Origin: Oscillatoriales cyanobacterium
GTDB lineage: Bacteria; Cyanobacteriota; Cyanobacteriia; Cyanobacteriales; Microcoleaceae
Direction: 5' to 3'
Assembly (NCBI GenBank): GCA_004292955.1
Contig: RDXX01000035.1
Location: 1-64,000 of the forward strand
DNA length: 64,000 nucleotides
Both the position numbers and the translations under genes were made by a program. Numbering within the stretch: position 1 is the first letter of the stretch; each line of letters begins with the position of its first letter. The notes below the pieces were generated by a model, which saw only the letters and a program-made list of their open reading frames with translations, was not told the origin of the DNA and ran no database searches. Below, one piece after another: positions 1-64,000 of the stretch.

Positions 1-19
1 ACAACAGCCGTTTTATTGA

Positions 20-90
20 GGAGCCCAATGATGGGAAACTATCACGTTCCGTTTTGGAGAGCAGTGGAGGGGGCGACTCCTTCACTGACT
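20..90 (+). ncRNA. Decayed 3' end of a group II intron (domains V and VI)
   Basis: Positions 20-54 have the layout of a group II intron domain V: GAGC at the 5' side, a GGAAAC cap and a pyrimidine-rich 3' arm. Two adjacent pairs expected in the lower stem are C opposite C, which suggests decay. A second hairpin follows at 62-87 (CAGTG pairing with CACTG), as expected for domain VI, and the intron would end near 90. No reverse transcriptase reading frame lies in the window; it would be upstream of position 1 if it exists. The identification rests on pattern memory, not on a covariance search. Confidence 0.5.
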
Positions 91-462
91 TTAATTATTC
101 TGAGAAAAGTAGCCAGTAAGTTAGGTGTAAGCTTAAACCAACTGGGTAGACGGTCTTTGACGACTCCCAGCGAGAGTTAGACTTTGGGTATTACCTAAAT
201 CTACTTTGTCCGCAGAATCTCAGTGGCGTTGACTCCCTGAGAGTGTCAACTATCGGAAGACACAAAGCCCAAATATTCCCTGAGAAAGATTTCATAACCC
301 CGTTATTTAAGCTAAATATTAATTAGCTCAAATTAACTGATTGCCACTGCTGATTCAAGTGGCTTTTATCAAACTTGAGTTAAAGATTGTGCAGAAATTG
401 AGTTAAATTCAGCCTGTTAACAATCTCAACGATCAAAACTTCTAAATACGGAGAAATTTTGT
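91..462. other. Non-coding stretch with RNA-like short inverted repeats
   Basis: No open reading frame is credible here. Several short self-complementary pairs are visible between 150 and 290, for example CTGGG with CCCAG and TCTCAG with CTGAGA, so this may be further intron-derived or other structured RNA. The last 100 bases are AT-rich and probably hold the promoter of the gene starting at 463. I could not assign the element. Confidence 0.3.
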
Positions 463-804
463 ATGTCTTTTATCAGCTTTAACCTCCCAGTCAAGCGTTT
501 AGTTCGCAGTTTAATAGTTGTTTGTTTTTGTGCATTGATGTTTGTTTCCAATGCTTTCACAGCTTTTGCCGTTACCAGCAGCCCCACCAAAGGTGAAGCT
601 CAACTTTTGGGGATTGAGAAAGAAGCTCAAAAAGCTGTTTTGAAAGACCCGATGTCTCTGGAAGAAACTCAGAAAAAAGCTAATGAAGGGATTAATGAAG
701 TTCAGGGAGATGCTGACAGCGAGAAGATGAAAAATCCTTCTAATACAAGCGCGACATCCTTTGAGCAACAAGTCAAAAAGGCTGTCAGCAAAATCAAAGA
801 CTAA
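463..804 (+). CDS. Small secreted or periplasmic protein of unknown function
   Basis: A 113-residue protein. Residues 1-36 form a signal peptide: basic positions near 11-15, a hydrophobic core, and a likely cut after the AFA at 34-36. The mature part is short, polar and rich in Lys, Glu, Ala and Ser, looks helical, and has no cysteine or recognisable catalytic motif. The ATG is preceded by GGAGAAA at a proper distance, which supports the start. It resembles the small stress-associated exported proteins common in cyanobacteria, but that is an impression only. It stands alone on the plus strand. Confidence 0.6.
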   Translation: MSFISFNLPVKRLVRSLIVVCFCALMFVSNAFTAFAVTSSPTKGEAQLLGIEKEAQKAVLKDPMSLEETQKKANEGINEVQGDADSEKMKNPSNTSATSFEQQVKKAVSKIKD

Positions 805-1198
805 TTGGGCAGCTAAGCTGTTGTGCATTTAAACTGTATGTCAAGAAATAATTCAAGTCTTGTGGGATGGGCTTCTAGCCCGTCCCGAATATGCAATTGA
901 AATGCACGACAGTATTTTTTTGTGTCCGATATCAATTTAGCTCTAGTTTGAAGAATTGAGATCAGAGTGTTTGATCGTTCGGAATGCGAGTCCGCATCGG
1001 GAGCATCTCAGTTTTGCATTTATATATAGTGCGAGCTTAAGAGCTCGCGTATTGTACAACTCGCGAGCTCTTAAGCTCGCACTATAATAAAAAAAATGCT
1101 TTTTACAAAAATGAGATGCTCCCGTCCGCATCCATTACGCTTGACTAAAGTCCTTACTACAAACCAATTTTATGGTGTTGTTCTCAGAGGATATGATA
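805..1198. other. Intergenic region holding MITE copy 1
   Basis: Apart from the 125-bp element at 999-1123 I see no gene. An apparent 62-residue minus-strand frame at 943-1131 is the element itself read through. The short text just after the secreted-protein gene includes a 'gtgggatgggcttctagcccgtcccg'-like inverted repeat near 861-886 that could end transcription. Confidence 0.5.
999..1123. mobile_element. 125-bp MITE-like palindromic element, copy 1
   Basis: The ends are inverted repeats: GGGAGCATCTCA at the left and TGAGATGCTCCC at the right. The centre is a second long inverted repeat whose arms are themselves near-palindromic (GCGAGCTTAAGAGCTCGC). The element is flanked by an exact 9-bp direct repeat, GTCCGCATC, at 990-998 and 1124-1132, which is the mark of transposition. 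It carries no gene, so it must have been moved by a transposase coded elsewhere. Copy 2 has the same length and sits at 7689-7813. Confidence 0.85.
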
Positions 1199-2215
1199 TC
1201 AGATAGAATAATAAAGTGGAAATGACTTGGCATCTTTCGGCTTGACGAACACTCTTTGCTGCGGCTGCAACTGCAAGTTATCGAATCTTTCTCTTGTCAA
1301 ATTAGCATTCAGCACTTGACCGTCATCTAAGGTTAATTCCACCTGAATTTCCCATCCCAAATGAATCAAGCGACTGATTCTTGCCGGCACTGTTGCACTA
1401 TTTTCGGTAGTTTCAATTACTACGTCGTGAGGGCGCAAGAAAATTTCTGGGTTGGCTGAGTCAAAGCCGTTGTCTTGAAACATTCTCGAACTGCTGGGCA
1501 AGACATTCACAGGCCCGATAAAACTCATGACGAATGCACTAGCTGGATGGTCGTAAATTTCTGCGGGTGTGCCTACTTGTTCGATTTTACCTTTATTCAT
1601 TACTGTAATTCGATCGGCAACTTCCATCGCTTCTTCTTGGTCGTGCGTCACAAAGACTGTGGTAACGTGCACTTCGTCGTGGAGTCTTCGCAACCAAGCG
1701 CGCAAATCTTTGCGGACTTTGGCATCGAGAGCTCCAAAAGGTTCGTCTAGCAGTAACACTTTTGGTTCCACAGCCAGGGCTCTGGCGAGGGCTACCCGCT
1801 GACGCTGGCCTCCTGAAAGTTGCGACGGGTATCTGTCGCCCAATCCTCCCAATTGCACTAAATTTAACAATTCTTCTACGCGGGATTTGACTTTCGTCGG
1901 TGGAGTTTTCTGAATTTCCATGCCGAAAGCAATATTTTTTCGCACTGTCATGTGCTTGAATAGCGCGTAGTGCTGAAACACAAATCCAATTTTGCGGTCT
2001 TGGACGCTAGTATTGGTGGCATCTTGACCTGTCAGCCAGATTTTGCCGGAGTCGGGCATTTCTAAACCTGCAATCAGTCGCAGCAGGGTGGACTTGCCGG
2101 AACCAGACGGGCCCAGCAGTGCGACTAGAGAACCTGATTCAATTTTCAAGCTGACTCGATCGAGTGCTTGGAAACTGCCAAACTGTTTTGATACGTCTTC
2201 TACAACTATTCCCAT
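1199..2215 (-). CDS. cysA: Sulfate/thiosulfate ABC transporter ATP-binding protein CysA
   Basis: Cytoplasmic ATPase that powers sulfate or thiosulfate uptake. The chosen start gives 338 residues, the normal family length; the frame stays open 56 codons further upstream, but those codons do not resemble the family. Walker A (GPSGSGKST) lies near residue 38, the signature LSGGQRQR and Walker [12 protein letters not shown] follow, and the switch His is in VFVTHDQ. The C-terminal 110 residues are the TOBE-like regulatory domain typical of CysA and ModC. No binding protein or permease gene (cysP, cysT, cysW) is next to it in the window, so it is an orphan here. Substrate choice between sulfate and molybdate is inferred from the tail and is not certain. 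Confidence 0.85.
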
Positions 2216-2781
2216 AGGAAATTCGGCAACGGATGAGTGTAATGGATTTAACGGATGTTGAGCTTTGAGGTTCGAGGAAAGAGCGAAAAAAGTTAATCCC
2301 CGGTTTATGGATAGATTTATGTAAGATTTTATAGCACGATCGCACATCCGTTGCTTAATTTTAGGGTTTTGGCGATCGCACATCCGTTTTTAGATAGGAG
2401 ATTTTAGATTTGAGATTGACTCTGGAAGATTCAATGCGAGTCTGAAATTTTGGCCTCTCCACCACAGCCCTGCGGGACTTTGTATTGGTTTTTGGGCGGA
2501 GTCAATCGATTTTAGATTTTAGATTTTAGATTTTAGATTGAGCCCACGGATAAATTCGGGGGAAGAGAGGATTTTCGATTTTCGATTTGGGATTGATTCC
2601 ACGGATAAATCACGTGGCGGGTACCACCGTTGAAATTCTTGGTCAAACACCGGAAAATTTACAAAAATCCACGTCAATCACAAAACAACACAATTCTTTA
2701 TTACCAAAGTTGGCGTTTGGTACTACAATGCAGCAAAAGTTCAAGCGTTTTTGACTTCAAAGGCTGAGGGGATAAAGGAAA
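2216..2781. other. Divergent intergenic region between cysA and argC
   Basis: About 570 bp without a gene. It holds a run of heptamers of the TTTTAGA type near 2510-2540 and two near-identical pieces reading 'cggataaatc'. Promoters for both cysA (leftward) and argC (rightward) should lie here, but I cannot pick convincing -35/-10 boxes by eye. Confidence 0.5.
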
Positions 2782-3840
2782 ATGGGAGATGTTAGACCTG
2801 TGCCTGTAGGCATAGTTGGCGCTTCAGGTTATGGCGGCGTACAACTGGTGCGGCTGCTGGCGGATCACCCAGCGGCAGAAGTAGTGTATGTAGGCGGGGA
2901 TAGCAGTGCGGGAAAACCTTTTTCCAGCCTTTATCCGCATCTGACTAACTGCATTGATTTGACTATTGAGGCGATCGACCTAGATAAAATAGCGGCAAAA
3001 TGTGAAGTTGTGTTTCTGTCGCTGCCGAATGGTTTAGCTTGCCAAATGGCACCGACGCTGATTGAAGGCGGCTGCAAAGTTTTGGATTTGTCGGCTGACT
3101 ACAGATTTGAAAATCTGGACACTTACAAAGCTTGGTACGGCGGCGAGCGATCGGACTCTGCTTTAGCTGCAACGGCTGTTTACGGTTTGCCAGAATTGTA
3201 TCGCGATCGCATTAAAGACGCTCAATTAGTAGGCTGTGCCGGCTGCTACGTCACTGCTAGTTTATTAGCCCTGGCCCCCTTACTCAAACAAGGTCTGATC
3301 GAGCCAGAAACAGCAATTATCGACGCCAAATCAGGATCTTCGGGAGGGGGCCGCAAAGCCGAAGTTAATCTGTTGTTGGCAGAAGCTGACAATTCGATCG
3401 GCGCTTACGGGGTAGGCCGCCACCGCCACACCCCAGAAATTGAGCAAGTTTGCAGCCATTTGGCCGGACAAGATATCAAAGTCCAATTTACTCCCCACTT
3501 GATGCCGATGGTGCGGGGAATTCTGGCAACTGTTTACGCAAATTTGCGCGATCCGGGATTAGTGCGGGAAGATTTAATTACAATTTTCACCGCTTTTTAC
3601 CGCAATTCTCCTTTGGTAAAAGTGTTACCGGCTGGGGTTTATCCGCAGTCAAAATGGGCTTGCGGCACGAATCTTTGTTACATCGGCGTGGAAGTCGATC
3701 CGCGCACTGATAGGGTAATTGTGATGTCGGCGATCGACAATTTAATTAAAGGTCAAGCCGGTCAAGGCATCCAGTGCATGAACTTGATGATGGGCTGGGA
3801 AGAAACTTTGGGTTTACCTCAATTGGCTTTCTATCCGTGA
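2782..3840 (+). CDS. argC: N-acetyl-gamma-glutamyl-phosphate reductase
   Basis: Catalyses the NADPH-dependent reduction of N-acetylglutamyl phosphate to the semialdehyde, the third step of arginine synthesis in the cytoplasm. The 352-residue length is normal. The N-terminal Rossmann motif [11 protein letters not shown] lies at residues 9-19 and the catalytic cysteine is C155 in GCAGCY. The glycine-rich segment [11 protein letters not shown] and the conserved [11 protein letters not shown] follow. The ATG is preceded by AAAGGA. It is a single gene here, as is usual in cyanobacteria. Arginine is a precursor of cyanophycin, whose enzymes are coded 15 kb downstream, but the genes are not linked. 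Confidence 0.95.
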
Positions 3841-4288
3841 TTATGGGGCATGGTAATTGGTAATGGGGATCAGTGTCAACTTAAGTTTGAAACCATTGAT
3901 AAATCTCGTTTGTAGCTTAGTCTCGATCCCCCTAAATCCCCCTTAAGAAGGGGGACTTTGAATGCTTCTTGTCCCCCCCTTCTCAAGGGGGGCTAGGCAG
4001 GGTGGTTTTATTGTCGTCACACAAATTAGGTACGTAGTTGCGCTTAAGCGCTCTTTATAAGATTAGGAAAGAGCGCTTAAGCGCAACTACGTACCTTCGC
4101 CCAAGCGCGAGCCAATCTTTGAGCGATAATTTTGGTAGTTTCAGATTTCTTTTCCCGACAATAAAACCACCCTGCTTCTCAAGGGGGGCTAGGGGGGATC
4201 GAGCCTTGGTGGTAAACAGCCATGTGTGACTACGTTTGACCTGGTTGTTGACACCAATTCCCAATTCCCAATTACCCATTACCAAATT
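3841..4288. other. Repeat-rich region between argC and eno
   Basis: Contains no gene. It holds two facing copies of the dispersed cyanobacterial repeat with the core CCCCCTAAATCCCCC and AAGGGGGACTTTG (about 3925-4010 and 4150-4200), with the palindrome at 4029-4095 between them. The short minus-strand frame across 4055-4285 is made only of these repeats. Confidence 0.6.
4029..4095. repeat. Nested palindrome (core GCGCTTAAGCGC)
   Basis: A 67-bp near-perfect inverted repeat with arms starting GGTACGTAGTTG and ending CAACTACGTACC. Each arm also contains its own palindrome, GCGCTTAAGCGC. The same plan, with different bases, is seen at 35131-35196 and in the CTTTAG-type repeats at 11571, 38757 and 46359. 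Confidence 0.8.
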
Positions 4289-5894
<1,606 letters not shown>

Positions 5895-6812
5895 ATGTTA
5901 GAAACAAATCTCGGAACAGTTAAAGCCTCAGCTATCGACTCCGATCGAATTATTCCCGATCCACCAAACATCAGATTACTCACAGGGCCTTTGCCAAATC
6001 CTAGCGATCCCAACTTTTTCGACCTTACTCCCAACAACGATACAGTTCAATTAGCCAACGGAATTCTCCGCAACACTCCCGGAGGTTTGCGAGCCTTAGC
6101 AGGCGACGATTTTGTCCGAGGTTCCGGTGGTGCGGAACTGATGAATGGGAATGGGGGCGCAGATACTTTAATCGGAGGTTGTGGCAATGATACTATTCGC
6201 GGCGGTCAAGATTTTGACATACTGTACGGAGAATGTGGCAACGATATTCTCAGCGGCAATCAAGGCAATGATTACGCCTATGGAGGCACGGGAAATGACT
6301 TTGTTAGAGGTGGCCAAGGCAGTGATGCTTTAGTAGGAGAAAGTGGCAACGATACTCTAATCGGTGATGCTGGAATTGACAGACTTTGGGGAGGAGAAGG
6401 TGCAGATTTGTTTGTCCTCCGGAGAGAAGCTGGAGCAACTTCGCGTGAAATTGGTTCCGATCAACCACGTCCTGCTGGGACTTTTCCTGCTAACGTAGAG
6501 CAAGTGCCTGCGGATTTTATTCTTGACTACAATCCAGCGCAAGGTGATGTAATCGGATTGGCGGGAGGACTGACGCGAAATGATATTGTTTTAACGGAAA
6601 AGTTTTTAACAATTGGTGATGCGAGAGATTACGCGAGCAGTGGCCCTGTTCCTCCGGGAACGATTCAAACTGCTGATTTTAGATTTCTGGATACTAAGGC
6701 GACGGTGATTCGGGAAGCTAGCACCGGCAATATCTTGGGCTTGGTGAAAGATGTTTCGCCGAGTCAACTTCAATTTACCTCTGTGTCTGATAGTGCGATC
6801 GCCCTTGGATAG
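5895..6812 (+). CDS. RTX (haemolysin-type calcium-binding repeat) protein
   Basis: A 305-residue protein. Residues about 60-175 contain about nine glycine/aspartate nonapeptide repeats (GGxGxDxLxG type, e.g. GGCGNDTIRGG and GGTGNDFVRGG), which fold as a calcium-bound parallel beta roll. The C-terminal 130 residues contain LFVLRREAG and a DFILDYNPAQGD segment typical of the cap that follows such rolls. There is no N-terminal signal peptide, as expected for proteins secreted by type I export through a C-terminal signal. No enzyme domain is present, so it is likely a surface or extracellular structural protein. No type I exporter genes are nearby. A nine-unit ATCA repeat lies in its leader. Confidence 0.85.
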   Translation: MLETNLGTVKASAIDSDRIIPDPPNIRLLTGPLPNPSDPNFFDLTPNNDTVQLANGILRNTPGGLRALAGDDFVRGSGGAELMNGNGGADTLIGGCGNDTIRGGQDFDILYGECGNDILSGNQGNDYAYGGTGNDFVRGGQGSDALVGESGNDTLIGDAGIDRLWGGEGADLFVLRREAGATSREIGSDQPRPAGTFPANVEQVPADFILDYNPAQGDVIGLAGGLTRNDIVLTEKFLTIGDARDYASSGPVPPGTIQTADFRFLDTKATVIREASTGNILGLVKDVSPSQLQFTSVSDSAIALG

Positions 6813-6820
6813 GATTTGTG

Positions 6821-6871
6821 AAAAAAACCCGGTTTATTAGATGGTCGCGAGTGCCCAGAAACCGGGTTTTT
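6821..6871. terminator. Bidirectional terminator-like inverted repeat, copy 1
   Basis: AAAAACCCGGTTT and AAACCGGGTTTTT face each other across a 26-base loop, leaving A and T runs outside, so it could stop transcription from either side. It lies between the convergent RTX-protein and lipoprotein genes. The same repeat recurs at 6903-6951 and 23443-23509, so it is also a dispersed repeat. Confidence 0.6.
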
Positions 6872-6902
6872 ACGAAAATTGTTGGTGACAGCGTAGAAAC
6901 TC

Positions 6903-6951
6903 AAAAAAACCCGGTTTCTTAGATTACGGGTGGTCAGAAACCAGGTTTTTA
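6903..6951. terminator. Bidirectional terminator-like inverted repeat, copy 2
   Basis: Second copy of the AAAACCCGGTTTC repeat, with one mismatch in the right arm (CCAGG for CCGGG). It touches the stop codon of the minus-strand lipoprotein gene. Confidence 0.55.
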
Positions 6952-7581
6952 TGGACTCGTATCGAGAGGCTTTTTAAGTTTCAGCTTAACATTGGTTCCT
7001 TTTTTAAGGACAACTTCACCACCAGGACTAGACAAGACATAAGCCGTTGCTGCTGCACCCCCAGCTAAAGTACCATGCTTGAATTTCGCTTTATCACCAA
7101 CGAATTTACCGGCCACTGCTCCAGCTAAAATAATGCCAGCATTCTGAACAAACTTGCCTTTGGTTTTGGTTTCTACCTGAGTATTTACTAAGGTAACATC
7201 AAGGGGAGCGGCTGAACCATTTGCAAGTTGAATGTCATCAAAAACTAGATGCAAACTCGCTTTTTTGCCTTTAGCTGCTTTGACAACATCTTCCAGATGT
7301 CCCTGAATCACAGCATCTTTAAGAGTTTTATCGCCTCCTTTGACTCGCAGAGTAAAACGCTCGTTGTTGCGGTTTTTACCCGTGGATAAATCTTGTTGGA
7401 GAATGGTATCAAAACTGGTTCCAGCAGGGATGGCCGCTGCCTGATTTTTTAGCTTACCGGAACTAGCGTTGCTTTGGTTAGCCGGAGCAGAAGTTTTGCC
7501 GATCGGCTCGTTTGACTTCTGACAAGCAACAGCGTTACTGAGTAATACGGCACTCAGTAGTAAGGGCATTAACTTTTTCAT
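6949..7581 (-). CDS. Putative exported or lipoprotein of unknown function
   Basis: I chose the ATG at 7581 (210 residues); the frame opens five codons earlier with a TTG. The N-terminus is a clear signal peptide ending in NAVAC at residues 16-20, a weak lipobox because the -3 position is Ala. The mature part has a polar linker, a beta-rich middle, and a glycine/alanine-rich segment (AGIILAGAVAGKFVGD) that resembles a glycine zipper, followed by a basic tail ending in LKLKKPL. It may insert in or sit on a membrane. I do not recognise the family. Confidence 0.6.
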   Translation of the reverse strand: MKKLMPLLLSAVLLSNAVACQKSNEPIGKTSAPANQSNASSGKLKNQAAAIPAGTSFDTILQQDLSTGKNRNNERFTLRVKGGDKTLKDAVIQGHLEDVVKAAKGKKASLHLVFDDIQLANGSAAPLDVTLVNTQVETKTKGKFVQNAGIILAGAVAGKFVGDKAKFKHGTLAGGAAATAYVLSSPGGEVVLKKGTNVKLKLKKPLDTSP

Positions 7582-7920
7582 CGTTTTTTTCTTCAATTCA
7601 ATAGGCTATAAGAATCAGATTATGCTAAAAATAGCCAACGCGAACATAAAAAAAGCGATATTTTACTAAATTTTTGGGCGATCGCCAAGGGAGCATCTCA
7701 GTTTTGCATTTATTATTATAGTGCGAGCTTAAGAGCTCGCGTATTGTACAATACGCGAGCTCTTAAGCTCGCACTCAAAGAAAAAACGCTTTTTACAAAA
7801 ATGAGATGCTCCCATCGCCAACCATACATGACTACTTATTTTTGACAAATAAATGCTTCTATCGTATATACAGCAAACGATTTAGACTGCCTAACTACCG
7901 CGACAGGGGGTAAGTTCCGT
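7582..7920. other. Intergenic region holding MITE copy 2
   Basis: No gene seen. The 125-bp element occupies the middle; the rest is AT-rich leader for the lipoprotein gene and sequence downstream of maf. Confidence 0.5.
7689..7813. mobile_element. 125-bp MITE-like palindromic element, copy 2
   Basis: Same length, ends and internal palindromes as 999-1123. It is flanked by an 8-bp direct repeat ATCGCCAA at 7681-7688 and 7814-7821, which differs from the target duplication of copy 1, so the two insertions were independent. The central dyad here (TATTGTACAATA) is more perfect than in copy 1. Confidence 0.85.
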
Positions 7921-8571
7921 TTAAGATTGCCAGAAATCTGCCACATCATATCCCATGTCGCGGAGCATTTGCCGCAGCAAAGGCAAACTCAAACCAATCA
8001 CATTGGTATGACAACCTTCGATTTTTTCCACAAAAAAGCCGCCTTTGCCTTCGAGTGCAAAACAGCCAGCACAGGCGAGAGGTTCTCCCGTAGCGACATA
8101 AGCAGCAATTTGACGCGAGGTAACTTCCGCAAAATAAACTTTTGTAACTTGACAGCGAATGAGCGATCGATCCATTGCCACATCAAAGCTATCAAATCTC
8201 GTATCAATTAAAGCATGACCCGTATAAAGTTCGCCAACTTTACCGCGCATTTTTTGCCAGCGCGAGATTGCTTCGTCGGCATCCTTGGGTTTGCCGTGAA
8301 TTTCACCATCAATGACCAAAATTGAATCGCATCCTAACACTACACACGATTTGGGATTGGGGATTTGCGGGTGAGAATTAGCCAGCAAAAAACTAGCTAC
8401 AGCGTCAGCTTTTCCTTCTGCTAAAACCTGCACTAATTTAGTAGCATCCCTCATTTTTATTTGCCCTTCATCAAAGTCGCTGGGGCAAATCACAGCTTGA
8501 ATGCCTGCATTGCTTAGCAGGCTGCGGCGCGCGGGAGAAGCTGAGGCTAATACAAAAGTTGGAGTTTTCAT
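7921..8571 (-). CDS. maf: Maf-family nucleoside triphosphate pyrophosphatase
   Basis: Hydrolyses non-canonical or excess nucleoside triphosphates to monophosphate and pyrophosphate; once thought to block septum formation. At 216 residues it is slightly longer than most. The N-terminal signature [17 protein letters not shown], the segment GKADAVA, the GCDSIL acidic motif, GKPKDADEA and the [13 protein letters not shown] region are in family order. The extra length is a short loop near residue 65 rich in Asn, Pro and His. It is a single gene; the next minus-strand gene is unrelated. Confidence 0.9.
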
Positions 8572-8581
8572 AAGTTAAGAA

Positions 8582-8638
8582 GTCAGTTGACAGTTGACAG
8601 TTGACAGTTGACAGTTGACAGTTGACAGTTATTATTTG
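8582..8638. repeat. Heptamer tandem repeat (GTTGACA)n
   Basis: About seven copies of a 7-base unit upstream of maf. Similar arrays, in the same or the reverse orientation, occur at 13555-13587 and 15253-15289. A second heptamer array (AATGCCC) follows at about 8688-8722. Such arrays are typical of filamentous cyanobacteria. Confidence 0.85.
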
Positions 8639-8745
8639 TCATTAGTTATTTGTTACCAATAACCTTCCAGGCTCTACCTCCAATGACCAATGCCCAATGC
8701 CCAATGCCCAATGCCCAATGCCCACTGTCAAATTACTTTTTAACC

Positions 8746-9306
8746 CTAATAAACAGAGAAAGATTTAACAACTTTCTCAAAAGCTTCTTTGACTTTCGGC
8801 CAGCGTTCTTCGGTAGTGGAAACGTTCAGGGTAAATAGTTTGCCACGGCTGACTGCTACGCTAGCTAAGTTGTGCCGTTGTTGGTTTGGGAGTTTGACGG
8901 CGTATTCTAAAATGTAATAGTTTTTCGATCGCGATTCCCGACTTTCTGCATTGACTAATTCAGCTTCGCGGCCGGAATCAGCCGGGGCGATCCTCTTCGA
9001 GGGCTTCGCTAACGCACTTTTACTAAGCTTGTATCCCACATCCGTCGGCGTGCCCAAATCTGCGAGAGTTTTGTTCCCAGCCACTGGACTGATGACCACG
9101 CTGACATTCTCAGTTTGCTGGATCAAATCGCGGAACACCACATCGGGCCCGTTAGAAACTGCGATCGGCAACCAGCCGTTAGGATAAAGAAATTGATAGC
9201 CGTCGCCAGTATCAACGTAGCTTTTGAGTCCGGTAGCTACAGAGACACAACCGGTCAAGCTGAGAGAGAAAACCACCAGAAGTATTGCTGCAATTCGTTT
9301 GAGCAT
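8746..9306 (-). CDS. PsbP-domain lipoprotein (CyanoP type)
   Basis: A 186-residue thylakoid-lumen lipoprotein. The lipobox LTGC ends at C20, so the mature protein is lipid-anchored. The rest is the PsbP fold: the opening segment DGYQFLYPNGWLPI, a conserved central VSVVISP strand, and the closing helix region RWPKVKEAFEKVVKSFSVY. CyanoP proteins bind the lumenal face of photosystem II, mostly during assembly. An Hlip gene follows on the same strand after about 140 bp, which fits a photosystem role for both, though there is no overlap that would prove an operon. Confidence 0.85.
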   Translation of the reverse strand: MLKRIAAILLVVFSLSLTGCVSVATGLKSYVDTGDGYQFLYPNGWLPIAVSNGPDVVFRDLIQQTENVSVVISPVAGNKTLADLGTPTDVGYKLSKSALAKPSKRIAPADSGREAELVNAESRESRSKNYYILEYAVKLPNQQRHNLASVAVSRGKLFTLNVSTTEERWPKVKEAFEKVVKSFSVY

Positions 9307-9445
9307 TATTTTTACAAGTACCGTAACACTAAAATATTTAATTTAAATTGTCTCATCAAACCTTGCAAAAATAGTTAAGCTATGGATCGCCAATTGTGTA
9401 TTGCTGGCAAGCCATAGCCGTACAGTTTAATTTTAAACAAAGTTA

Positions 9446-9658
9446 TTACAGGTTAGTTAGCCAGCTAATCAGTCCGTGCTTGGTAGAAACTTCTAAAGCC
9501 AAGAGAGAAACAAAACCAATCATGGCAAGTCGGCCGTTCAAGCGTTCTGCGTAGGGTGTAAAGCCTGTGCGGGCTTCATCGTCAATGTATACTTTGGGCT
9601 CGATCGCAAAATTGTTCATTTTACCGTCGTTGTCAAGTAGTAAGCCTCTGTCAGCCAT
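9446..9658 (-). CDS. High-light-inducible protein (one-helix Chl-binding protein)
   Basis: A 70-residue thylakoid membrane protein. The single helix carries the chlorophyll-binding motif [12 protein letters not shown] (E38, N41, R43) shared with LHC proteins, followed by hydrophobic residues to about 57. Hlips bind chlorophyll and carotenoid and protect photosystem II assembly intermediates in excess light. The N-terminal 35 residues are polar and longer than in the smallest Hlips. I cannot tell which Hli paralogue it is. Confidence 0.9.
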
Positions 9659-9987
9659 GTCAGTGTCCTAAGTTGTTTTTGGTGTAATGTAAACTAATGT
9701 AACAGACTTATGAAGAGATGTAAAGGATTATGAGTTTTTTTTTCAAAGTCGCGACTCAGATACCAGTTTCCCCCAAAAATCCAACGGGCTGACAAGCTCG
9801 AAACCCCTATAGAATAAGTAATTCCCAACCTAAAATCTCAAATCTTAAATCTCCAATGGCATGACTGTAGACAGTAGACTCACGGCCCCGGAGGGGGGAG
9901 GATAGAGTTGAGAGGCGCAAAAATCGATGGTGTGGCAAATCCCAGTCTGGGTTTGACGAAAATAGTGGAAGAATGGAGGAAAAATTT
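9659..9987. other. Divergent region between hli and an unknown gene
   Basis: About 330 bp with no gene I would support. The part next to hli is AT-rich and should hold its light-regulated promoter. A purine-rich GGAGGGGGGAGG stretch lies near 9890-9903. A frame opening at 9908 overlaps the real gene in another phase. Confidence 0.4.
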
Positions 9988-10599
9988 ATGCGGGCCAGTC
10001 TGGAAATGCGGTGGTTTTATAGCGGTGCGCTGCCAAAACCGATCGGGCAATGGTTTGGAAGCGAGAGTCTGGGCGGGTATCTATCCCCGCCTGAAGAGCG
10101 AGAAGATTTATATTTGCTGATACCTAGTTGCGACTACTTGGGAGTAAAACTGCGCGGGAAAAATTTACAAGTAAAGTGGCGGCAGGAAGAATTGGGGGTG
10201 ATGCAGTTCGGCAACCGCTGGGAAGGCAAAGTCGAGAAATGGCTGAAGTGGATATGTGCCGACACGATGGCGCCAGTACCGGCGGATATAATCGCAACTG
10301 GAAAGTGGGTGAGGGTGAAAAAAAAGCGAGCCCAGCGTCTTTACCAAGTTTCTGCCCCGGGCGTGCTGATGTCTGTGCCTGTCGAAGCCCCAATTCCCCA
10401 AGGCTGTATTGTAGAAATTACTCAGTTAAATGTTAACGGCACTGCGTCGTGGACTTTGGGATTTGAAGCGTTTGGTAGCGAAGGTTTTTTGACCGAAAGT
10501 CTGGAAACAGTAGCTAATTGGACGAGCAAAAGTTATCAGGCGCAAAAGTTGAAAGCTGAGGATTCTTCGGGTTATCCGATTTGGCTGGCTGGTAAGTAA
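9988..10599 (+). CDS. Conserved cyanobacterial protein of unknown function
   Basis: A 203-residue soluble protein without signal peptide or membrane segments. I chose the ATG at 9988 because GGAGG lies 7 bases before it; an earlier ATG at 9973 would add five residues and overlap that ribosome binding site. The sequence alternates beta strands and charged turns (REDLYLLIP, YLGVKLRGKNLQVKWR, then KVEKWLKW), a pattern that recalls the CYTH/triphosphate-tunnel fold, but I see no convincing ExExK motif. Function is open. Confidence 0.65.
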   Translation: MRASLEMRWFYSGALPKPIGQWFGSESLGGYLSPPEEREDLYLLIPSCDYLGVKLRGKNLQVKWRQEELGVMQFGNRWEGKVEKWLKWICADTMAPVPADIIATGKWVRVKKKRAQRLYQVSAPGVLMSVPVEAPIPQGCIVEITQLNVNGTASWTLGFEAFGSEGFLTESLETVANWTSKSYQAQKLKAEDSSGYPIWLAGK

Positions 10600-10663
10600 T
10601 ATCAAATCCCTTTGAATCATACCGCCTGTATTCTTTAGTTCTCATCTGTTGGGACGAAAAATA

Positions 10664-10719
10664 AGACGGCGGTTGAAACCGCGTCTACACAAACTAAGTC
10701 CGCCTCCGCGGACTGAAGA
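10664..10719. repeat. Paired palindromes (GGCGGTTGAAACCGC type)
   Basis: GACGGCGGTTGAAACCGCGTC followed by GTCCGCCTCCGCGGAC. The first part recurs at 38005-38024. It lies between convergent genes and may end transcription, although no T run is present. Confidence 0.7.
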
Positions 10720-10752
10720 AAATAACGCAATTTTAACCGCCCGGTCTTTCTT

Positions 10753-11538
10753 CTATTCGCCTTCTCCTATTCTCCCCACTTTGGCAGAAGTTCTGAGAAT
10801 TTGACAAGCCAAAATCGCCGCCCCAAACCCATTATCAATATTAACCACACCCACACCAGCCGCACAAGAATTGAGCATAGTTAAAAGAGGAGCAATCCCG
10901 CCAAAACTCGCGCCGTAGCCTACACTCGTCGGCACAGCAATCACCGGACAATCCGCCAAACCTGCAACCACACTCGCCAAGGCACCTTCCATACCCGCAA
11001 CCGCAATCAACACATCAGCATCATCAATTACGTGGCGATTACTTAGCAAGCGGTGAATGCCGGCAACTCCCACATCCCACAAACGCCGAACCCCAAAACC
11101 GCAGAGTTCCGCAGTCACAGCCGCTTCTTCCGCCACAGGCAAATCCGCTGTTCCAGCACTGATAATAGTCACTGTACCCGGATGCTGGGGAGTGGAGGAT
11201 TTATCAGAAATTGCACAAATTCGAGCTGTTTGGTAGTAGCACAAGTCGGGTATTTTTTGCTGCAATTTCTCAAAAACCTCTGGTTCAATTCGCGTCGCCA
11301 TCACCGCAGGATTTCGGCCGCGCATCGCCCCGATAATCTCAACAATTTGGTCTGGCGTTTTTCCGGGGCCCCAGATGACTTCGGGAAAACCGGTTCTTAA
11401 GGTGCGGTGGTGGTCAATTTTGGCAAAATCGCCGACTTGTTCAAAGTCAAAATGCTTTAATTTGTCCAAAGCTGCGATCGGGCTAACATCGCCCGCCGCC
11501 ACAGATTCGAGTAACTTCTGTAAAATTTCAGGTTCCAT
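10753..11538 (-). CDS. larB: Nickel-pincer cofactor synthesis protein LarB
   Basis: Carboxylates nicotinic acid adenine dinucleotide at C5 and cleaves the phosphoanhydride, the first step to the nickel-pincer nucleotide used by LarA-type racemases. At 261 residues it has normal length. The N-terminal part has the diagnostic R-x-G-FPEVIWGPGKTPDQI segment, and the C-terminal half is the PurE-like carboxylase domain (SAGTADLPVAEEA, DVGVAGIHRLL, AGMEGALASVVAGL, PTSVGYGASFGG). No larC or larE is in the window. LarB alone is widespread in cyanobacteria; which enzyme uses the cofactor here is unknown. Confidence 0.9.
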   Translation of the reverse strand: MEPEILQKLLESVAAGDVSPIAALDKLKHFDFEQVGDFAKIDHHRTLRTGFPEVIWGPGKTPDQIVEIIGAMRGRNPAVMATRIEPEVFEKLQQKIPDLCYYQTARICAISDKSSTPQHPGTVTIISAGTADLPVAEEAAVTAELCGFGVRRLWDVGVAGIHRLLSNRHVIDDADVLIAVAGMEGALASVVAGLADCPVIAVPTSVGYGASFGGIAPLLTMLNSCAAGVGVVNIDNGFGAAILACQILRTSAKVGRIGEGE

Positions 11539-11570
11539 GAACTAATGATATCTTCTGGGCTCAAACAACA

Positions 11571-11699
11571 CTTAAGATGGGTTCGTAGTAAGGACTTCAG
11601 TCCTTCTTTCTGAGGACTAAAGTCCTCACTACTTAAGATGGGTTCGTAGTAAGGACTTTAGTCCTTCTTTCTGAGGACTAAAGTCCTCACTACGAACCA
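11571..11699. repeat. Tandem pair of CTTTAG-type palindromes
   Basis: Two copies with a 61-bp period, each a hairpin with GTAGTAAGGACTTTAGTCC facing GGACTAAAGTCCTCACTAC. The first copy has CTTCAG in one arm. The same family is present at 38757-38852 and 46213-46386. Confidence 0.85.
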
Positions 11700-11706
11700 A
11701 TAATGA

Positions 11707-13479
11707 CTATTCTGCAATTTTCAGTTCATACAAATTCCAGAAAGCACCGCCGAGAGCACTATAGCGAATTCCCGAAACGCGATCGCGCACCGCCTCAAAA
11801 GTCAGCGGATTCACCATATAAATAAAAGGCACTTGTTCCGCGATAATCCGCTGCGTCTCCCCATACAGTTCCTTGCGCTTCGCCTCGTCAAGCTCCTGAG
11901 AAGCCTTCACATACAAGTCATCAATTTTCTGCTCCCAGTCGTAAACTTCCCGACCTTTAATCGGCGGTTCTCCAGCTTGCGGGCCCTGGTTGAAACTGTG
12001 CAAAGTCCCCTTGACTGACCAAATATTGTAACCGCTGTGCGGTTCAGTACCTCCGGTAAAACCGCCGAGGTAAGTATCCCAATTTTTAGTCAGGCGCAGC
12101 TTTTCCACATAAGTGTTAAAACTCAGGAACTGTGTATCAACTTCCATCCCCAGTTTACCCAAATCTTGCTTAATTTGCGTTCCCATTTGCTCCCGCACTT
12201 TTTTGCCTGCGGCCATCAACAAAGTAAACCGCACTTTGTTGCCCTCAGCATCCAACAATTCGCCGCTACTATTATACTTGAATCCTGCACTTAACAGTAA
12301 CTCTTTCGCTTTTTCCAGATTGTAACTGTAAGTTTTTAATCCCTGTTCTGGAGACAAGTAGAACGGACTTTGTGCCGGAATTGGGGAATGCAGCGGTGCG
12401 CCAAGTCCGCGATAGATATTGTTAGTCATGGCGTCGCGGTTGATGCCGTAGGCGATCGCCTGTCGAAACTCCTTACTCAAAAACCACTTAGACTTAATCG
12501 GGTCTACAAACGGCTGATTTTGAGCGTTACGCCCCTTATTCAGATTGAAACACATAAACACGCTGCCAGTGTCCGGGCCGCCGTTGAATATCGTATATTT
12601 GCCGCGTTTTTCCTCTCGTTTCAGCAGCGGAAACACCTCCGGCTGCACGTCCAGAGTATCCAAATCGCCCGATCGAAAATTCAGCAGTTGATTGTCAGTA
12701 TTTTCGATAATTTGCCAAACAATTTGCTGGATGTAAGGTTGACTGTTATTCTCTGTATCTTTGCGCCAAAAATAGGGATTTCGTTCCAAAACAACGCGCT
12801 GGTTGGGAGTATAGCTCAGCATTCGGTATTGGCCGTTACCGACAATTTTTTTGGGGTCAGTATCCGTACCCCAAGCAGACAGGAATTTAGGCTTGCCGTC
12901 TGCCTCTGTCTGGGTGGCAGCTTCCTGCAAGATATGAGCTGGTAAAATCGGTATTCCCCCAGCAAATCTAATAAAAGGAGCAAAAGGTTCTGGCACTGAA
13001 AATTCAATGCGGCGGCTGTCAATTTTTTTGAGTTTTGGTAATTGACGGCTGATGCCAACTCTCAGATTATCTTTCAAGCCGCTAGGAATTTTTTCATTGA
13101 AATAAATCTTTTCATAGCTGAATATAATATCATCAGTTGTCATCGGTTCGCCGTCCGACCATTTCAATCCTTCTCGCAGGGTGAAGACAATCTTTTTGCC
13201 ATCTTTAGAAACTTCCCAGGATTCAGCTAAACCGGGTTCTAGTTTCGATGTCACCCCGTTTTCGTTGAGCAATCCCTCGTACATATAGCCAAACACGCTG
13301 TATGCAGACTGATTTAGCGGGTAGTTAAACGTAGCCGGGCCGCTGGGGGTGGGAACGACGAGTCTGTTTGCTAATTGCGATCGCACTGGAGTGCACGCAG
13401 AGAGAGTTAGGATAGCAATTGCAGCGAGACAAACAGCTAGCCATCGGCGCTTTGAATGTAAAATAGCGGAAATTTTCAT
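11707..13479 (-). CDS. ABC transporter solute-binding lipoprotein, peptide/nickel family
   Basis: A 590-residue periplasmic binding protein of family 5 (DppA/OppA/NikA). The signal peptide ends in the lipobox LSAC (C29). The family signature is present in GLAESWEVSKDGKKIVFTLR and the following WSDGEPMTTDDIIFSYE. Later segments NPYFWRKD, FRQAIAYGINRD and EAVRDRVSGIRYS are also typical. Ligands of this family are peptides, nickel complexes or other small compounds; the sequence does not settle which. No permease or ATPase gene is adjacent, so it must work with a transporter coded elsewhere. Confidence 0.9.
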   Translation of the reverse strand: MKISAILHSKRRWLAVCLAAIAILTLSACTPVRSQLANRLVVPTPSGPATFNYPLNQSAYSVFGYMYEGLLNENGVTSKLEPGLAESWEVSKDGKKIVFTLREGLKWSDGEPMTTDDIIFSYEKIYFNEKIPSGLKDNLRVGISRQLPKLKKIDSRRIEFSVPEPFAPFIRFAGGIPILPAHILQEAATQTEADGKPKFLSAWGTDTDPKKIVGNGQYRMLSYTPNQRVVLERNPYFWRKDTENNSQPYIQQIVWQIIENTDNQLLNFRSGDLDTLDVQPEVFPLLKREEKRGKYTIFNGGPDTGSVFMCFNLNKGRNAQNQPFVDPIKSKWFLSKEFRQAIAYGINRDAMTNNIYRGLGAPLHSPIPAQSPFYLSPEQGLKTYSYNLEKAKELLLSAGFKYNSSGELLDAEGNKVRFTLLMAAGKKVREQMGTQIKQDLGKLGMEVDTQFLSFNTYVEKLRLTKNWDTYLGGFTGGTEPHSGYNIWSVKGTLHSFNQGPQAGEPPIKGREVYDWEQKIDDLYVKASQELDEAKRKELYGETQRIIAEQVPFIYMVNPLTFEAVRDRVSGIRYSALGGAFWNLYELKIAE

Positions 13480-13554
13480 AATTATTTACCAAAAAATATG
13501 GTTTCGCATCCGGGCTTATAGCGACAGCGCCCAAATCCCTCATATAAACAGCCC

Positions 13555-13587
13555 TGTCAACTGTCAACTGTCAACTGTCAACTGTAC
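13555..13587. repeat. Heptamer tandem repeat (TGTCAAC)n
   Basis: Four to five 7-base units; the reverse complement of the array at 8582-8638. It fills the short gap between the PIN-like gene and the binding-protein gene. Confidence 0.8.
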
Positions 13588-13600
13588 CACCTGCGTGCAA

Positions 13601-14206
13601 TTATGATTGAGATTGTAGCCAACCTAGAAAGTTTTTAGTGACAGAGAAATACTTTGTAATCCCCGCTTCTCGCAAAACATCTTGAACTTCCGGTATGCCA
13701 AATTCTTTGACGTTACCGCTGAGAAATACTTTGGTTTCTGTAGAATGCGATCGGGCATGACTGAGAATACAGTGTAAAATCAAATTGTCTGTTGGGTCTT
13801 TTTTGATAATAGGTCTGTTTAAACTTGCTTGAATAATCTCTGAATTTAATACAATCATTTCGGCATTTTCTGACATCAGAGAAATTGCTTCTCGCAACCG
13901 CAATTCAATTTCATCTATTCGTTCGAGATAGTAAACTAATGACTCTTCTAGGTAAAAAGATAGAGATGTGGCGTGTTCAGATGTCACATCTCGCTTTGTT
14001 TCGCTAATTTGACGGCTTAGCTGTTCCTTAAAAGAGTTTTGTCGCTTCAGCTCGTCCTCGAAAGCTGACCACGCCTCCATATAACAAACGGTGGGTATGA
14101 CTAACTGAACTGATGAGGACAAATCTCTGAGCAACATAATTGCTTCAGCCTCACGTCCTGTAGCAATACTCATCAGAAAGTTGGTCTCGATATATATAAT
14201 TGCCAC
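13601..14206 (-). CDS. PIN-like domain protein
   Basis: A 201-residue protein starting with GTG. It opens with the PIN-type strand IIYIETNFLM, where the usual first Asp is a Glu, then the YMEAW helix with the second acid, and late in the chain KKDPTDNLILHCIL with the third acidic position and FLSGNVKEF as the last strand. A helical insert of about 60 residues lies in the middle. This matches the larger PIN-like nucleases (DUF4935 type) more than classic VapC toxins. Its 5' end overlaps the preceding gene by 56 bp, so the two are translated together. A role in RNA cleavage or defence is inferred. Confidence 0.7.
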   Translation of the reverse strand: MAIIYIETNFLMSIATGREAEAIMLLRDLSSSVQLVIPTVCYMEAWSAFEDELKRQNSFKEQLSRQISETKRDVTSEHATSLSFYLEESLVYYLERIDEIELRLREAISLMSENAEMIVLNSEIIQASLNRPIIKKDPTDNLILHCILSHARSHSTETKVFLSGNVKEFGIPEVQDVLREAGITKYFSVTKNFLGWLQSQS

Positions 14207-14699
14207 CTAATTCCACTCCTGATTTTGTTGTTCCACCTGCGAGTAATGGCAGCAAACCGATGGCTGCTATTTGTTCTGATGCTGGCGGACTTTCTGATTT
14301 CCAGTTATAATCTAAGTCATGCAGCCACGATTCAATCAGCCCCTCAATGGTACGTTCAAAGATCCATTTACTGCCAAAACTCGGCATATAATAGCGACAT
14401 ATTTCACCAGTATTGAGAGTGCAAACAGGCTCCGATAAATTTATACCATCCCATTTGAAAATCAAAATTTGTTCCGCGTCAATAAACATAGCATAGGGAA
14501 CGATCGCGTTTCTTTCAGACAGCTTAGCTAACACAGCTTTGATCCAATCGATCGCGCGATCGACAATTTTCTGTTTCGCGGCTGGTTCTTGAGCTTGAAT
14601 AATTTTAACCTCGATCAGCACGACTATGCGATCGTCCTTATCCAACGCGATGACATCCGCGTCTACAGGAAATTGTAATTCCCAGGTATCAGTGTCCAT
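14151..14699 (-). CDS. Putative PD-(D/E)XK nuclease-like protein
   Basis: A 182-residue protein. An N-terminal strand pair contains D-x(n)-ALDKDDRIVVLIEVK, which fits the Asp and Glu-x-Lys positions of the restriction-endonuclease fold. The middle segment YAMFIDAEQILIFKWDG resembles the predicted nuclease domain of type I restriction subunits and of many cyanobacterial Uma2-like or HsdR-N proteins. The last 18 codons overlap the downstream PIN-like gene in another phase. Together they look like a two-gene unit of nuclease type; whether it acts in defence is unknown. Confidence 0.55.
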   Translation of the reverse strand: MDTDTWELQFPVDADVIALDKDDRIVVLIEVKIIQAQEPAAKQKIVDRAIDWIKAVLAKLSERNAIVPYAMFIDAEQILIFKWDGINLSEPVCTLNTGEICRYYMPSFGSKWIFERTIEGLIESWLHDLDYNWKSESPPASEQIAAIGLLPLLAGGTTKSGVELGGNYIYRDQLSDEYCYRT

Positions 14700-14767
14700 G
14701 ATTTCAGGCTTCCTAGCGATTTTGGATTAAACAATTGACTCCACCATCAATTTTAGATTGTAGAATT

Positions 14768-15247
14768 CTATTTTTTGCCCAGCAAAACTACAGCATAGGC
14801 TGCAATTCCTTCCTCTCTCCCCACGGGCCCTAACTTTTCGTTGGTAGTAGCTTTGATGGCAACTTGGTCTGGTTTTAATTGTAGGACAGCAGAAAGGCGA
14901 TCGCACATTTGCTTAATATACGGTTTCAGCTTCGGACGTTCGGCCACAACCACCGAGTCAATATTGCCAATTTCCCAGCCTTTATCTAATATTAACTGAT
15001 TGACTTGTGCCAGCAACACGAGACTGTCTGCACCTTTCCATTTTGGGTCAGTTGGCGGGAAATACAGGCCGATATCTCCCAAACACAGAGCTCCCAGCAT
15101 CGCGTCCATAATCGCGTGGGTGAGTACGTCTGCGTCGCTGTGTCCTAATAAGCCTAATTCGTGGGGAATGTGGACGCCACCGAGGATCAAGGGGCGTTCT
15201 GGAACTAAGCAATGAATGTCGTAGCCGTTACCGATGCGGATGTTCAT
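14768..15247 (-). CDS. ispF: 2-C-methyl-D-erythritol 2,4-cyclodiphosphate synthase
   Basis: Fifth step of the MEP pathway to isoprenoids; converts CDP-methylerythritol phosphate to the cyclodiphosphate with release of CMP. 159 residues, normal length, a trimer with zinc. Metal ligands D10 and H12 are in GYDIH, the third ligand His is in [13 protein letters not shown], and [11 protein letters not shown] and [19 protein letters not shown] are conserved family segments. The pathway's entry enzyme gene, dxs, is also in this window at 58.8 kb but is unlinked. Confidence 0.95.
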
Positions 15248-15252
15248 GTCAT

Positions 15253-15289
15253 TCAGTTGACAGTTGACAGTTGACAGTTGACAGTTGAC
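15253..15289. repeat. Heptamer tandem repeat (GTTGACA)n
   Basis: About five copies directly upstream of ispF, the same unit as at 8582-8638. Confidence 0.8.
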
Positions 15290-15483
15290 TTCGGAGGGGC
15301 CACCTTTACCTAGAAGTCCGAGGATTGGAGTAATGAATAATCTGATTTTAATTTTTCCAGATCGGGGTTTGGGCTTTAAACCAATTCTTTTTGGTGAATT
15401 TTAGGTGGCTAAAAAGCAGACAGTAGAGTATTATGTCATAGTCTGTGTGGATATGAGTAGGTTTTTTGGGCGACTGACTTGTT

Positions 15484-15663
15484 TTATGTTTCGGGCGATA
15501 TTGGAGGAATGCGATCGGCTGTTAAAATTACTACTTTCCCATCTTCCCACACAGCAATAGATTCACCTAATTTGCGGTGTCTTTCAATAGCTGCTGCAAC
15601 TGCCGCTTTCACTCCAACATTAATCTTTGTAGATAAAAGTTGTCTTGGTTTTGATTGTTTCAT
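15484..15663 (-). CDS. 59-residue partner of the zeta-type kinase
   Basis: A short gene read directly from the reverse strand: ATG at 15663, TAA at 15484. The protein is basic at the N-terminus (MKQSKPRQLLSTKINVGV), has a helical middle (AAVAAAIERHRKLGES) and ends with a strand-like IAVWEDGKVVILTADRI. Its ATG starts one base after the stop codon of the zeta-like gene, so translation is surely coupled. By position it may be an antitoxin or modulator; I do not recognise the family. The phrase 'AVxxAIERHRKLGESIAVWEDGKVV' looks like a conserved family rather than a random frame. Confidence 0.7.
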   Translation of the reverse strand: MKQSKPRQLLSTKINVGVKAAVAAAIERHRKLGESIAVWEDGKVVILTADRIPPISPET

Positions 15664-15664
15664 T

Positions 15665-16231
15665 TTATTTTTGAGTTATTTGATTCCAGCTTTCAATATT
15701 ATAGATTATCTGTTCTTCCTCGATACTCCCTTCTGCTACTAACTGAGCCGTTTCGTGAGAGTTGTCATAGATAATCCAATTGTCGCACAGTGGCAAATAC
15801 AGAGCTATCAAATTTCGCAGTCCTCTGTCATAGCGGCGGCGGATAACATCTTCTGGGATAGAATGACCGCCGCTAGCTACCCGTCGGGCTACTCTTGCTA
15901 CGGCCAGTTCGGGCGATCGCAGCCAAAAGTAAATTAGGTTAATTGTATAATCTTTTGTTTTACAACTTCTGAGAAAAGTTGCAAAGCTACGGGCTGCTAG
16001 AGTAGTCTCAAAAGCAAAATCAGTTCCAGAATTAGATAGTGTTTGCAGTCTTTCTAGCATGATTCGTCCGGCGGTAATCGCTACCGACTCGGGATTGAAT
16101 GGCGAAAGTGCAGCCGCAATCGCGTCTGCATTGACATATTCAAAACAGTCGAGAAAATTGGGCAATAAACTCATTGATGCAGTGGTTTTGCCGGAACCGT
16201 TAGCGCCACCAATTATGTAAAGATTCGGCAT
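15665..16231 (-). CDS. Zeta-toxin-like P-loop kinase
   Basis: A 188-residue protein. Walker A GGANGSGKTT lies at residues 8-17, followed by FVNADAIA-like FEYVNADAIAAAL, the acidic DFAFETTLAA, and the basic lid VARRVASGGHSIPEDVIRRRY. These are the hallmarks of the zeta-toxin/UDP-N-acetylglucosamine kinase group of small ATPases. Classic zeta toxins pair with an upstream epsilon antitoxin; here the small partner is downstream with a one-base gap. Proteins of this shape are common in cyanobacteria and most are unstudied, so toxicity is an inference. Confidence 0.8.
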   Translation of the reverse strand: MPNLYIIGGANGSGKTTASMSLLPNFLDCFEYVNADAIAAALSPFNPESVAITAGRIMLERLQTLSNSGTDFAFETTLAARSFATFLRSCKTKDYTINLIYFWLRSPELAVARVARRVASGGHSIPEDVIRRRYDRGLRNLIALYLPLCDNWIIYDNSHETAQLVAEGSIEEEQIIYNIESWNQITQK

Positions 16232-16353
16232 AAGTTTAGCATAAATTAATCAGGCAGGACTTAGGTTTTGTATGGTGCGTAGCTTGCACCTTATATCATT
16301 TTGACAAAAGATTGCTATACAATAAATAAAGTTGTGTTTGTTTGTCAAACTAT

Positions 16354-16422
16354 TGTGGTCAGGTGCGTCGCTCTTAAATTGTCGATATGTAACTAGGAAT
16401 TGTTCGTGGCGACACACCCTAC
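16354..16422. repeat. Inverted repeat GTGGTC...GACCAC
   Basis: Arms GTGGTCAGGTGCGTCGC and GCGACACACCCTACGACCAC face each other in the gap upstream of the zeta-like gene. The GGTGCGTC/GACACACC core is related to the 78-bp array at 56502. The gap of 244 bp holds nothing else I can name. Confidence 0.6.
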
Positions 16423-16475
16423 GACCACTTTAAGCTGCGGTATATCTATCAATCAAAGATTGATGCAATGCTAGT

Positions 16476-17858
16476 CTAAGCAACCCGAATCAAATCTGGA
16501 TAAGCACCCAACAAATCATCGCCTGTCAAACTATCCGTTTCCTGCTGCGGACTCCAAATCACCTCTAAAACCAGCAGATTCTCAGCAGGAGTCGCCGCCG
16601 ATTTTTCTAACACTGCTTTCAACTTCGCAACATCGCGAATGTCTCCAAACAGCGGTCTGCTATTCTCTGTCCCTATCAAAAACGTGACTGTAATATACTC
16701 TCCAGGCTCTTCATCGCCAGCACTAACAGACTGTCTGCGACGGATATCGCCATTCACCATACTCAAAGTTTCCACACTTAATTTGCTGCGTTCTTGCATC
16801 GAAATTTGATTGAATATTTGCGTTGCTTGTTCTCGACTTTCGACTATCTGGGAATTCGCACAAACGTGAGTCCACTTTTCTCGATTTCGCAAAACAATCA
16901 AAACAGCTTCTTGCAAAAATTCCGCACGTTGATTAGCATTTTTTATGTCAGAACTTAACGTTAGTTCAGTTAGCTGACTGGGAACTTCGCGAGCTTCTGC
17001 CAACATGGCAATTTGCAACTTAGTGACCGCAAAAATTTGTTTTTTAGATTCTTTGGCAGGGTGTTGTCGATAATAGTAAATACAGTAAGCAATTAACGCA
17101 ACGCAACCTCCAGCAACAAACAGCCAAAACACTACAATTTTCCAATCATCATCAGATTCCGAACTCGGAGGGTTATTCGAGTTATTGTCAGTGGTAATTG
17201 GTGCTGGTGCATTGACTGCTGGTTGTTGCTCTGAACCTATATTTGGCTGACTGTTATCTGGATTGTCTGAAGTTGGCGAATTGGGATCGCTGTCGCCCGA
17301 ATTATTATTAGTGGTAACTGGTGCTGGATTGACGGCTGGTTGTTGATTTGAACCTGTGTTTTGCTGACTGTTACCGGAATTATAAGGAACTACATAACTC
17401 GGCCCTGAATTATAGGTGCGCTGCTGGATAATTACAGTTCTGTTATTGCTAGATTGTGGCGGAATCGGAGGGTTAGGTGCGGCGACAGGTGCAGGTGCGG
17501 CGGGCTTGTCAAAAGAGCCGCTGCGAACTCTTCCCCCAGTGTTGCTGCTGTTGCTGGGGCGGCTGGGATTGGAACTAGCAGCACTATTCGATCTGCTGTT
17601 ACTGGAACTAGAAGAACTAGAAGAATTAGGTGAGGTATTGCTAGGACGGCTGGAACTGGAAGAAGAACTAGAAGAAGAACTAGAAGAACTCGATCGCCCG
17701 CCACTACTTCCTCCACTGCTGCCGCCGCTGCTTCTGGCCAAAGCTTCCTGGTTAATATTTAACCATTTGCCACCGCTGCTGGGAGTTAAATTTACAGTAA
17801 CTTCACCGGCGAGCAAAAAGCCGATCGCCCAACAGCACAAAAGTTGATTTTTTAGCAT
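16476..17858 (-). CDS. DUF1517 membrane protein with long serine-rich linker
   Basis: 460 residues. An N-terminal signal-like hydrophobic segment (residues 5-20) leads to a low-complexity Ser/Gly/Asn/Pro region of about 200 residues, including runs of more than ten serines. A membrane helix lies near 240-262 (VVFWLFVAGGCVALIAYCIYY, split by polar ends). The C-terminal 190 residues are the DUF1517 domain: EYITVTFLIGTE, the LKAVLEKSA helix and the final VLEVIWSPQQETDSLTGDDLL. The family occurs in cyanobacteria and plastids, function unknown. The protein is probably anchored with the DUF1517 domain on one side and the flexible linker on the other. The serine codons are mixed, so the tract is not a simple DNA repeat. 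Confidence 0.8.
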   Translation of the reverse strand: MLKNQLLCCWAIGFLLAGEVTVNLTPSSGGKWLNINQEALARSSGGSSGGSSGGRSSSSSSSSSSSSSSSRPSNTSPNSSSSSSSSNSRSNSAASSNPSRPSNSSNTGGRVRSGSFDKPAAPAPVAAPNPPIPPQSSNNRTVIIQQRTYNSGPSYVVPYNSGNSQQNTGSNQQPAVNPAPVTTNNNSGDSDPNSPTSDNPDNSQPNIGSEQQPAVNAPAPITTDNNSNNPPSSESDDDWKIVVFWLFVAGGCVALIAYCIYYYRQHPAKESKKQIFAVTKLQIAMLAEAREVPSQLTELTLSSDIKNANQRAEFLQEAVLIVLRNREKWTHVCANSQIVESREQATQIFNQISMQERSKLSVETLSMVNGDIRRRQSVSAGDEEPGEYITVTFLIGTENSRPLFGDIRDVAKLKAVLEKSAATPAENLLVLEVIWSPQQETDSLTGDDLLGAYPDLIRVA

Positions 17859-17929
17859 AAATTCTCTGGGAAAAAATCCAGTGTTAAATCAAGAACGTCA
17901 ACAGCCCACAGCCCACAGCCTACAGTTAA

Positions 17930-18604
17930 TTAATCCGCTAGCAAATCCGGGCGGCGCGATCGAGTTCTTTCAATTTGCTGTTCTTTGCGCCAGCGAGCAA
18001 TTTCTGCGTGATTACCAGATAGCAACACGTCGGGCACCTTCAATCCCCGAAAATCGGCCGGTCGAGTGTACTGCGGATAGTCCAAAAGTCCGTCTTCAAA
18101 ACTCTCAAATTTCAGCGAATCTTCCTTGGCCACAGTTCCGCGCAACAATCGCAAAACCCCATTAATCAAAGCCAAAGCTGGAATTTCCCCGCCTGTGAGC
18201 ACAAAATCGCCTAGAGACACCTCGCGAGTTACCAAGTGCAGCACTCGATCGTCCACACCCTCATAATGGCCGCAAATCAACACCAACTGATCGCACCCGG
18301 TGGCGAACTCCCGAAACATCGGCTGCTGCATCGGTTCGCCCTGGGGAGTCAGCAAAATCACCTCCCGTCTCGGCAAAACCGGTAGCGATTCCACCGCAGC
18401 AAAAATTGGTTCCGGCTTCATCAGCATCCCCACTCCGCCCCCATAAGGTTCGTCATCGACTCGCTGGTGCTTGTCTGTGGTAAAATGGCGGGGATTGACA
18501 AAATTTACCTCAGCAATATTTTTAGCTAAGGCTTTGCCCATGAGTCCCGATGCTAGGGGAGCCAGGAAAAATTCTGGAAACAGGGTAACTACGTCAAATC
18601 GCAC
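17930..18604 (-). CDS. trmD: tRNA (guanine-N1-)-methyltransferase
   Basis: Methylates G37 of tRNAs for Leu, Pro and Arg with S-adenosylmethionine, which prevents frameshifting. 224 residues; dimeric SPOUT fold. The start is GTG, followed by the family opening RFDVVTLFPEFF. The knot segments LICGHYEGVDDRV and LGDFVLTGGEIPAL, and the tail DYPQYTRPADFRG, are present. The C-terminal domain is short, as in other cyanobacteria. Single gene here; it is not next to rplS or rimM. Confidence 0.95.
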   Translation of the reverse strand: MRFDVVTLFPEFFLAPLASGLMGKALAKNIAEVNFVNPRHFTTDKHQRVDDEPYGGGVGMLMKPEPIFAAVESLPVLPRREVILLTPQGEPMQQPMFREFATGCDQLVLICGHYEGVDDRVLHLVTREVSLGDFVLTGGEIPALALINGVLRLLRGTVAKEDSLKFESFEDGLLDYPQYTRPADFRGLKVPDVLLSGNHAEIARWRKEQQIERTRSRRPDLLAD

Positions 18605-18926
18605 AATTATTGGAATTTATTGATACATCACCTCTAGTTTGACCCGGAGAGGCCGATCGGTTTTCAGTAATTGCTTTATTCTTTATAATTTCTTATAATT
18701 TCTGAGAATTTTTGCCACTTAAATTCTCTTCCTTTGTCCGCGAGCCGATTTTGTACAACAATCATCTGTTCTCAGGACGGTGACTTGTGTAAAATCGCCC
18801 TTAAACAACTGCGCGATCGCGCGATCGCACCTTACTCGCACCAAAAAATATTTACTCTTAAAAAGCCCCATTGTACTCACAGGCACGGCAAAATTTAATT
18901 TCACATCTCACAGAGGAAGACACACC
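18605..18926. other. Divergent region between trmD and cphB
   Basis: About 320 bp. An in-frame extension of cphB reaches back to 18780, but it has no family resemblance and the ribosome binding site is at 18913-18917. Direct repeats of TTATAATTTCT lie at about 18677-18708, and overlapping GCGATCGC sites at 18813-18828. The cphB promoter is expected here; no NtcA-type GTA-N8-TAC site is convincing. Confidence 0.4.
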
Positions 18927-19820
18927 ATGCAGCAGTTGACATCTCAAGCCCTAGAACACAATCTTTCCCAGCGCACGAAAACCTCGATTATGGTCATCGG
19001 AGGAGCCGAAGACAAGGTTCACGGGCGAGAGATTCTGAATACCTTTTTTTGCCGTGCTGGGGGTACAAACGCTCGGCTGGCGATCGTTCCCTGCGCTTCC
19101 CGAGATCCCGAAGGAATTAGCAACCGCTATCGCACCATATTTGACGAAATGGGCGTGAGTGCCGTCAAAGTCATTGACATCCGCGAACGCGAACAAGGCG
19201 AAAACCCCGTCTGGAAAGATTACTTGGAAGACTGTACGGGCGTATTCATCACAGGTGGCGACCAACTGCGGCTCTGCGGGCTGCTGGCCGACACTCCGCT
19301 GATGGAAAAAATTCGCGAATATACTCTCTCGGGTAAGATTACCCTCGCCGGCACCAGTGCGGGTGCTGCGGTAATGGGATATCACATGATTGCAGGTGGC
19401 GGAAGCGGCGCGTCACCCAACCGCTCTTTGGTAGACATGGCAAACGGACTTAACATTATTCCCAATATCATCGTAGACCAGCATTTTCACAATCGTAACC
19501 GCATGGCTCGCTTGTTGTCGGCTGTGGCTTGTCATCCCGATCGCCTCGCTATTGGTATTGACGAAGATACCTGCGCTTTGTTTGAGGGAGACGATACTAT
19601 GAAGGTTCTAGGTAAAGGCACGGTGACTATTGTTGATTCTAGGGAAAGTTTTTATACCAACGAGGCAATGGTAGCAGCGACAGAACCCTTAAGTCTGTTC
19701 AATATGCGCTTGCACGTCTTGTGTCACGGAGATTGCTACAATATGCCCCTAGGCAAACCAATGCCATCGGCAGCCTGTTCCGAGTCTGGCTGGCCTTTGG
19801 AATGCCGCACAGCAAACTAA
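18927..19820 (+). CDS. cphB: Cyanophycinase
   Basis: Peptidase that cuts the nitrogen reserve cyanophycin (multi-L-arginyl-poly-L-aspartate) to beta-Asp-Arg dipeptides. I chose ATG 18927 (297 residues) because GAGGA precedes it and family similarity starts there. The serine nucleophile is S144 in GTSAGAAVM; GGAEDK, TGGDQLRLCGLL and the VDQHFHNRNRMARLL segment are typical. The C-terminal 25 residues after HGDCYNM look longer than usual. cphA follows on the same strand 340 bp downstream, the standard order in cyanobacteria, but a hairpin lies between the two, so they may be partly separate units. Confidence 0.95.
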   Translation: MQQLTSQALEHNLSQRTKTSIMVIGGAEDKVHGREILNTFFCRAGGTNARLAIVPCASRDPEGISNRYRTIFDEMGVSAVKVIDIREREQGENPVWKDYLEDCTGVFITGGDQLRLCGLLADTPLMEKIREYTLSGKITLAGTSAGAAVMGYHMIAGGGSGASPNRSLVDMANGLNIIPNIIVDQHFHNRNRMARLLSAVACHPDRLAIGIDEDTCALFEGDDTMKVLGKGTVTIVDSRESFYTNEAMVAATEPLSLFNMRLHVLCHGDCYNMPLGKPMPSAACSESGWPLECRTAN

Positions 19821-20160
19821 CGCAGGATATCAGAGTCATCGATCGGGCAGAAAGTATGCGGCATTTGGGCCCAATCAAAGATACAACAGAAGGATGTATT
19901 CCAAAGCAGCCACGCGCTGACACCAGAAGGTAGAATCACACTCTTATTCTACCTTCTGGCTTCTAGTTGGTTCCTGCCCTTTACGTGCACTTGTTTCTAG
20001 CCGATCGCTGGGGCATTAATTTTCTTTCGCTGGCGGCCTATAACTGGAAATTCAATGCAAAACTGTTCACAGCGAACAGTCGATCGAGCAATCTAGCTCC
20101 AAATTGAATAAATGCTGCAATTACCTATAAGATTTAGCGACCCATACCCCTCTGACAGTC
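19821..20160. other. Spacer between cphB and cphA
   Basis: Holds the hairpin at 19923-19959 and then about 200 bp of leader before cphA. The repeated ACAG and AACTG motifs near 20060 are unremarkable. No gene seen. Confidence 0.5.
19923..19959 (+). terminator. Perfect 14-bp stem-loop after cphB
   Basis: CCAGAAGGTAGAAT pairs without mismatch with ATTCTACCTTCTGG across a 9-base loop. There is no T run after it, so it may act as an mRNA stabiliser or a weak attenuator between cphB and cphA rather than as a strict terminator. Confidence 0.65.
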
Positions 20161-22872
20161 ATGAAAATACTTAAAATCCAGACGTTACGCGGCCCCAACT
20201 ACTGGAGCATCAGACGCCACAAACTCGTCCTCATGCGTCTGGATTTAGAGGAGTTGGCAGATAAAACCACATCTGAAATTCCTGGCTTCTACGAAGGGTT
20301 GACCGCCACACTCCCGAGTTTGGACGACCATCACTGTTCCCCCGGCCATCAGGGAGGCTTCCTGCAACGGGTCAGAGAAGGCACAATGATGGGACACGTC
20401 ATCGAACACGTAGCCCTAGAACTTCAGGAAATGGCAGGAATGCCGGTCGGGTTCGGTCGCACCCGCGAAACTGCCACACCAGGCATTTACCAGGTAGTAA
20501 TCGAGTATCAAAACGAACAAGCAGGTCGCTATGCCACCCGGGCGGGCGTGCGGATGTGCCAGAGCATTGCCGATACTGGAAGCTATCCAGCAGCGGAATT
20601 AGCCCAAGATTTGAGAGATCTCAGAGAGTTTGCTTTGTCGGCGGCCCTGGGCCCGAGTACCGAAACACTGATCAAGGAAGCAGAAGCGCGGGGCATTCCC
20701 TGGATACCTTTGAGCGCCCGGTTTATGATTCAGCTCGGTTACGGGGTGCACCAAAAGCGGATTCAGGCAACTCTCAGCAACCGCACGGGAGTTTTGGGGG
20801 TAGAACTAGCCTGTGATAAGGAAGGTACCAAAAATATCCTCGGGGCTGCTGGCGTACCGGTTCCAAGAGGGACGGTGATTAATTATTTGGACGAACTGGA
20901 AGGAGCGATCGAAGATGTGGGCGGTTATCCGATCGTCCTCAAACCGCTAGACGGCAACCACGGCCGCGGAATTACGATCGACATCAACTCCTGGGAAGTA
21001 GCAGAAGAAGCCTACGATTTAGCCAGCAACGCATCAAAAACCAAGAGTGTGATTGTCGAGCGCTACTACACCGGCCGCGACCACAGAGTATTAGTAGTCA
21101 ACGGACAAGTCGTAGCAGTCGCCGAACGAGTCCCCGCTAACGTTGTGGGAGATGGCAAGTCTACAGTAGAACAGCTCGTTGAAGAAGTAAACCGCGATCC
21201 GCAGCGGGGAGACGGACACGATAACGTGCTCACCCGAATTACGATCGACAAATTGACCCTCGATTTGCTGCAAAAACAAGGCTACGCGATGGACTCGGTA
21301 TTGCCGGCCGGCGAAAGAGTATTCTTGCGCGCGACAGCAAACCTCAGTACCGGTGGCATTGCAGTCGATCGCACCGACGAAATCCACCCAGAAAACGTCT
21401 GGCTATTTTCCCGAGTCGCCAAAATCATCGGTTTGGACATTGCCGGCATTGACGTGGTAACAGACGATATTTCCGTACCGCTGCGCGATACGAACGGAGT
21501 CATCGTCGAAGTCAACGCAGCACCGGGTTTCAGAATGCACGTCGCCCCGAGTCAGGGTTTGCCCCGCAACGTCGCCGGCGCAGTATTCGATATGCTGTTC
21601 CCCTCGCCTCAACCCACCCGAGTGCCGATTTTAGCGGTGACGGGAACCAACGGTAAAACTACAACCACTCGCCTGCTGGCCCACATTGTCAAGCAAACGG
21701 GTCAAATTACTGGCTACACGACTACCGACGGGACTTACATCGGCGATTATTTAGTCGAAAGCGGAGATAATACTGGGCCGCAGAGCGCTCATTTGATTTT
21801 GTCCGATCCCACCGTGGAAGTGGCGGTGCTGGAAACGGCTAGAGGCGGAATTTTGCGATCGGGCTTGGGCTTCGATCAGTGCGATGTCGGCGTCGTCTTG
21901 AACGTCGCGGCGGATCACTTGGGAATCGGCGACATCGACACCGTGGAACAACTAGCCAAACTCAAGAGCGTCCTCGTCGAGTCAGTAATGCCCAAAGGCT
22001 ATGCAGTTTTGAATGCAGACGACCCGCTTGTATCACAAATGGCGCAGCGTGTCAAGGCTCAAATTGCATATTTTTCAATGAACCCGGACAACGAATTGGT
22101 TGCCAAACACACCGCTGCGGGCGGGCTGGCAGCAATTTACGAAAACGGCTACTTGTCCATCCTCAAAGGCGATTGGACGCTGAGAATTGAGCAGGCTGTG
22201 AATGTGCCGCTGACGATGGGCGGGCGGGCGCCGTTTATGATTGCGAATGCTTTAGCGGCTTGTTTGGCGGCTTTTGCTCAGGGAGTGAAAATAGAGGATA
22301 TTCGATCGGCTTTGTCCAGCTTTCAGGCCTCCGTCGGTCAAACTCCGGGACGGATGAACCTGTTTAATTTGGGCAGCTATCACGCCTTGCTCGACTACGC
22401 CCACAACCCGCACAGCTACAAAGCTTTGGGTAGTTTTGTGCAGAATTGGGAAGGAATGCGGATCGGGGTAGTTGGTGCGCCGGGGGATAGACGAGATGAA
22501 GATTTTGTCACTTTGGGCAAACTTTCTGCCGATATGTTCGATCGGATTATTGTCAAAGAAGATGTTGACAGGCGCGGGCGAGAACCCGGTGTGGTGGCCA
22601 AGTTAATTTGCCAAGGGATTGCAGAGGCGATCGCCGCACGCACCCCAGACAAGTCTAAAGTTGAATACGAGTTGATTCTCGACGAGACAATTGCTGTTAA
22701 CAAGGCTTTAGATCGAGCACCAGCAGGCAGTTTGGTGGTGATTTTACCCGAAGGCGTCACGAAAGCTCTGGCTTTGATTGAAGCCCGGAAACCGATTAAG
22801 GAATCTGCGGTAAATGCTGCTATTGTCGATCGGGTTTCCGAGTCGCGCGACAGCTTGAAAACTTCGGTGTAA
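20161..22872 (+). CDS. cphA: Cyanophycin synthetase
   Basis: Builds cyanophycin from Asp and Arg with ATP, without ribosomes. 903 residues, full length. An N-terminal domain of about 160 residues leads to an ATP-grasp domain (about 220-470), which adds Asp, and then a Mur-ligase-like domain with the P-loop GTNGKTTTTR at about 495-504, which adds Arg. The phrases LKPLDGNHGRGI and EVNAAPGFRMH are ATP-grasp signatures, and DYAHNPHSYKAL is the Mur-ligase C-terminal signature. A strong terminator follows. Nothing is missing. Confidence 0.97.
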   Translation: MKILKIQTLRGPNYWSIRRHKLVLMRLDLEELADKTTSEIPGFYEGLTATLPSLDDHHCSPGHQGGFLQRVREGTMMGHVIEHVALELQEMAGMPVGFGRTRETATPGIYQVVIEYQNEQAGRYATRAGVRMCQSIADTGSYPAAELAQDLRDLREFALSAALGPSTETLIKEAEARGIPWIPLSARFMIQLGYGVHQKRIQATLSNRTGVLGVELACDKEGTKNILGAAGVPVPRGTVINYLDELEGAIEDVGGYPIVLKPLDGNHGRGITIDINSWEVAEEAYDLASNASKTKSVIVERYYTGRDHRVLVVNGQVVAVAERVPANVVGDGKSTVEQLVEEVNRDPQRGDGHDNVLTRITIDKLTLDLLQKQGYAMDSVLPAGERVFLRATANLSTGGIAVDRTDEIHPENVWLFSRVAKIIGLDIAGIDVVTDDISVPLRDTNGVIVEVNAAPGFRMHVAPSQGLPRNVAGAVFDMLFPSPQPTRVPILAVTGTNGKTTTTRLLAHIVKQTGQITGYTTTDGTYIGDYLVESGDNTGPQSAHLILSDPTVEVAVLETARGGILRSGLGFDQCDVGVVLNVAADHLGIGDIDTVEQLAKLKSVLVESVMPKGYAVLNADDPLVSQMAQRVKAQIAYFSMNPDNELVAKHTAAGGLAAIYENGYLSILKGDWTLRIEQAVNVPLTMGGRAPFMIANALAACLAAFAQGVKIEDIRSALSSFQASVGQTPGRMNLFNLGSYHALLDYAHNPHSYKALGSFVQNWEGMRIGVVGAPGDRRDEDFVTLGKLSADMFDRIIVKEDVDRRGREPGVVAKLICQGIAEAIAARTPDKSKVEYELILDETIAVNKALDRAPAGSLVVILPEGVTKALALIEARKPIKESAVNAAIVDRVSESRDSLKTSV

Positions 22873-22907
22873 ATCAAGGCTAAAGTCTTAAGTCTCATTT
22901 AATTAAT

Positions 22908-22941
22908 AGGTTGGGTTAACGAAAGGAAACCCAACCTTTTT
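22908..22941. terminator. Terminator after cphA
   Basis: AGGTTGGGTT pairs with AACCCAACCT across a 10-base loop and is followed by TTTTT. It lies between convergent cphA and hicA and could serve both. Confidence 0.8.
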
Positions 22942-22987
22942 GCTTTAGAAATTACGTAATTCCTGATTTTTATGAAACCTGCTATAC

Positions 22988-23206
22988 TTAAGAAAAACTT
23001 TGTAAATCTTCCTCAGATAGCTGAGCTATTTTCATTAAAGCTCTCAAGGTTCCAAGTTTCAAATCTTGATTTCGGTGAACAGGAATTGACAAAATTTGTT
23101 CTAGTTCCGGGTTTTCATAGATATGATGACTGCCAGTAACTCTTTTCAGAACCCAACCTTTCTGCTCTACTATTTTGCAAAGTCGCTTGCCCGAAATAGA
23201 TTTCAT
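22988..23206 (-). CDS. hicA: HicA-family mRNA interferase toxin
   Basis: 72 residues with the double-stranded-RNA-binding-like HicA fold. The catalytic His is in GSHHIY (H27), followed by ILSIPVHRNQDLKLGTLR, the family's conserved second half. It cleaves mRNA when its antitoxin is lost. The ATG overlaps the stop of hicB by 4 bp, the usual coupling, with antitoxin first. The chain appears intact. Confidence 0.88.
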   Translation of the reverse strand: MKSISGKRLCKIVEQKGWVLKRVTGSHHIYENPELEQILSIPVHRNQDLKLGTLRALMKIAQLSEEDLQSFS

Positions 23207-23406
23207 ACAGCAATTTCCACAACTCGATCTGTGGAGGCAATTGCTTCACGACTATTAGCAACTTCCAGCCAACCTTCGATCGCATCTTTTAAATTAATTA
23301 TTACTTCTTCTATCGTGTCTCCTTCAGTAATGCAGCCGGGAAGCGCTGGAACTTCTGCCCAATAGCCACCTTCTTCTGCGGGATGTACGATCGCTCTAAT
23401 TTTCAT
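23203..23406 (-). CDS. hicB: HicB-family antitoxin
   Basis: 67 residues from the ATG at 23406; 19 upstream codons in frame do not match the family and run into a dispersed repeat. The partial RNase H-like fold is seen in IRAIVHPAEEGGYWAEVPALPGC, followed by the helix TIEEVIINLKDAIEGWLE. It lacks a C-terminal DNA-binding domain, like many short HicB proteins. It neutralises HicA and forms the first gene of the pair. Confidence 0.88.
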   Translation of the reverse strand: MKIRAIVHPAEEGGYWAEVPALPGCITEGDTIEEVIINLKDAIEGWLEVANSREAIASTDRVVEIAV

Positions 23407-23442
23407 AGATTTATTGAGGTATTTTTCACGCACTAAAGCCAT

Positions 23443-23509
23443 AAAAACCCGGTTCCTAGGCAAAATCTTCGTTGTGAACGATCGACTTTAAGGCAGAAGC
23501 CGGGTTTTT
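23443..23509. repeat. AAAAACCCGG...CCGGGTTTTT inverted repeat
   Basis: Third copy of the repeat found at 6821 and 6903, here with a longer loop. It sits in the leader of hicBA. Confidence 0.7.
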
Positions 23510-23676
23510 GAGTCCGCCTGTATCTAGGAATATCGTCAAACATATTATAGCAAATATCAATAGTAAAGCGTCCTAACCGCCAAGGCGGTTGCTATAAAGC
23601 AAAATCGCCAGATAAATCGCCAATCCGAACCGATCTAATTATAAAATAAGGAAAAAGCAAGCAGCAGGATTGAAGC

Positions 23677-24645
23677 ATGAATGAGGTCGATCGCACCAGA
23701 GTCGAAACATTCATCAATCGGTGGGCAGGTTCTAGCGGCAATGAACGCGCCAACTACCAGTTGTTTTTTGCGGAAATGTGCGATGCGCTGGGAGTCGATC
23801 GCCCGATCGATAAAGGCAGAATTCCCAACGATCCTTACTGCTTTGATAAAGATGTCAAAACCTTTCACCCCAGCGGGAAAGTGACTTCATGGTTTATCGA
23901 TTTTCACAAAGCCGAGCATTTTTTGATTGAGGCAAAACAGGGCGGCACGACTGGTAAAAAAGGAACGGCAAAACGGGGAACGAATACCTATTTGCGAGAG
24001 ATGGAAAAAGCGTTTGTGCAAGCAGTTGCTTATACTCGAACTTTCACCAGCAAACCGCCGTTTTTGTTAACTTGTGATATTGGCGATCATTTTGAATTGT
24101 GGATGGGGTTTAGCGGCGATTACGGCGGCTACGGGGCGCGGCGAGAAATTGCGCTGACAGAGTTGCGAAAGCCGGATGTTTTCGATCTGTTTGTCGATAT
24201 ATTTAGCAATCCGCAGCAGCGCAACCCAGAGAAAATTGCAGCGCGGGTGACGCGGGAAGTGGCGGCGGATTTGGCAGAGTTGGCGAAGGGGATGGAAGCA
24301 AATGTCGATCCGCAGCAAGTCGCCCAGTTTTTGATGCGCTGTATTTTCACCATGTTTGCTGAGGATGTGGGGTTGCTGAAGGAACATCTGTTTACCCACG
24401 CGCTGGAAACGCGATGGATTCTTAACCCGAAGACTTTTAAACCGGAGGTAGAGGCGCTGTGGGAGGCGATGAATGAGGGGACGAGTTTTGGCTTTCATGG
24501 CCAACTGTTGCGGTTTAATGGCGGATTGTTTGCGGAATCCCAGGCGTTTGCGTTGACAAAGACGCAGTTGGAAGTGTTGTTACAGGCGGCGAAGCGGGAT
24601 TGGTGCAATGTGGAACCGGCGATTTTTGGAACGTTGGTGACGTTC
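23677..24645 (+). pseudogene. MmeI-like restriction-methylation protein, N-terminal part
   Basis: About 323 codons, running on into transposon sequence up to a stop at 24696. Residues 1-170 match the MmeI-type nuclease domain: D75, then E85 and K87 in FLIEAKQ give the D-X9-E-X-K arrangement. Residues about 175-320 are the helical linker, ending in NVEPAIFGTLV, where intact relatives go on to the N6-adenine methyltransferase domain. Here an IS200/IS605-type element follows, and the methyltransferase and target-recognition domains (some 500 residues) are absent. The C-terminal end reappears at 26171. The enzyme cannot methylate. Confidence 0.85.
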
Positions 24646-24790
24646 TCCCCCGTTATACCGCTTCGGTTAACGGGGGCTTCAAAAGAATTATTCTAACTGA
24701 AACCCAGCTAACATTTCCTTTGCTTCTTGTTTCAATGGCTGAGTAATCTCTAAGCCTCCACAAGCAGAAACGATGAGTCCCACCGCTTTA
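24645..24790 (-). ncRNA. Candidate TnpB guide RNA (omega RNA) with right-end hairpin
   Basis: In this family the guide RNA is transcribed from the 3' end of tnpB through the element's right end and ends in a guide taken from flanking DNA. A two-part hairpin (CCCCCGTTA with TAACGGGGG, inner ACCG with CGGT) lies at 24647-24676, 11 bases past the tnpB stop codon. The guide would be read from about 24645 downward, inside the MmeI-like gene. The 5' boundary is a guess. Confidence 0.4.
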
Positions 24791-25953
24791 AAATCCTCAA
24801 TTGCTCTATGCAAAATATTTATTGCCGCATTAATATCACGGTCTAATTCAGTATGGCAATGAGGGCAAGAATGCCACCTAATTGATAAATCTTTTTTAAC
24901 TTTAACTCCACACCCTGAGCAATCTTGAGATGTATTATTCGGGTTAACTTTAACAACACGAACGCCGCGTATTACCGCCACTGCTTCCAGTATCGTCATG
25001 AAACTTCCCCAAGCTGCATCTAAAATTGATTTCCCCCAGTGAGTACGAGCAAGTCCTTTTATATTCAGGTCTTCAACTGCAATTAAGTCATATTGTCTTA
25101 CCAGGAAGTGTGCTGTTTTATAATGAAAATCTTTTCGCTGTCTCTGAATTCGTTGATGAATTTTGGCGACCTTATTAGCTTGCTTTTGATAGTTGGCGGA
25201 GCCTTTTTGTTGATTTGCTAACTTCCTTTGTTGTCTACCTAAATGATTTTGAGCTTTTCTTCTTGTTTGTTGAATCCGGACAATTTTACCGTCTGATGTC
25301 GCTAAAAATTTTTCTAAACCGACATCAATGCCAACTGCTGTTTTTATGGTATCTATTGGCATTAGTGTCGGTACACTGCCATCTTCTATGCTTAAGCAAA
25401 CATACCAACCATCGGCTTTTTTAACAATGGTTGCCGTTTTGAGTGTAAATCCGTTAAGAATAGGACGATGTACAATTACTGGTATTTCTCCAATTCTGGG
25501 AATTCGTAATGTAGTTCCTGTTAAAAAACAAGCTGCTTTTGGGTGATTGACTCTAGAAAAACAAAACGAACGTAATTCACCTTTCTTTTTAAAGCGTGGT
25601 CTACCAGCACGTTTAAGGGTTTTATCCGGTGTTAACCAACGCCACCAAGCTTTTTCTAATCTTTGAATATTGATTTGCTGAACTTCAGAATAAATATCTT
25701 TGTACTCAGGAAATATTTTTTTGGTTTCCTTGAGTGCTGATTGCTGAGTGTAATAATTGGCGGTTTCAGGTATTTTGCCAATGGGCTCTGAGATAATTGA
25801 GCATCGGTCAATCCGGCAACGAGTACGATGTAGCCAGTCCAACCTTTGTCCTAAAGCATAATTCCAGTGCCGACGCAACAACTCCAACCAATTGTCCATG
25901 ATGGCAATTTGTTCGGAGTTAGGCTTAATTCGGTACTGGTACGTTATCATCAT
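24688..25953 (-). CDS. tnpB: TnpB (IS605 OrfB) RNA-guided nuclease
   Basis: 421 residues, full length. An N-terminal helix-turn-helix opens with YQYRIKPNSEQ. The RuvC-like core has its Asp in GIDVGLEKFL, its Glu in VEDLNIKGL and its last Asp in DRDINAAINI; the zinc finger has CSGC and CPHC. All active-site residues are in place, so the enzyme may be active although its transposase partner is broken. It is an ancestor-type relative of Cas12. TnpB cuts DNA at sites matching its guide and helps the element persist. Confidence 0.93.
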   Translation of the reverse strand: MMITYQYRIKPNSEQIAIMDNWLELLRRHWNYALGQRLDWLHRTRCRIDRCSIISEPIGKIPETANYYTQQSALKETKKIFPEYKDIYSEVQQINIQRLEKAWWRWLTPDKTLKRAGRPRFKKKGELRSFCFSRVNHPKAACFLTGTTLRIPRIGEIPVIVHRPILNGFTLKTATIVKKADGWYVCLSIEDGSVPTLMPIDTIKTAVGIDVGLEKFLATSDGKIVRIQQTRRKAQNHLGRQQRKLANQQKGSANYQKQANKVAKIHQRIQRQRKDFHYKTAHFLVRQYDLIAVEDLNIKGLARTHWGKSILDAAWGSFMTILEAVAVIRGVRVVKVNPNNTSQDCSGCGVKVKKDLSIRWHSCPHCHTELDRDINAAINILHRAIEDFKAVGLIVSACGGLEITQPLKQEAKEMLAGFQLE

Positions 25954-25968
25954 GTCATTATCCTAAAT

Positions 25969-26145
25969 CGTTTTCGGTTAATCCGCAAAGAATTTTCGGA
26001 ATATCTCAGCAATTTCTACTATAAGCCTGTGTTCTGGACTGGCTCGTATTTTGTAGCTAGTTGTGGTGGCGTTACGATTGAACAGCTAAAAAATACGTTG
26101 AACAACAATCAGTACCAAATTAAATTGTGCTGCGCGTTTACTTAA
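25969..26145 (+). pseudogene. IS200-type transposase TnpA, C-terminal fragment
   Basis: The plus-strand frame reads RKEFSEYLSNFYYKPVFWTG and then SYFVASCGGVTIEQLKNTLN, which is the end of a Y1 single-strand transposase. Where intact enzymes have K-x-Y with the catalytic tyrosine, this copy has K-N-T. Roughly the first 80 residues are gone; tnpB begins only 16 bases away on the other strand. Divergent tnpA/tnpB is the IS605 layout. Confidence 0.75.
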
Positions 26146-26170
26146 AGAGTGGCAATTCCCCACCCGTTAA

Positions 26171-26683
26171 GCGAAGCGCTATCAAAAAGCCCTAGTCTCC
26201 ACCCTCAAACAAATCCACGACGAACTCGATCGCGCCGTATTTGCCGCCTATGATTGGGAAGCAACCCTCACCGACGACCAAATCCTCGAAAACCTCGTCA
26301 CCCTCAACGCCCAACGCGCCGAAGAAGAACGCAACGGACTAATTCGCTGGCTGCGTCCCGACTACCAAGCCCCAGGCGAAACCTACGTCCAACCATCCCT
26401 TGCAGGTATCATAACCGAAACAGAAATCGCCGTCTCCCCCACGGAACAACAACCTTTCCCCAAAACCCTGAAAGAGCAACTTTGGGCCATCCGCGACTTA
26501 TTTCGCACCCAAAGCGGTGAATGGACAGCCGCCCAAGTCACCGCCCATTTCAAAGGCGCAAATCGCAAACAAAAAGTGATTCTCGACTGTCTAGAAAGCC
26601 TCGAAGATTTGGGGATTTTGCTCAGTCATGCGGAAAATGGGATGACGTTCTGGCATTTGGCGGAAGTTGGAAGCGATCGGTAA
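26171..26683 (+). pseudogene. MmeI-like restriction-methylation protein, C-terminal part
   Basis: A 170-codon open stretch without its own start. It begins KRYQKALVSTLKQIHDELDR and goes on AVFAAYDWEATLTDDQILE, NAQRAEEERNGLIRWLRPDYQ, phrases typical of the C-terminus of cyanobacterial MmeI-type DNA methyltransferases, and ends at a TAA. It is in the right orientation to be the 3' end of the gene starting at 23677. The C-terminal winged-helix-like region (QVTAHFKGANRKQKVILDCL) looks undamaged, so the deletion may be recent. Confidence 0.8.
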
Positions 26684-26733
26684 GTTTTGCTTGGCAATTG
26701 TTATCATAATTTTATCCAGCAAGAGGCGATCTA

Positions 26734-26943
26734 ATGCTAGAAACCTTAGTCAAATTACCAGATTCCCTAAAACAGGAAGTTTTGCACTATGTAGAATTCT
26801 TAGCTGCAAAATATGCAAATAATGAGGTTGCCGTAAATCCTCCTCAAAAGAAACGTCAAGCCGGGATGATGAAAGGCACATTTATCTTACCGCTTTCTGA
26901 TGATTTTGATGCACCATTAGAGGATTTCCAGGAGTATATGTAA
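26734..26943 (+). CDS. VapB-like antitoxin (DUF2281 type)
   Basis: 69 residues. It opens with the helix LVKLPDSLKQEVLHYVEFLAAKY split around the family's conserved LPD and HYVEFL, followed by a polar linker and the toxin-binding tail GTFILPLSDDFDAPLEDFQEYM-like end. The stop overlaps the ATG of the PIN gene by one base. It is the antitoxin of a VapBC-type pair whose toxin is frameshifted, so it may now be without a partner. Confidence 0.8.
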   Translation: MLETLVKLPDSLKQEVLHYVEFLAAKYANNEVAVNPPQKKRQAGMMKGTFILPLSDDFDAPLEDFQEYM

Positions 26944-27325
26944 TGAGTACATTGCTCCTCGATACTCACACTTTTATTTGGTTTTCAGAAAATGCTCCTA
27001 ACCTATCAGTTGCATTGAAAGAGCAGATTGAATCCGCCGATAGAGTCTATTTGAGTATTGCCAGTCTTTGGGAAATTGCCATCAAAATCAGCATTGGTAA
27101 ACTGACGCTGCAATCAGACTATGCAGCGAAGCTCAGTTACCTGCTGCTGGCATCTTGTTACTGCCAATTTCATTTGCGGATACTGTACGGGTTCGCAACC
27201 TACCATTCCATCATCGCGATCCATTCGATCGCATTTTAATTGCCCAATCCATTAATCATTCTTTAGTTTTAGTCAGCCGTGATGAAATGTTTGATGCTTA
27301 TGCTGTTCAAAGACTATGGACATAA
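26943..27325 (+). pseudogene. VapC-type PIN toxin, frameshifted
   Basis: The first frame reads STLLLDTHTFIWFSENAP and SLWEIAIKISIGKL (first two acidic sites), then loses similarity near 27150 and stops at 27239. The second frame picks up at once with LPISFADTVRVRNLPFHHRD, PFDRILIAQ and LVLVSRDEMFDAYAVQRLW, the remaining acidic sites and the normal C-terminus, stopping at 27325. A single indel between about 27140 and 27155 explains this. The toxin is probably inactive unless frameshifting occurs. Confidence 0.85.
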
Positions 27326-27653
27326 ACTAGATTTTTATCGCCAGTGCATCGAAAAGTTACTGCTCGAATCGGGTGAAGACCCGCCGATTAATGGTCAGAT
27401 AGAAGTAGAATTCGTTTTTGACAAAGAACGCGATCGCTATTTGGTTATCGATTTAGGATGGAATGAACATGACCGTATTTATAACTGCTTCATTCACTTA
27501 GATATCAAAGATGGAAAAATTTGGATTCAGCGCAATCAAACCGATCGAAGTTTTGCTGATGAATTAGTAGAAATGGGGATTGCCAAAGAAGAGATCGTGT
27601 TAGGAGTTCAGCCTCCGTATGCGCGACAGTATACAGGGTTTGGAGTTGCATAG
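27300..27653 (+). CDS. xisI: XisI-like protein (fdxN-element excision controlling factor family)
   Basis: Family phrases are KLDFYRQCIEKLL, EFVFDKERDRYLVIDLGW, FIHLDIKDGKIWIQRN and VLGVQPPYARQYTGFGVA; from KLDFYRQ to the end it is complete (about 110 residues). The start is unclear: GTG 27279 and ATGs at 27282, 27294 and 27300 are in frame. An out-of-frame ATGGAC at 27316 would give the usual MDKLDFYRQ opening if two bases were removed, so a small indel at the start is likely. XisH, its usual partner, is absent. Its actual role outside the heterocyst element is unknown. Confidence 0.75.
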   Translation: MLFKDYGHKLDFYRQCIEKLLLESGEDPPINGQIEVEFVFDKERDRYLVIDLGWNEHDRIYNCFIHLDIKDGKIWIQRNQTDRSFADELVEMGIAKEEIVLGVQPPYARQYTGFGVA

Positions 27654-27654
27654 G

Positions 27655-27705
27655 AAAGTGTTGCAGCAGTGTGATATGGTCGGTATCGAGAATATATTGA
27701 GTCAT
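27655..27705 (-). pseudogene. VapC toxin, first 15 codons only
   Basis: The minus strand reads MTQYILDTDHITLLQ, the standard VapC opening with its first Asp, then continues into the antisense of xisI. The ATG overlaps the DUF433 antitoxin stop by 4 bp, the layout of an intact module. The rest of the toxin was lost when the xisI segment joined here. Confidence 0.65.
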
Positions 27706-28088
27706 AGAGTTTCAGACTCAGGAAAATCGATATCGGTATTTCGATCGTGCCGATAGGCTGCAACATATTCCGTGACTTCATTCAACAACGGATTGCATCT
27801 CAAAAGAGGCGAAACATTCAACATCGGACGCGCCTCGTACCAAGCAATCCGATCGTCTATTTCTGGCTGATTATCCAGATAAAAGCTAATCGCATCAAAA
27901 ACTTGAGCACCCGTCACGAGTTGCAGTAACTTCTGTGGGATTTCTTCAGGCTTTATTCCTGATTTCCAAAACACCACAATATCCCGTACAGTCAATTGAG
28001 TACCTGCAATAATCGGTTCCCCCTGCAAAACTTCAAGATTGCGGGTGACATAGCGAGAAATACTTGTAGACGATAGCAAACTGGTCAT
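27702..28088 (-). CDS. DUF433-domain antitoxin
   Basis: 128 residues from ATG 28088, which has GAGG 6 bases upstream; a TTG start at 28106 is also open. The DUF433 winged helix is visible in RNLEVLQGEPIIAGTQLTVR, DIVVFWKSGIKPEEIPQKLL. The C-terminal 60 residues are a linker and a toxin-facing segment. It would regulate and neutralise a VapC-type PIN toxin, but only the first codons of that toxin remain. Confidence 0.78.
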   Translation of the reverse strand: MTSLLSSTSISRYVTRNLEVLQGEPIIAGTQLTVRDIVVFWKSGIKPEEIPQKLLQLVTGAQVFDAISFYLDNQPEIDDRIAWYEARPMLNVSPLLRCNPLLNEVTEYVAAYRHDRNTDIDFPESETL

Positions 28089-28211
28089 AACGACCTCATA
28101 AGACAATGTAAATCTGCCTTCATCTTAGCGTAGTGGACAGAAGATGCCCGCGTTCATTATTGTTTGATTCATTACGAACCTTTTTTATTATGTAATCGCC
28201 CGGACATGATA

Positions 28212-29240
28212 TTACGACAAAGATCCAGGAAACGGAGAAATAGTCTCGCAAAATGTCCTGACTGTGATTTTCCTACCTAAATCCTGAGCTAATAAATCGA
28301 TACCGTCAATAACTCGATCTGGTTCTGCAATACTTAAAATATCGTAGCATCTTTCCCGATAATCGGGACGCTCTTGGAAATACTGAATCGCTCGATTTAG
28401 CGGTTTCATAACTTGATAAGCTGCTTCAGCTTTGTCGATCGCCTCTTGGGGAATCGGACTCGCTAACCTTTGAATTGCCAAGTCGATTAAATCTCTAGAG
28501 TTTACCAGCTCGCTCGGCCATCTGTCTGCATTTGCTAACAGTTTTTCTGCTATAATATCGATTTGATTCAAGCAAGGAACAGGCGACCAATTAGGATAAT
28601 TTGGTTCGCCAAACTGAATTCGCCCTTCACAAACCATCTCGAATTTAATTGTAGTATCATCCACAATAACTGGAAATCTGATGCCGTATTGGTTTGATTG
28701 AATATCGTTGGGGAGAAAAATGCGATTGCGATTAGCAAAAATCGCATCATAGCCAGCTTCTGCCACTTTTCGGCGCAGGAGACTGTAGCCACCATCCATC
28801 GGACACATAAAGTCAATATCTTGGCTTAACCGATATTCCTCATGTTCCATACTTATCAGGGTTGGGCCACCAAAATAAGCGCGACATTCCTGCAAAAACT
28901 CGACATTCAAGTGGCTGAGTACAGTTAATATTTTTTGATGAATTTCACGTTTAAACATGGGTTTAAAATTTACCAGTTTTTCTGTTTCTTGGGGCTGGCC
29001 AATGCTTAATAGTTCCGCTACCAGCCAAGATTGATAATGTTGGCTAATTTGTTGAATAAAAATTAGTTCCTCAGAGTTGGGTTCTCCCAAAACTCCCCAA
29101 TAATGCCAGCCAGATTCGTAGCGACATAGCATTTCCGGGACACTCAGATTTTTGACATTAGCAATTTGCCAGCATATAGCCTGAAGAAATGGCATTTTTG
29201 CGGGGATTTTAAATGCGGTTGCTATTTCTTTATCGTTCAT
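28212..29240 (-). CDS. AbiEii/MenT-like nucleotidyltransferase domain protein
   Basis: 342 residues. An N-terminal helical part of about 115 residues precedes a nucleotidyltransferase core with GGPTLISMEHEEYRLSQDID, the GG-S/T and R-x-S-x-DID pattern of AbiEii/DUF1814 toxins. The later segment IDIIAEKLLANADRW with SRDLIDLAI is the conserved E-K-L and R-D-x-D region of the same group. Enzymes of this kind add nucleotides to tRNA or other targets and act as toxins or phage-defence effectors. It ends a three-gene co-directional set (28212-30012); its cognate antitoxin would be one of the two upstream genes. Confidence 0.7.
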   Translation of the reverse strand: MNDKEIATAFKIPAKMPFLQAICWQIANVKNLSVPEMLCRYESGWHYWGVLGEPNSEELIFIQQISQHYQSWLVAELLSIGQPQETEKLVNFKPMFKREIHQKILTVLSHLNVEFLQECRAYFGGPTLISMEHEEYRLSQDIDFMCPMDGGYSLLRRKVAEAGYDAIFANRNRIFLPNDIQSNQYGIRFPVIVDDTTIKFEMVCEGRIQFGEPNYPNWSPVPCLNQIDIIAEKLLANADRWPSELVNSRDLIDLAIQRLASPIPQEAIDKAEAAYQVMKPLNRAIQYFQERPDYRERCYDILSIAEPDRVIDGIDLLAQDLGRKITVRTFCETISPFPGSLS

Positions 29241-29261
29241 CTTCTTTGCAAAACTCCTTCT

Positions 29262-29651
29262 CTATTCCATTTGCAAATACTCCAACACCAGCAGTCGCAA
29301 ATAGTCTAGCATTCGGATATAAGACCGCATTTGAAGATAGCCCGATCGCATCTCATGATAAAAATTAGCAATCGCAGAACGATCGAACACCCGAAGGTGA
29401 TGTAAGTCTGCGATCGCTTCCTCGCGAATTTCAACCCCTGCGCTAGTCTCAATCTGACTAGCATAACCACGAATACTGACTGTCACTAACTCAAGCTCCT
29501 CCAGAAATGAAAACTCTTCCTCGGAACCAAGATAGTTCTGAGCTATCTCTTTGCGCTCTGATTTAGTGTTTTGATAGTCAACCGTCAACTGTGCCAAAAG
29601 CTGCACAATAATATCTTGCTGAATCGCTAACTTGTTTTGAACTTGTGTCAT
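29262..29651 (-). CDS. Unknown helical protein, middle gene of the AbiEii-like operon
   Basis: 129 residues from ATG 29651, which follows the stop of the previous gene by a few bases and has GAGGAAT as ribosome binding site inside that gene's end. The chain is almost all helix, with heptad-like spacing (LAIQQDIIVQLLAQLTVDYQ, then ELELVTVSIRGYASQI). No catalytic motif is seen. It may be an antitoxin or adaptor for the nucleotidyltransferase by position only. Confidence 0.6.
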   Translation of the reverse strand: MTQVQNKLAIQQDIIVQLLAQLTVDYQNTKSERKEIAQNYLGSEEEFSFLEELELVTVSIRGYASQIETSAGVEIREEAIADLHHLRVFDRSAIANFYHEMRSGYLQMRSYIRMLDYLRLLVLEYLQME

Positions 29652-29655
29652 ATTT

Positions 29656-30012
29656 CTATTCCTCATTGATGCCATAAGTCACGATTTTTTCAACACCATA
29701 CCGATCGGATCGAACAATTAAAAACTCATTTCCCTTTCTGTAAACAGCGGCTCCATCCTGCCGATATCCCGTGCGAGGAACTCTTACAGCACCTCTAGTG
29801 CTGAAGTTGTGTGCCTTACGCAGATATTTGAGTGGATCGAATCCTTTTCTTTGTGAATGGTCTAACACACTTTGGGCCACAGTTCGATAAGTTCCTCTAT
29901 CCCATTCAGACAGATATTGCTGTAGTTCAATAACTTCAGTGTTGGAATAGTCTTCAAACAGTTGATCTAGATAAGGATCTACAGATGATTCGTCTGGCAT
30001 TTTCACTTTCAT
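29656..30012 (-). CDS. Unknown small protein, first gene of the AbiEii-like operon
   Basis: 118 residues. The first half is acidic and helical (YLDQLFEDYSNTEVIELQQY), the second half basic and beta-rich (AHNFSTRGAVRVPRTGYRQD, GAAVYRKGNEFLIVR). The switch from acidic to basic is typical of small nucleic-acid-binding or antitoxin proteins. I do not recognise the family. A start at MPDESS (30000) is also possible. Confidence 0.6.
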   Translation of the reverse strand: MKVKMPDESSVDPYLDQLFEDYSNTEVIELQQYLSEWDRGTYRTVAQSVLDHSQRKGFDPLKYLRKAHNFSTRGAVRVPRTGYRQDGAAVYRKGNEFLIVRSDRYGVEKIVTYGINEE

Positions 30013-30170
30013 TCCAGAGGATATTACTGATTATAGCTTTCTAGGAAAAAGATCGATCGCCTTTTAGATTAAATCCGCTCTTCATCGGAATGATTCATCT
30101 CTCTGATCTCTTCCTCTGTGTTCTCTGCGTACTCTGTGGTTAAATCAATCCGATCCAATCAGAATTGATA

Positions 30171-31379
30171 TTACCTCTTAACAACCGCCCACTGAGTCAC
30201 CGGTGCAAGCGGTTTCCAACCCTGAAAAGAACCGATCGCACCAACCCGCTGAATCCCAATTCTAATCAGTTCCCCACCATGCAAAGAATGCCATTGCAAA
30301 ATCTTAAGTTCGCTTTCAATCGTCACCGCATTCACCACCAAACGCCCGCCTTCACCCAAAGCATTCCAACAAGTTTCTAGCAAACCTTCTGCGGTGACAC
30401 CGCCACCGATGAAAATAGCATCTGGTTGAGGCAAATTTGCCAAAGCATCCGGTGCTGAACCCGTGATAATTTTGAGTTCCGAAACACCCAAATTAGAGGC
30501 ATTTTCAGCGATGTATTGCAGTCGAGTTGGATGGCGCTCGATCGCGATCGCCCGACAACTCCGATGACTCCGCATCCACTCAATCGCGATCGAACCGCAG
30601 CCCGCGCCCACATCCCACAGCAACTCCCCCGGAATCGGCGCTAACGCCGACAGCGTAACGGCTCTAACCTCCCGTTTTGTCAACTGTCCATCGTGGCGAT
30701 AGGCTGCATCCGGTAAGCCGGAGGTGCGGGAAACAATCAGAGTTTCGCGATCGGCTGTAACTGCAATGGCGATCGCATTCAAATCGGCTAAATCCGTCGC
30801 ATTCCAAGCTGCTGCAACTCCCTCGATCCGCCGTTCCGCCTCCGACCCCATCCGCTCGAACACGGTCATCAAACTGCTGCCAAACCCGCGCTGTGTCAAC
30901 AATTCGGCGACCTTTCCCGGCGTGTGTCGATCGGCACTCAAGACTAGCAACCGCGCACCGGGAGAGAAACTAAGGGCGATCGAGGCGATCGGGCGATTTG
31001 TTAAGCTGAAAGTCTCAACATCCGCCAGAGGCCAACCCAAACGGGCGCAAGCCAGACTAAAAGCCGATGCTGCGGGAATCACAGTCATTTCGGCGATCGG
31101 AATCCGGCGCGACAGCGTGACACCAATCCCGTGACACATCGGATCGCCACTTGCGAGCACGCAAACAGCCTCTGGGCGACGGCTGATGATGCTGTCAACT
31201 GTGGTTTGTAGTGGTGAAGCCCAAACTAATTTTTCGCGGGTGTCGTCGGTGGGTAGCATTGCGAGGTGACGCGCGCCACCGACAACGATTTTAGATCGAT
31301 CGAGTAACGAAAGGGCGATCGAACTCAATCCCGAAAGTCCGTCTTCGCCAATTCCCACCACCGAAAGCCATTTGTGCAT
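30171..31379 (-). CDS. cobL: Precorrin-6Y C5,15-methyltransferase (CbiE-CbiT fusion)
   Basis: Methylates precorrin-6B at C5 and C15 and decarboxylates the acetate side chain, in cobalamin synthesis. The 402 residues hold two enzymes: CbiE (1-200; GIGEDGLSGLSS opening, VLASGDPMCHGIG) and CbiT (210-400; the SAM motif DVGAGCGSIAIEWMRS, then AIFIGGG). The join is at QLTKREVRAVTLSALAP, the usual start of the CbiT half. No other cobalamin gene is adjacent. Contains several HIP1-like sites in its coding DNA. Confidence 0.93.
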   Translation of the reverse strand: MHKWLSVVGIGEDGLSGLSSIALSLLDRSKIVVGGARHLAMLPTDDTREKLVWASPLQTTVDSIISRRPEAVCVLASGDPMCHGIGVTLSRRIPIAEMTVIPAASAFSLACARLGWPLADVETFSLTNRPIASIALSFSPGARLLVLSADRHTPGKVAELLTQRGFGSSLMTVFERMGSEAERRIEGVAAAWNATDLADLNAIAIAVTADRETLIVSRTSGLPDAAYRHDGQLTKREVRAVTLSALAPIPGELLWDVGAGCGSIAIEWMRSHRSCRAIAIERHPTRLQYIAENASNLGVSELKIITGSAPDALANLPQPDAIFIGGGVTAEGLLETCWNALGEGGRLVVNAVTIESELKILQWHSLHGGELIRIGIQRVGAIGSFQGWKPLAPVTQWAVVKR

Positions 31380-31399
31380 TGCGCCCTGACTGCTAATTA

Positions 31400-31897
31400 C
31401 TACTTATCGATTCTAAAGAATAATATGGGATTTTCATTGACAATCCTTTCTTCTACTTGTCTCATCCCGAGTCTGGCTGCTAATTTGCATGATTCAATGT
31501 TTGGGCGATCGCAACTTGCAACCAGATAATCTAATCCAAGTCCATCAAAACCATACTCTAATATTTTGGTGGATGCTTCAGTAGCGTAGCCTTTTTTAAT
31601 AGCTTTCGGCAACAGCGCATAGACCAACTGCGGCTGCGGTTCCTCAAAAAAATACCACAACCCCACAAATCCAATAACTTCGCGATCGTTCTTTCTCTCG
31701 ATAAACCACAAGCCGAATTTCTTTTCTCCAAACAGTTGTTCGTTCTGTTCGATCATTTCTTCCACTGGATCTAGCGACCAAATTTGACCGTCGCACAAAT
31801 ATCTCCTGACATAGGAATCGGTAAAAATGGCGTGCAGCTTGTTGAGATCGTTCTCTACAATCGGTGTCAAAATCAATCTATCAGTTTCAAGTATCAT
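31400..31897 (-). CDS. GNAT-family N-acetyltransferase (RimJ/RimL type)
   Basis: 165 residues from ATG 31897; the frame opens at a TTG six codons earlier. The opening ILETDRLILTPIVENDL, the middle VIGFVGLWYFFEEPQPQLVYAL and the acetyl-CoA segment KGYATEASTKILEYGFDGLGLD fit the RimJ/RimL-like branch, which often acetylates protein N-termini or small amines. Its substrate is not evident. It is 20 bp from cobL on the same strand and could be co-transcribed with it. Confidence 0.85.
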   Translation of the reverse strand: MILETDRLILTPIVENDLNKLHAIFTDSYVRRYLCDGQIWSLDPVEEMIEQNEQLFGEKKFGLWFIERKNDREVIGFVGLWYFFEEPQPQLVYALLPKAIKKGYATEASTKILEYGFDGLGLDYLVASCDRPNIESCKLAARLGMRQVEERIVNENPILFFRIDK

Positions 31898-32139
31898 TGG
31901 ACTTCTATTTGTCAACAGTTCGCAAACTTATAAAACCTGATTCACCAAATATCTAGTCTACCATGATATTATATCCGATCGATTAACCATACAGTGCGAT
32001 CTAGAAGCTCGCACTAGACAATATCGAAATTTTAATATATTTTATCGAACCCTATGCCAATTTTGTTTTTGGCATACAGAAATAGATCGATCGCCCTTAG
32101 AGGCAAGTAACTTTTGAGGAAAGTGCGATCGAAAGAACA

Positions 32140-32880
32140 ATGAGAGACTGGCATCAGTTTGATCGAAAACAAAAAATAATCACCGTCGGCTACGGAACCT
32201 CAGTTGCGCTGGTACTGGTAGCAATTGGTTGTACCGCGTGGGATGCGATCGTGGTGACGGCAGGCATCTTTAAAACCACTCTCGGTATCTTTAAAACAAC
32301 TCCTTGTCTGGCTTACAAATTTGAAGACGTTAACCCTTTAATTGCAGGTAAAAACGTTAAACTAAAAATCGGGGAAGGCAGCGGTTCAGATTGCGGAGTA
32401 TCTGAGTTCGCATTGTTGGTAAAACCAGCAGTTTGGTCATCACAAGATACCAAAGTTATCCAACTTTCCCAAGATGGAACTGTGACGGGAATTGCGCCGG
32501 GAAAGTTTACCGTGTTGGCAAAAACAGGACAAAAAACACTCTTGATGTCTGGTGTTGTTTATCCGCCAGATTGGGATGTTCGGATTCAGCCAGAAGTGGC
32601 GACAGTGCGCGTGGGCGATCGCATTACCTTTGAAATGATCGCCTCTGATTCAAAAGGCAATTTGCTACCCCCATTAACTTTCGGGCTGCGGACTCCAGAT
32701 TATCAGGAACCGGGGCCTGGTGCGCCAACCAAGCCTCCGAATTCGCGGCCGTTACTCGATCGCACCTTTCATCATATGGGCGCGCAACCGGGCACGTTTC
32801 GGGCGCTGCGCCCCGGAAAGATTGCGATTACGGGTAAAATGGGCGATCGGATAAAATCAGCCCAATTAACTATCAAATAA
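32140..32880 (+). CDS. Membrane-anchored protein with Ig-like (BIG2-type) domain
   Basis: 246 residues. A single membrane segment lies at 18-40 (VALVLVAIGCTAWDAIVV), after a short charged N-terminus, so the rest is probably periplasmic. The part around 100-135 (VWSSQDTKVIQLSQDGTVTG and IAPGKFTVLAK) is a bacterial Ig-like fold of the BIG2 type, with a second weaker one from about 150 to the end (VATVRVGDRITFEM, GTFRALRPGKIAITG). Function unknown; such domains mediate adhesion or structural contacts. It stands alone and is followed by a terminator. Confidence 0.7.
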   Translation: MRDWHQFDRKQKIITVGYGTSVALVLVAIGCTAWDAIVVTAGIFKTTLGIFKTTPCLAYKFEDVNPLIAGKNVKLKIGEGSGSDCGVSEFALLVKPAVWSSQDTKVIQLSQDGTVTGIAPGKFTVLAKTGQKTLLMSGVVYPPDWDVRIQPEVATVRVGDRITFEMIASDSKGNLLPPLTFGLRTPDYQEPGPGAPTKPPNSRPLLDRTFHHMGAQPGTFRALRPGKIAITGKMGDRIKSAQLTIK

Positions 32881-32882
32881 AA

Positions 32883-32904
32883 CAACAAGTTTTGTTGCTT
32901 TTTT
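32883..32904 (+). terminator. Rho-independent terminator
   Basis: CAACAA and TTGTTG pair across a 3-base loop, followed by CTTTTTT, directly after the stop at 32880. Confidence 0.75.
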
Positions 32905-32951
32905 ATGAATGTAGGCGACCGCATAATTTTGACAGTTGCTGCTTATACACC

Positions 32952-33053
32952 AATACGGTTTACTTAGAATAGTCCGAAGAGAGGAACGAAGCAATCTCCG
33001 TATCTATTTATCATAGGGTTTTACCCTCAGGGCGGTCTTAAGTAAACGGTATT
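32952..33053. mobile_element. Short inverted-repeat element (about 102 bp)
   Basis: The left end AATACGGTTTACTTA faces the right end TAAGTAAACGGTATT. The interior includes GAGGAACGAAGCAATCTCC, a phrase seen in dispersed repeats of other bacteria. It is too short to code. No target duplication is certain. It may be a MITE or the fused ends of a lost insertion sequence. Confidence 0.55.
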
Positions 33054-33255
33054 AGATTATAAGCTGTCTAGCCTCTAAATTGTAGATTTTGGGGCGGGCT
33101 AGAAGCCTACCCCACAAGAGTTTTAAAACCCGGAGAAACCCCCTAACCCCGCTTAGGTCGGGGGGACAAGAGCCTTCTCAAAGTTTCCCTTTTTAAGGGG
33201 GATTTAGGGGGATCTGAATTTGAGGTGAAATGTTGAATATTTAATTAGTTAATTC

Positions 33256-35016
33256 CTACTTCCAACCCAACCACCTTAACAAAGGCACAACCAAATAATG
33301 ACTAACTCCCAAACAAAGCCCGATCGCACTTCCCAACAAACCAAAAAATGCAATTGAACTCCCAATCTGCAACCAGCCGAAGGGATAACCAGACGAAAGA
33401 TCCAAAATTCCTAAAAAACTCCCTGGAAAAATGCTCAAAGCATTCAAAAATAGAAACATTCCCGTCGAACAAGCAGCCACCACCAAAGCGTGCGCTAATT
33501 GGTGACTCCGCAAACCCATGCCGATGGTTAAAGTGGCGATCGCAAATGCCCCCAAAATAATCCCCTGCACGCCGCTAAAAGCAGTCGCTTCCATCCAGCA
33601 CAAACTCGCCAACAAATAGCCCTGAGCACCCATCAATCCCGACAGCCAATACTGTTTTTGCTGGCGAAAACTCCCCGCATCCGTCAAACCTATCGCAGTG
33701 CCCCAGCCCGCAAAAGCAAACAAGAGCACTTCCGGGCCGACATTAAAACTCATATAAGGAATTAATTGGTGCAAACCTTCATTCAAAAAACTCGCAAATT
33801 CCGGGCCAATAGGCGAAGCATAGGCCAAAACCAAACCGCCGATCGCCCCTGCGGATCCACCAACCCCACCGAGCACCATTTCCCAGCCCGTATCCAGAGA
33901 AGCTACTACAAGTTGGGCGATCGCGCCGAACACCAAAACCGTCAAACTTGCCGTTTTTTGCGCCGTCGCCACCACTACTTGCCGGCCAAATTCCACAATA
34001 GCTTGACTGACTGGGGCTAACGCAATTTTGCCCTTACTCTTAGCATAAATATCTTGCAAACGCGATCGAACATCCGCAGCCGAAGCCGGACGCTGCTGTA
34101 TATTCGATCGCACCATATCATCCAACAAATTAGCAAAAGCCGGACTCACAGACACAATGTGGCGCCACCGCAACTCCCCCGTCATCGGATCTTCAATTTC
34201 CGCAGGATATTTCCCTGTCAGTAAATGAATGCAAGTCCGCCCCAAAGCATAAAAATCCGTCGCCGGTACCACACCGCCGCCCACAATTTGTTCCGGCGGG
34301 CTGTACCCAGGCGAAATCAACCGCGTCGAAGAAGCAGAATCTTTCCCCATTGGTTCGACACCGCCCATTTGTTTAACTCCCCCAAAGTCGATCGTCACCA
34401 ATTGCAAACCGCCCAAACCCTTGCTCAGCAACACTTGGGGCGACTCCGGGTCTCGCAGCATCAAATTGGAGGGTTTAATGTCGCGGTGAATAATCTGACA
34501 CCGATGCAACTCCTCTAAAATTTGCACAGCTTGACTCAGCCAGCTAAACACCCATTCCTGCGGACATCCCTGAGGGTGATCTTCAAGAATTTCTTCTAAA
34601 GTTTTGCCGTGAATCTTTTCCATTACCAAACAAGGTAAGCGCCTCCCTGTGGCATTTCCATCCCCGCCTCCCAAATTTTGGGTTTGGACGTGAAAATAAC
34701 CGTCCGGCTCGACTCTTGGAACGCCGGGGTGCCGCAAAATTGCCAAAACCCAAGCTTCTTGCTCGAACAGTTTTAGCGCTTTCGGAGAAGTTTCGAGCAA
34801 CAATTTGAGGACGCGCTCGGTTTGAGTTTCTGCGTCCCAAACTGTGTAGATAGCTGCAAAACCCCCGGTACCGAGCCCTTGTAGAGGTATGTAGCGATTT
34901 TTTAGCCGCAGCGGAGTCCCGCAACTCTGACAAAAATTGTTGCCCCAAGTCTGAGGGTAAGGCCTTGGGCAATCTGGATTGATGCAGTGGACGGCTTGTG
35001 AAGGGGGGTGAGGCAC
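33256..35016 (-). CDS. Serine/threonine protein kinase with zinc ribbon and membrane tail
   Basis: 586 residues, GTG start. The N-terminus carries four cysteines (C11, C16, C29, C32) as a zinc ribbon, a mark of cyanobacterial SpkB-type kinases. The kinase domain (about 43-320) has the glycine loop GLGTGGFAAIY, lysine K71, the catalytic loop IIHRDIKPSN (H177-D179) and DFG at 210-212. The last 200 residues contain several hydrophobic segments that probably cross the membrane four to six times. It likely senses a redox or envelope signal; the target is unknown. It is single. Confidence 0.9.
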   Translation of the reverse strand: MPHPPSQAVHCINPDCPRPYPQTWGNNFCQSCGTPLRLKNRYIPLQGLGTGGFAAIYTVWDAETQTERVLKLLLETSPKALKLFEQEAWVLAILRHPGVPRVEPDGYFHVQTQNLGGGDGNATGRRLPCLVMEKIHGKTLEEILEDHPQGCPQEWVFSWLSQAVQILEELHRCQIIHRDIKPSNLMLRDPESPQVLLSKGLGGLQLVTIDFGGVKQMGGVEPMGKDSASSTRLISPGYSPPEQIVGGGVVPATDFYALGRTCIHLLTGKYPAEIEDPMTGELRWRHIVSVSPAFANLLDDMVRSNIQQRPASAADVRSRLQDIYAKSKGKIALAPVSQAIVEFGRQVVVATAQKTASLTVLVFGAIAQLVVASLDTGWEMVLGGVGGSAGAIGGLVLAYASPIGPEFASFLNEGLHQLIPYMSFNVGPEVLLFAFAGWGTAIGLTDAGSFRQQKQYWLSGLMGAQGYLLASLCWMEATAFSGVQGIILGAFAIATLTIGMGLRSHQLAHALVVAACSTGMFLFLNALSIFPGSFLGILDLSSGYPFGWLQIGSSIAFFGLLGSAIGLCLGVSHYLVVPLLRWLGWK

Positions 35017-35130
35017 AACCAGAGTAAAGATGGGGCTAGATATCCATAGTAGACTTACGTGCAGCTAACGCAGAAACCCGGTTTGCCGCACAAGTCCTGT
35101 CCATATTATGTGCTATGCTGCCGACTTTTA

Positions 35131-35196
35131 GGTACGTTGTTGGGCTTTAGCCCTCTTCTAATATATGTAAAGAGGGCTGAAGCCCAACAACGTACC
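35131..35196. repeat. Nested palindrome (core GGGCTTTAGCCC)
   Basis: GGTACGTTGTTGGGCTTTAG faces its complement ending CAACAACGTACC, with the same arm plan as 4029-4095 but different bases in the core. Confidence 0.8.
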
Positions 35197-35409
35197 TTTG
35201 GAGTTCTATAAGTATTTATAACTAATTTTTTCCTACCCCCAACCCAAAATTTAATATCTAAAATTTAATCGATCTCCACCATGATTTAAGTATTTATGAC
35301 TAATTTTTTCTCCTTCTCCAATCTAAAATCTAAAATTTAAAATCTAAAATCTCATCGATCCCCAACCCTTAGCCCTGCATCCTTCGCCACTTTTGTTTGA
35401 TAAGATATG

Positions 35410-35432
35410 TTACATAAAATTTCCTAATGTAA
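35410..35432 (+). promoter_or_regulatory. Candidate RbcR/CbbR-type operator upstream of rbcL
   Basis: TTACAT and ATGTAA form an inverted repeat spaced by 11 bases. Inside it, ATAAAATTTCCTAAT at 35414-35428 differs at one base from the reported cyanobacterial RbcR pattern ATTA(G/A)-N5-(C/T)TAAT. It lies about 130 bp before the rbcL start codon. Recognised by eye only. Confidence 0.4.
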
Positions 35433-35556
35433 AGCTAAATAAACAATACTTATGATGATTAAAAGAATATTAAAATTGTAACGCGCCACTTTATTGATAT
35501 ATTTCTAAGAGCCTGCGATCGGGCAAAAAAATTAAGCGAATACTAGGAAGCGAGAT

Positions 35557-36987
35557 ATGGCTTACGCGCAAACCCAAACTCAATCAAAGGCTGGGTATAA
35601 AGCCGGAGTTCAAGACTATAAACTAACGTATTACACACCGGACTACACGCCGAAAGATACAGATATTTTGGCAGCATTCCGCGTCACACCTCAGCCAGGA
35701 GTTCCCCCAGAAGAAGCTGGAGCTGCTGTGGCCGCTGAATCTTCCACCGGTACATGGACAACTGTGTGGACTGACCTCCTGACCGACCTCGACCGCTACA
35801 AAGGTCGCTGCTACGACATCGAGCCAGTTCCCGGTGAAGACAACCAATACATCTGCTTCATCGCTTATCCTTTGGATTTGTTTGAAGAAGGTTCCGTCAC
35901 CAACTTGCTGACCTCTTTGGTTGGTAACGTTTTCGGTTTCAAAGCTCTGCGTGCTCTGCGGTTAGAAGACTTGCGGATTCCCATTGCTTACCTGAAAACA
36001 TTCCAAGGCCCTCCTCACGGTATTACCGTTGAGCGCGACAAATTGAACAAGTACGGCCGTCCTTTGCTGGGTTGTACAATTAAGCCCAAATTGGGTCTGT
36101 CTGCTAAGAACTACGGCCGCGCCGTTTACGAAGTTCTACGCGGCGGTTTGGACTTCACCAAAGACGACGAAAACATCAACTCGCAACCGTTCATGCGTTG
36201 GCGCGATCGTTTCTTGTTCGTTCAAGAAGCTATTGAAAAAGCTCAAGCAGAAACCGGCGAAGTCAAGGGTCACTACTTAAACGTAACCGCCCCTACCTTT
36301 GAAGAAATGATGGAACGGGCTGAGTTCGCCAAAGAAATCAAAACCCCCATCATCATGCACGACTACCTCACCGGTGGTTTCACTGCAAACACCAGCTTGG
36401 CCAAATGGTGCCGTCGCAACGGTATTCTGTTGCACATTCACCGCGCCATGCACGCCGTGATCGATCGTCAAAAGAACCACGGTATCCACTTCCGCGTGCT
36501 TGCCAAGTGCTTGCGGATGTCCGGCGGCGACCACCTGCACTCCGGTACAGTTGTGGGCAAACTCGAAGGCGAAAAAGGCATCACGATGGGCTTCGTAGAC
36601 TTGATGCGCGAAGACCACATCGAAGAAGACCGCAGCCGCGGTATTTACTTCACCCAAGATTGGGCCTCCATGCCTGGTGTCATGCCAGTTGCTTCCGGTG
36701 GTATCCACATCTGGCACATGCCAGCCTTGGTTGAAATCTTCGGCGACGACTCCTGCTTGCAGTTCGGCGGCGGCACCTTGGGCCACCCTTGGGGTAACGC
36801 ACCTGGTGCAGCAGCTAACCGCGTTGCATTGGAAGCTTGCGTTCAAGCTCGTAACGAAGGCCGCAACTTGATGCGCGAAGGCGGAGACATCATTCGCGAA
36901 GCTTGCAAATGGAGCCCTGAATTGGCTGTTGCTTGCGAACTCTGGAAAGAAATCAAGTTTGAGTTCGAGGCAATGGATACCGTTTGA
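35557..36987 (+). CDS. rbcL: RuBisCO large subunit (form IB)
   Basis: Fixes CO2 onto ribulose-1,5-bisphosphate, in the carboxysome. 476 residues, full length. The activation lysine is in [17 protein letters not shown], loop 6 is at [12 protein letters not shown], and the N-terminal [17 protein letters not shown] is typical of form IB. It begins the operon rbcL-rbcX-rbcS. Codon usage is strongly biased to C- and preferred T-ending codons, as expected for an abundant protein. Confidence 0.99.
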
Positions 36988-37122
36988 TGATTTTTGGTTA
37001 GAGATTTTAAGTTTTAGGTCGCAAACTTGCTGTTAAGTCTTTATCTTTGAAGAAGATTTACAAGTAAGTTTGCATCCAAAATCTAAAATTCAAAACCTAA
37101 AATTTGAGGGAGCTGGGGTCAA

Positions 37123-37536
37123 ATGGATCTCAAACAAGTTGCGAAAGACACCGCTAAGGTGCTGGCAAGTTACCTAACCTATCAATCCGTGCGGATTGTT
37201 GTAGCTCAGTTGAGCGAAACCAATCCTCCTCTGGCAATCTGGCTGAATGACTTTTCCACCAAGGGCAAAATCCAAGATGGAGAAGCTTACATTGAGGAAC
37301 TGCTGAGGGAAAATCAAGATTTAGGATTTCGGATCATGACGGTGCGAGAATATCTGGCGCACGATGTGACGGAATTTTTGCCAGAAATGGTTTGTACTGG
37401 CATTCAACAGGCGAATATGGAACACAGACGCCAGCATTTGGAGCGAATTACGCAGCTTAATTGGTCTGTGGCTAGCAGCAATCCTGAAACATCCTCAATA
37501 GATTCTGAACCGAATCTGGATAATTTGTCGAGTTAA
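37123..37536 (+). CDS. rbcX: RuBisCO assembly chaperone RbcX
   Basis: 137-residue dimeric helical chaperone that clamps the C-terminal tail of RbcL and helps it form the octamer. The helices [20 protein letters not shown] and [20 protein letters not shown] are family signatures. GAGGGAGC precedes the ATG. It sits between rbcL and rbcS, the usual place in filamentous cyanobacteria. The C-terminal 20 residues are variable and Ser/Asn-rich as in homologues. Confidence 0.97.
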
Positions 37537-37582
37537 TCGATCGCACTTGGCGAATCGAACACACACCTTAGAGATACAAAAA

Positions 37583-37918
37583 ATGAAGACTTTACCTAAA
37601 GAGCGTCGTTACGAAACTCTGTCATATTTGCCCCCGCTGACAGACGCCCAAATTGCCAAGCAACTGCAATACATCTTGGATCAAGGCTATATTCCCGGCG
37701 TAGAATTCAACGAAACCTCTGCCGCTGAAATGCGCTACTGGACATTGTGGAAGTTGCCTTTGTTTGGTGCTCGCAGCGTCCAAGAAATCATGACTGAAGT
37801 TCAAGCTTGCCGCTCTGAAAACCCCACCTGCTACATCCGCGTCATGGGTTTTGACAACGTGAAGCAGTGCCAAGTGCTGAGCTTCATCGTGCACAAGCCT
37901 AACACCAGAGGCTACTAA
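37583..37918 (+). CDS. rbcS: RuBisCO small subunit
   Basis: 111 residues from ATG 37583; twelve in-frame upstream codons do not match the family. The opening [20 protein letters not shown] and the segment [12 protein letters not shown] are diagnostic, and the chain ends [10 protein letters not shown]. Caps the RbcL octamer and is needed for high activity. Last gene of the operon, followed by a strong terminator. Confidence 0.99.
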
Positions 37919-37961
37919 GCTTTAACAACTCTATTTTGTAGAGAAAAAGCTAGCTAAAAAT

Positions 37962-37995
37962 TGAGGCGTGGGAATTCTCCCCGCCTCATTTTTTT
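37962..37995 (+). terminator. Terminator of the rbcLXS operon
   Basis: TGAGGCGTGGG pairs with CCCCGCCTCA around a 6-base loop, followed by TTTTTTT. Confidence 0.85.
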
Positions 37996-38004
37996 GTGCA
38001 GAAG

Positions 38005-38057
38005 ACTCGGCGGTTGAAACCGCCTCTGTACATATAAAAGCTGCTTCCGCCGTTTCA
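38005..38057. repeat. GGCGGTTGAAACCGCC palindrome
   Basis: A 16-bp perfect palindrome followed by a degenerate second arm (TTCCGCCGTTTCAAG). Same family as 10664-10719. Confidence 0.7.
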
Positions 38058-38068
38058 AGATTGGATTG

Positions 38069-38704
38069 TTAGAGCTTGCAAATAGCTTTGAACACTTGCA
38101 GCAACACAACTGAAGATTCTGGTTCCATCAGATTTAGCAAAGGCATTAACTGATAGGTGGGCGGATTTCCACGACGGATATTGACAAACTGATATTCCAT
38201 TCCATTGGTTGTCAAACCCCAGATTGCGTCTTGATATTTTAAATTTTGATAAGCATAGGTAAGCAATTGGGATAAACCCATAAATGCGTTGATTCCTGAA
38301 TTTTTAGTTTCAATCACTAAAACCCAAAAAGATGTTTCACTTCTTAATGATTTTAATTTATTGACTGCCAAAATATCAAACCGCCCTTTAATGATTATGT
38401 CTTCATCTTCAATGCTAATTTCGGCAATGTCTTGTTCTAGACTAATTTTAATAGGTGGGCGGTAGAAGCCAGCTAATCGCATTAAGGGAAAAGTAGTCAG
38501 AGCTTGTACCAATCCTTCAGAAACGCGATCGGTAGAGATGTAGTCATCGAAGTCATCCCGGATTTGTATAAGTTCCTGCTGTTCGTGTTCTGTTATATCT
38601 TCAAGGGATAACAGCGAGGTAAATGAGCTGTTGTAGTGCTTTTGTAAGCCGAAAAGACGGTGGACTTCTCCTAATGTTAAGTTTTTGGCATTAATAACTG
38701 TCAT
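38069..38704 (-). CDS. Putative restriction-endonuclease-like protein
   Basis: 211 residues from ATG 38704; upstream in-frame codons run into palindromic repeats. The middle shows an acidic strand-turn-strand IIIKGRFDILAVNKL with FWVLVIETKNSGINAFMGLS, which fits the Asp...Glu-x-Lys pattern of PD-(D/E)XK nucleases. The later helix LSQLLTYAYQNLKYQDAIWG resembles type I restriction R-subunit N-terminal domains found alone in cyanobacteria. There are no neighbouring restriction genes. Its biological role is open. Confidence 0.65.
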   Translation of the reverse strand: MTVINAKNLTLGEVHRLFGLQKHYNSSFTSLLSLEDITEHEQQELIQIRDDFDDYISTDRVSEGLVQALTTFPLMRLAGFYRPPIKISLEQDIAEISIEDEDIIIKGRFDILAVNKLKSLRSETSFWVLVIETKNSGINAFMGLSQLLTYAYQNLKYQDAIWGLTTNGMEYQFVNIRRGNPPTYQLMPLLNLMEPESSVVLLQVFKAICKL

Positions 38705-38756
38705 AATCTTCAAACAAATTAAGTCTCTATTGTAATTATAACATATGCACAAAACT

Positions 38757-38852
38757 AGGTTTGTAGTAAGGACTTCAGTCCTTAAAACCGAGGCTGAAAG
38801 GACTAAAGTCCTCACTACGAACTTGAAAGGACTAAAGTCCTCACTACGAACC
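38757..38852. repeat. CTTTAG-type palindromic repeat cluster
   Basis: One left arm (TTGTAGTAAGGACTTCAGTCC) and two right arms (GGACTAAAGTCCTCACTACG) in a row. The last arm abuts the stop codon of the next minus-strand gene. Confidence 0.85.
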
Positions 38853-39085
38853 TAATCTATCTGCTCCACTACAACTCCATCAACTATTTCATAACCCCAG
38901 CTAGAATTTCTGGCTGCAAGTTGTTTAGCCATGTCGTATTCGCCCAAAATACAAAGCTCTATTAACTGCTGAAAACCTGAATTTTTCTCGCGCTGCAATC
39001 TTTCCTGACGCAGCTTTTCTCTTTCTGGATTAGAAGGATTTGGGCGCTCACTTCCCAGCGGATTGATATCGCTAATTCGTTTCAT
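38852..39085 (-). CDS. Small protein sharing a C-terminal motif with its upstream neighbour
   Basis: 77 residues, highly charged. The last 25 residues, AARNSSWGYEIVDGVVVEQ, closely match the end of the 407-residue protein coded 10 bp upstream (AANPEWGYEILDGEIVES). The first 35 residues are Arg/Glu/Pro-rich and likely disordered. The two genes are transcribed together. The shared tail may be a binding or processing tag. No function known. Confidence 0.6.
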   Translation of the reverse strand: MKRISDINPLGSERPNPSNPEREKLRQERLQREKNSGFQQLIELCILGEYDMAKQLAARNSSWGYEIVDGVVVEQID

Positions 39086-39095
39086 TTTAGCCTCA

Positions 39096-40319
39096 TTAAA
39101 AAGGGATAGATTCTACAATTTCACCGTCAAGAATTTCATAGCCCCATTCTGGATTAGCAGCAATTTGTTTTTCAACTATACTTCGACCGAGAGAAGTTTG
39201 GTAAGCTTTTTGTAAAAACGAAATACTCGGGATTTCGTCTGTAGTTGGTGGCTGTTGTTGTTCGATTTTTGGCGGTTCAGGAATTGGTTCAGATGTGGAT
39301 TGATTCAGGGCAAATTGCGGCGCGATCGCCCCTAATTTATTCATCACGCTTTCTTTGGTAATTTGCGGTCTTTCGTTGAAGGAAGACGGTAAATATGCGG
39401 TTTCTACCCCTTGGTTTTTGGCTTTGAGCGCATCGTCCGCAATTCGATCGCACTTTCGCAAAAAACCCTCCCACAAATCCTTCCCCAAAACCGGGTTTCT
39501 CAAATCAGCGCGGGCTTTAGATACCGCTGCTTCCAGCGGTTCGCCCTTGTGCACGTAATACTGAATTCGCTCCTCCTCAAACGCCGGATAAGGCACTTCC
39601 GGCTCAATTTCCCACTCCCGCTTAACTTTCTGACTTTCTCCTAAAGGAATTCCGGCGATAAACTCGTCCCAAAAAGTCGAAGTTAAGCCCTTTGTCATGC
39701 TATCAATAATTTTAAAAGCCCATCCCGAAGGATTGCCAAACCATAAGTTATGCTGTCTGGCATATTCTTCTAAAGCTCGCTGAAAGTTATGCAGTTCTTC
39801 TTGGGAATTCCAAGGCCCGCTAAATCGGTAATTTGGATTGACTGCAACCGCTATTTGCTGGCGGGGTTGCCCGAAAAATTTGTCAGTTTTAACTGCACGC
39901 TCTGGGGGGTAAGTTTCGGTGAATATTTCTAGAGGAAGATTGTTGTTTTCGCGGCTTGTTTGTGTTATGCTATCGCCGGAAGTAGGTGTCAACAAGTTAT
40001 TAAATTTTTCCTCGAAGGCGTCAATATCCGCCCAGAGTTCGAGAGTGTCGGTGTTGGGATTTGTGGATTTTGCTTTCAGGAGCGATCGCACTTTCAGCAG
40101 CCGTATCGCTAATTCCTGTTCTTCGCGATTTAAACCAGTAGCTTTTTCAATTTCGCTGCTGTTAGTTTTCACCCATTCGCCCGAGTTAGACTGTTGTGTT
40201 TGCCATTGCAACAATTGGCACAGAAAAATGCTCGCCGCGACTCCGCCAGTAATTTTGCCTAGTGTCGGATAGTAGATGGCGGGATTTCCGAGATTTCCTA
40301 AAAATATTCCTATTTTCAT
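39096..40319 (-). CDS. Unknown protein with N-terminal winged helix, replication-protein-like
   Basis: 407 residues. The first 100 residues (GKITGGVAASIFLCQLLQWQ, EWVKTNSSEIEKATGLNREE, QELAIRLLKVRSLL) resemble the winged-helix domain found in plasmid and phage replication or primosome proteins. A poorly conserved proline-rich middle follows, with FWDEFIAGIPLGESQK. A Gln/Pro-rich stretch (PPKIEQQQPPTTDEIPS) precedes the tail motif shared with the next gene. It may derive from an integrated element, but no other phage or plasmid genes are near. Confidence 0.55.
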   Translation of the reverse strand: MKIGIFLGNLGNPAIYYPTLGKITGGVAASIFLCQLLQWQTQQSNSGEWVKTNSSEIEKATGLNREEQELAIRLLKVRSLLKAKSTNPNTDTLELWADIDAFEEKFNNLLTPTSGDSITQTSRENNNLPLEIFTETYPPERAVKTDKFFGQPRQQIAVAVNPNYRFSGPWNSQEELHNFQRALEEYARQHNLWFGNPSGWAFKIIDSMTKGLTSTFWDEFIAGIPLGESQKVKREWEIEPEVPYPAFEEERIQYYVHKGEPLEAAVSKARADLRNPVLGKDLWEGFLRKCDRIADDALKAKNQGVETAYLPSSFNERPQITKESVMNKLGAIAPQFALNQSTSEPIPEPPKIEQQQPPTTDEIPSISFLQKAYQTSLGRSIVEKQIAANPEWGYEILDGEIVESIPF

Positions 40320-40336
40320 GTTTGATATTCCTAATT

Positions 40337-40398
40337 CCCTTAAATTGTAGGGTGCGCCATCAGCACCTTACCCTTAAATTGTAGGGTGCGCCATCAGC
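40337..40398. repeat. 34-bp direct repeat (TTGTAGGGTGCGCCATCAGC)
   Basis: Two copies in tandem in the 254-bp gap, which otherwise holds only AT-rich sequence and HIP1-like sites. Confidence 0.75.
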
Positions 40399-40573
40399 GC
40401 CGAGATCTCCACTAAAGTAGCATCAAAAAACTTAAGATTTTCTTTAAGCTTCTGTCTATTCCTGACTGAATGGAGTTTCTAGAGGAAAGACGGGGATCGC
40501 TTGTGCGATCGCCTGATTGACAGAACCGAGTTAAACGTAATAATAAATTATTTACTGTACATTTCCCCCCAAA

Positions 40574-40840
40574 ATGAATCCAGAACGTCAAGAGGCTTAT
40601 TTGAACTTGATCGAGCGAGTGCTTACCTGTCCCAACGGTCAAGAACCAGAGGTTTTAAGTTCCTGTTCCGATTTAATAGATGCGGGATTTGTGCAGATGC
40701 TAATCCAGATATCAGCTTCAATGGCCCGGGAAGGTGACGAAGATACTGCTAATTTTTTAGTGCAACTTGCTCGCTTGCTGGGGAAATCTTTGGGTTTGTC
40801 ACCGGATGTCGTGCCCGCTAGCTACAGCCGCGCACAGTGA
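40574..40840 (+). CDS. Stand-alone N-terminal domain of a cyanobacterial CHAT/TPR-type protein
   Basis: 88 residues: ERQEAYLNLIERVLTCPNGQ, EPEVLSSCSDLIDAGFVQML, then EGDEDTANFLVQLARLLGKS. This pattern is, to my memory, the small helical domain at the start of many cyanobacterial CHAT-domain or tetratricopeptide proteins. Here a stop follows and none of the next 100 bp continues it. It is either a free-standing domain or the stump of a deleted large gene. Confidence 0.55.
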   Translation: MNPERQEAYLNLIERVLTCPNGQEPEVLSSCSDLIDAGFVQMLIQISASMAREGDEDTANFLVQLARLLGKSLGLSPDVVPASYSRAQ

Positions 40841-40935
40841 TAGATAAAAGTACGCGCAGCGTAGCTATCCCCTACGCAATCCCCTCGTTGTATCATGTTT
40901 TGGGAAATCGGGGAATCTTAACTCCATCGATACCT

Positions 40936-41310
40936 TTACAACTGATATTCAAGAGGCTCGCAAAAATCATTTACCCCAGTTTTAAATACATAAATAATCA
41001 CCGATGTCACCAAAATCTGCGGGCAAGTTTTGGCAGCAACTAAATCTCTAAAAGCAGCATTCAATTGTCCGTTTATCAACTCTTCTTTTACCTCAGATTT
41101 GCAAATAGCAACGCGGCATCTTTTTGCCAATCCATCCAACCAGTTTTCAGAGATATTCGGTTCTTGTCCAGCTTGAATTGCTAGAGAAATAGCTGCATCT
41201 TCGATGTTGCCTTCACAATCTTCGATTTCGTCTAGGGCTTTGAGGGCTGCGGGATATTCCGCTAATTGCGATCGAAATTGGGCAATTTCTTGTGAGGTAA
41301 TAATCACCAT
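40936..41310 (-). CDS. Conserved cyanobacterial protein of unknown function
   Basis: 124 residues, helical, acidic in the first half (LDEIEDCEGNIEDAAISLAI) and with a hydrophobic segment in ILVTSVIIYVFKTGV that may pack in a core rather than span a membrane. No catalytic motif. It lies alone, followed by a 290-bp gap in which I see no gene. Confidence 0.6.
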   Translation of the reverse strand: MVIITSQEIAQFRSQLAEYPAALKALDEIEDCEGNIEDAAISLAIQAGQEPNISENWLDGLAKRCRVAICKSEVKEELINGQLNAAFRDLVAAKTCPQILVTSVIIYVFKTGVNDFCEPLEYQL

Positions 41311-41599
41311 AAGATTTTCTTGTGTTTTCGGCTCGCGGATATGTTTAGCAGTTAAAGTTGGTATTATAGCATTTTTTGGTTGAGGTTGGGATTGCGCGAT
41401 CGAACTTAATTACATTTGCAATTAATTGTTGCCACTTCGCAATAGCCCGCCTGGAGGTTAAATCCTCATCTAAAAGCAGAAGTCAGGGCGATGAAGCCTG
41501 ATGTTAAAATTGATTAGTTTCCTCTGTAATTGCGAAGTTTGTGAATTAATCGCAGACTTTAGCTGATAAATATGTCATTGACAAAAGAGTGACTGAATA

Positions 41600-42097
41600 T
41601 CAAGACTGCAACCACTTCATAAACTTATCCGTCGCAGTGCCGATAGACTCTCCCACCTGTTTCTTCAAACGCCACCGCCCAAAAGCTTGTTCGTAATCTT
41701 CCCCTTCAGTTTGATAAACATTCCAAGCATTCAGCGACAATCCCAATCCCCAGGTTAGTAAAATGAAGAGTGACCAAGAAAGCTCGTGGGATCCTGCTAG
41801 ATTAAACAAAACTAAAAAAGTATTGACAATGCCGTATTTTGTCAAGTTTTTTCGCAATTTGCCGCGACGGTAAGAGTTAAAAACCAGCTTTTCCTGAAAT
41901 TCACCTCTAGTGGCTAACCATTGCTGTTCCGCCGCCACGATATCCTGTTCGGAAATGCCTAATTCCGCCCCAATCTCGAAAAGCTGCACTCGGGAAAGTT
42001 CGCCGTCATCTTGTCGCCGTGCGATCGCAAGCTGTAAAATACCTTGGGCATCCTCAGCACCGTAAATTTGATTTATTTGACTGTCATTGGTCGCCAT
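41600..42097 (-). CDS. 2TM-domain membrane protein
   Basis: 165 residues. The first half is soluble and helical (RRQDDGELSRVQLFEIGAEL, a helix-turn-helix-like unit also seen before 2TM domains). Two membrane segments, about 100-115 and 121-137 (YGIVNTFLVLFNLAG and WSLFILLTWGLGLSLNAW), form the hairpin typical of 2TM proteins, and the end is basic. Function unknown; some relatives are fused to histidine kinases. Confidence 0.75.
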   Translation of the reverse strand: MATNDSQINQIYGAEDAQGILQLAIARRQDDGELSRVQLFEIGAELGISEQDIVAAEQQWLATRGEFQEKLVFNSYRRGKLRKNLTKYGIVNTFLVLFNLAGSHELSWSLFILLTWGLGLSLNAWNVYQTEGEDYEQAFGRWRLKKQVGESIGTATDKFMKWLQS

Positions 42098-42215
42098 ATA
42101 ATAAGTTTCCTATAATTCCTGATATCCTTTCTATGATAGAGACAAGCGCTGTTAAACGGTAGGTGGTGCCATTGGCGGATTTCAACACCCGGAAACTGCC
42201 GAAAGTCGATCGAAC

Positions 42216-42356
42216 GGGCAAGATGCCCATTCCACAAGATAATTGATTAGTTGTGGAACAGGCATCTTGCCTGTTGCTGCTGTATTGTGGAACAGGCATC
42301 TTGCCTGTTGCTGCTGTATTGTGGAACAGGCATCTTGCCTGTTGCTGCTATTGTGG
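42216..42356. repeat. Palindromic tandem repeat (GGCATCTTGCC type, 34-bp period)
   Basis: One inverted copy (GGGCAAGATGCCCATTCCAC) followed by three direct copies of TGTGGAACAGGCATCTTGCC at 42252, 42286 and 42320. The same family recurs at 61731-61797. It fills the gap between the 2TM gene and the PQQ gene. Confidence 0.9.
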
Positions 42357-42368
42357 AAAATATCAATT

Positions 42369-43967
42369 CTAACCCAAAGTATACATCCAGCCATCCCGGG
42401 CGCAAATCCTCACAAGCCCATCCCAAACAACAGGTGTCGCCTCAAACGATAAACCCGGCTTAAATCTACCCGATTCTTTTACCTTCAAACGGTAAAACTC
42501 GCCCTTAGCATTTTTCAAAGCATTCTTATCCCCCGACTTCGCTCGTTCCCACTTCAACTCAAACAAATAAACACCATTATATCCCGCACTAATTAGTTTA
42601 TTGCCATCAGTAAATATCGGAGTAGAAATCGAAGAACCAATCTCCTTTTTAAACACGATTACCGGAGTATCGTAAGACTGATTTCGCCAAGGTACAGCAT
42701 TCTTTTTACCTGTAATCGTATCTTGGGAACCGATGTACAAATTGCCATCGATCGCATTTGTGGCAAATAGCGCTGGAAATCCCCCAGGATTGTACTCATC
42801 ATTCAACGCCACCGAACCGATTATTCCGCCTTCCCAGCCTGAAAGTCGGCGATTTCCGGTTGGCAAAAACCATTCGACGCTGGCATTCGGTTCTTTGTTC
42901 GGATTTAGTTTGAGGACTCCGCCGTTACCTGCAATGTATTGTTTTTCGATCGCACAAAACAGTTTCCCCGATTTAGATATTACAGCACTTCCATCAATAT
43001 CTGAACCAGTATAGAAATCCCATACTATCTTTTTTGTTTTAATACTTATCCCATAAATATGTCCAGAACCCGCAGCTATAAACAGTCTATCTTTGAGCCG
43101 AGAAGGTGATGATTCTGCTACCAAGTTACCGCCGTGCTTGCTGATATCTCCTGGCGCATAAAGCTGTACTTCCGACAAGATCTGCGGTTGCTTAATTCCT
43201 TGTTTAACTTTAGCTTTGCTGGCAGAACTATTGATAAAATAGCCGATCGCATTTTCCCCCGCATTGAACAACAGGCCATCGCCCAGATACAAAGCACTGC
43301 TATCGTTATCCTGACTGTAGCTGGGCGTTCTCCGGATGTCCAACTTCCACAGTTCCTTACCGGTTCTAAAAGATATTGCCCTAAAACTCGGGACAAGATT
43401 TTTGCCACCACCGCCACTGCGGCTGCCTTGCAAAATCACAATTCTGTTTTCGGCGTTGGCTGTTTTGTCGATATAAATTGTTGAACTTCCTTTAATTATA
43501 TCATCAAATTCATAGCGCCAAACTTCTTTATTTGTCGCCATGTCTATTTTGTGCAAATAGTGGTCAAAAGCACCTATAATTAAATAAGTTTTATCCCGAT
43601 CTCTGGTAATTGTTGGCTGTCCAGTCCAACCGGCACCACTCCAAACTTGAGATTGCCTTCCCAAAAAAGTCCGGCCGCTTCCTAGCTCAAATTTCTTGAT
43701 TAACTTCAAGCCTTTGGGGACACCTCTACCGTAAAACCTGCGCTGGTCATTTCCCAAAAAAGTCGGTACGAATAATTCTACTTCTTGAACTAATTTTTTT
43801 GCCTGTTTTTTGGAGTCACTATTGCTTTTTAATAGAGGCTTGTTAGATGGTTCTGCTTTTTCAGATGGTTCGGATTGGCACTGTTTGAGAATGACAGGAG
43901 GAACTACAACACTCAACAAAAAATGTCCGAGCCGTTGATTGAAATTTCGACGAGATGATAAACTCAT
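42369..43967 (-). CDS. PQQ-binding-like beta-propeller protein, exported
   Basis: 532 residues. The N-terminus SSRRNFNQRLGHFLLSVVVPPVILKQC is a possible twin-arginine signal with a Cys at its end, so it may be a lipoprotein. From about 110 to the end there are seven or so propeller blades with the WRYEFDD/ELWKLDIRR, IVWDFYTGSD and YIGSQDT style of PQQ-like repeats. None of the metal or PQQ ligand residues can be confirmed by eye, so it may be a scaffold rather than a dehydrogenase. It is divergent to the thioredoxin-domain gene. Confidence 0.78.
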   Translation of the reverse strand: MSLSSRRNFNQRLGHFLLSVVVPPVILKQCQSEPSEKAEPSNKPLLKSNSDSKKQAKKLVQEVELFVPTFLGNDQRRFYGRGVPKGLKLIKKFELGSGRTFLGRQSQVWSGAGWTGQPTITRDRDKTYLIIGAFDHYLHKIDMATNKEVWRYEFDDIIKGSSTIYIDKTANAENRIVILQGSRSGGGGKNLVPSFRAISFRTGKELWKLDIRRTPSYSQDNDSSALYLGDGLLFNAGENAIGYFINSSASKAKVKQGIKQPQILSEVQLYAPGDISKHGGNLVAESSPSRLKDRLFIAAGSGHIYGISIKTKKIVWDFYTGSDIDGSAVISKSGKLFCAIEKQYIAGNGGVLKLNPNKEPNASVEWFLPTGNRRLSGWEGGIIGSVALNDEYNPGGFPALFATNAIDGNLYIGSQDTITGKKNAVPWRNQSYDTPVIVFKKEIGSSISTPIFTDGNKLISAGYNGVYLFELKWERAKSGDKNALKNAKGEFYRLKVKESGRFKPGLSFEATPVVWDGLVRICARDGWMYTLG

Positions 43968-44093
43968 TTTATATCGAGATAATCAGTAATAATATTAAAA
44001 CATGATTGTCGCCAAAACTTAACTAAAACATCTCACGCTAAACTGCTAAATAACTGACAAACTTACTCAGCACAAGTTAAATTATCTTTGATT

Positions 44094-46208
44094 ATGGTCA
44101 ACCGTCTTGCTCAATCCCAAAGCCTTTACCTGCGGAAACACGCCGAAAACCCGATCGACTGGTGGCCCTGGTGCGACGAAGCCTTAGAAACGGCCCTGGG
44201 CCAAAATAAACCGATTTTTTTGTCAATTGGCTACTCTAGTTGCCACTGGTGTACAGTGATGGAAGGAGAAGCATTTTCCGATCGCGCGATCGCCGAATAC
44301 ATGAATTCGCAGTTTGTACCGATAAAAGTCGATCGCGAAGAACGCCCGGACATCGACAGCATATATATGCAAGCCTTGCAAATGATGACGGGCCAAGGCG
44401 GTTGGCCTCTCAACGTTTTTCTCACTCCCGACGAGCGAGTTCCCTTCTACGGTGGCACTTATTTCCCCGTAACTCCGCGCTACGGACGCCCCGGATTTTT
44501 AGAAGTGTTGCAATCTATTCGCCGCTTTTACGATACAGAAAAGCGCAAATTGCAAGCCTTCAAAGGAGAAATTTTAGACAACCTCCACCAGTCGGCGCTG
44601 CTGTCAGTAACAACCGCAGAATTAAATCGCGAAGTCTTCCAAAAAGGCTTAGAACTCAATACCGGAATTATTGCCCGGAGTAACCCCGGGCCGAGTTTTC
44701 CAATGATGCCCTATGCTGATTTAGCACTGCGGGGAACGCGCTTTAATTTTGATGCAAAATATGACAGCAAACAAGTCTGCACTCAGCGCGGCTTAGACTT
44801 AGCCTTGGGCGGCATTTACGACCACGTAGCGGGGGGATTTCACCGCTACACGGTTGACGCAACTTGGACTGTGCCGCACTTTGAAAAAATGCTCTACGAT
44901 AACGGTCAAATTGTTGAGTATTTAGCGAATTTGTGGAGCGCGGGAATTGAAGAGCCAGCTTTTGAAAGTGCGATCGCGCGGACAGTAGAATGGTTGAAGC
45001 GAGAAATGACTGCGCCGACTGGCTATTTTTATGCTGCACAGGATGCTGACAGTTTTACCCCCCCAACCCCCCCTTACCAAGGGGGGACAACGGGGGGGTC
45101 TGAGCCGGAAGAAGGAGCGTTTTATGTTTGGACTTACACCGAACTACAAACGCTGTTAACTGTCGAGGAATTTGCTGAAGTTCAAGAAGCGTTTGATATT
45201 AGTCGCAGCGGCAATTTTGAAGGCAAAAATGTATTGCAGCGCCGACATCCGGGAAAATTCAGTACCACGGTAGAAACGGCTTTAGCTAAACTTTTTGCTC
45301 TGCGCTACGGCGGCCATCCAGATACTGTAAAAACCTTTCCGCCAGCGCGGAACAATCAGGAAGCAAAAAACGACAGTTGGCCGGGGAGAATTCCAGCAGT
45401 TACTGACACGAAAATGATTGCGGCTTGGAATAGCTTAATGATTTCGGGTTTGGCGCGGGCGGCGGCTGTTTTTGGGAATTTTGAGTATTTGGAATTGGCT
45501 GTGAAAGCTGCTAATTTTATTTTAGACAATCAGTGGATTGACGGGCGGTTTCAGCGACTCAATTATGACGGACAATCGGCGGTGGCGGCGCAGTCGGAAG
45601 ATTATGCTTTGTTTGTGAAAGCTTTGTTGGATTTGCATCAAGCGAGTTTGATGTTAGGAAACGGGGAATCTGTACAGCAATTGCCGAATTCTCAGTTTTG
45701 GTTGGAGAAAGCTGTGCGGGTGCAAGATGAGTTTGATGAGTTTTTGTGGAGCTTGGAATTGGGCGGGTATTACAATACTGCTAAGGATGCTAGCGGGGAT
45801 TTGTTGGTGCGGGAACGCAGTTATACTGACAATGCTACTCCGGCGGCCAATGGAATTGCGATCGCCTCTTTGGTTCGCTTGGCGCTGCTGGGTCAAAATT
45901 TAGAATATCTCGATCGCGCCCAACAAGCTTTGCAAGCTTTCAGCAGTATTGTCCGAGATAGTCCCCAAGCTTGTCCGAGTCTACTTTCGGCTTTAGATTG
46001 GTACCAGCATTCTACCCTAATTCGCACGTCGCCCGACCAGATTTCTGGATTGATTTCGCGGTATTATCCGACTGCTGTCTGTCAGATTGAGGCTGATTTA
46101 CCTGAAGGTGTTATCGGGTTAGTTTGTGAGTGTTTGACTTGCAAAGAACCTGCGAAAAGCCAAGAGATGCTGTTAGCAGAAATTCTGCACAGTCAAACGC
46201 GAGTATAG
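44094..46208 (+). CDS. Thioredoxin-domain protein, YyaL/SSP411 family (DUF255)
   Basis: 704 residues from ATG 44094. The N-terminal DUF255 domain has the motif SYSSCHWC-like GYSSCHWC (C50, C53) and NPIDWWPW. The rest is an alpha/alpha toroid of the six-hairpin glycosidase type (DNATPAANGIAIASLV near the end). The biochemical role is unsettled in all organisms. Residues about 320-336 (SFTPPTPPYQGGTTGGSE) are encoded by a copy of an intergenic G/C-run repeat inserted in frame; relatives lack this stretch. Confidence 0.88.
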   Translation: MVNRLAQSQSLYLRKHAENPIDWWPWCDEALETALGQNKPIFLSIGYSSCHWCTVMEGEAFSDRAIAEYMNSQFVPIKVDREERPDIDSIYMQALQMMTGQGGWPLNVFLTPDERVPFYGGTYFPVTPRYGRPGFLEVLQSIRRFYDTEKRKLQAFKGEILDNLHQSALLSVTTAELNREVFQKGLELNTGIIARSNPGPSFPMMPYADLALRGTRFNFDAKYDSKQVCTQRGLDLALGGIYDHVAGGFHRYTVDATWTVPHFEKMLYDNGQIVEYLANLWSAGIEEPAFESAIARTVEWLKREMTAPTGYFYAAQDADSFTPPTPPYQGGTTGGSEPEEGAFYVWTYTELQTLLTVEEFAEVQEAFDISRSGNFEGKNVLQRRHPGKFSTTVETALAKLFALRYGGHPDTVKTFPPARNNQEAKNDSWPGRIPAVTDTKMIAAWNSLMISGLARAAAVFGNFEYLELAVKAANFILDNQWIDGRFQRLNYDGQSAVAAQSEDYALFVKALLDLHQASLMLGNGESVQQLPNSQFWLEKAVRVQDEFDEFLWSLELGGYYNTAKDASGDLLVRERSYTDNATPAANGIAIASLVRLALLGQNLEYLDRAQQALQAFSSIVRDSPQACPSLLSALDWYQHSTLIRTSPDQISGLISRYYPTAVCQIEADLPEGVIGLVCECLTCKEPAKSQEMLLAEILHSQTRV
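45056..45101 (+). repeat. Intergenic-type repeat inserted inside a coding sequence
   Basis: ACCCCCCAACCCCCCCTTAC followed by CAAGGGGGGACAACGGGGGG has the same build as the dispersed repeats at 3925-4010 and 4150-4200. It keeps the reading frame and adds about 15 residues. Confidence 0.8.
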
Positions 46209-46212
46209 AAGC

Positions 46213-46386
46213 AGAAGGACTGAAGTCCGAACTATCAAACCTTTAGGGAAAAAGAAGGACTGAAGTCCTTACTACAAACCTTTAGGGAAAAAGAAGGACT
46301 GAAGTCCTTACTACAAACCTTTAGAGAAAAAGAAGGACTGAAGTCCTTACTACAAACTGGTTCGTAGTAAGGACTTTAGTCCTTTC
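46213..46386. repeat. 39-bp tandem array of CTTTAG-type repeats
   Basis: Four units beginning AGAAGGACTGAAGTCC at 46213, 46253, 46292 and 46331, then one inverted arm GGTTCGTAGTAAGGACTTTA at 46359. It follows the stop codon of the thioredoxin-domain gene directly. Confidence 0.9.
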
Positions 46387-46586
46387 AATGTTAGCCCTCA
46401 ATTTGCCCAAATTTTGACTAAATATTCTATAGTCACCTCGACAGCATGGGCGATTAACACCTGCAATTGACATCAGCCCGGACGTGCGATCGCCTTCGGC
46501 GGTAAAAATTGTGTAGAAAAAAAACTTGACATCAGCCGACGATAGAAAGTAAAAATAAATAACAGCAATCACCAAAATGAGGCTTT

Positions 46587-46688
46587 ATGTTTGATTCGCG
46601 ATCGGTGAGCGACAAGTATGACATTGATAAATTGCTATCTCGTACAACAATTTTGGCTAAAAGACATCCGGTAAAATACGGAGAATAG
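46587..46688 (+). CDS. Possible 33-residue peptide
   Basis: ATG at 46587, TAG at 46688; reads MFDSRSVSDKYDIDKLLSRT and ends PVKYGE. No clear ribosome binding site (GAGG is 8 bases upstream, inside an overlapping ATGAGG). It could be a small protein, a leader peptide or chance. Confidence 0.25.
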   Translation: MFDSRSVSDKYDIDKLLSRTTILAKRHPVKYGE

Positions 46689-46764
46689 ATGTTTTTTTTG
46701 AACCTTGTTCAGCAATCTAAAATTCACAATTCTGCAATCTAAAATCTAAAATCTAAAATCTAAA

Positions 46765-47949
46765 ATGGCAACAGCTATTCTCGACCTGGAAATCTCCCAA
46801 CTACCGCCAGAAATAGCGGTTGAGGAGCGTTACAGCAAAGCCTTGGTTTTAATTAGACTGCACGGAAAACCGATCGGTCAAGCGACTTTACCCGCAGTCG
46901 GAGGTCGCATAGACGGCTCCCAATTGCGGGAAACACTGATGAATGCTGTGGGCGATAACCTGTGGAAAAATTGGCTCTACGAGACCCTGGAATGGGACGA
47001 ACGCGGGCCAGTACAGGCAATGCCCACAGCCACTGTAGCGGTTTGCACGCGCGATCGCCCGGAAGATTTGCAGCGCTGTCTCGACGCGTTGATGCGGCTG
47101 CCCGACGACGGTCAGGAATACTTAGTAATTGACAATTGTCCCGCCACGGAGGCTACGAGGGAACTGGTCGAAAATTACCCAAAAGTCCGCTACGTGCGGG
47201 AAGACGTGGCGGGGTCTAGCACTGCCCGCAACCGCGCTGTGCTGGAAGCTAAGGGGGAAGTTATCGCTCTGACAGATGACGATGCAGTACCAGATCCGAA
47301 CTGGTTGCGATCGCTCTTGCACAATTTCGGCGATCCGCGAGTTATGTGTGTCACCGGGTTGGTAATGCCTTTGGAACTCGAAACTGAAGCTCAAGAATGG
47401 TTCGAGCGTTACAGCCCCCACGGACGTGGATTTCAGCGAGTCATCTTCGACGGGGCGTACTGCAACCCGCTGATTGTAGCTCCTATAGGCGTTTCGGCGA
47501 GTATGGCTTTGCGGAAGAGCGCGATCGACTGCGTAGGTCTATTTGACGAAGCTTTGGGTGTGGGGACGCCTGCAAAATGCGGGGAAGATCACGAACTTTA
47601 TGTCCGCATCCTGACTGCGGGCTATCGCATTATCTACGAACCGAGGGCTCTAAGCTGGCATCGTCACCGGCGCGATTGGGAAGATTTGCGCAAAACGATG
47701 TACTGCTACGGAATTGGAGTCTACGCTTTCTGGACGCGCACTTTGGTGAAAAATCGGGAGTTTAGCATACCGCTGTTAGCCTGGGGATGGCTGCGCTACA
47801 AACAACTGCCTGAGTTGATTGCTTCTTTGCGAAACAAACCGGACTCTATCCCAAAAGACTTGCTCTTAGCTCAACTTCGCGGCTGCATCGGCGGCCCGAT
47901 GGCTTATTTTGCTTCTCGCAAACGGTTGCAAGAAATTAAAGGGAAGTGA
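46765..47949 (+). CDS. Family 2 glycosyltransferase with N-terminal module (GT A)
   Basis: 394 residues. Residues 89-330 are a GT-A fold enzyme: ATVAVCTRDRPEDLQRCLDA, the DDD of ALTDDDAVPD as the DXD nucleotide-sugar/metal site, and EDHELYVRILTAGYRI with the catalytic ED. Residues about 26-75 (VLIRLHGKPIG...SQLRETLMNAVGDNL) form a small module also found in three other proteins of this cluster. No membrane segment is certain. First gene of a co-directional set leading to an ABC exporter, so it probably adds a sugar to a surface glycan. TCTAAAA heptamers replace a ribosome binding site. Confidence 0.88.
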   Translation: MATAILDLEISQLPPEIAVEERYSKALVLIRLHGKPIGQATLPAVGGRIDGSQLRETLMNAVGDNLWKNWLYETLEWDERGPVQAMPTATVAVCTRDRPEDLQRCLDALMRLPDDGQEYLVIDNCPATEATRELVENYPKVRYVREDVAGSSTARNRAVLEAKGEVIALTDDDAVPDPNWLRSLLHNFGDPRVMCVTGLVMPLELETEAQEWFERYSPHGRGFQRVIFDGAYCNPLIVAPIGVSASMALRKSAIDCVGLFDEALGVGTPAKCGEDHELYVRILTAGYRIIYEPRALSWHRHRRDWEDLRKTMYCYGIGVYAFWTRTLVKNREFSIPLLAWGWLRYKQLPELIASLRNKPDSIPKDLLLAQLRGCIGGPMAYFASRKRLQEIKGK

Positions 47950-48181
47950 GTAGTTAGTAGTTAGTAGTCAGTAGTCATTAGTCATTAGTCATTGGTCATT
48001 AGTCATTAGTCATTAGTCATTAGTCATTAGTCATAGTGCTGTCCCCGCTCGCGAACGTTATTAGCGCGAGCGTCCCCGCTCGCGAACGTTATTAGCTGAG
48101 ATTCTTCCATCTTCCATCTTCCATCTTCCATCTTCCATCTTCCATCTTCCATCTTCCAATTCCTATTACCAATTACCAATT
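47950..48181. repeat. Short tandem repeats between two glycosyltransferase genes
   Basis: In order: TAGTTAG units, about nine copies of TCATTAG (to 48035), two copies of the 24-bp phrase starting GTCCCCGCTCGCGAACG, then seven CTTCCAT heptamers up to 48160. The gene starts 20 bases later. No terminator is evident. Confidence 0.85.
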
Positions 48182-49498
48182 ATGAACAGGGAAAATCTCA
48201 CTGTTAGCGTAATTATTCCCAGTCACAACCGCAGTTATTCGCTGCGACGCGCTCTCGATGCCCTGCACTCGCAGACTTATCCGATCGACCTCATCGAAGT
48301 GACGGTAGTTGCAGATAGCTGCATTGACGATACTTTGGCAATGCTCAAAGACTACCAAGCTCCGTTTAAAATACAGGTTATTGAAGCAAAGTGTCGGGCT
48401 GCTTCGATCGCCCGGAATACCGGAGCAGCCTCCGCTACCGGAAAACTGCTGATATTTATAGACGACGATATCGAACCAACTCCGCCTTTAGTCGAAAGTC
48501 ATGTACGCATTCACCAACAGCGTCCGGGCTGCGCGGTAATCGGCCCTTATCCTCCTAAATTGCAGGGAGGGACTAGATTCTTTGACGTAACAGTGCGGGC
48601 TTGGTGGGAAGAAAAATTTTATGAGATGAGCCAGCCTGCTCACCGTCACACTTATCAAGACTTGCTCACCGGCAACCTTTCTCTGGATGCAGAACTGTTT
48701 GCTAGCACCGGAGGCTTCGATTCAGGCTTCGGCCAAGGCACTGCCCATGAAGATTACGAGTTCGGCTTACGCTTGCTCAAAGCAAATATACCTTTTGCTG
48801 TGGCAGCGGATGCAGTCGGGTATCACTACGAACACGAAACTAACAACCTCGATCGCTCTTTTCGGCGCGCGCGTGCGGAAGGCCGCTCCGATGTCTTGCT
48901 GGGTCAGAGGCACCCAGAACTCAGACCTACTCTGCACGTAGGGGATTACGAAACTCCTTACTCTCTGGTCGATCGGATTTTGGTCGCCCTGGTTTTTTAC
49001 TGGCCGGCCGCGCTAGATTTGCTGGTGTTGGGACTGAGACGATCGCTAGATTTACTAGAAGCTGTCCGGATGCGCGGTACTTGGCGGTGGCTGAACACTA
49101 AATTGCGCGGTTACTGGTACTTCCGTGGTGTGGTAGACGAATTGAAAACTCGATCGGGCATTTCTAGTTTTCTGCAAGAAGGCCCGGCCCGCGCGGATTT
49201 GGCAGAAAACGAAATAGAAATCGATTTGCAGCAAGGTTTGGAAGCAGCAGAACAAAGGATTGATGCCGAAAGACCCGCCGGTATTTACCTTTACTACGGC
49301 CAACTGACAATCGGTCATATCCCTCCCGAAGTTGGCGCCGAACCTTTACGGGGAGTTCACCTGCGAACGATTCTGGCGCTGCACTTAGCCGAACCGCTGG
49401 CGAGAGCGATGGCGGTTAACGGTATGCCACACAGTTCTGAGTCGATCGCAACACAACCTTTACTTGCTTTTGAAGATCGTGTTTTGGCAATTAAATAA
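48182..49498 (+). CDS. Family 2 glycosyltransferase with C-terminal module (GT B)
   Basis: 438 residues. The GT-A domain is at 8-235 (SVIIPSHNRSYSLRRALDAL, FIDDDIEPTPP as DXD, GQGTAHEDYEFGLRLLKANI). A hydrophobic segment at 260-285 (ILVALVFYWPAALDLLVLGL) may anchor it to the membrane. Residues about 366-410 (IYLYYGQLTIG...VHLRTILALHLAEPL) are the module that the other two GTs carry at their N-terminus. It likely acts on the same glycan. Confidence 0.88.
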   Translation: MNRENLTVSVIIPSHNRSYSLRRALDALHSQTYPIDLIEVTVVADSCIDDTLAMLKDYQAPFKIQVIEAKCRAASIARNTGAASATGKLLIFIDDDIEPTPPLVESHVRIHQQRPGCAVIGPYPPKLQGGTRFFDVTVRAWWEEKFYEMSQPAHRHTYQDLLTGNLSLDAELFASTGGFDSGFGQGTAHEDYEFGLRLLKANIPFAVAADAVGYHYEHETNNLDRSFRRARAEGRSDVLLGQRHPELRPTLHVGDYETPYSLVDRILVALVFYWPAALDLLVLGLRRSLDLLEAVRMRGTWRWLNTKLRGYWYFRGVVDELKTRSGISSFLQEGPARADLAENEIEIDLQQGLEAAEQRIDAERPAGIYLYYGQLTIGHIPPEVGAEPLRGVHLRTILALHLAEPLARAMAVNGMPHSSESIATQPLLAFEDRVLAIK

Positions 49499-49735
49499 TT
49501 GCTAATTGGTAAGTTGTAAGGGGTAATAGGTAATGGGAATAGTGAAATTAATAGCTAGTGCTTCATGTTAATGGCTAGTAATTTTCCTAATCGCCAATCA
49601 CAAATACTAAATACCTAATGCTCCATCCGATTTTGGATTGCCGATTTGAGATTACAATTGCCATCAATCTAAAATCTAAAATCTAAAATCTAAAAGTGCC
49701 AGATTCCAAGTCGGATATTTAGTTAGGAGGAAATT

Positions 49736-50980
49736 ATGGCAATAAAAATGCTTGAGATCGAGTTTACTGAACAGATAAATCCGATTAGGGGACTAGAAAA
49801 ATATGAAGGCGTCCGCATCTTGGTTCGCTACCGAGGACGCCCGATCGGCTGGGGCTATGTTAATAACAATCCCTGGGAACAGACAATCTCGGCAGATCGA
49901 GTGCGACAAACAATTGTCGAGCAGATGGGCAAGACGTTGATTCAATTGAGTTTGGCAGAGCAGTTAGCCCCGATCGCAGAGTTCGATCGAGAATTGCCAC
50001 CAATTAGCGTTGTCATCTGTACGCGCGATCGCACTGACTTACTCAAAGGCGCTCTGGAATCGCTGCTGGCCCTCGACTACCCCAATCGCGAAATTATCGT
50101 TGTAGACAACGCTCCCTCCAACAACAGAACTGCCGAATACGTCGCGGGATTACCTGTACGCTACGTCAAAGAGGAACGGCCAGGATTGGACTGGGCACGA
50201 AATCGCGGCATCGCGGAAGCCCGCCACGAAATTATTGCTTTTACCGACGACGACGCGCGACCCGATCGAGGTTGGCTGCGGTCAATTGCTGCTGGCTTTG
50301 CCGATCCCGAAGTCATGGCCGTCAGCGGTTTAGTCTCGGCTGCGGAACTGGAAACCATGCCCCAACAGCAATTTGAGCTGGTTTACGGCGGAATGCTGCA
50401 ATATTTACACAAATTCAAAGTTGAAGGTAACAAACTTTCGGTGAAAGATTTGCTGTGGGCTTGCAATTACGGCGTTGGAGCAAATATGGCTTTCCGCCGC
50501 CAAATTTTTGAGGCTGTGGGCAACTTTGACGTGGCTCTTGATGTGGGGACGGCGACACGCGGCGCTGGCGATGTCGAGATGTTTCACCGGATTTTGGCGA
50601 AGGGATATACGACTTTTTACGATCCGAGCACTTTGGTGTGGCACTTGCACCGGCGCAGCGACAAAGCTTTGAGCCGACAGTTACAGGATAACGGGCGCAG
50701 TTTTGGGGCTTATTTGCTGACTTGCGATCGCAACCGTACCGTAGGGCGCGCCCAACTTGTGCACTTTGTCGTGTTTGAGTGGTTGGGTTGGTGGCTGCTG
50801 CGCCGCTTGCGGAATCCTGGCAAACTTCCCCGCAAATTCGTAGTCAGCGAATTGCTGGGGGCTTTGCAAAGTCCTTTTGCTTACCGAGAAGCTCAGTTGC
50901 AAGCGCGGCAGTTGGTGGCCCTTGCTGAAGAGGAATCGCAGGAAGTTGAACCGCAGGTAATAGCTGGGGGTGTCCAGTGA
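49736..50980 (+). CDS. Family 2 glycosyltransferase with N-terminal module (GT C)
   Basis: 414 residues. A strong ribosome binding site AGGAGG precedes the ATG. The module is at 26-72 (ILVRYRGRPIG...DRVRQTIVEQMGKTL), and the GT-A domain at 89-330 (ISVVICTRDRTDLLKGALES, AFTDDDARPDRGWL, GAGDVEMFHRILAKGYTTF). It is a clear paralogue of GT A in the whole length. Its stop overlaps the permease GTG by 4 bp, so it is in the transporter operon. Confidence 0.9.
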   Translation: MAIKMLEIEFTEQINPIRGLEKYEGVRILVRYRGRPIGWGYVNNNPWEQTISADRVRQTIVEQMGKTLIQLSLAEQLAPIAEFDRELPPISVVICTRDRTDLLKGALESLLALDYPNREIIVVDNAPSNNRTAEYVAGLPVRYVKEERPGLDWARNRGIAEARHEIIAFTDDDARPDRGWLRSIAAGFADPEVMAVSGLVSAAELETMPQQQFELVYGGMLQYLHKFKVEGNKLSVKDLLWACNYGVGANMAFRRQIFEAVGNFDVALDVGTATRGAGDVEMFHRILAKGYTTFYDPSTLVWHLHRRSDKALSRQLQDNGRSFGAYLLTCDRNRTVGRAQLVHFVVFEWLGWWLLRRLRNPGKLPRKFVVSELLGALQSPFAYREAQLQARQLVALAEEESQEVEPQVIAGGVQ

Positions 50981-51768
50981 GAAATGCAGGACAACTGGTT
51001 TACAGGCGCCAAGTCGCTCATTTCTTTGATTTGCTGCGCGAGTTGGTCGATCGCGACATGAAACTACTCTACAAGCGATCGGCCCTGGGGATTGCTTGGA
51101 CTTTGATCAATCCACTGTTGCAGTTGGCGGTTTTTTCTTTTGTGTTTCGATCGGTAATTCCAATCAACATTCCAAAATATTCTTCGTTTGCTTTCAGTGG
51201 TTTATTAATTTGGACTTGGACTCAAAGTGCCTTATTTCAAGCAACAGGACTAATCACCAGCAACCGCGCTTTAATTAGACAGCCAAATTTTCCGATCGCC
51301 ATTTTGCCTGTAGTCACAACAGCAACAGGGCTAATTCACTTTTTACTGGCGCTCCCAGTCTTAATGATATTTCTGATAATTGACGGTTTGCAGCCGAATT
51401 CAGTGCTGTTTTTTTTGCCAGTGCTGCTGGTAATTCAGTTTTTTTTGACAGTCGGTTTGGCTTATCCCCTCGCTGCTTTGAACGTTACTTTCCGGGACAC
51501 TCAGCACACTCTAGGCGTACTGTTGCAGATGCTTTTTTATCTGACTCCAATTTTCTACGACCTCAACAGCGTCCCGAAAGAATATCTGATATTTTATCAG
51601 TTGAATCCGATGGTGCCGTTGATTGAAGCTTACCGAGCTGTACTCCTCAGAGGCACGCAGCCTGATTGGATGGCATTATTAATTGTGAGTGTAGTAGTAG
51701 CTGCTCTTTTGCCGATCGGACTGGGAATTTTTAGACGGCAAAGCGATCGATTTGTGGAGGAATTGTAA
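50977..51768 (+). CDS. ABC-2 type polysaccharide export permease (Wzm-like)
   Basis: 263 residues, GTG start overlapping the previous stop (GTGA). Six hydrophobic segments; the first cytoplasmic part RELVDRDMKLLYKRSALGIA is the family signature, and YLTPIFYDLNSVPKEYLIFY with LNPMVPLIEAYR is the conserved end. Dimers form the channel for undecaprenyl-linked polysaccharide. The ATPase gene follows with no spacer (TAAATG). Confidence 0.93.
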   Translation: MRNAGQLVYRRQVAHFFDLLRELVDRDMKLLYKRSALGIAWTLINPLLQLAVFSFVFRSVIPINIPKYSSFAFSGLLIWTWTQSALFQATGLITSNRALIRQPNFPIAILPVVTTATGLIHFLLALPVLMIFLIIDGLQPNSVLFFLPVLLVIQFFLTVGLAYPLAALNVTFRDTQHTLGVLLQMLFYLTPIFYDLNSVPKEYLIFYQLNPMVPLIEAYRAVLLRGTQPDWMALLIVSVVVAALLPIGLGIFRRQSDRFVEEL

Positions 51769-53841
51769 ATGCGTCAAGCAATTGTGATTAAAGGTTTAGG
51801 CAAGCGTTTCAACAGCTACAGTGCCGATCGACCTTTTACGATTATGGAGGCTGCTTTGTGGGGGTGGTGGCGGATGAAGCCACAAGCACATTTTTGGGCC
51901 TTGCGAGATGTGAGTTTTAGTGTTTCTCCTGGGGAAATGCTGGGAATTCTTGGCAAAAATGGAGCAGGAAAATCGACACTACTGCAACTGATTGGAGGTA
52001 TCGGCCGTGCTGAGGAAGGAAGTATTAAAGTCAATGGCAAAATTGGCGGTTTGTTGGATTTGGGTGCAGGCTTTCACTCGGATTTAACAGGGCGAGAAAA
52101 TGTGTTTGTGGGTGCGGTAGTAGCTGGTTTAACTCACCGGGAAGCGACGCGCCGCTTCTCTGATATTGTTGAATTTGCAGAATTAGAACAGTTTATTGAC
52201 AGCCCCCTACGAACTTACAGTACGGGGATGCAAATGCGGCTGGCTTTTTCGGTAGCGGTACACACCGATCCGGAAGTGCTTTTAATTGATGAACATTTGT
52301 CGGTTGGTGATGTGGCTTTTCAAACTAAATGTTTGAACAAGATAGCCGAGTTTAAAACTAAAGGTTGTGCGATTGTTTTAATTTCTCACAATGCTGGACA
52401 AATTCAGAAATTGTGCGATCGAGCTTTGTGGCTGCGGGATGGTAAAATCCAGGCTTACGGAGAGCCGGAAGTTGTAGCCGGTCAGTATTTATCGGAAATG
52501 CGATCGGAAACAGAAAAGCGCACTCCCATGCGTCCTCCTGAAGTCACAAGTACAGGCTCGGAATTGCGTGTTAATGAAAACCGTTTCGGTTCTTTGGAAG
52601 TAGAAATTACGGATGTCAAAGTGTTGCCGGATGAGGAAATAGACAGCGGCGATACGATTACTATTGAAATTCATTACACGGTTCCCAAATCGATTGATGC
52701 TGCAATTTTTGGGGTGACAATCAGTCGGGAAGACGGTCAAAGTTGTTTTGAGACTAATACTAATCAAATGGGCCGGTTGATACCGCTGGCGAAAGGTAAA
52801 GGCAAAATCCGGCTGCACGTAGACAGGCTGGATTTAGGAAACGGGCAGTATTACGTGAATCCTGGGGTTTACGAGAAGAGTTGGGCCTACGCTTACGATT
52901 ATCACTGGCACGTTTATCCGCTGTACGTGCGATCGACTGTACACCAAAAAACGATCCTTTGTCCGCCCTACCGCTGGGAGTTTGACGGCAAAATGGAGGT
53001 GCTGGATTTGCCAGAAACAACTGACAAAGTTCACGCTTTGAACAAAAATAATCCCAGCTACGCCAAGATTTCCACTCAGTTGAAAAATAAGCAGTCACCT
53101 GACTTTTTAATTCTGGGCGCTCAAAAGTGCAGCACCGAGGCTTTATACGGTTATCTAGAAAATCACTTGCAAAATATCAAAGAAGGTGCTAAGCAAGTAC
53201 ACTTTTTTGAATTGAATTTCGAGCGCGGTGTTGAGTGGTACAGCAAGCAGTTGACGCGGAGTGTTGCGGGTGACAAAGTGCTGCTGTGGGAGATGACTCC
53301 TTACTATATTTACCATCCGTTGGTGGCCGAGCGGGTTTACAAGTGTTTCCCGGATGTTAAGCTGATTGTGATGCTCCGCAACCCGGTACAAAGAGCGTGG
53401 ATGCACTATCATTTAGAAGTGGCGATCGGCTGTGAAAAGCTGGATTTTGAAAAGGCGATCGCATCTGAACCAGACAGACTCAAAGGTGAGATCGAAAAAT
53501 TCAAAGCCGATGAAGGCTATTACAGTTTCAACCACCAGCATTATTCCTACTTGTCGAGAGGAATTTATGTCGAACAAATCAAGAATTGGCTCGATTATTT
53601 TCCCAGGGAACAGTTGCTAATTATCAAAAGCGAAGATTTTCAAAAAAATCCGGGAGATGTGTTTTCAGAGGTGTTAGAATTCTTGGATGTTAAGGCGAGT
53701 GCTGTCAAAGAATATCAGGGTAATAGTGCCGAAGATTACAGTAATATGCCTCCGGAAATAGAACAAGAATTAACCAATTATTTTAAGCCTTACAATCAGG
53801 AGCTTTCTGATTTGTTGAAGGAAGATTTTAGTTGGAGTTAG
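51769..53841 (+). CDS. ABC ATPase (Wzt-like) fused to a sulfotransferase
   Basis: 690 residues. ATPase part 1-245: Walker A LGKNGAGKST (61-70), signature YSTGMQMRLA (150-159), Walker B VLLIDEHLSVGD (170-181). A Wzt-type carbohydrate-binding beta sandwich follows at about 270-415 (SLEVEITDVKVLPDEEIDSG). From 443 on there is a PAPS sulfotransferase domain: FLILGAQKCSTEALY for the 5' phosphosulfate loop and LRNPVQRAWMHYHLE (536-550) for the 3' phosphate site. The GTT normally found in the 5' loop is ST-E here. The link of export motor and sulfation enzyme in one chain implies that the exported glycan is sulfated. No stop or frameshift divides the parts. Confidence 0.88.
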   Translation: MRQAIVIKGLGKRFNSYSADRPFTIMEAALWGWWRMKPQAHFWALRDVSFSVSPGEMLGILGKNGAGKSTLLQLIGGIGRAEEGSIKVNGKIGGLLDLGAGFHSDLTGRENVFVGAVVAGLTHREATRRFSDIVEFAELEQFIDSPLRTYSTGMQMRLAFSVAVHTDPEVLLIDEHLSVGDVAFQTKCLNKIAEFKTKGCAIVLISHNAGQIQKLCDRALWLRDGKIQAYGEPEVVAGQYLSEMRSETEKRTPMRPPEVTSTGSELRVNENRFGSLEVEITDVKVLPDEEIDSGDTITIEIHYTVPKSIDAAIFGVTISREDGQSCFETNTNQMGRLIPLAKGKGKIRLHVDRLDLGNGQYYVNPGVYEKSWAYAYDYHWHVYPLYVRSTVHQKTILCPPYRWEFDGKMEVLDLPETTDKVHALNKNNPSYAKISTQLKNKQSPDFLILGAQKCSTEALYGYLENHLQNIKEGAKQVHFFELNFERGVEWYSKQLTRSVAGDKVLLWEMTPYYIYHPLVAERVYKCFPDVKLIVMLRNPVQRAWMHYHLEVAIGCEKLDFEKAIASEPDRLKGEIEKFKADEGYYSFNHQHYSYLSRGIYVEQIKNWLDYFPREQLLIIKSEDFQKNPGDVFSEVLEFLDVKASAVKEYQGNSAEDYSNMPPEIEQELTNYFKPYNQELSDLLKEDFSWS

Positions 53842-54014
53842 GATGTTTGTGAAACCGCAGATGAACGCGGATTAACGCGGATTAATACGGTAAAACATAA
53901 TTCCTGTAGGGGCGGGTTAACCAACCATATTTAATTTTTACCAACAATCTAGATAAACCCGCCCCCACTCCACGAAAAAAATTAGATCGCCAGTTTATTA
54001 ATATAAAATCAACA

Positions 54015-56501
54015 ATGCAACGAATATTTTTAGTAGGAGCTCCAAGAAGCGGTACTACAATTCTTCAGAGTTTATTAGCGGCTCATCCTGAAGTTATTTC
54101 TTTTCCTGAATCTAAGTTTTTTCACTATTTATTGTACGAGAAGTTTGCGGCAAAGTTGCCAAGCAGGATGGAAGCTTTTTTTAATGATGAGATTAATCGC
54201 CCTGAACTTTTGCAAGGTTTTGATGACAATCAAAGTGTGGAAGCTAAAGTTAGTTGGTTTGTCGGAGTTTTGGATGGTTTGGCTGCGGAACAGAACAAAA
54301 GCATTTGGTTGGAAAAAACGCCGGAACACATATATTTTATTGAGGATATAGACCGCTTTTTGCCAGATGTTAAGTTTATACATATTTTGCGAAATAGTAT
54401 GGATTGCATCGCTTCTATGTATGAAGCCACTCGGGATTTTAACGAATTGTGGGGCGGTGGTTGGGATTTAGATCGCTGTATCGAGGGATGGAAATATGCA
54501 GTATTAACTAGCCATAACTATCTTGATAAATCTAATCATATCTTGGTTAGATATGAAGATCTTGTAGAAAACAAAAAGTTAGTTCTAGAGGATATTTGTA
54601 ATTTTATTGGAATTGAGTATGATGCTGGAATGCTGATTAATTATAAGGAAAAAGCAGCTAAGCTGAGTTTGAATTTACCTTGGCATCAAGGAATTGCCAG
54701 GGATATTCAAAGCACTAAGGTTCACAAATATCATCGAGTTTTTAAAGATAGTGAAATTAAAAATATTCTAACTCATATCGAGTGGGTAAATTCGAGAATT
54801 GCCTACAAGGTTACGGTGGAGGTGAGCGAATTAATTTCGGATATTAAGGTTCCACAAATATTCAATCGCGTTTGCTGTACAATCAAGTTAGCAGGTGTTG
54901 AACTCGAAGTTAGGGATTTGGAGCTTAATACTATACCAATCCTTTGGCTGCTCCTTCGACAATACAATAGCATGGCTGGGCTCTTATTTCTACGCAAGTC
55001 CCTTATTGAATTGCCAGTCTGTGACGGGATTGTGACGGGTACGGTGTTGGCAGATGCGATCGCAGCCCAGTTTGCTTGGCCAATACTTTCACGCTTCTTT
55101 CAAGACAATCCAGAAACTCCCCAACTGGAATGGACGCTATTTTTACAAGAAATCTGGAATCGTCCTAATTGGGTTGAGGCTAATTTTTACAATCCCGAAA
55201 CCGTCGATGAAGCAGTCACAATCACTCTCGATGGAGACTTGATTGCTGTGGAAGTTAGCGAAGAATTGACTAATATAAAAGTTGAGCTTGCTGAAATTGA
55301 CGTGCTGGTGACAGTAGGCGGTGTGGCGATCGCTATTGTAACCGTTACCGTGGAAAATAACTTTGTTTCTGCTCAAAAAGTGCGATCGACAATTACTCGA
55401 AATATCGGTTTTGAGTTGTGCGTCGCCACCGTGCGAGAAGCTTTGTTGGGAAAACCGCTAGATAATAAGCAATCGTTGCGATCGCGCTTAACCTCTACTG
55501 CACAACAAAGGTCGAATCTGCCCGACTGGTTGAATGCAAAGGGTTCTAGGGGCATTTACCCCCAAGATGCGGTGATGTTCGGTAGGCGATGTGGTGCAAC
55601 AGGAACCAGTATCAGCCGCCGCGCCGCACTCCCAGCCCAGGCGCTGCGGGAATTAACGAAATCAGCAGCAATCGCAGGGGAAGTGATAATCCAAATTCCC
55701 AGAGAAAACGAGTTACCAAAGCAAGTATTTTACGCACCAGAAATCATTTGGCAAAAATCGCCTTACCGAGAAGTTTCTCACTCAGTGAAAACTCAAATAT
55801 TTGACAATGATAGCATCACAGAAAAACTCTCGATTCTCGCCTACCGTCGCATTTCTCCCGATGGTTTAAATGCAATTACTCCGCAGGTTTTTGAACAACA
55901 GTTGCAGTATCTGAAAGAAAATGGTTATTACAGTGCAACTTGGGAAGATTGGCAAAATGCAAAACTAACTAAAACTCCTTTACCAGGTAAAGCTGTATTA
56001 ATAACTTTTGACGGTGGCTATCTCGACTTTTTAACCTACGCTTTCCCTTTGCTAAAACGCTTTGACTTTACAGCCACTGTTTTTCTAGTAGCCGAGTCAA
56101 TAGGAAAGACAAATAGTTGGGAAAAAGCCGAATTTGAACAAGTACAGTTAATGGAATGGCCGGAAATTAGACAATTGCGGGATGCAGGGATTGAATTTGG
56201 TTCCATGTCTGCCACCTATCAGCCTCTGACTTCATTGTCCCCCACCGAAATTGTGCGCGAAGCGGCGAAATCCCGCGCAACTTTGGAACGGGGATTAGGG
56301 AAATCTGTGAGAGTTTTTGCCTATCCCTACGGGAATGTCGATGAAATTGTAGCGCATTTAATCGGAGCAAGTGGGTATAGTTTCGGTGTATCATATAGAT
56401 GGAGTACGAGCAATTTTCACGATTCTTTAATGTCGCTACCCCGCCTTCAAGTAACAGCAGAAAATTTCTGGGAATTGGTTCGTAGATGTGTATATTTGTA
56501 G
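54015..56501 (+). CDS. Sulfotransferase-module-pseudodeacetylase fusion protein
   Basis: 828 residues. 1-270 is a PAPS sulfotransferase (FLVGAPRSGTTILQSLLAAH, 5' loop at 8-15; FIHILRNSMDCIASM, 3' site near 121-135). Two copies of the cluster's module follow, at 288-357 (with a 31-residue insertion) and 430-468. 600-828 has the NodB polysaccharide-deacetylase fold (LSILAYRRISPDGLNAITPQ, VLITFDGGYLDF, RVFAYPYGNVDEI), but the metal ligands are gone: TFDDG is TFDGG (662-667) and the H-x3-H pair reads GSMSATYQ (729-736). The deacetylase part is therefore probably a binding domain. It ends the cluster. Confidence 0.85.
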   Translation: MQRIFLVGAPRSGTTILQSLLAAHPEVISFPESKFFHYLLYEKFAAKLPSRMEAFFNDEINRPELLQGFDDNQSVEAKVSWFVGVLDGLAAEQNKSIWLEKTPEHIYFIEDIDRFLPDVKFIHILRNSMDCIASMYEATRDFNELWGGGWDLDRCIEGWKYAVLTSHNYLDKSNHILVRYEDLVENKKLVLEDICNFIGIEYDAGMLINYKEKAAKLSLNLPWHQGIARDIQSTKVHKYHRVFKDSEIKNILTHIEWVNSRIAYKVTVEVSELISDIKVPQIFNRVCCTIKLAGVELEVRDLELNTIPILWLLLRQYNSMAGLLFLRKSLIELPVCDGIVTGTVLADAIAAQFAWPILSRFFQDNPETPQLEWTLFLQEIWNRPNWVEANFYNPETVDEAVTITLDGDLIAVEVSEELTNIKVELAEIDVLVTVGGVAIAIVTVTVENNFVSAQKVRSTITRNIGFELCVATVREALLGKPLDNKQSLRSRLTSTAQQRSNLPDWLNAKGSRGIYPQDAVMFGRRCGATGTSISRRAALPAQALRELTKSAAIAGEVIIQIPRENELPKQVFYAPEIIWQKSPYREVSHSVKTQIFDNDSITEKLSILAYRRISPDGLNAITPQVFEQQLQYLKENGYYSATWEDWQNAKLTKTPLPGKAVLITFDGGYLDFLTYAFPLLKRFDFTATVFLVAESIGKTNSWEKAEFEQVQLMEWPEIRQLRDAGIEFGSMSATYQPLTSLSPTEIVREAAKSRATLERGLGKSVRVFAYPYGNVDEIVAHLIGASGYSFGVSYRWSTSNFHDSLMSLPRLQVTAENFWELVRRCVYL

Positions 56502-56810
56502 GGTGCGTCAGCCAGAGATTTTTAAGACAATCAAAAACATTTCAACTGACGCACCCTACAAGTGAAATTGCTGCAACAAGGTGCGTCAGCCAGATATTTT
56601 CAACTCAACAAAAATCTTTCAACTGACGTACCCTACAAGTGAAATTGCTGCAACAAGGTGTGTCAGCCAGATATTTTCAACTCAATCAAAAATCTTTCAA
56701 CTGACGCACCCTACAAGGGAAATTGCTGCAACAAGGTGCGTCAGCCAGATATTTTCAACTCAATCAAAAATCTTTCAACTGACGCACCCTACAAGTGAAA
56801 TTGCTGCATC
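56502..56810. repeat. 78-bp tandem array (four units)
   Basis: Units start with GGTGCGTCAGCCAGA at 56502, 56580, 56657 and 56735. Each contains facing GGTGCGTCAG and CTGACGCACC, so each is a hairpin. The array lies between convergent genes and contributes the last seven codons of the minus-strand flavoprotein gene. A plus-strand frame through it is an artefact. Confidence 0.92.
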
Positions 56811-58009
56811 AATCCCTGAAATTTACGTCGCAAATAACCGCCAAATCCTCTGGAAATCTTCTCAAACTTATAATCAAATAAAATATCCATCACATCTTTA
56901 GTTTTCATGTACTTTAAATAAGAAATCATTTTATCTGTCAGTTCATCATTAACATCATCAATATACTTTCTCACCGCCAACCTTTCCGAAATATTCCATT
57001 TGCGATCGAATTTGCGGTGCATTTGGGTCTCATAATCCGCAAAATCCGAGATTTTCCCATCCAAATATTGTTCAATGTATTTCCCAGCGATTTCGGCACC
57101 ATCCATCCCGTGTCTAATCCCTTCGCCGCCCAGAAAATTAACTGTCGAGACAGTATCGCCGATCGCAATTATGTTATCCTTCCAATAAATATCCTGCAAA
57201 CCGCGACTGTATTTCAGCGTCGAACCGTGTTTGTCAATAATTTTATAACTTTTAGACTTCAAATATTCATCAATCAGCAAATCAATATACTGTTTCAGCG
57301 GTGACAAATGCTTAACCGTTTTGGCATCTAAAAAAATGCGTCCCGCACCAACTTTCAGTCTATTTTGTTCCATAGGAAATATCCAAGAATAACCCTTCGG
57401 CATCCATTTATCACCCAAAAAGAAGATTAAATCATTGGCATATTTATTGTAAACTTCCGGTTCAACTTCAATTAAATATTCGATTCCGGTACCCGACAAA
57501 AAATCAGGCTTGTCCTTTTCCTTGTCGTACATAATCGCCCTAGCAAAGCCAGTAGCATCAACCAAGACTTTCGTGCTAACTTTGATAAGTTGCCCGTCAG
57601 ATAACTGTTTAAATTCTACTGTAGTTTCGCCGTTGGCTTGCGAATGTCCGGTATAGCGACAACCCAGCCAAACTTCACCGCCAAATCGCTCAACTTCGTC
57701 GGCTAAAAATGCTCTAAATTTTGCAAAGTTGAGTACAACTCCCAAACTTTCGGGAGATTCCCAAGTTTGACTAACTTTGCTAGTTTCAATAGTCAGTTTG
57801 TGCCAAAAACTGCCGATAACTGATTCGGGTAAATCGAATTGAGAGAGGGTTTCTAAAGGTGTGGCGGCGCTGGAAAAGTCATTTTTATTAAAATTGTCGT
57901 TTTGTTCTGCAAGCAAAACTTTGCGACCGGATTTGGCTAGAATTCTTGCACAGTGGCCTCCTGCTGGGCCGGCTCCTACTATTACTATATCAAAATTTTT
58001 TAAATTCAT
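56789..58009 (-). CDS. Geranylgeranyl-reductase-family flavoprotein
   Basis: 406 residues. FAD is bound by the N-terminal Rossmann motif DIVIVGAGPAGGHCARILAK and by the second segment IIAIGDTVSTVNFLGGEGIR, which is the GD-A-like motif of the GGR family. The family reduces double bonds in isoprenoid chains of chlorophyll, tocopherol or lipids, and includes distant carotenoid enzymes. The sequence is not close enough to ChlP to name it so. The C-terminal 50 residues are helical and basic. The last seven codons come from the tandem array downstream. Confidence 0.8.
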   Translation of the reverse strand: MNLKNFDIVIVGAGPAGGHCARILAKSGRKVLLAEQNDNFNKNDFSSAATPLETLSQFDLPESVIGSFWHKLTIETSKVSQTWESPESLGVVLNFAKFRAFLADEVERFGGEVWLGCRYTGHSQANGETTVEFKQLSDGQLIKVSTKVLVDATGFARAIMYDKEKDKPDFLSGTGIEYLIEVEPEVYNKYANDLIFFLGDKWMPKGYSWIFPMEQNRLKVGAGRIFLDAKTVKHLSPLKQYIDLLIDEYLKSKSYKIIDKHGSTLKYSRGLQDIYWKDNIIAIGDTVSTVNFLGGEGIRHGMDGAEIAGKYIEQYLDGKISDFADYETQMHRKFDRKWNISERLAVRKYIDDVNDELTDKMISYLKYMKTKDVMDILFDYKFEKISRGFGGYLRRKFQGLMQQFHL

Positions 58010-58013
58010 CTTA

Positions 58014-58385
58014 CTATAAATTCGCTTCTAATGTCAAAACATCCGCCGAAATATCAACTACCAAGCGCCGATTTTTCAGCCATTGCCGGCCGATTAAAAT
58101 TTCCGGTACTCCTGCACCCACATGAACAGGAATGTCAAATTCTTGACCCTCAAGACGCACTTTTCCTGCATAAATATCGAAATCAAATTCTCCCTTAGCT
58201 GTTTGCATTGTTTCTTTGTCTACATAAGTCCAATCAAGCCCTTCTAAATCCTGAATATCCATTGCTAAACAGCCAGAAAAACCTGTATCTAGCAGAGTAT
58301 CAACAGGTAATTCTAAGCCGTTATCGGCAATCAATGAAATTTCAAAAAATAGCTCGTCATTATCGCCAAATATTCCTTCCATCAT
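58014..58385 (-). CDS. Retropepsin-like aspartyl protease (clan AA)
   Basis: 123 residues from ATG 58385, which overlaps the previous stop as ATGA. The catalytic DTGFSG is in VDTLLDTGFSGCLAMDI, followed by the flap-like region and VPEILIGRQWLKNRRLVVDI, the second conserved part of single-domain retropepsin-like proteins. Enzymes of this kind act as homodimers; substrates in cyanobacteria are unknown. It lies 4 bp from the flavoprotein gene and is coupled to the small gene upstream. Confidence 0.82.
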   Translation of the reverse strand: MMEGIFGDNDELFFEISLIADNGLELPVDTLLDTGFSGCLAMDIQDLEGLDWTYVDKETMQTAKGEFDFDIYAGKVRLEGQEFDIPVHVGAGVPEILIGRQWLKNRRLVVDISADVLTLEANL

Positions 58386-58699
58386 ATCGTGCCACAAACT
58401 CCGGTTTCATTAATCCGAAATACGTGGGGGATAGCATTGGGATGTTTCTGACGACACATTTTTCCAGCAGCTAACGAATCTTGTTCGATAAAATGTTCTC
58501 CGCTGTCGGGTTCAACCGCCATGTACCAGTTGTAGTGGGTTTTAATCAATTCTGGTTTGAGGCGATCGAATATGGGTTGACACCGCTGGCGAAATGCGGC
58601 TCTTTCGGCGTACCATTGGGCTATTTCTTCTGGAGAAAGTATGCGTTTTGCGTGCAATCTTTTCCGGGGTACTGTGCGAGTTGGGTTGAGATAAGTCAT
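58382..58699 (-). CDS. Small protein coupled to the retropepsin-like gene
   Basis: 105 residues from ATG 58699. It is basic at the start (PRKRLHAKRILSPEEIAQWY) and then RAAFRQRCQPIFDRLKPELI and HYNWYMAVEPDSGEHFIEQD, which are found in the small genes placed before retropepsin-like genes in cyanobacteria. The ATGA overlap suggests that the two products act together, for example as a toxin-antitoxin-like or substrate pair. That is an inference. Confidence 0.65.
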   Translation of the reverse strand: MTYLNPTRTVPRKRLHAKRILSPEEIAQWYAERAAFRQRCQPIFDRLKPELIKTHYNWYMAVEPDSGEHFIEQDSLAAGKMCRQKHPNAIPHVFRINETGVCGTI

Positions 58700-58768
58700 T
58701 GTTGATTCTCCTTTTGTGCAGTAAAGCTGAAGTAAGGTGGGCATTGCCCACCCTACAATTCTAGCTAA

Positions 58769-60676
58769 TTAGACGCTAACTGGTGACTTTTGGCGGCTAA
58801 ATGTTGCTAAAATGCGATCGCACATTTGTGACGGATTCAATCCCAAAGTTGCAAAGGATTGCTCAGGCGTGGCATGATCCACCAATGTATCAGGTACACC
58901 CAACCGCATCAATGGAACTAGGATATTGTTATCCATCAAAGCTTCGGCTACTGCTGAACCAAAGCCACCCATTAAACAGCCTTCTTCCATTGTGACAACT
59001 TTGCCGATTCGCTGTGCCAAAGGTAAGATTAATTCGGTGTCTAAAGGCTTGACAAAACGCGCATTAATCACAGTTGCTTCAATGCCATGTTCGCTCAACA
59101 TCTCGGCGGTTTGCATTGCCGGATACACCATTGAACCGTAACCTAAGATTAGCACGTCATCGCCGTTGCGAAGGATTTCCGCTTTGCCGATCGGCAATTC
59201 TTCCCAACCTTCTTCCATCAGAGGCACGCCGTAACCGTTACCGCGCGGGTAACGCATGGCGATCGGGCCTGTCGTGTGGTTGATTCCCGTGACTACCATC
59301 CGCTGCAATTCTGCCTCGTCTTTTGGTGCCATAATTGTCATATTTGGCAGACAGCGCAAGAAGGAAATATCGTACATTCCCTGGTGCGTGGGGCCGTCGG
59401 CGCCGACAATCCCAGCGCGATCCAAACAGAAGAACACTGGCAAGTTTTGGATGCAGACATCGTGAACAATTTGGTCGTATCCGCGCTGCAAAAATGTCGA
59501 GTAAATTACTACAACCGGGCGCATTCCTTCGCAGGCTAAACCAGCCGACAATGTGACGGCGTGTTGTTCGGCAATGCCGACATCAATGTATTGTTTCGGG
59601 AGTTTTTCCTGAAGTTTGTCTAGACAAGTTCCCGTTGCCATTGCCGCAGTAATCCCAACAATTTTTGGATTATCTTCTGCTAGCTTAACCAAGGCATGAG
59701 CAAAGACTTTTGAGTAAGCGGGAGGCTTGGGTTTGGTCGAAGGAATGCCTTTACCAGTCGCTAAATTAAACGGGTTTTGAGCGTGATATCCTACTTGGTC
59801 TTTTTCGGCGATCGCATATCCTTTGCCCTTCACCGTCACCACGTGAACTAACACAGGGCCTTGGATGGTGTGACCTTGTTTGAAAGTAGCAATTAACTCT
59901 TCCAAATTGTGTCCATCTACCGGGCCCATGTAGGTAAAGCCTAATTCTTCAATTACGGCTCCAACTTTGGACACGGCTAACCGTTTCATGCCTTCTTTAA
60001 GGCGTTCCATTTCTGGGGTAAAAGTTTCGCCAACAAACGGAATTTGTTTGAATTGTTCCTCTAAGTTATCTTTGAGAAATTGCACCGGCTGCGAGAGTCG
60101 CATTTTGTTCAAATAGCGGGTAATTGCGCCGACATTGGGCGAGATTGACATCTCGTTGTCGTTGAGCACTACCATCACATTAGTTTTCGGCATATGGCCG
60201 GCGTGGTTGATCGCTTCTAGTGCCATGCCGCCAGTCAATGCGCCGTCGCCGATGACTGCTACAGTTTTAAAGTTTTCGCCCTTGAGGTCGCGCGCCATCG
60301 CCATCCCTAAGGCTGCGGAGATGCTCGTGGAAGCGTGGCCGGCGCCGAAATGGTCAAATTTACTCTCGCAGCGCTTGAGGTAGCCTGCAACGCCGTCTTT
60401 TTGGCGTAGAGTGTGAAAATTGTTGTAGCGGCCGGTGATCAATTTGTGCGGATAAGCTTGGTGGCCGACATCCCAGGTAACTTTGTCGCGATCGAGGTCG
60501 AGTGTTTGGTAGAGTGCTAAGGTGAGTTCCACTACACCCAATCCTGGGCCAAGGTGTCCGCCGCTAGCGGCTACTGTTTCTAAATGCTTTTCTCGAATTT
60601 GTCGGGCAATTTGTTCGAGTTGATGAATCGACAGGCCGTGTAATTGGTTTGGATGAGTCAGTTCGCTGAGATGCAT
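58769..60676 (-). CDS. dxs: 1-deoxy-D-xylulose-5-phosphate synthase
   Basis: 635 residues, full length. First enzyme of the MEP pathway; joins pyruvate and glyceraldehyde 3-phosphate with thiamine diphosphate. The thiamine motif [28 protein letters not shown], the conserved [10 protein letters not shown], and [17 protein letters not shown] are in order. Its stop lies a short way after the small-gene pair, with no shared operon. A 239-bp gap upstream holds no gene. Confidence 0.97.
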
Positions 60677-60915
60677 ATTTTAAAATCCCGCTCCTAAGAA
60701 TTAGGACGAATCCTTAACAGATAATAGTTTGAGCCTGCGGCGTTCGGTACGCGCAAACTTAGAATATTTTACCTGTTATTTGAGAAAAACTGTTAGGCGT
60801 AAGATTTTTATTATTTTTGACCTGGTAATTATAATAAGTAAGTCGCAAACAGTCAATATAAAAAATCCTTATCTTGTTAGTTGGTAACGGCTAATTATTA
60901 GCTGCACGGGGATTA

Positions 60916-61182
60916 TTAGCAATTTAAAACTTGTTTTTGTAATGATGGCTGACTTTTTAACCATTGGGTTTCTGCAAGCGGACTGTGATGCAAAATCATT
61001 AACTGCGATTTTTTAAGGGATTCTAGGGCGTAGGTACAATCTTGCAAATCGCTAAACTCAACTTCAACAATTTCTGCATCGCATTCATCAACTACTGTTC
61101 CCACTTGACCGCGATATAAGCCCTGTTGTGGCAAGTCTTCTAGTAATGCCACGATCGCAAGCAATTCGATCATAAAATTCAT
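60916..61182 (-). CDS. DUF4926 protein coupled to a SET-domain gene
   Basis: 88 residues. The start ATG overlaps the stop of the SET gene by 4 bp (ATGA). Residues about 10-45 (LLEDLPQQGLYRGQVGTVVD, EVEFSD) form the small SH3-like barrel of DUF4926. Proteins of this type often sit next to toxin or nuclease genes. The tail is a Gln/Leu-rich helix. Confidence 0.75.
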   Translation of the reverse strand: MNFMIELLAIVALLEDLPQQGLYRGQVGTVVDECDAEIVEVEFSDLQDCTYALESLKKSQLMILHHSPLAETQWLKSQPSLQKQVLNC

Positions 61183-61595
61183 TCTATTAATTTACTACTG
61201 GTCACAGTGATTGGCTGAAAGCCCATACGTATAAAATAAGTATCATCATATATACATTTATAGTCGCAAACAAGTTCTTCTCCCTCGTAGATGTCACGTG
61301 CTGCAACGTCTCGTCGCAAGCTCGAAAGAATATTAGGAGACTCTGAAAAATGATTGATGAAACGTTGATCGTCAAAGCAAAGAACGTATCTACAGAGGAG
61401 TTTGTCAAAATAGGCATATTTTAAAAATTGCTCTTTCGCTGAAGGAGACATCCGCTCAATATCCGCCTCTTCATAAGACGTATCGAAGTATGGAGAGTAT
61501 TCCCAGGTAACGGTACCTTTTGGAATAAACTGCGCTGCGAAAAGACCAATACCGTGAATAGAACTGATGCCAAGTTTTGTTTGAACCAGTAGCAT
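61179..61595 (-). CDS. SET-domain protein (putative lysine methyltransferase)
   Basis: 138 residues, almost only the SET core. GIGLFAAQFIPKGTVTWEYS is the N-terminal SET segment, RFINHFSESPN is the RFINHS pseudoknot motif with an insertion after H, and YEGEELVCDY is the closing Glu-Leu-x-x-Asp-Tyr. It has the residues expected to bind SAM and the substrate lysine. SET proteins are rare in bacteria and their targets are mostly unknown. It lacks the post-SET cysteines. It is first in a two-gene unit. Confidence 0.85.
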   Translation of the reverse strand: MLLVQTKLGISSIHGIGLFAAQFIPKGTVTWEYSPYFDTSYEEADIERMSPSAKEQFLKYAYFDKLLCRYVLCFDDQRFINHFSESPNILSSLRRDVAARDIYEGEELVCDYKCIYDDTYFIRMGFQPITVTSSKLIE

Positions 61596-61730
61596 AACTA
61601 CGCACTTAATTGAGTATTCATAGGAATCGAATATCTCAGATCCTCTTGAAATATTGTAGCCTATCGGTTGCTAAGTAAATTTGATTGAGGAGCCATCTGA
61701 TCTCTTACACCATTCTTAATTACTTGTTTA

Positions 61731-61797
61731 GAAACAGGCAAGATGCCTGTTCCACAAGAAAATTTATCTTTTGTGGAACGGGCATCTTGCCCGTTCT
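61731..61797. repeat. GGCATCTTGCC-type inverted repeat pair
   Basis: AACAGGCAAGATGCCTGTTC faces GAACGGGCATCTTGCCCGTTC-like sequence. Same family as 42216-42356. Confidence 0.85.
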
Positions 61798-61815
61798 TCA
61801 CAATGGTGCAACATC

Positions 61816-61965
61816 TCAGATCGATCGCACTTCCGGCAATTTCTCAGCCCCAGTCGTATCAAAGACGATCGCGTGTTTAGTCGCAGGTAACAACCGCCGT
61901 AATATCTGAATATAGCCGTCAGCATCGCCGCGGCGGTGGAAGCGCGCCACAACCAATCGCTGCAT
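61816..61965 (-). CDS. Possible 49-residue conserved protein
   Basis: From ATG 61965: MQRLVVARFHRRGDADGYIQ and ILRRLLPATKHAIVFD. The pattern looks like a small conserved cyanobacterial protein I have seen before, but I cannot name it. The open frame goes back to 62157. Confidence 0.4.
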   Translation of the reverse strand: MQRLVVARFHRRGDADGYIQILRRLLPATKHAIVFDTTGAEKLPEVRSI

Positions 61966-62165
61966 ATTTGGCAATTGCCGCACAATACAGCAGGGATGAG
62001 AGTTTAATTTGGGCTTTGATGTTGGTATCATAGGAAAATCGTGCCCCGCGTTTGCGGGGTTGGGTAGAAAAGCGATCGCCCTCAAGTTTTCGACGCTAGG
62101 TGGGCGATCGTTTTCAGTGTACATAGATATTATCCGGTATATATGCACCGAAGTCAAGCAAAAAA

Positions 62166-62375
62166 ATGGGCTACGTGAGACTGCGGATTCGAGAACTAGC
62201 TGAGCAAAGAGGTTGGACGTTCAAAGAAGTTGCCGATCGATCCGGAGTCAATTACAACACGGTAAAAAGCTACGGGAGGCGCGATGCTTTGAACACAGTC
62301 GATTTGTCTGCTGTCTACAAAATTGCTCGCGCCTTAGACGTGACGATGGAAGATTTAGTCGAGATTTTGGAATAG
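62166..62375 (+). CDS. XRE-family transcriptional regulator, copy 1
   Basis: 69 residues, a single helix-turn-helix domain of the Cro/C1 type with RIRELAEQRGWTFKEVADRS and the recognition helix VNYNTVKSYGRRD. Tail ALDVTMEDLVEILE is typical of small Xre proteins. It is 13 bp from a second, 80%-or-so identical copy. Confidence 0.9.
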   Translation: MGYVRLRIRELAEQRGWTFKEVADRSGVNYNTVKSYGRRDALNTVDLSAVYKIARALDVTMEDLVEILE

Positions 62376-62388
62376 TAAGGGCGCGCTA

Positions 62389-62601
62389 ATGGGATACGTG
62401 AGGCTGCGGATTCGAGAACTAGCTGAGCAAAAGGGTTGGACGCTAAAGCAAGTTGCCGATCGATCGGGAGTGAATTACAACACTGTTAGAAGCTACGTTC
62501 AGCGCGATGCTTTGAACACGGCCGATATTTCTGCTGTCTACAAAATCGCCCGCGCTTTCGACGTGACAATGGAAGATTTAGTTGAGATTTTGGAAGATTG
62601 A
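62389..62601 (+). CDS. XRE-family transcriptional regulator, copy 2
   Basis: 70 residues, very close to copy 1 (same opening GYVRLRIRELAEQ; recognition helix VNYNTVRSYVQRD). The differences are mostly conservative, so both are likely functional. Tandem duplication is evident. Confidence 0.9.
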   Translation: MGYVRLRIRELAEQKGWTLKQVADRSGVNYNTVRSYVQRDALNTADISAVYKIARAFDVTMEDLVEILED

Positions 62602-62611
62602 GGGCTCAGAA

Positions 62612-62767
62612 ATGGGGCGAGTCAGGCTGAAGATTCAAAAGTTGGCTCAAGAAAAGCGCCCGACACTGCAAGATGTGTCTCCTCGATCGGCACAAGGTTT
62701 GCTTAGAAAAATGTATCAAACTTTTACAAATAAACCGATCGCACTCATAAAGCCGCTATCTTCGTGA
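62612..62767 (+). pseudogene. XRE-family regulator, copy 3, truncated
   Basis: The same spacing (10 bp) and opening (MGRVRLKIQKLAQEK) as copies 1 and 2, but after about 25 residues the sequence no longer matches the recognition helix and runs into an unrelated tail. It is a decayed third unit of the tandem series. Confidence 0.75.
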
Positions 62768-63377
62768 CAAAAGCACTTCCTCAGCATGAGTCCGGTTCTC
62801 TAACTTTGGATTATTCGACTCTACACCGCCCCCAACACCCGAAAGATGAAGATTTGTAATGTTTTGTCAACATCTTAGGGTTGCTGAATTAAAATCTTCT
62901 CATAAAAAAGACGAGCTTCTAGCAGGCAAAATTATGAAAAAAAATTTAAAACTCAGCTTATGAGATGGAATTCGCTGCTCTGACAAGGTGCAATAACAAT
63001 GTAACTAATGTAACTTTTGATGCAAGAACCACTAGCATTAACCTTGTTGAAGGTCACAGGCCAATTTCTCGCCGTGCCTTCTGAAAATCGCTTTCCTCGT
63101 CGATCGCATCAAATTTCAAGTGCCATTACTTTGTTTGCACGACGGGAACCGCAGATGTAAAGGAAAAATTTAAGTCCAAAGCTGACGCACCAGAACTTTG
63201 AGCGACGGTTTTTTGACCGGCAACGAGGACAGAAACACAGTCTTTTCCTCCATCAAACCTGGTTTTTGCGTCCAAGACTCAACTCGATTCGATCGAATGA
63301 ATGCAGTCGCAGCCAACATTTAGTTAGATGTTGCGATACAGCAAGTTGCGCGCTTGTACAGGGAGCTAACGGCAGTG
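62768..63377. other. Region without recognisable gene
   Basis: 610 bp. Several short frames open on both strands, but none shows a ribosome binding site or family motif. The first 200 bp are AT-rich. The last part is the leader of the gene at 63378. Confidence 0.5.
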
Positions 63378-64000
63378 ATGGATCTCGATTGTTTACCTTA
63401 CGGCGCAGGCCACGCCCAGGAAGGGGTCTGTCTGCTAGTGCGAATGGGGCCGTACCGCATTTTACTCGACTGCGGTATAGAGGATGTCGCACCCCTGTCA
63501 GCGACACTAGATCGATCGCCCCCAGTCGATTTCGTAGTGTGCACCCACGCCCACTCCGATCATGCCAGAGGTTTGCTCGCACTCCACCAGGCTTTCCCCC
63601 TGTTGCCAATTTACGCCAGCGAAGTCACAGCGCGACTGCTACCGCTTAACTGGCCGGCCCAGTCTCAGCAGCCAGAGTCGCATTTCTGTGAGGCTCTACC
63701 CTGGCAGTCGCCGATCGAACTGCGCCGAGGACTGAGCGTGCAGTTGTTCCCGTCGGGCCATTTGCCCGGAGCGGCGACTGTACTCTTGACCTATGAAGCC
63801 CCCCATCGCACCTACACCCTGGTTTACACCGGCGACTTTTTTCTATCGAATTGTCGTTTGGTGGAAGGTTTGCCGCTGGGACAACTCCGGGGCATGAAGC
63901 CCGACGTGTTAATTTTGGAAGGTAGTTACGGCACAGCGCGCCACCCTCACCGCCGACAACTGGAAAATCAGTTAGCCGATCGCATCCACCGCGCGATCGC
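63378..64000 (+). CDS. Metallo-beta-lactamase-fold protein (RNA-processing type), 5' part
   Basis: 207 residues visible; the frame is open at the window end. The metal site HAHSDH is at residues 57-62, preceded by the beta-strand RILLDCGIED. The later SGHLPGAATVLL and YTGDFF are the second His and Asp motifs. The style fits the beta-CASP-type RNA-processing or exonuclease branch (CPSF/YSH1-like) more than hydrolases of small substrates. The ATG at 63378 is the first in frame after a stop at 63321; a GTG lies one codon earlier. Confidence 0.8.
   Translation, partial: MDLDCLPYGAGHAQEGVCLLVRMGPYRILLDCGIEDVAPLSATLDRSPPVDFVVCTHAHSDHARGLLALHQAFPLLPIYASEVTARLLPLNWPAQSQQPESHFCEALPWQSPIELRRGLSVQLFPSGHLPGAATVLLTYEAPHRTYTLVYTGDFFLSNCRLVEGLPLGQLRGMKPDVLILEGSYGTARHPHRRQLENQLADRIHRAI

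Follow-up and report, generated by a model that had tools for sequence, protein, structure and literature searches.

A small unnamed domain recurs in the enzymes of a cyanobacterial glycan cluster and across a clade of GT2 glycosyltransferases

Four proteins encoded in one glycan cluster of the window (the whole 64,000-nucleotide stretch of DNA analyzed here) carry five copies of what is, judging from profile comparisons, almost certainly one real and unnamed domain family. Copies A and C lie at the N termini of the paralogous glycosyltransferases GTA and GTC, immediately ahead of their GT2 domains (residues 90 to 257 and 91 to 261, respectively), copy B lies at the C terminus of GTB, and S1 and S2 form a tandem pair inside an 828-residue protein (Table 1). 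This placement is as the initial annotation described it, as are the ten motif segments, all found at exactly the residues given there, and the gaps between the paired blocks (13 residues in A, 15 in C, 13 in B, 13 in S2, and 44 in S1, including an insertion). These segments are real, but the repeated unit is bigger: it opens with a strand of the form x-L-[DE]-[IVL]-[ED]-[LIV], some 20 residues ahead of those segments, and comprises about 75 residues, with a strand, a hairpin, and a long helix. The insertion in S1 is a repeat of ∼97 bp with two further copies in the same genome (92% identity), and among 18 aligned relatives it is present only in L005 and L006. Next to the enzymes lie a Wzm-type permease and a Wzt ATPase with a Wzt_C domain, both above the Pfam gathering scores, which identifies the locus as an ABC-transporter-dependent polysaccharide cluster; a search of the Wzt-type ATPase/sulfotransferase fusion for the module found none.

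Table 1. Module copies, host genes, and neighboring features, in positions of the window
Feature	Position	Strand	Details or evidence
GTA	46765-47949	+	394 aa
Module A, GTA residues 1-78	46765..46998	+	Segment positions, profile comparison, HMM tests, AlphaFold2
GTB	48182-49498	+	438 aa
Module B, GTB residues ~343-420, C-terminal	49208..49441	+	Profile versus profile; undetectable from the window sequence alone
GTC	49736-50980	+	414 aa
Module C, GTC residues 1-78	49736..49969	+	Segment positions, profile comparison, HMM tests
Wzm-type ABC permease (context)	50977..51768	+	Pfam ABC2_membrane
Wzt-type ATPase with Wzt_C and fused C-terminal sulfotransferase (context)	51769..53841	+	Pfam
828-aa protein	54015-56501	+	
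Sulfotransferase domain, 828-aa protein residues ~1-225	54015..54689	+	Pfam PF13469, E 3e-31; P-loop APRSGTT
Module S1, 828-aa protein residues ~264-365	54804..55109	+	Profile comparison; weak from the window sequence alone
Dispersed repeat of ~97 bp, in frame within the module S1 hairpin	54910..55006	+	
Module S2, 828-aa protein residues ~405-480	55227..55454	+	Profile comparison, HMM tests
NodB-type deacetylase domain, 828-aa protein residues 655-789	55977..56381	+	Pfam PF01522, E 3e-22; degenerate metal site (TFDG, GSMSATY)

Comparison of orthologue profiles with hhalign (E values per single comparison) linked A to C (2e-13), A to S1 (4e-7), C to S2 (7e-7), A to S2 (4e-5), C to S1 (5e-5), and S1 to S2 (1e-4), while pairwise comparisons involving B were weak (0.0045 to 0.54). 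For cross-detection, we used HMMs built from the other groups without the window's own sequences (25 sets for training, with each module tested 11 times) against 779 sequences, 600 of them shuffles. At an E value of 1e-3 or below, A was recovered in 9 of 11 tests, C in 7, and S2 in 8, so that the mutual HMM detection envisaged in the initial annotation was borne out for these copies but not for the window's own S1, which is split by the insertion (best E value, 0.2), or its own B, which never rose above the decoys (each 0 of 11). When a 94-sequence profile without B copies was compared with a 29-sequence profile of B, the two aligned over 70 columns with a probability of 94.9, an E value of 4e-8, and a score of 40.4, whereas none of 100 control windows taken from these proteins exceeded 14.3; an HMM without B also matched the C terminus of the Gloeothece GTB (E value of 5e-4). 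The consensus of the A, C, and S copies (acidic strand, P-[IL]-G hairpin, and helix) is matched by A, C, S1, and S2 and, via the profile comparison, by B. On this sequence evidence, A, C, and S2 are certainly the same domain, the membership of S1 is secure through the profiles of its intact relatives, and that of B is based on the profile comparison of its relatives. In favor of a chance or convergent likeness of hairpin and helix, with no shared domain, are the shortness of the motif, the poor pairwise values of B, and the scores of the B and S1 segments of the window itself, which by themselves are not clearly over those of the decoys. Such a coincidence is very improbable, being contradicted by the B profile score, by the hhalign and cross-detection results, and by the order of strand, hairpin, and helix that two separate structure predictions, of A and of B, have in common.

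In the AlphaFold2 model of A, strands at residues 2 to 9, 23 to 32, and 35 to 43 are followed by a helix at residues 51 to 79, and the model of B consists of a strand, a helix, a hairpin, and two helices (pLDDT of 88 to 94 over model residues 11 to 80), so that the two models match in the order of strand, hairpin, and helix, with an extra helix in B. The module is thus modeled as a β-β-β-α accessory domain of about 75 residues. Structure search with the predicted models found no clear PDB fold, and the description of the module as unrecognized holds, given that Pfam, NCBIfam, and PHROG returned scattered matches in one or two members, with E values of 0.008 or worse. Foldseek listed many CBS proteins for B, at weak scores (best probability, 0.51), and the β-α-β-β-α order of the CBS motif resembles B; the Pfam CBS profile matched none of 26 B copies and none of 22 others, with E values up to 10 allowed and HMMER filters on. 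Conservation falls chiefly on the hydrophobic core, the P-[LI]-G turn, and, in strand 1, a single acidic residue that is kept across all module types (93 of 94 sequences; the aligned residue of B is D in 24 of 26). B additionally has the strongly conserved polar residues D26, R29, E52, H58, and R60.

The module is not restricted to this glycan cluster: a GT2 clade spanning at least five phyla usually has it as the N-terminal domain, with occurrences in Cyanobacteria, Chloroflexota, Deinococcus, Rhizobiaceae, and Actinomycetota. Of the 117 GT2 matches that scored above 140 bits, 109 carry it, which is not an unbiased rate, because the loci were picked by module or GTA similarity, duplicates were included (L028 and L079 are the same genome), and most of the GTB copies matched had been used to train the B model. 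Most of the other 8 matches have module-like letters by eye. A less selected sample is provided by plasmid BLAST matches whose alignments begin only at residues 78 to 90 (four of 25 rows listed, with 244 records matched), of which three carry the module (E values of 1e-7 to 6e-10) and the fourth has a trace visible by eye only. In the window's own genome, where all 34 first-look candidates were scored in a search blind to B-type copies (GTB's own included), matches at an E value of 1e-3 or below were confined to the present cluster, and three further ones (0.45 to 0.61) look like chance. Genome counts from the phylum searches, in which the names Chloroflexota and Pseudomonadota are those of the searches' center genomes, are lower bounds, because the best 14 to 19 first-look candidates per genome were scored. 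Among the Cyanobacteria, 19 of 21 matching genomes have at least two copies, inside a single stretch no longer than ∼15 kb; an exception is genome G129, with two such stretches, and three genomes (G062, G172, and G1063) have both copies in one ORF. Nearly all module-bearing ORFs (167 of 168, not de-duplicated) also contain one or more domains of the GT2, sulfotransferase, methyltransferase, or NodB type, the remaining one being a 257-amino-acid piece with a weak GT2 match.

Hosts other than GTA and GTC carry the module at the C terminus of another GT2 protein (GTB) or as a tandem pair ahead of a NodB domain. The module could be a structural or regulatory cap acting in cis on the GT2 catalytic domain, with the copies in GTB and the 828-residue protein as domesticated remnants of lost GT2 units. 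This would agree with its frequency in the GT2 clade, with the short distance to the GT2 match (median of 11 residues, 122 cases), with its presence in single-copy clusters, and with the differing N terminus of one protein of a related GT2 group (MftF; see below). Nevertheless, we consider it quite unlikely, as the GTB, S1, and S2 copies, which lack that GT2 domain, are conserved from Cyanobacteria to Chloroflexota, unlike remnants.

Copies also occur fused in pairs, as SULF-m-m-NodB, GT-m-m-MT-NodB, and m-GT2-m-GT2 (8 ORFs; m, module), and L128 encodes a natural fusion, GTB-m-m-GTC; the second GT2 part of this fusion shares 56% identity with GTC and 39% with GTA. Active NodB (CE4) domains hold their metal with the motifs TFDD and H-[ST]-x-x-H, in place of which the window's NodB domain has TFDG and M-S-A-T-Y, not the motifs of an active deacetylase. 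The metal site is degenerate in all 18 sulfotransferase-fused sequences that reach it, the window's included, and intact in L028 and, as SFDD, in L129 and the rhizobial L085. Since the sulfotransferase-fused lineage keeps both modules and a NodB domain without metal ligands, they appear to be retained for something besides deacetylation, and the module pair and NodB together look like a noncatalytic platform.

Our tentative preference, held at somewhat less than even confidence, is that the module is a homotypic assembly domain, serving in oligomerization or docking, with glycan binding as a close rival; the initial annotation had put forward both docking and glycan binding. Assembly is suggested by the multiple catalytic settings of the module, always in glycan enzymes, by the clustering of copies in genomes and their fusion in pairs, by conservation that lies mostly in the core, the turn, and the acidic residue rather than in an aromatic patch, and by the persistence of both modules beside the NodB domain that has lost its metal ligands. 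The module would have begun as, or long ago become, the N-terminal domain of the GT2 clade, and copies would later have been put on other enzymes of the same intracellular glycan, namely, the GTB C terminus and the tandem of the sulfotransferase/NodB protein. Copies would pair mutually, as homodimers in single-copy clusters, between enzymes in multicopy clusters, and within the chain in tandem fusions, and elongating and modifying enzymes would thereby stay together on the growing chain until export. Hetero-docking among several enzymes is not the sole role, because a single copy is detectable at each of twelve loci whose sequence extends for 5 kb or more on both sides; under the assembly reading, these loci require homodimers or copies below detection. 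Nor is a pair of B and C obligatory, because among 19 window-type clusters with GTB and Wzm (L004 to L007, L009 to L017, L019 to L023, and L026), GTB retains its module where GTC is absent (L016, L020, L021, and L022) or truncated (L026). For GTA and GTC, moreover, the common module may reflect gene duplication instead of docking. Docking at Wzm/Wzt specifically is unlikely, because the exporter next to the module varies among Wzm/Wzt, HepA/MsbA-type ABC exporters, and, in Deinococcus, a flippase.

The rival function, somewhat unlikely in our estimate, is substrate recognition, in which each copy would bind the growing glycan or a lipid-linked acceptor for its fused enzyme, like an intracellular carbohydrate-binding module. 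All hosts act on glycans, presumably on the same chain, and single-copy clusters would pose no difficulty; the acidic residue of strand 1 would find a role, the conserved polar residues of B fit ligand binding equally well, and the NodB domain that the module pair stays beside might still bind sugar without its metal site. Paired or tandem copies, however, would not be needed, no family-wide conserved aromatic patch was found (the best aromatic column is Y or F in 64 of 94 sequences), and no carbohydrate-binding module is among the fold-list rows listed, which excludes nothing. Returning to assembly, a broader version, which we regard as unlikely, is that the module is a homotypic docking code common to glycosyltransferases, sulfotransferases, and N-methyltransferase/deacetylase fusions of several phyla, assembling cytosolic glycan lines whatever the exporter, with the dead NodB domain and the tandem pair as the chain-holding platform of the sulfated polymer's modifying enzyme.

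The annotation libraries that we tried thus miss a domain of a GT2 clade spanning at least five phyla. This domain can be used to mark a class of glycan clusters, and with its 75 residues, it offers a means of testing how ABC-dependent glycan pathways are assembled. In addition, a constant module pair beside a dead deacetylase and swappable enzymes (either a sulfotransferase or a glycosyltransferase plus a methyltransferase) marks parts retained for noncatalytic use.

Among known systems, ABC-transporter-dependent polysaccharide clusters likewise have Wzm and Wzt with Wzt_C beside their enzymes; unlike them, module clusters also use HepA/MsbA-type exporters or a flippase. Among curated NCBIfam models, GTA and GTC score best with that of the mycofactocin glycosyltransferase MftF (TIGR03965), at 133.8 and 129.1 bits, respectively, below its cutoff of 280 bits. 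The match begins at residue 81 of GTA and 63 of GTC, past most or all of the module. Like GTA and GTC, the MftF of Thermomicrobium has a stretch, of ∼110 residues, ahead of its GT2 domain; Pfam reported nothing there, and in the one MftF tested the ∼110 N-terminal residues gave no match to the module. The N terminus of MftF resembles PqqD. In the heterocyst envelope polysaccharide (HEP) island of Anabaena (alr2834 to alr2837), the order of glycosyltransferase, ABC exporter, and two glycosyltransferases is like that of L073, L075, and L078, a likeness of order only, taken from a table of the paper (PMC4390870). In these three loci, the two glycosyltransferases after the exporter carry the module, and Nostoc sp. 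T09 showed no such pair. Finally, a Rhizobium plasmid encodes a “trifunctional glycosyltransferase/methyltransferase/polysaccharide deacetylase,” a single chain that combines GT2, NodS-like methyltransferase, and NodB domains. Between the glycosyltransferase and methyltransferase parts, where L028/L079 and L129 have the tandem module pair, the rhizobial stretch is not significantly similar, and the protein adjoins a GT2 glycosyltransferase whose N terminus is, by eye, module-like.

Four enzymes of this glycan cluster share an unnamed domain that is usual in one clade of GT2 glycosyltransferases. Other enzymes of such clusters carry it too, often as tandem copies, and the exporters that accompany it differ. 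Genes on the + strand follow the order GTA, GTB and GTC (GT2 glycosyltransferases), Wzm, Wzt and an 828-residue protein that has a sulfotransferase at its N terminus (4-203) and a NodB domain at its C terminus (655-789; Pfam). All ten motif segments quoted in the initial annotation for five copies in four proteins were confirmed at their residue positions. The repeated unit spans ~75 residues in orthologue alignments and is located at the N terminus of GTA and GTC (copies A and C), at the C terminus of GTB (copy B) and in tandem inside the 828-residue protein (S1 and S2). It runs from a strand (h-x-[DE]-h-[ED]-h) through a loop to a hairpin (h-h-h-R-x-x-x-x-P-[IL]-G-x-h-x-h-P), which a second loop connects to a helix. 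Pfam models at E values up to 1 gave no match in GTA 1-87, in GTB past residue 231 or between residues 211 and 654 of the 828-residue protein, and in GTC 1-87 only PUA appeared, below threshold (E 0.022); a description of the domain was absent from the literature searched, which had most subscription journals beyond its reach.

The window is cyanobacterial: the closest GTA orthologues belong to records of Microcoleus, Tychonema and other Oscillatoriales and to one MAG labeled Richelia. It also contains a RuBisCO large-subunit-like open reading frame (ORF), read by eye. Its Wzt combines Wzt_C with a fused sulfotransferase, for which the Wzt proteins of L025, L027, L028, L029 and L032 (417 to 453 amino acids) have no room. 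GTC was not found in L016, L020, L021 and L022, where GTA, GTB and Wzm are kept; in L026 these three are retained with a truncated GTC.

Features located in the window and in related sequences
Feature	Location	Remark
Second sulfotransferase	53095-53841	C-terminal to Wzt_C within Wzt
Dispersed repeat, ~97 bp	54910-55006	in frame, within S1 hairpin
Repeat copy	C24:34853-34949	same genome, 92% identity
Repeat copy	C131:5895-5990	same genome, 92% identity
NodB domain	55998-56381	putative pseudo-deacetylase
GTB + GTC fusion	L128:1-2682	894-aa ORF, Chloroflexota

Profile-profile comparison related four copies clearly (A versus C, E 2e-13; A versus S1, 4e-7; C versus S2, 7e-7; A versus S2, 4e-5; C versus S1, 5e-5; S1 versus S2, 1e-4), with B weakly matched to each other group (0.0045 to 0.54). 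We then trained HMMs on all 25 sets of four, three or two groups, window rows excluded, and searched 779 sequences, 600 of them shuffles, giving 11 tests per module. A was detected at E 6e-10 to 0.06 (≤1e-3 in 9/11). C reached ≤1e-3 in 7/11 and 0.016 to 0.11 in three, and was missed by the B+S1 set; S2 reached ≤1e-3 in 8/11 and 0.07 in one, fell to decoy level with A+B and was missed with B+S1. For the window's S1 the best E was 0.2, at most marginally better than decoys, and the window's B was found in 0/11. The expectation that models of some copies would retrieve the others was borne out mostly for A, C and S2, and failed for the window's S1 and B. Larger sequence sets settle the membership of B at the sequence level: the profile of 94 non-B modules matched that of 29 B copies over 70 columns (probability 94.9, E 4e-8, score 40.4, versus at best 14.3 for 100 control segments taken from these proteins), and an HMM without B matches the C terminus of a Gloeothece GTB (E 5e-4).

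The S1 hairpin is uninterrupted in 16 of 18 aligned relatives of the 828-residue protein and carries 31 additional residues in the window, L005 and L006, the latter two being the only ones among these relatives to have the repeat there. Both other copies of the repeat are apparently outside genes, the sole overlap being a 52-aa reverse-strand ORF over one.

AlphaFold2 models of A (52 sequences; mean pLDDT 76, block means 81-88 for residues 1-60) and B (26 sequences; mean 85, 88-94 for residues 11-80) have a similar element order. A comprises strands 2-9, 23-32 and 35-43 and helix 51-79; B comprises strand 9-13, helix 18-28, strands 32-37 and 40-45 and helices 56-66 and 68-78, differing in having a helix where A has a loop. 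Neither model had a clear PDB match, and the Foldseek list for B held many CBS proteins, none with a significant score. Among 94 sequences (effective number 70), fixed points include the hydrophobic core, the turn P (66/94) and G (84/94), the strand-2 R (52/94), a Y (56/94) and a strand-1 acidic residue (93/94; D in 24/26 at the B counterpart), which strand alternation would direct away from the core. B has its own invariant residues (G17, D26, P30, G43, E52, H58 and L59; 26 sequences), with R or K at position 29 in 26/26 and R at position 60 in 25/26.

The module occurs in 17/292 cyanobacterial genomes with the first alignment (E 0.01) and in 21/386 with a broader one (E 0.001), the window's genome counted in both, in 24/301 Chloroflexota genomes (seeds counted) and in 3/398 Pseudomonadota genomes, one of these spurious by eye. 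Plasmid records of Deinococcus, Rhizobium, Sinorhizobium, Shinella, Ensifer and Dietzia carry it, with a weaker match in Kitasatospora (E 6e-4 to 0.01). All 34 candidates in the window's genome were scored, and the four that reached E ≤1e-3 all lay within this cluster, in a search that cannot see B-type copies.

The examined loci hold 168 ORFs with 202 module (m) matches, duplicates retained. The majority are m-GT2 (99, plus 2 m-GT2-GT2), followed by GTB-mB (26, plus 2 GTB-m and 1 GTB-GTB-mB), sulfotransferase-m-m-NodB (15, plus 3 in which the split of S1 by the insertion gives an m-m-m count), m-GT2-m-GT2 (8), GT-m-m-methyltransferase-NodB (3), GT2-m-GT2 (3) and six single cases, including NodB-m-GT2 and GTB-m-m-GTC. 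The last is a natural fusion with two modules back to back and shares 56% identity with GTC in its second GT2. The module-to-GT2 gap has a median of 11 residues (0 to 90; 122 cases). A purely structural cap would account for the modules of GTA and GTC, but does not explain why GTB and the 828-residue protein have conserved copies. We favor the idea that modules would pair with one another, thereby mediating enzyme assembly. Counting the window, 49/72 loci have at least two matches and 23/72 a single one, 12 of the latter with at least 5 kb of flanking sequence on each side. Such single-copy clusters favor glycan binding by the module, which accounts for nearly as much as assembly, or else a homodimer.

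The architecture GT2-m-m-NodS-like methyltransferase-NodB is found in relatives of the 828-residue protein from L028/L079 (Scytolyngbya) and from L129 (Chloroflexota), and in the window lineage a sulfotransferase occupies the GT and methyltransferase positions with m-m-NodB retained. TFDG replaces TFDD and the first metal histidine is gone in 17/17 aligned sulfotransferase-fused sequences reaching the site, window counted, and likewise in L069 (18/18 in total). Judged by these residues, the NodB domain is a conserved putative pseudo-deacetylase. Given that the metal site was lost and m-m-NodB kept, the module pair and NodB look retained for binding or assembly rather than deacetylation. L028, L129 and the rhizobial L085, which all keep the methyltransferase, have an intact site; the L079 GT-m-m-NodB protein, which lacks it, has TFDD and has lost the first histidine. 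Intact NodB appears tied to the methyltransferase in these few independent cases.

A Wzm, Wzt or MsbA-type exporter lies in the examined stretch of 43/72 loci, window counted. Rhizobium sp. CB3171 has a HepA/MsbA-type arrangement, with a second GT2 that is without a module at threshold. In L070, L073-L078, L082 and L175, module-bearing GT2 genes, mostly paired, adjoin a HepA/MsbA-type ABC exporter, a gene order that resembles the heterocyst envelope polysaccharide island.
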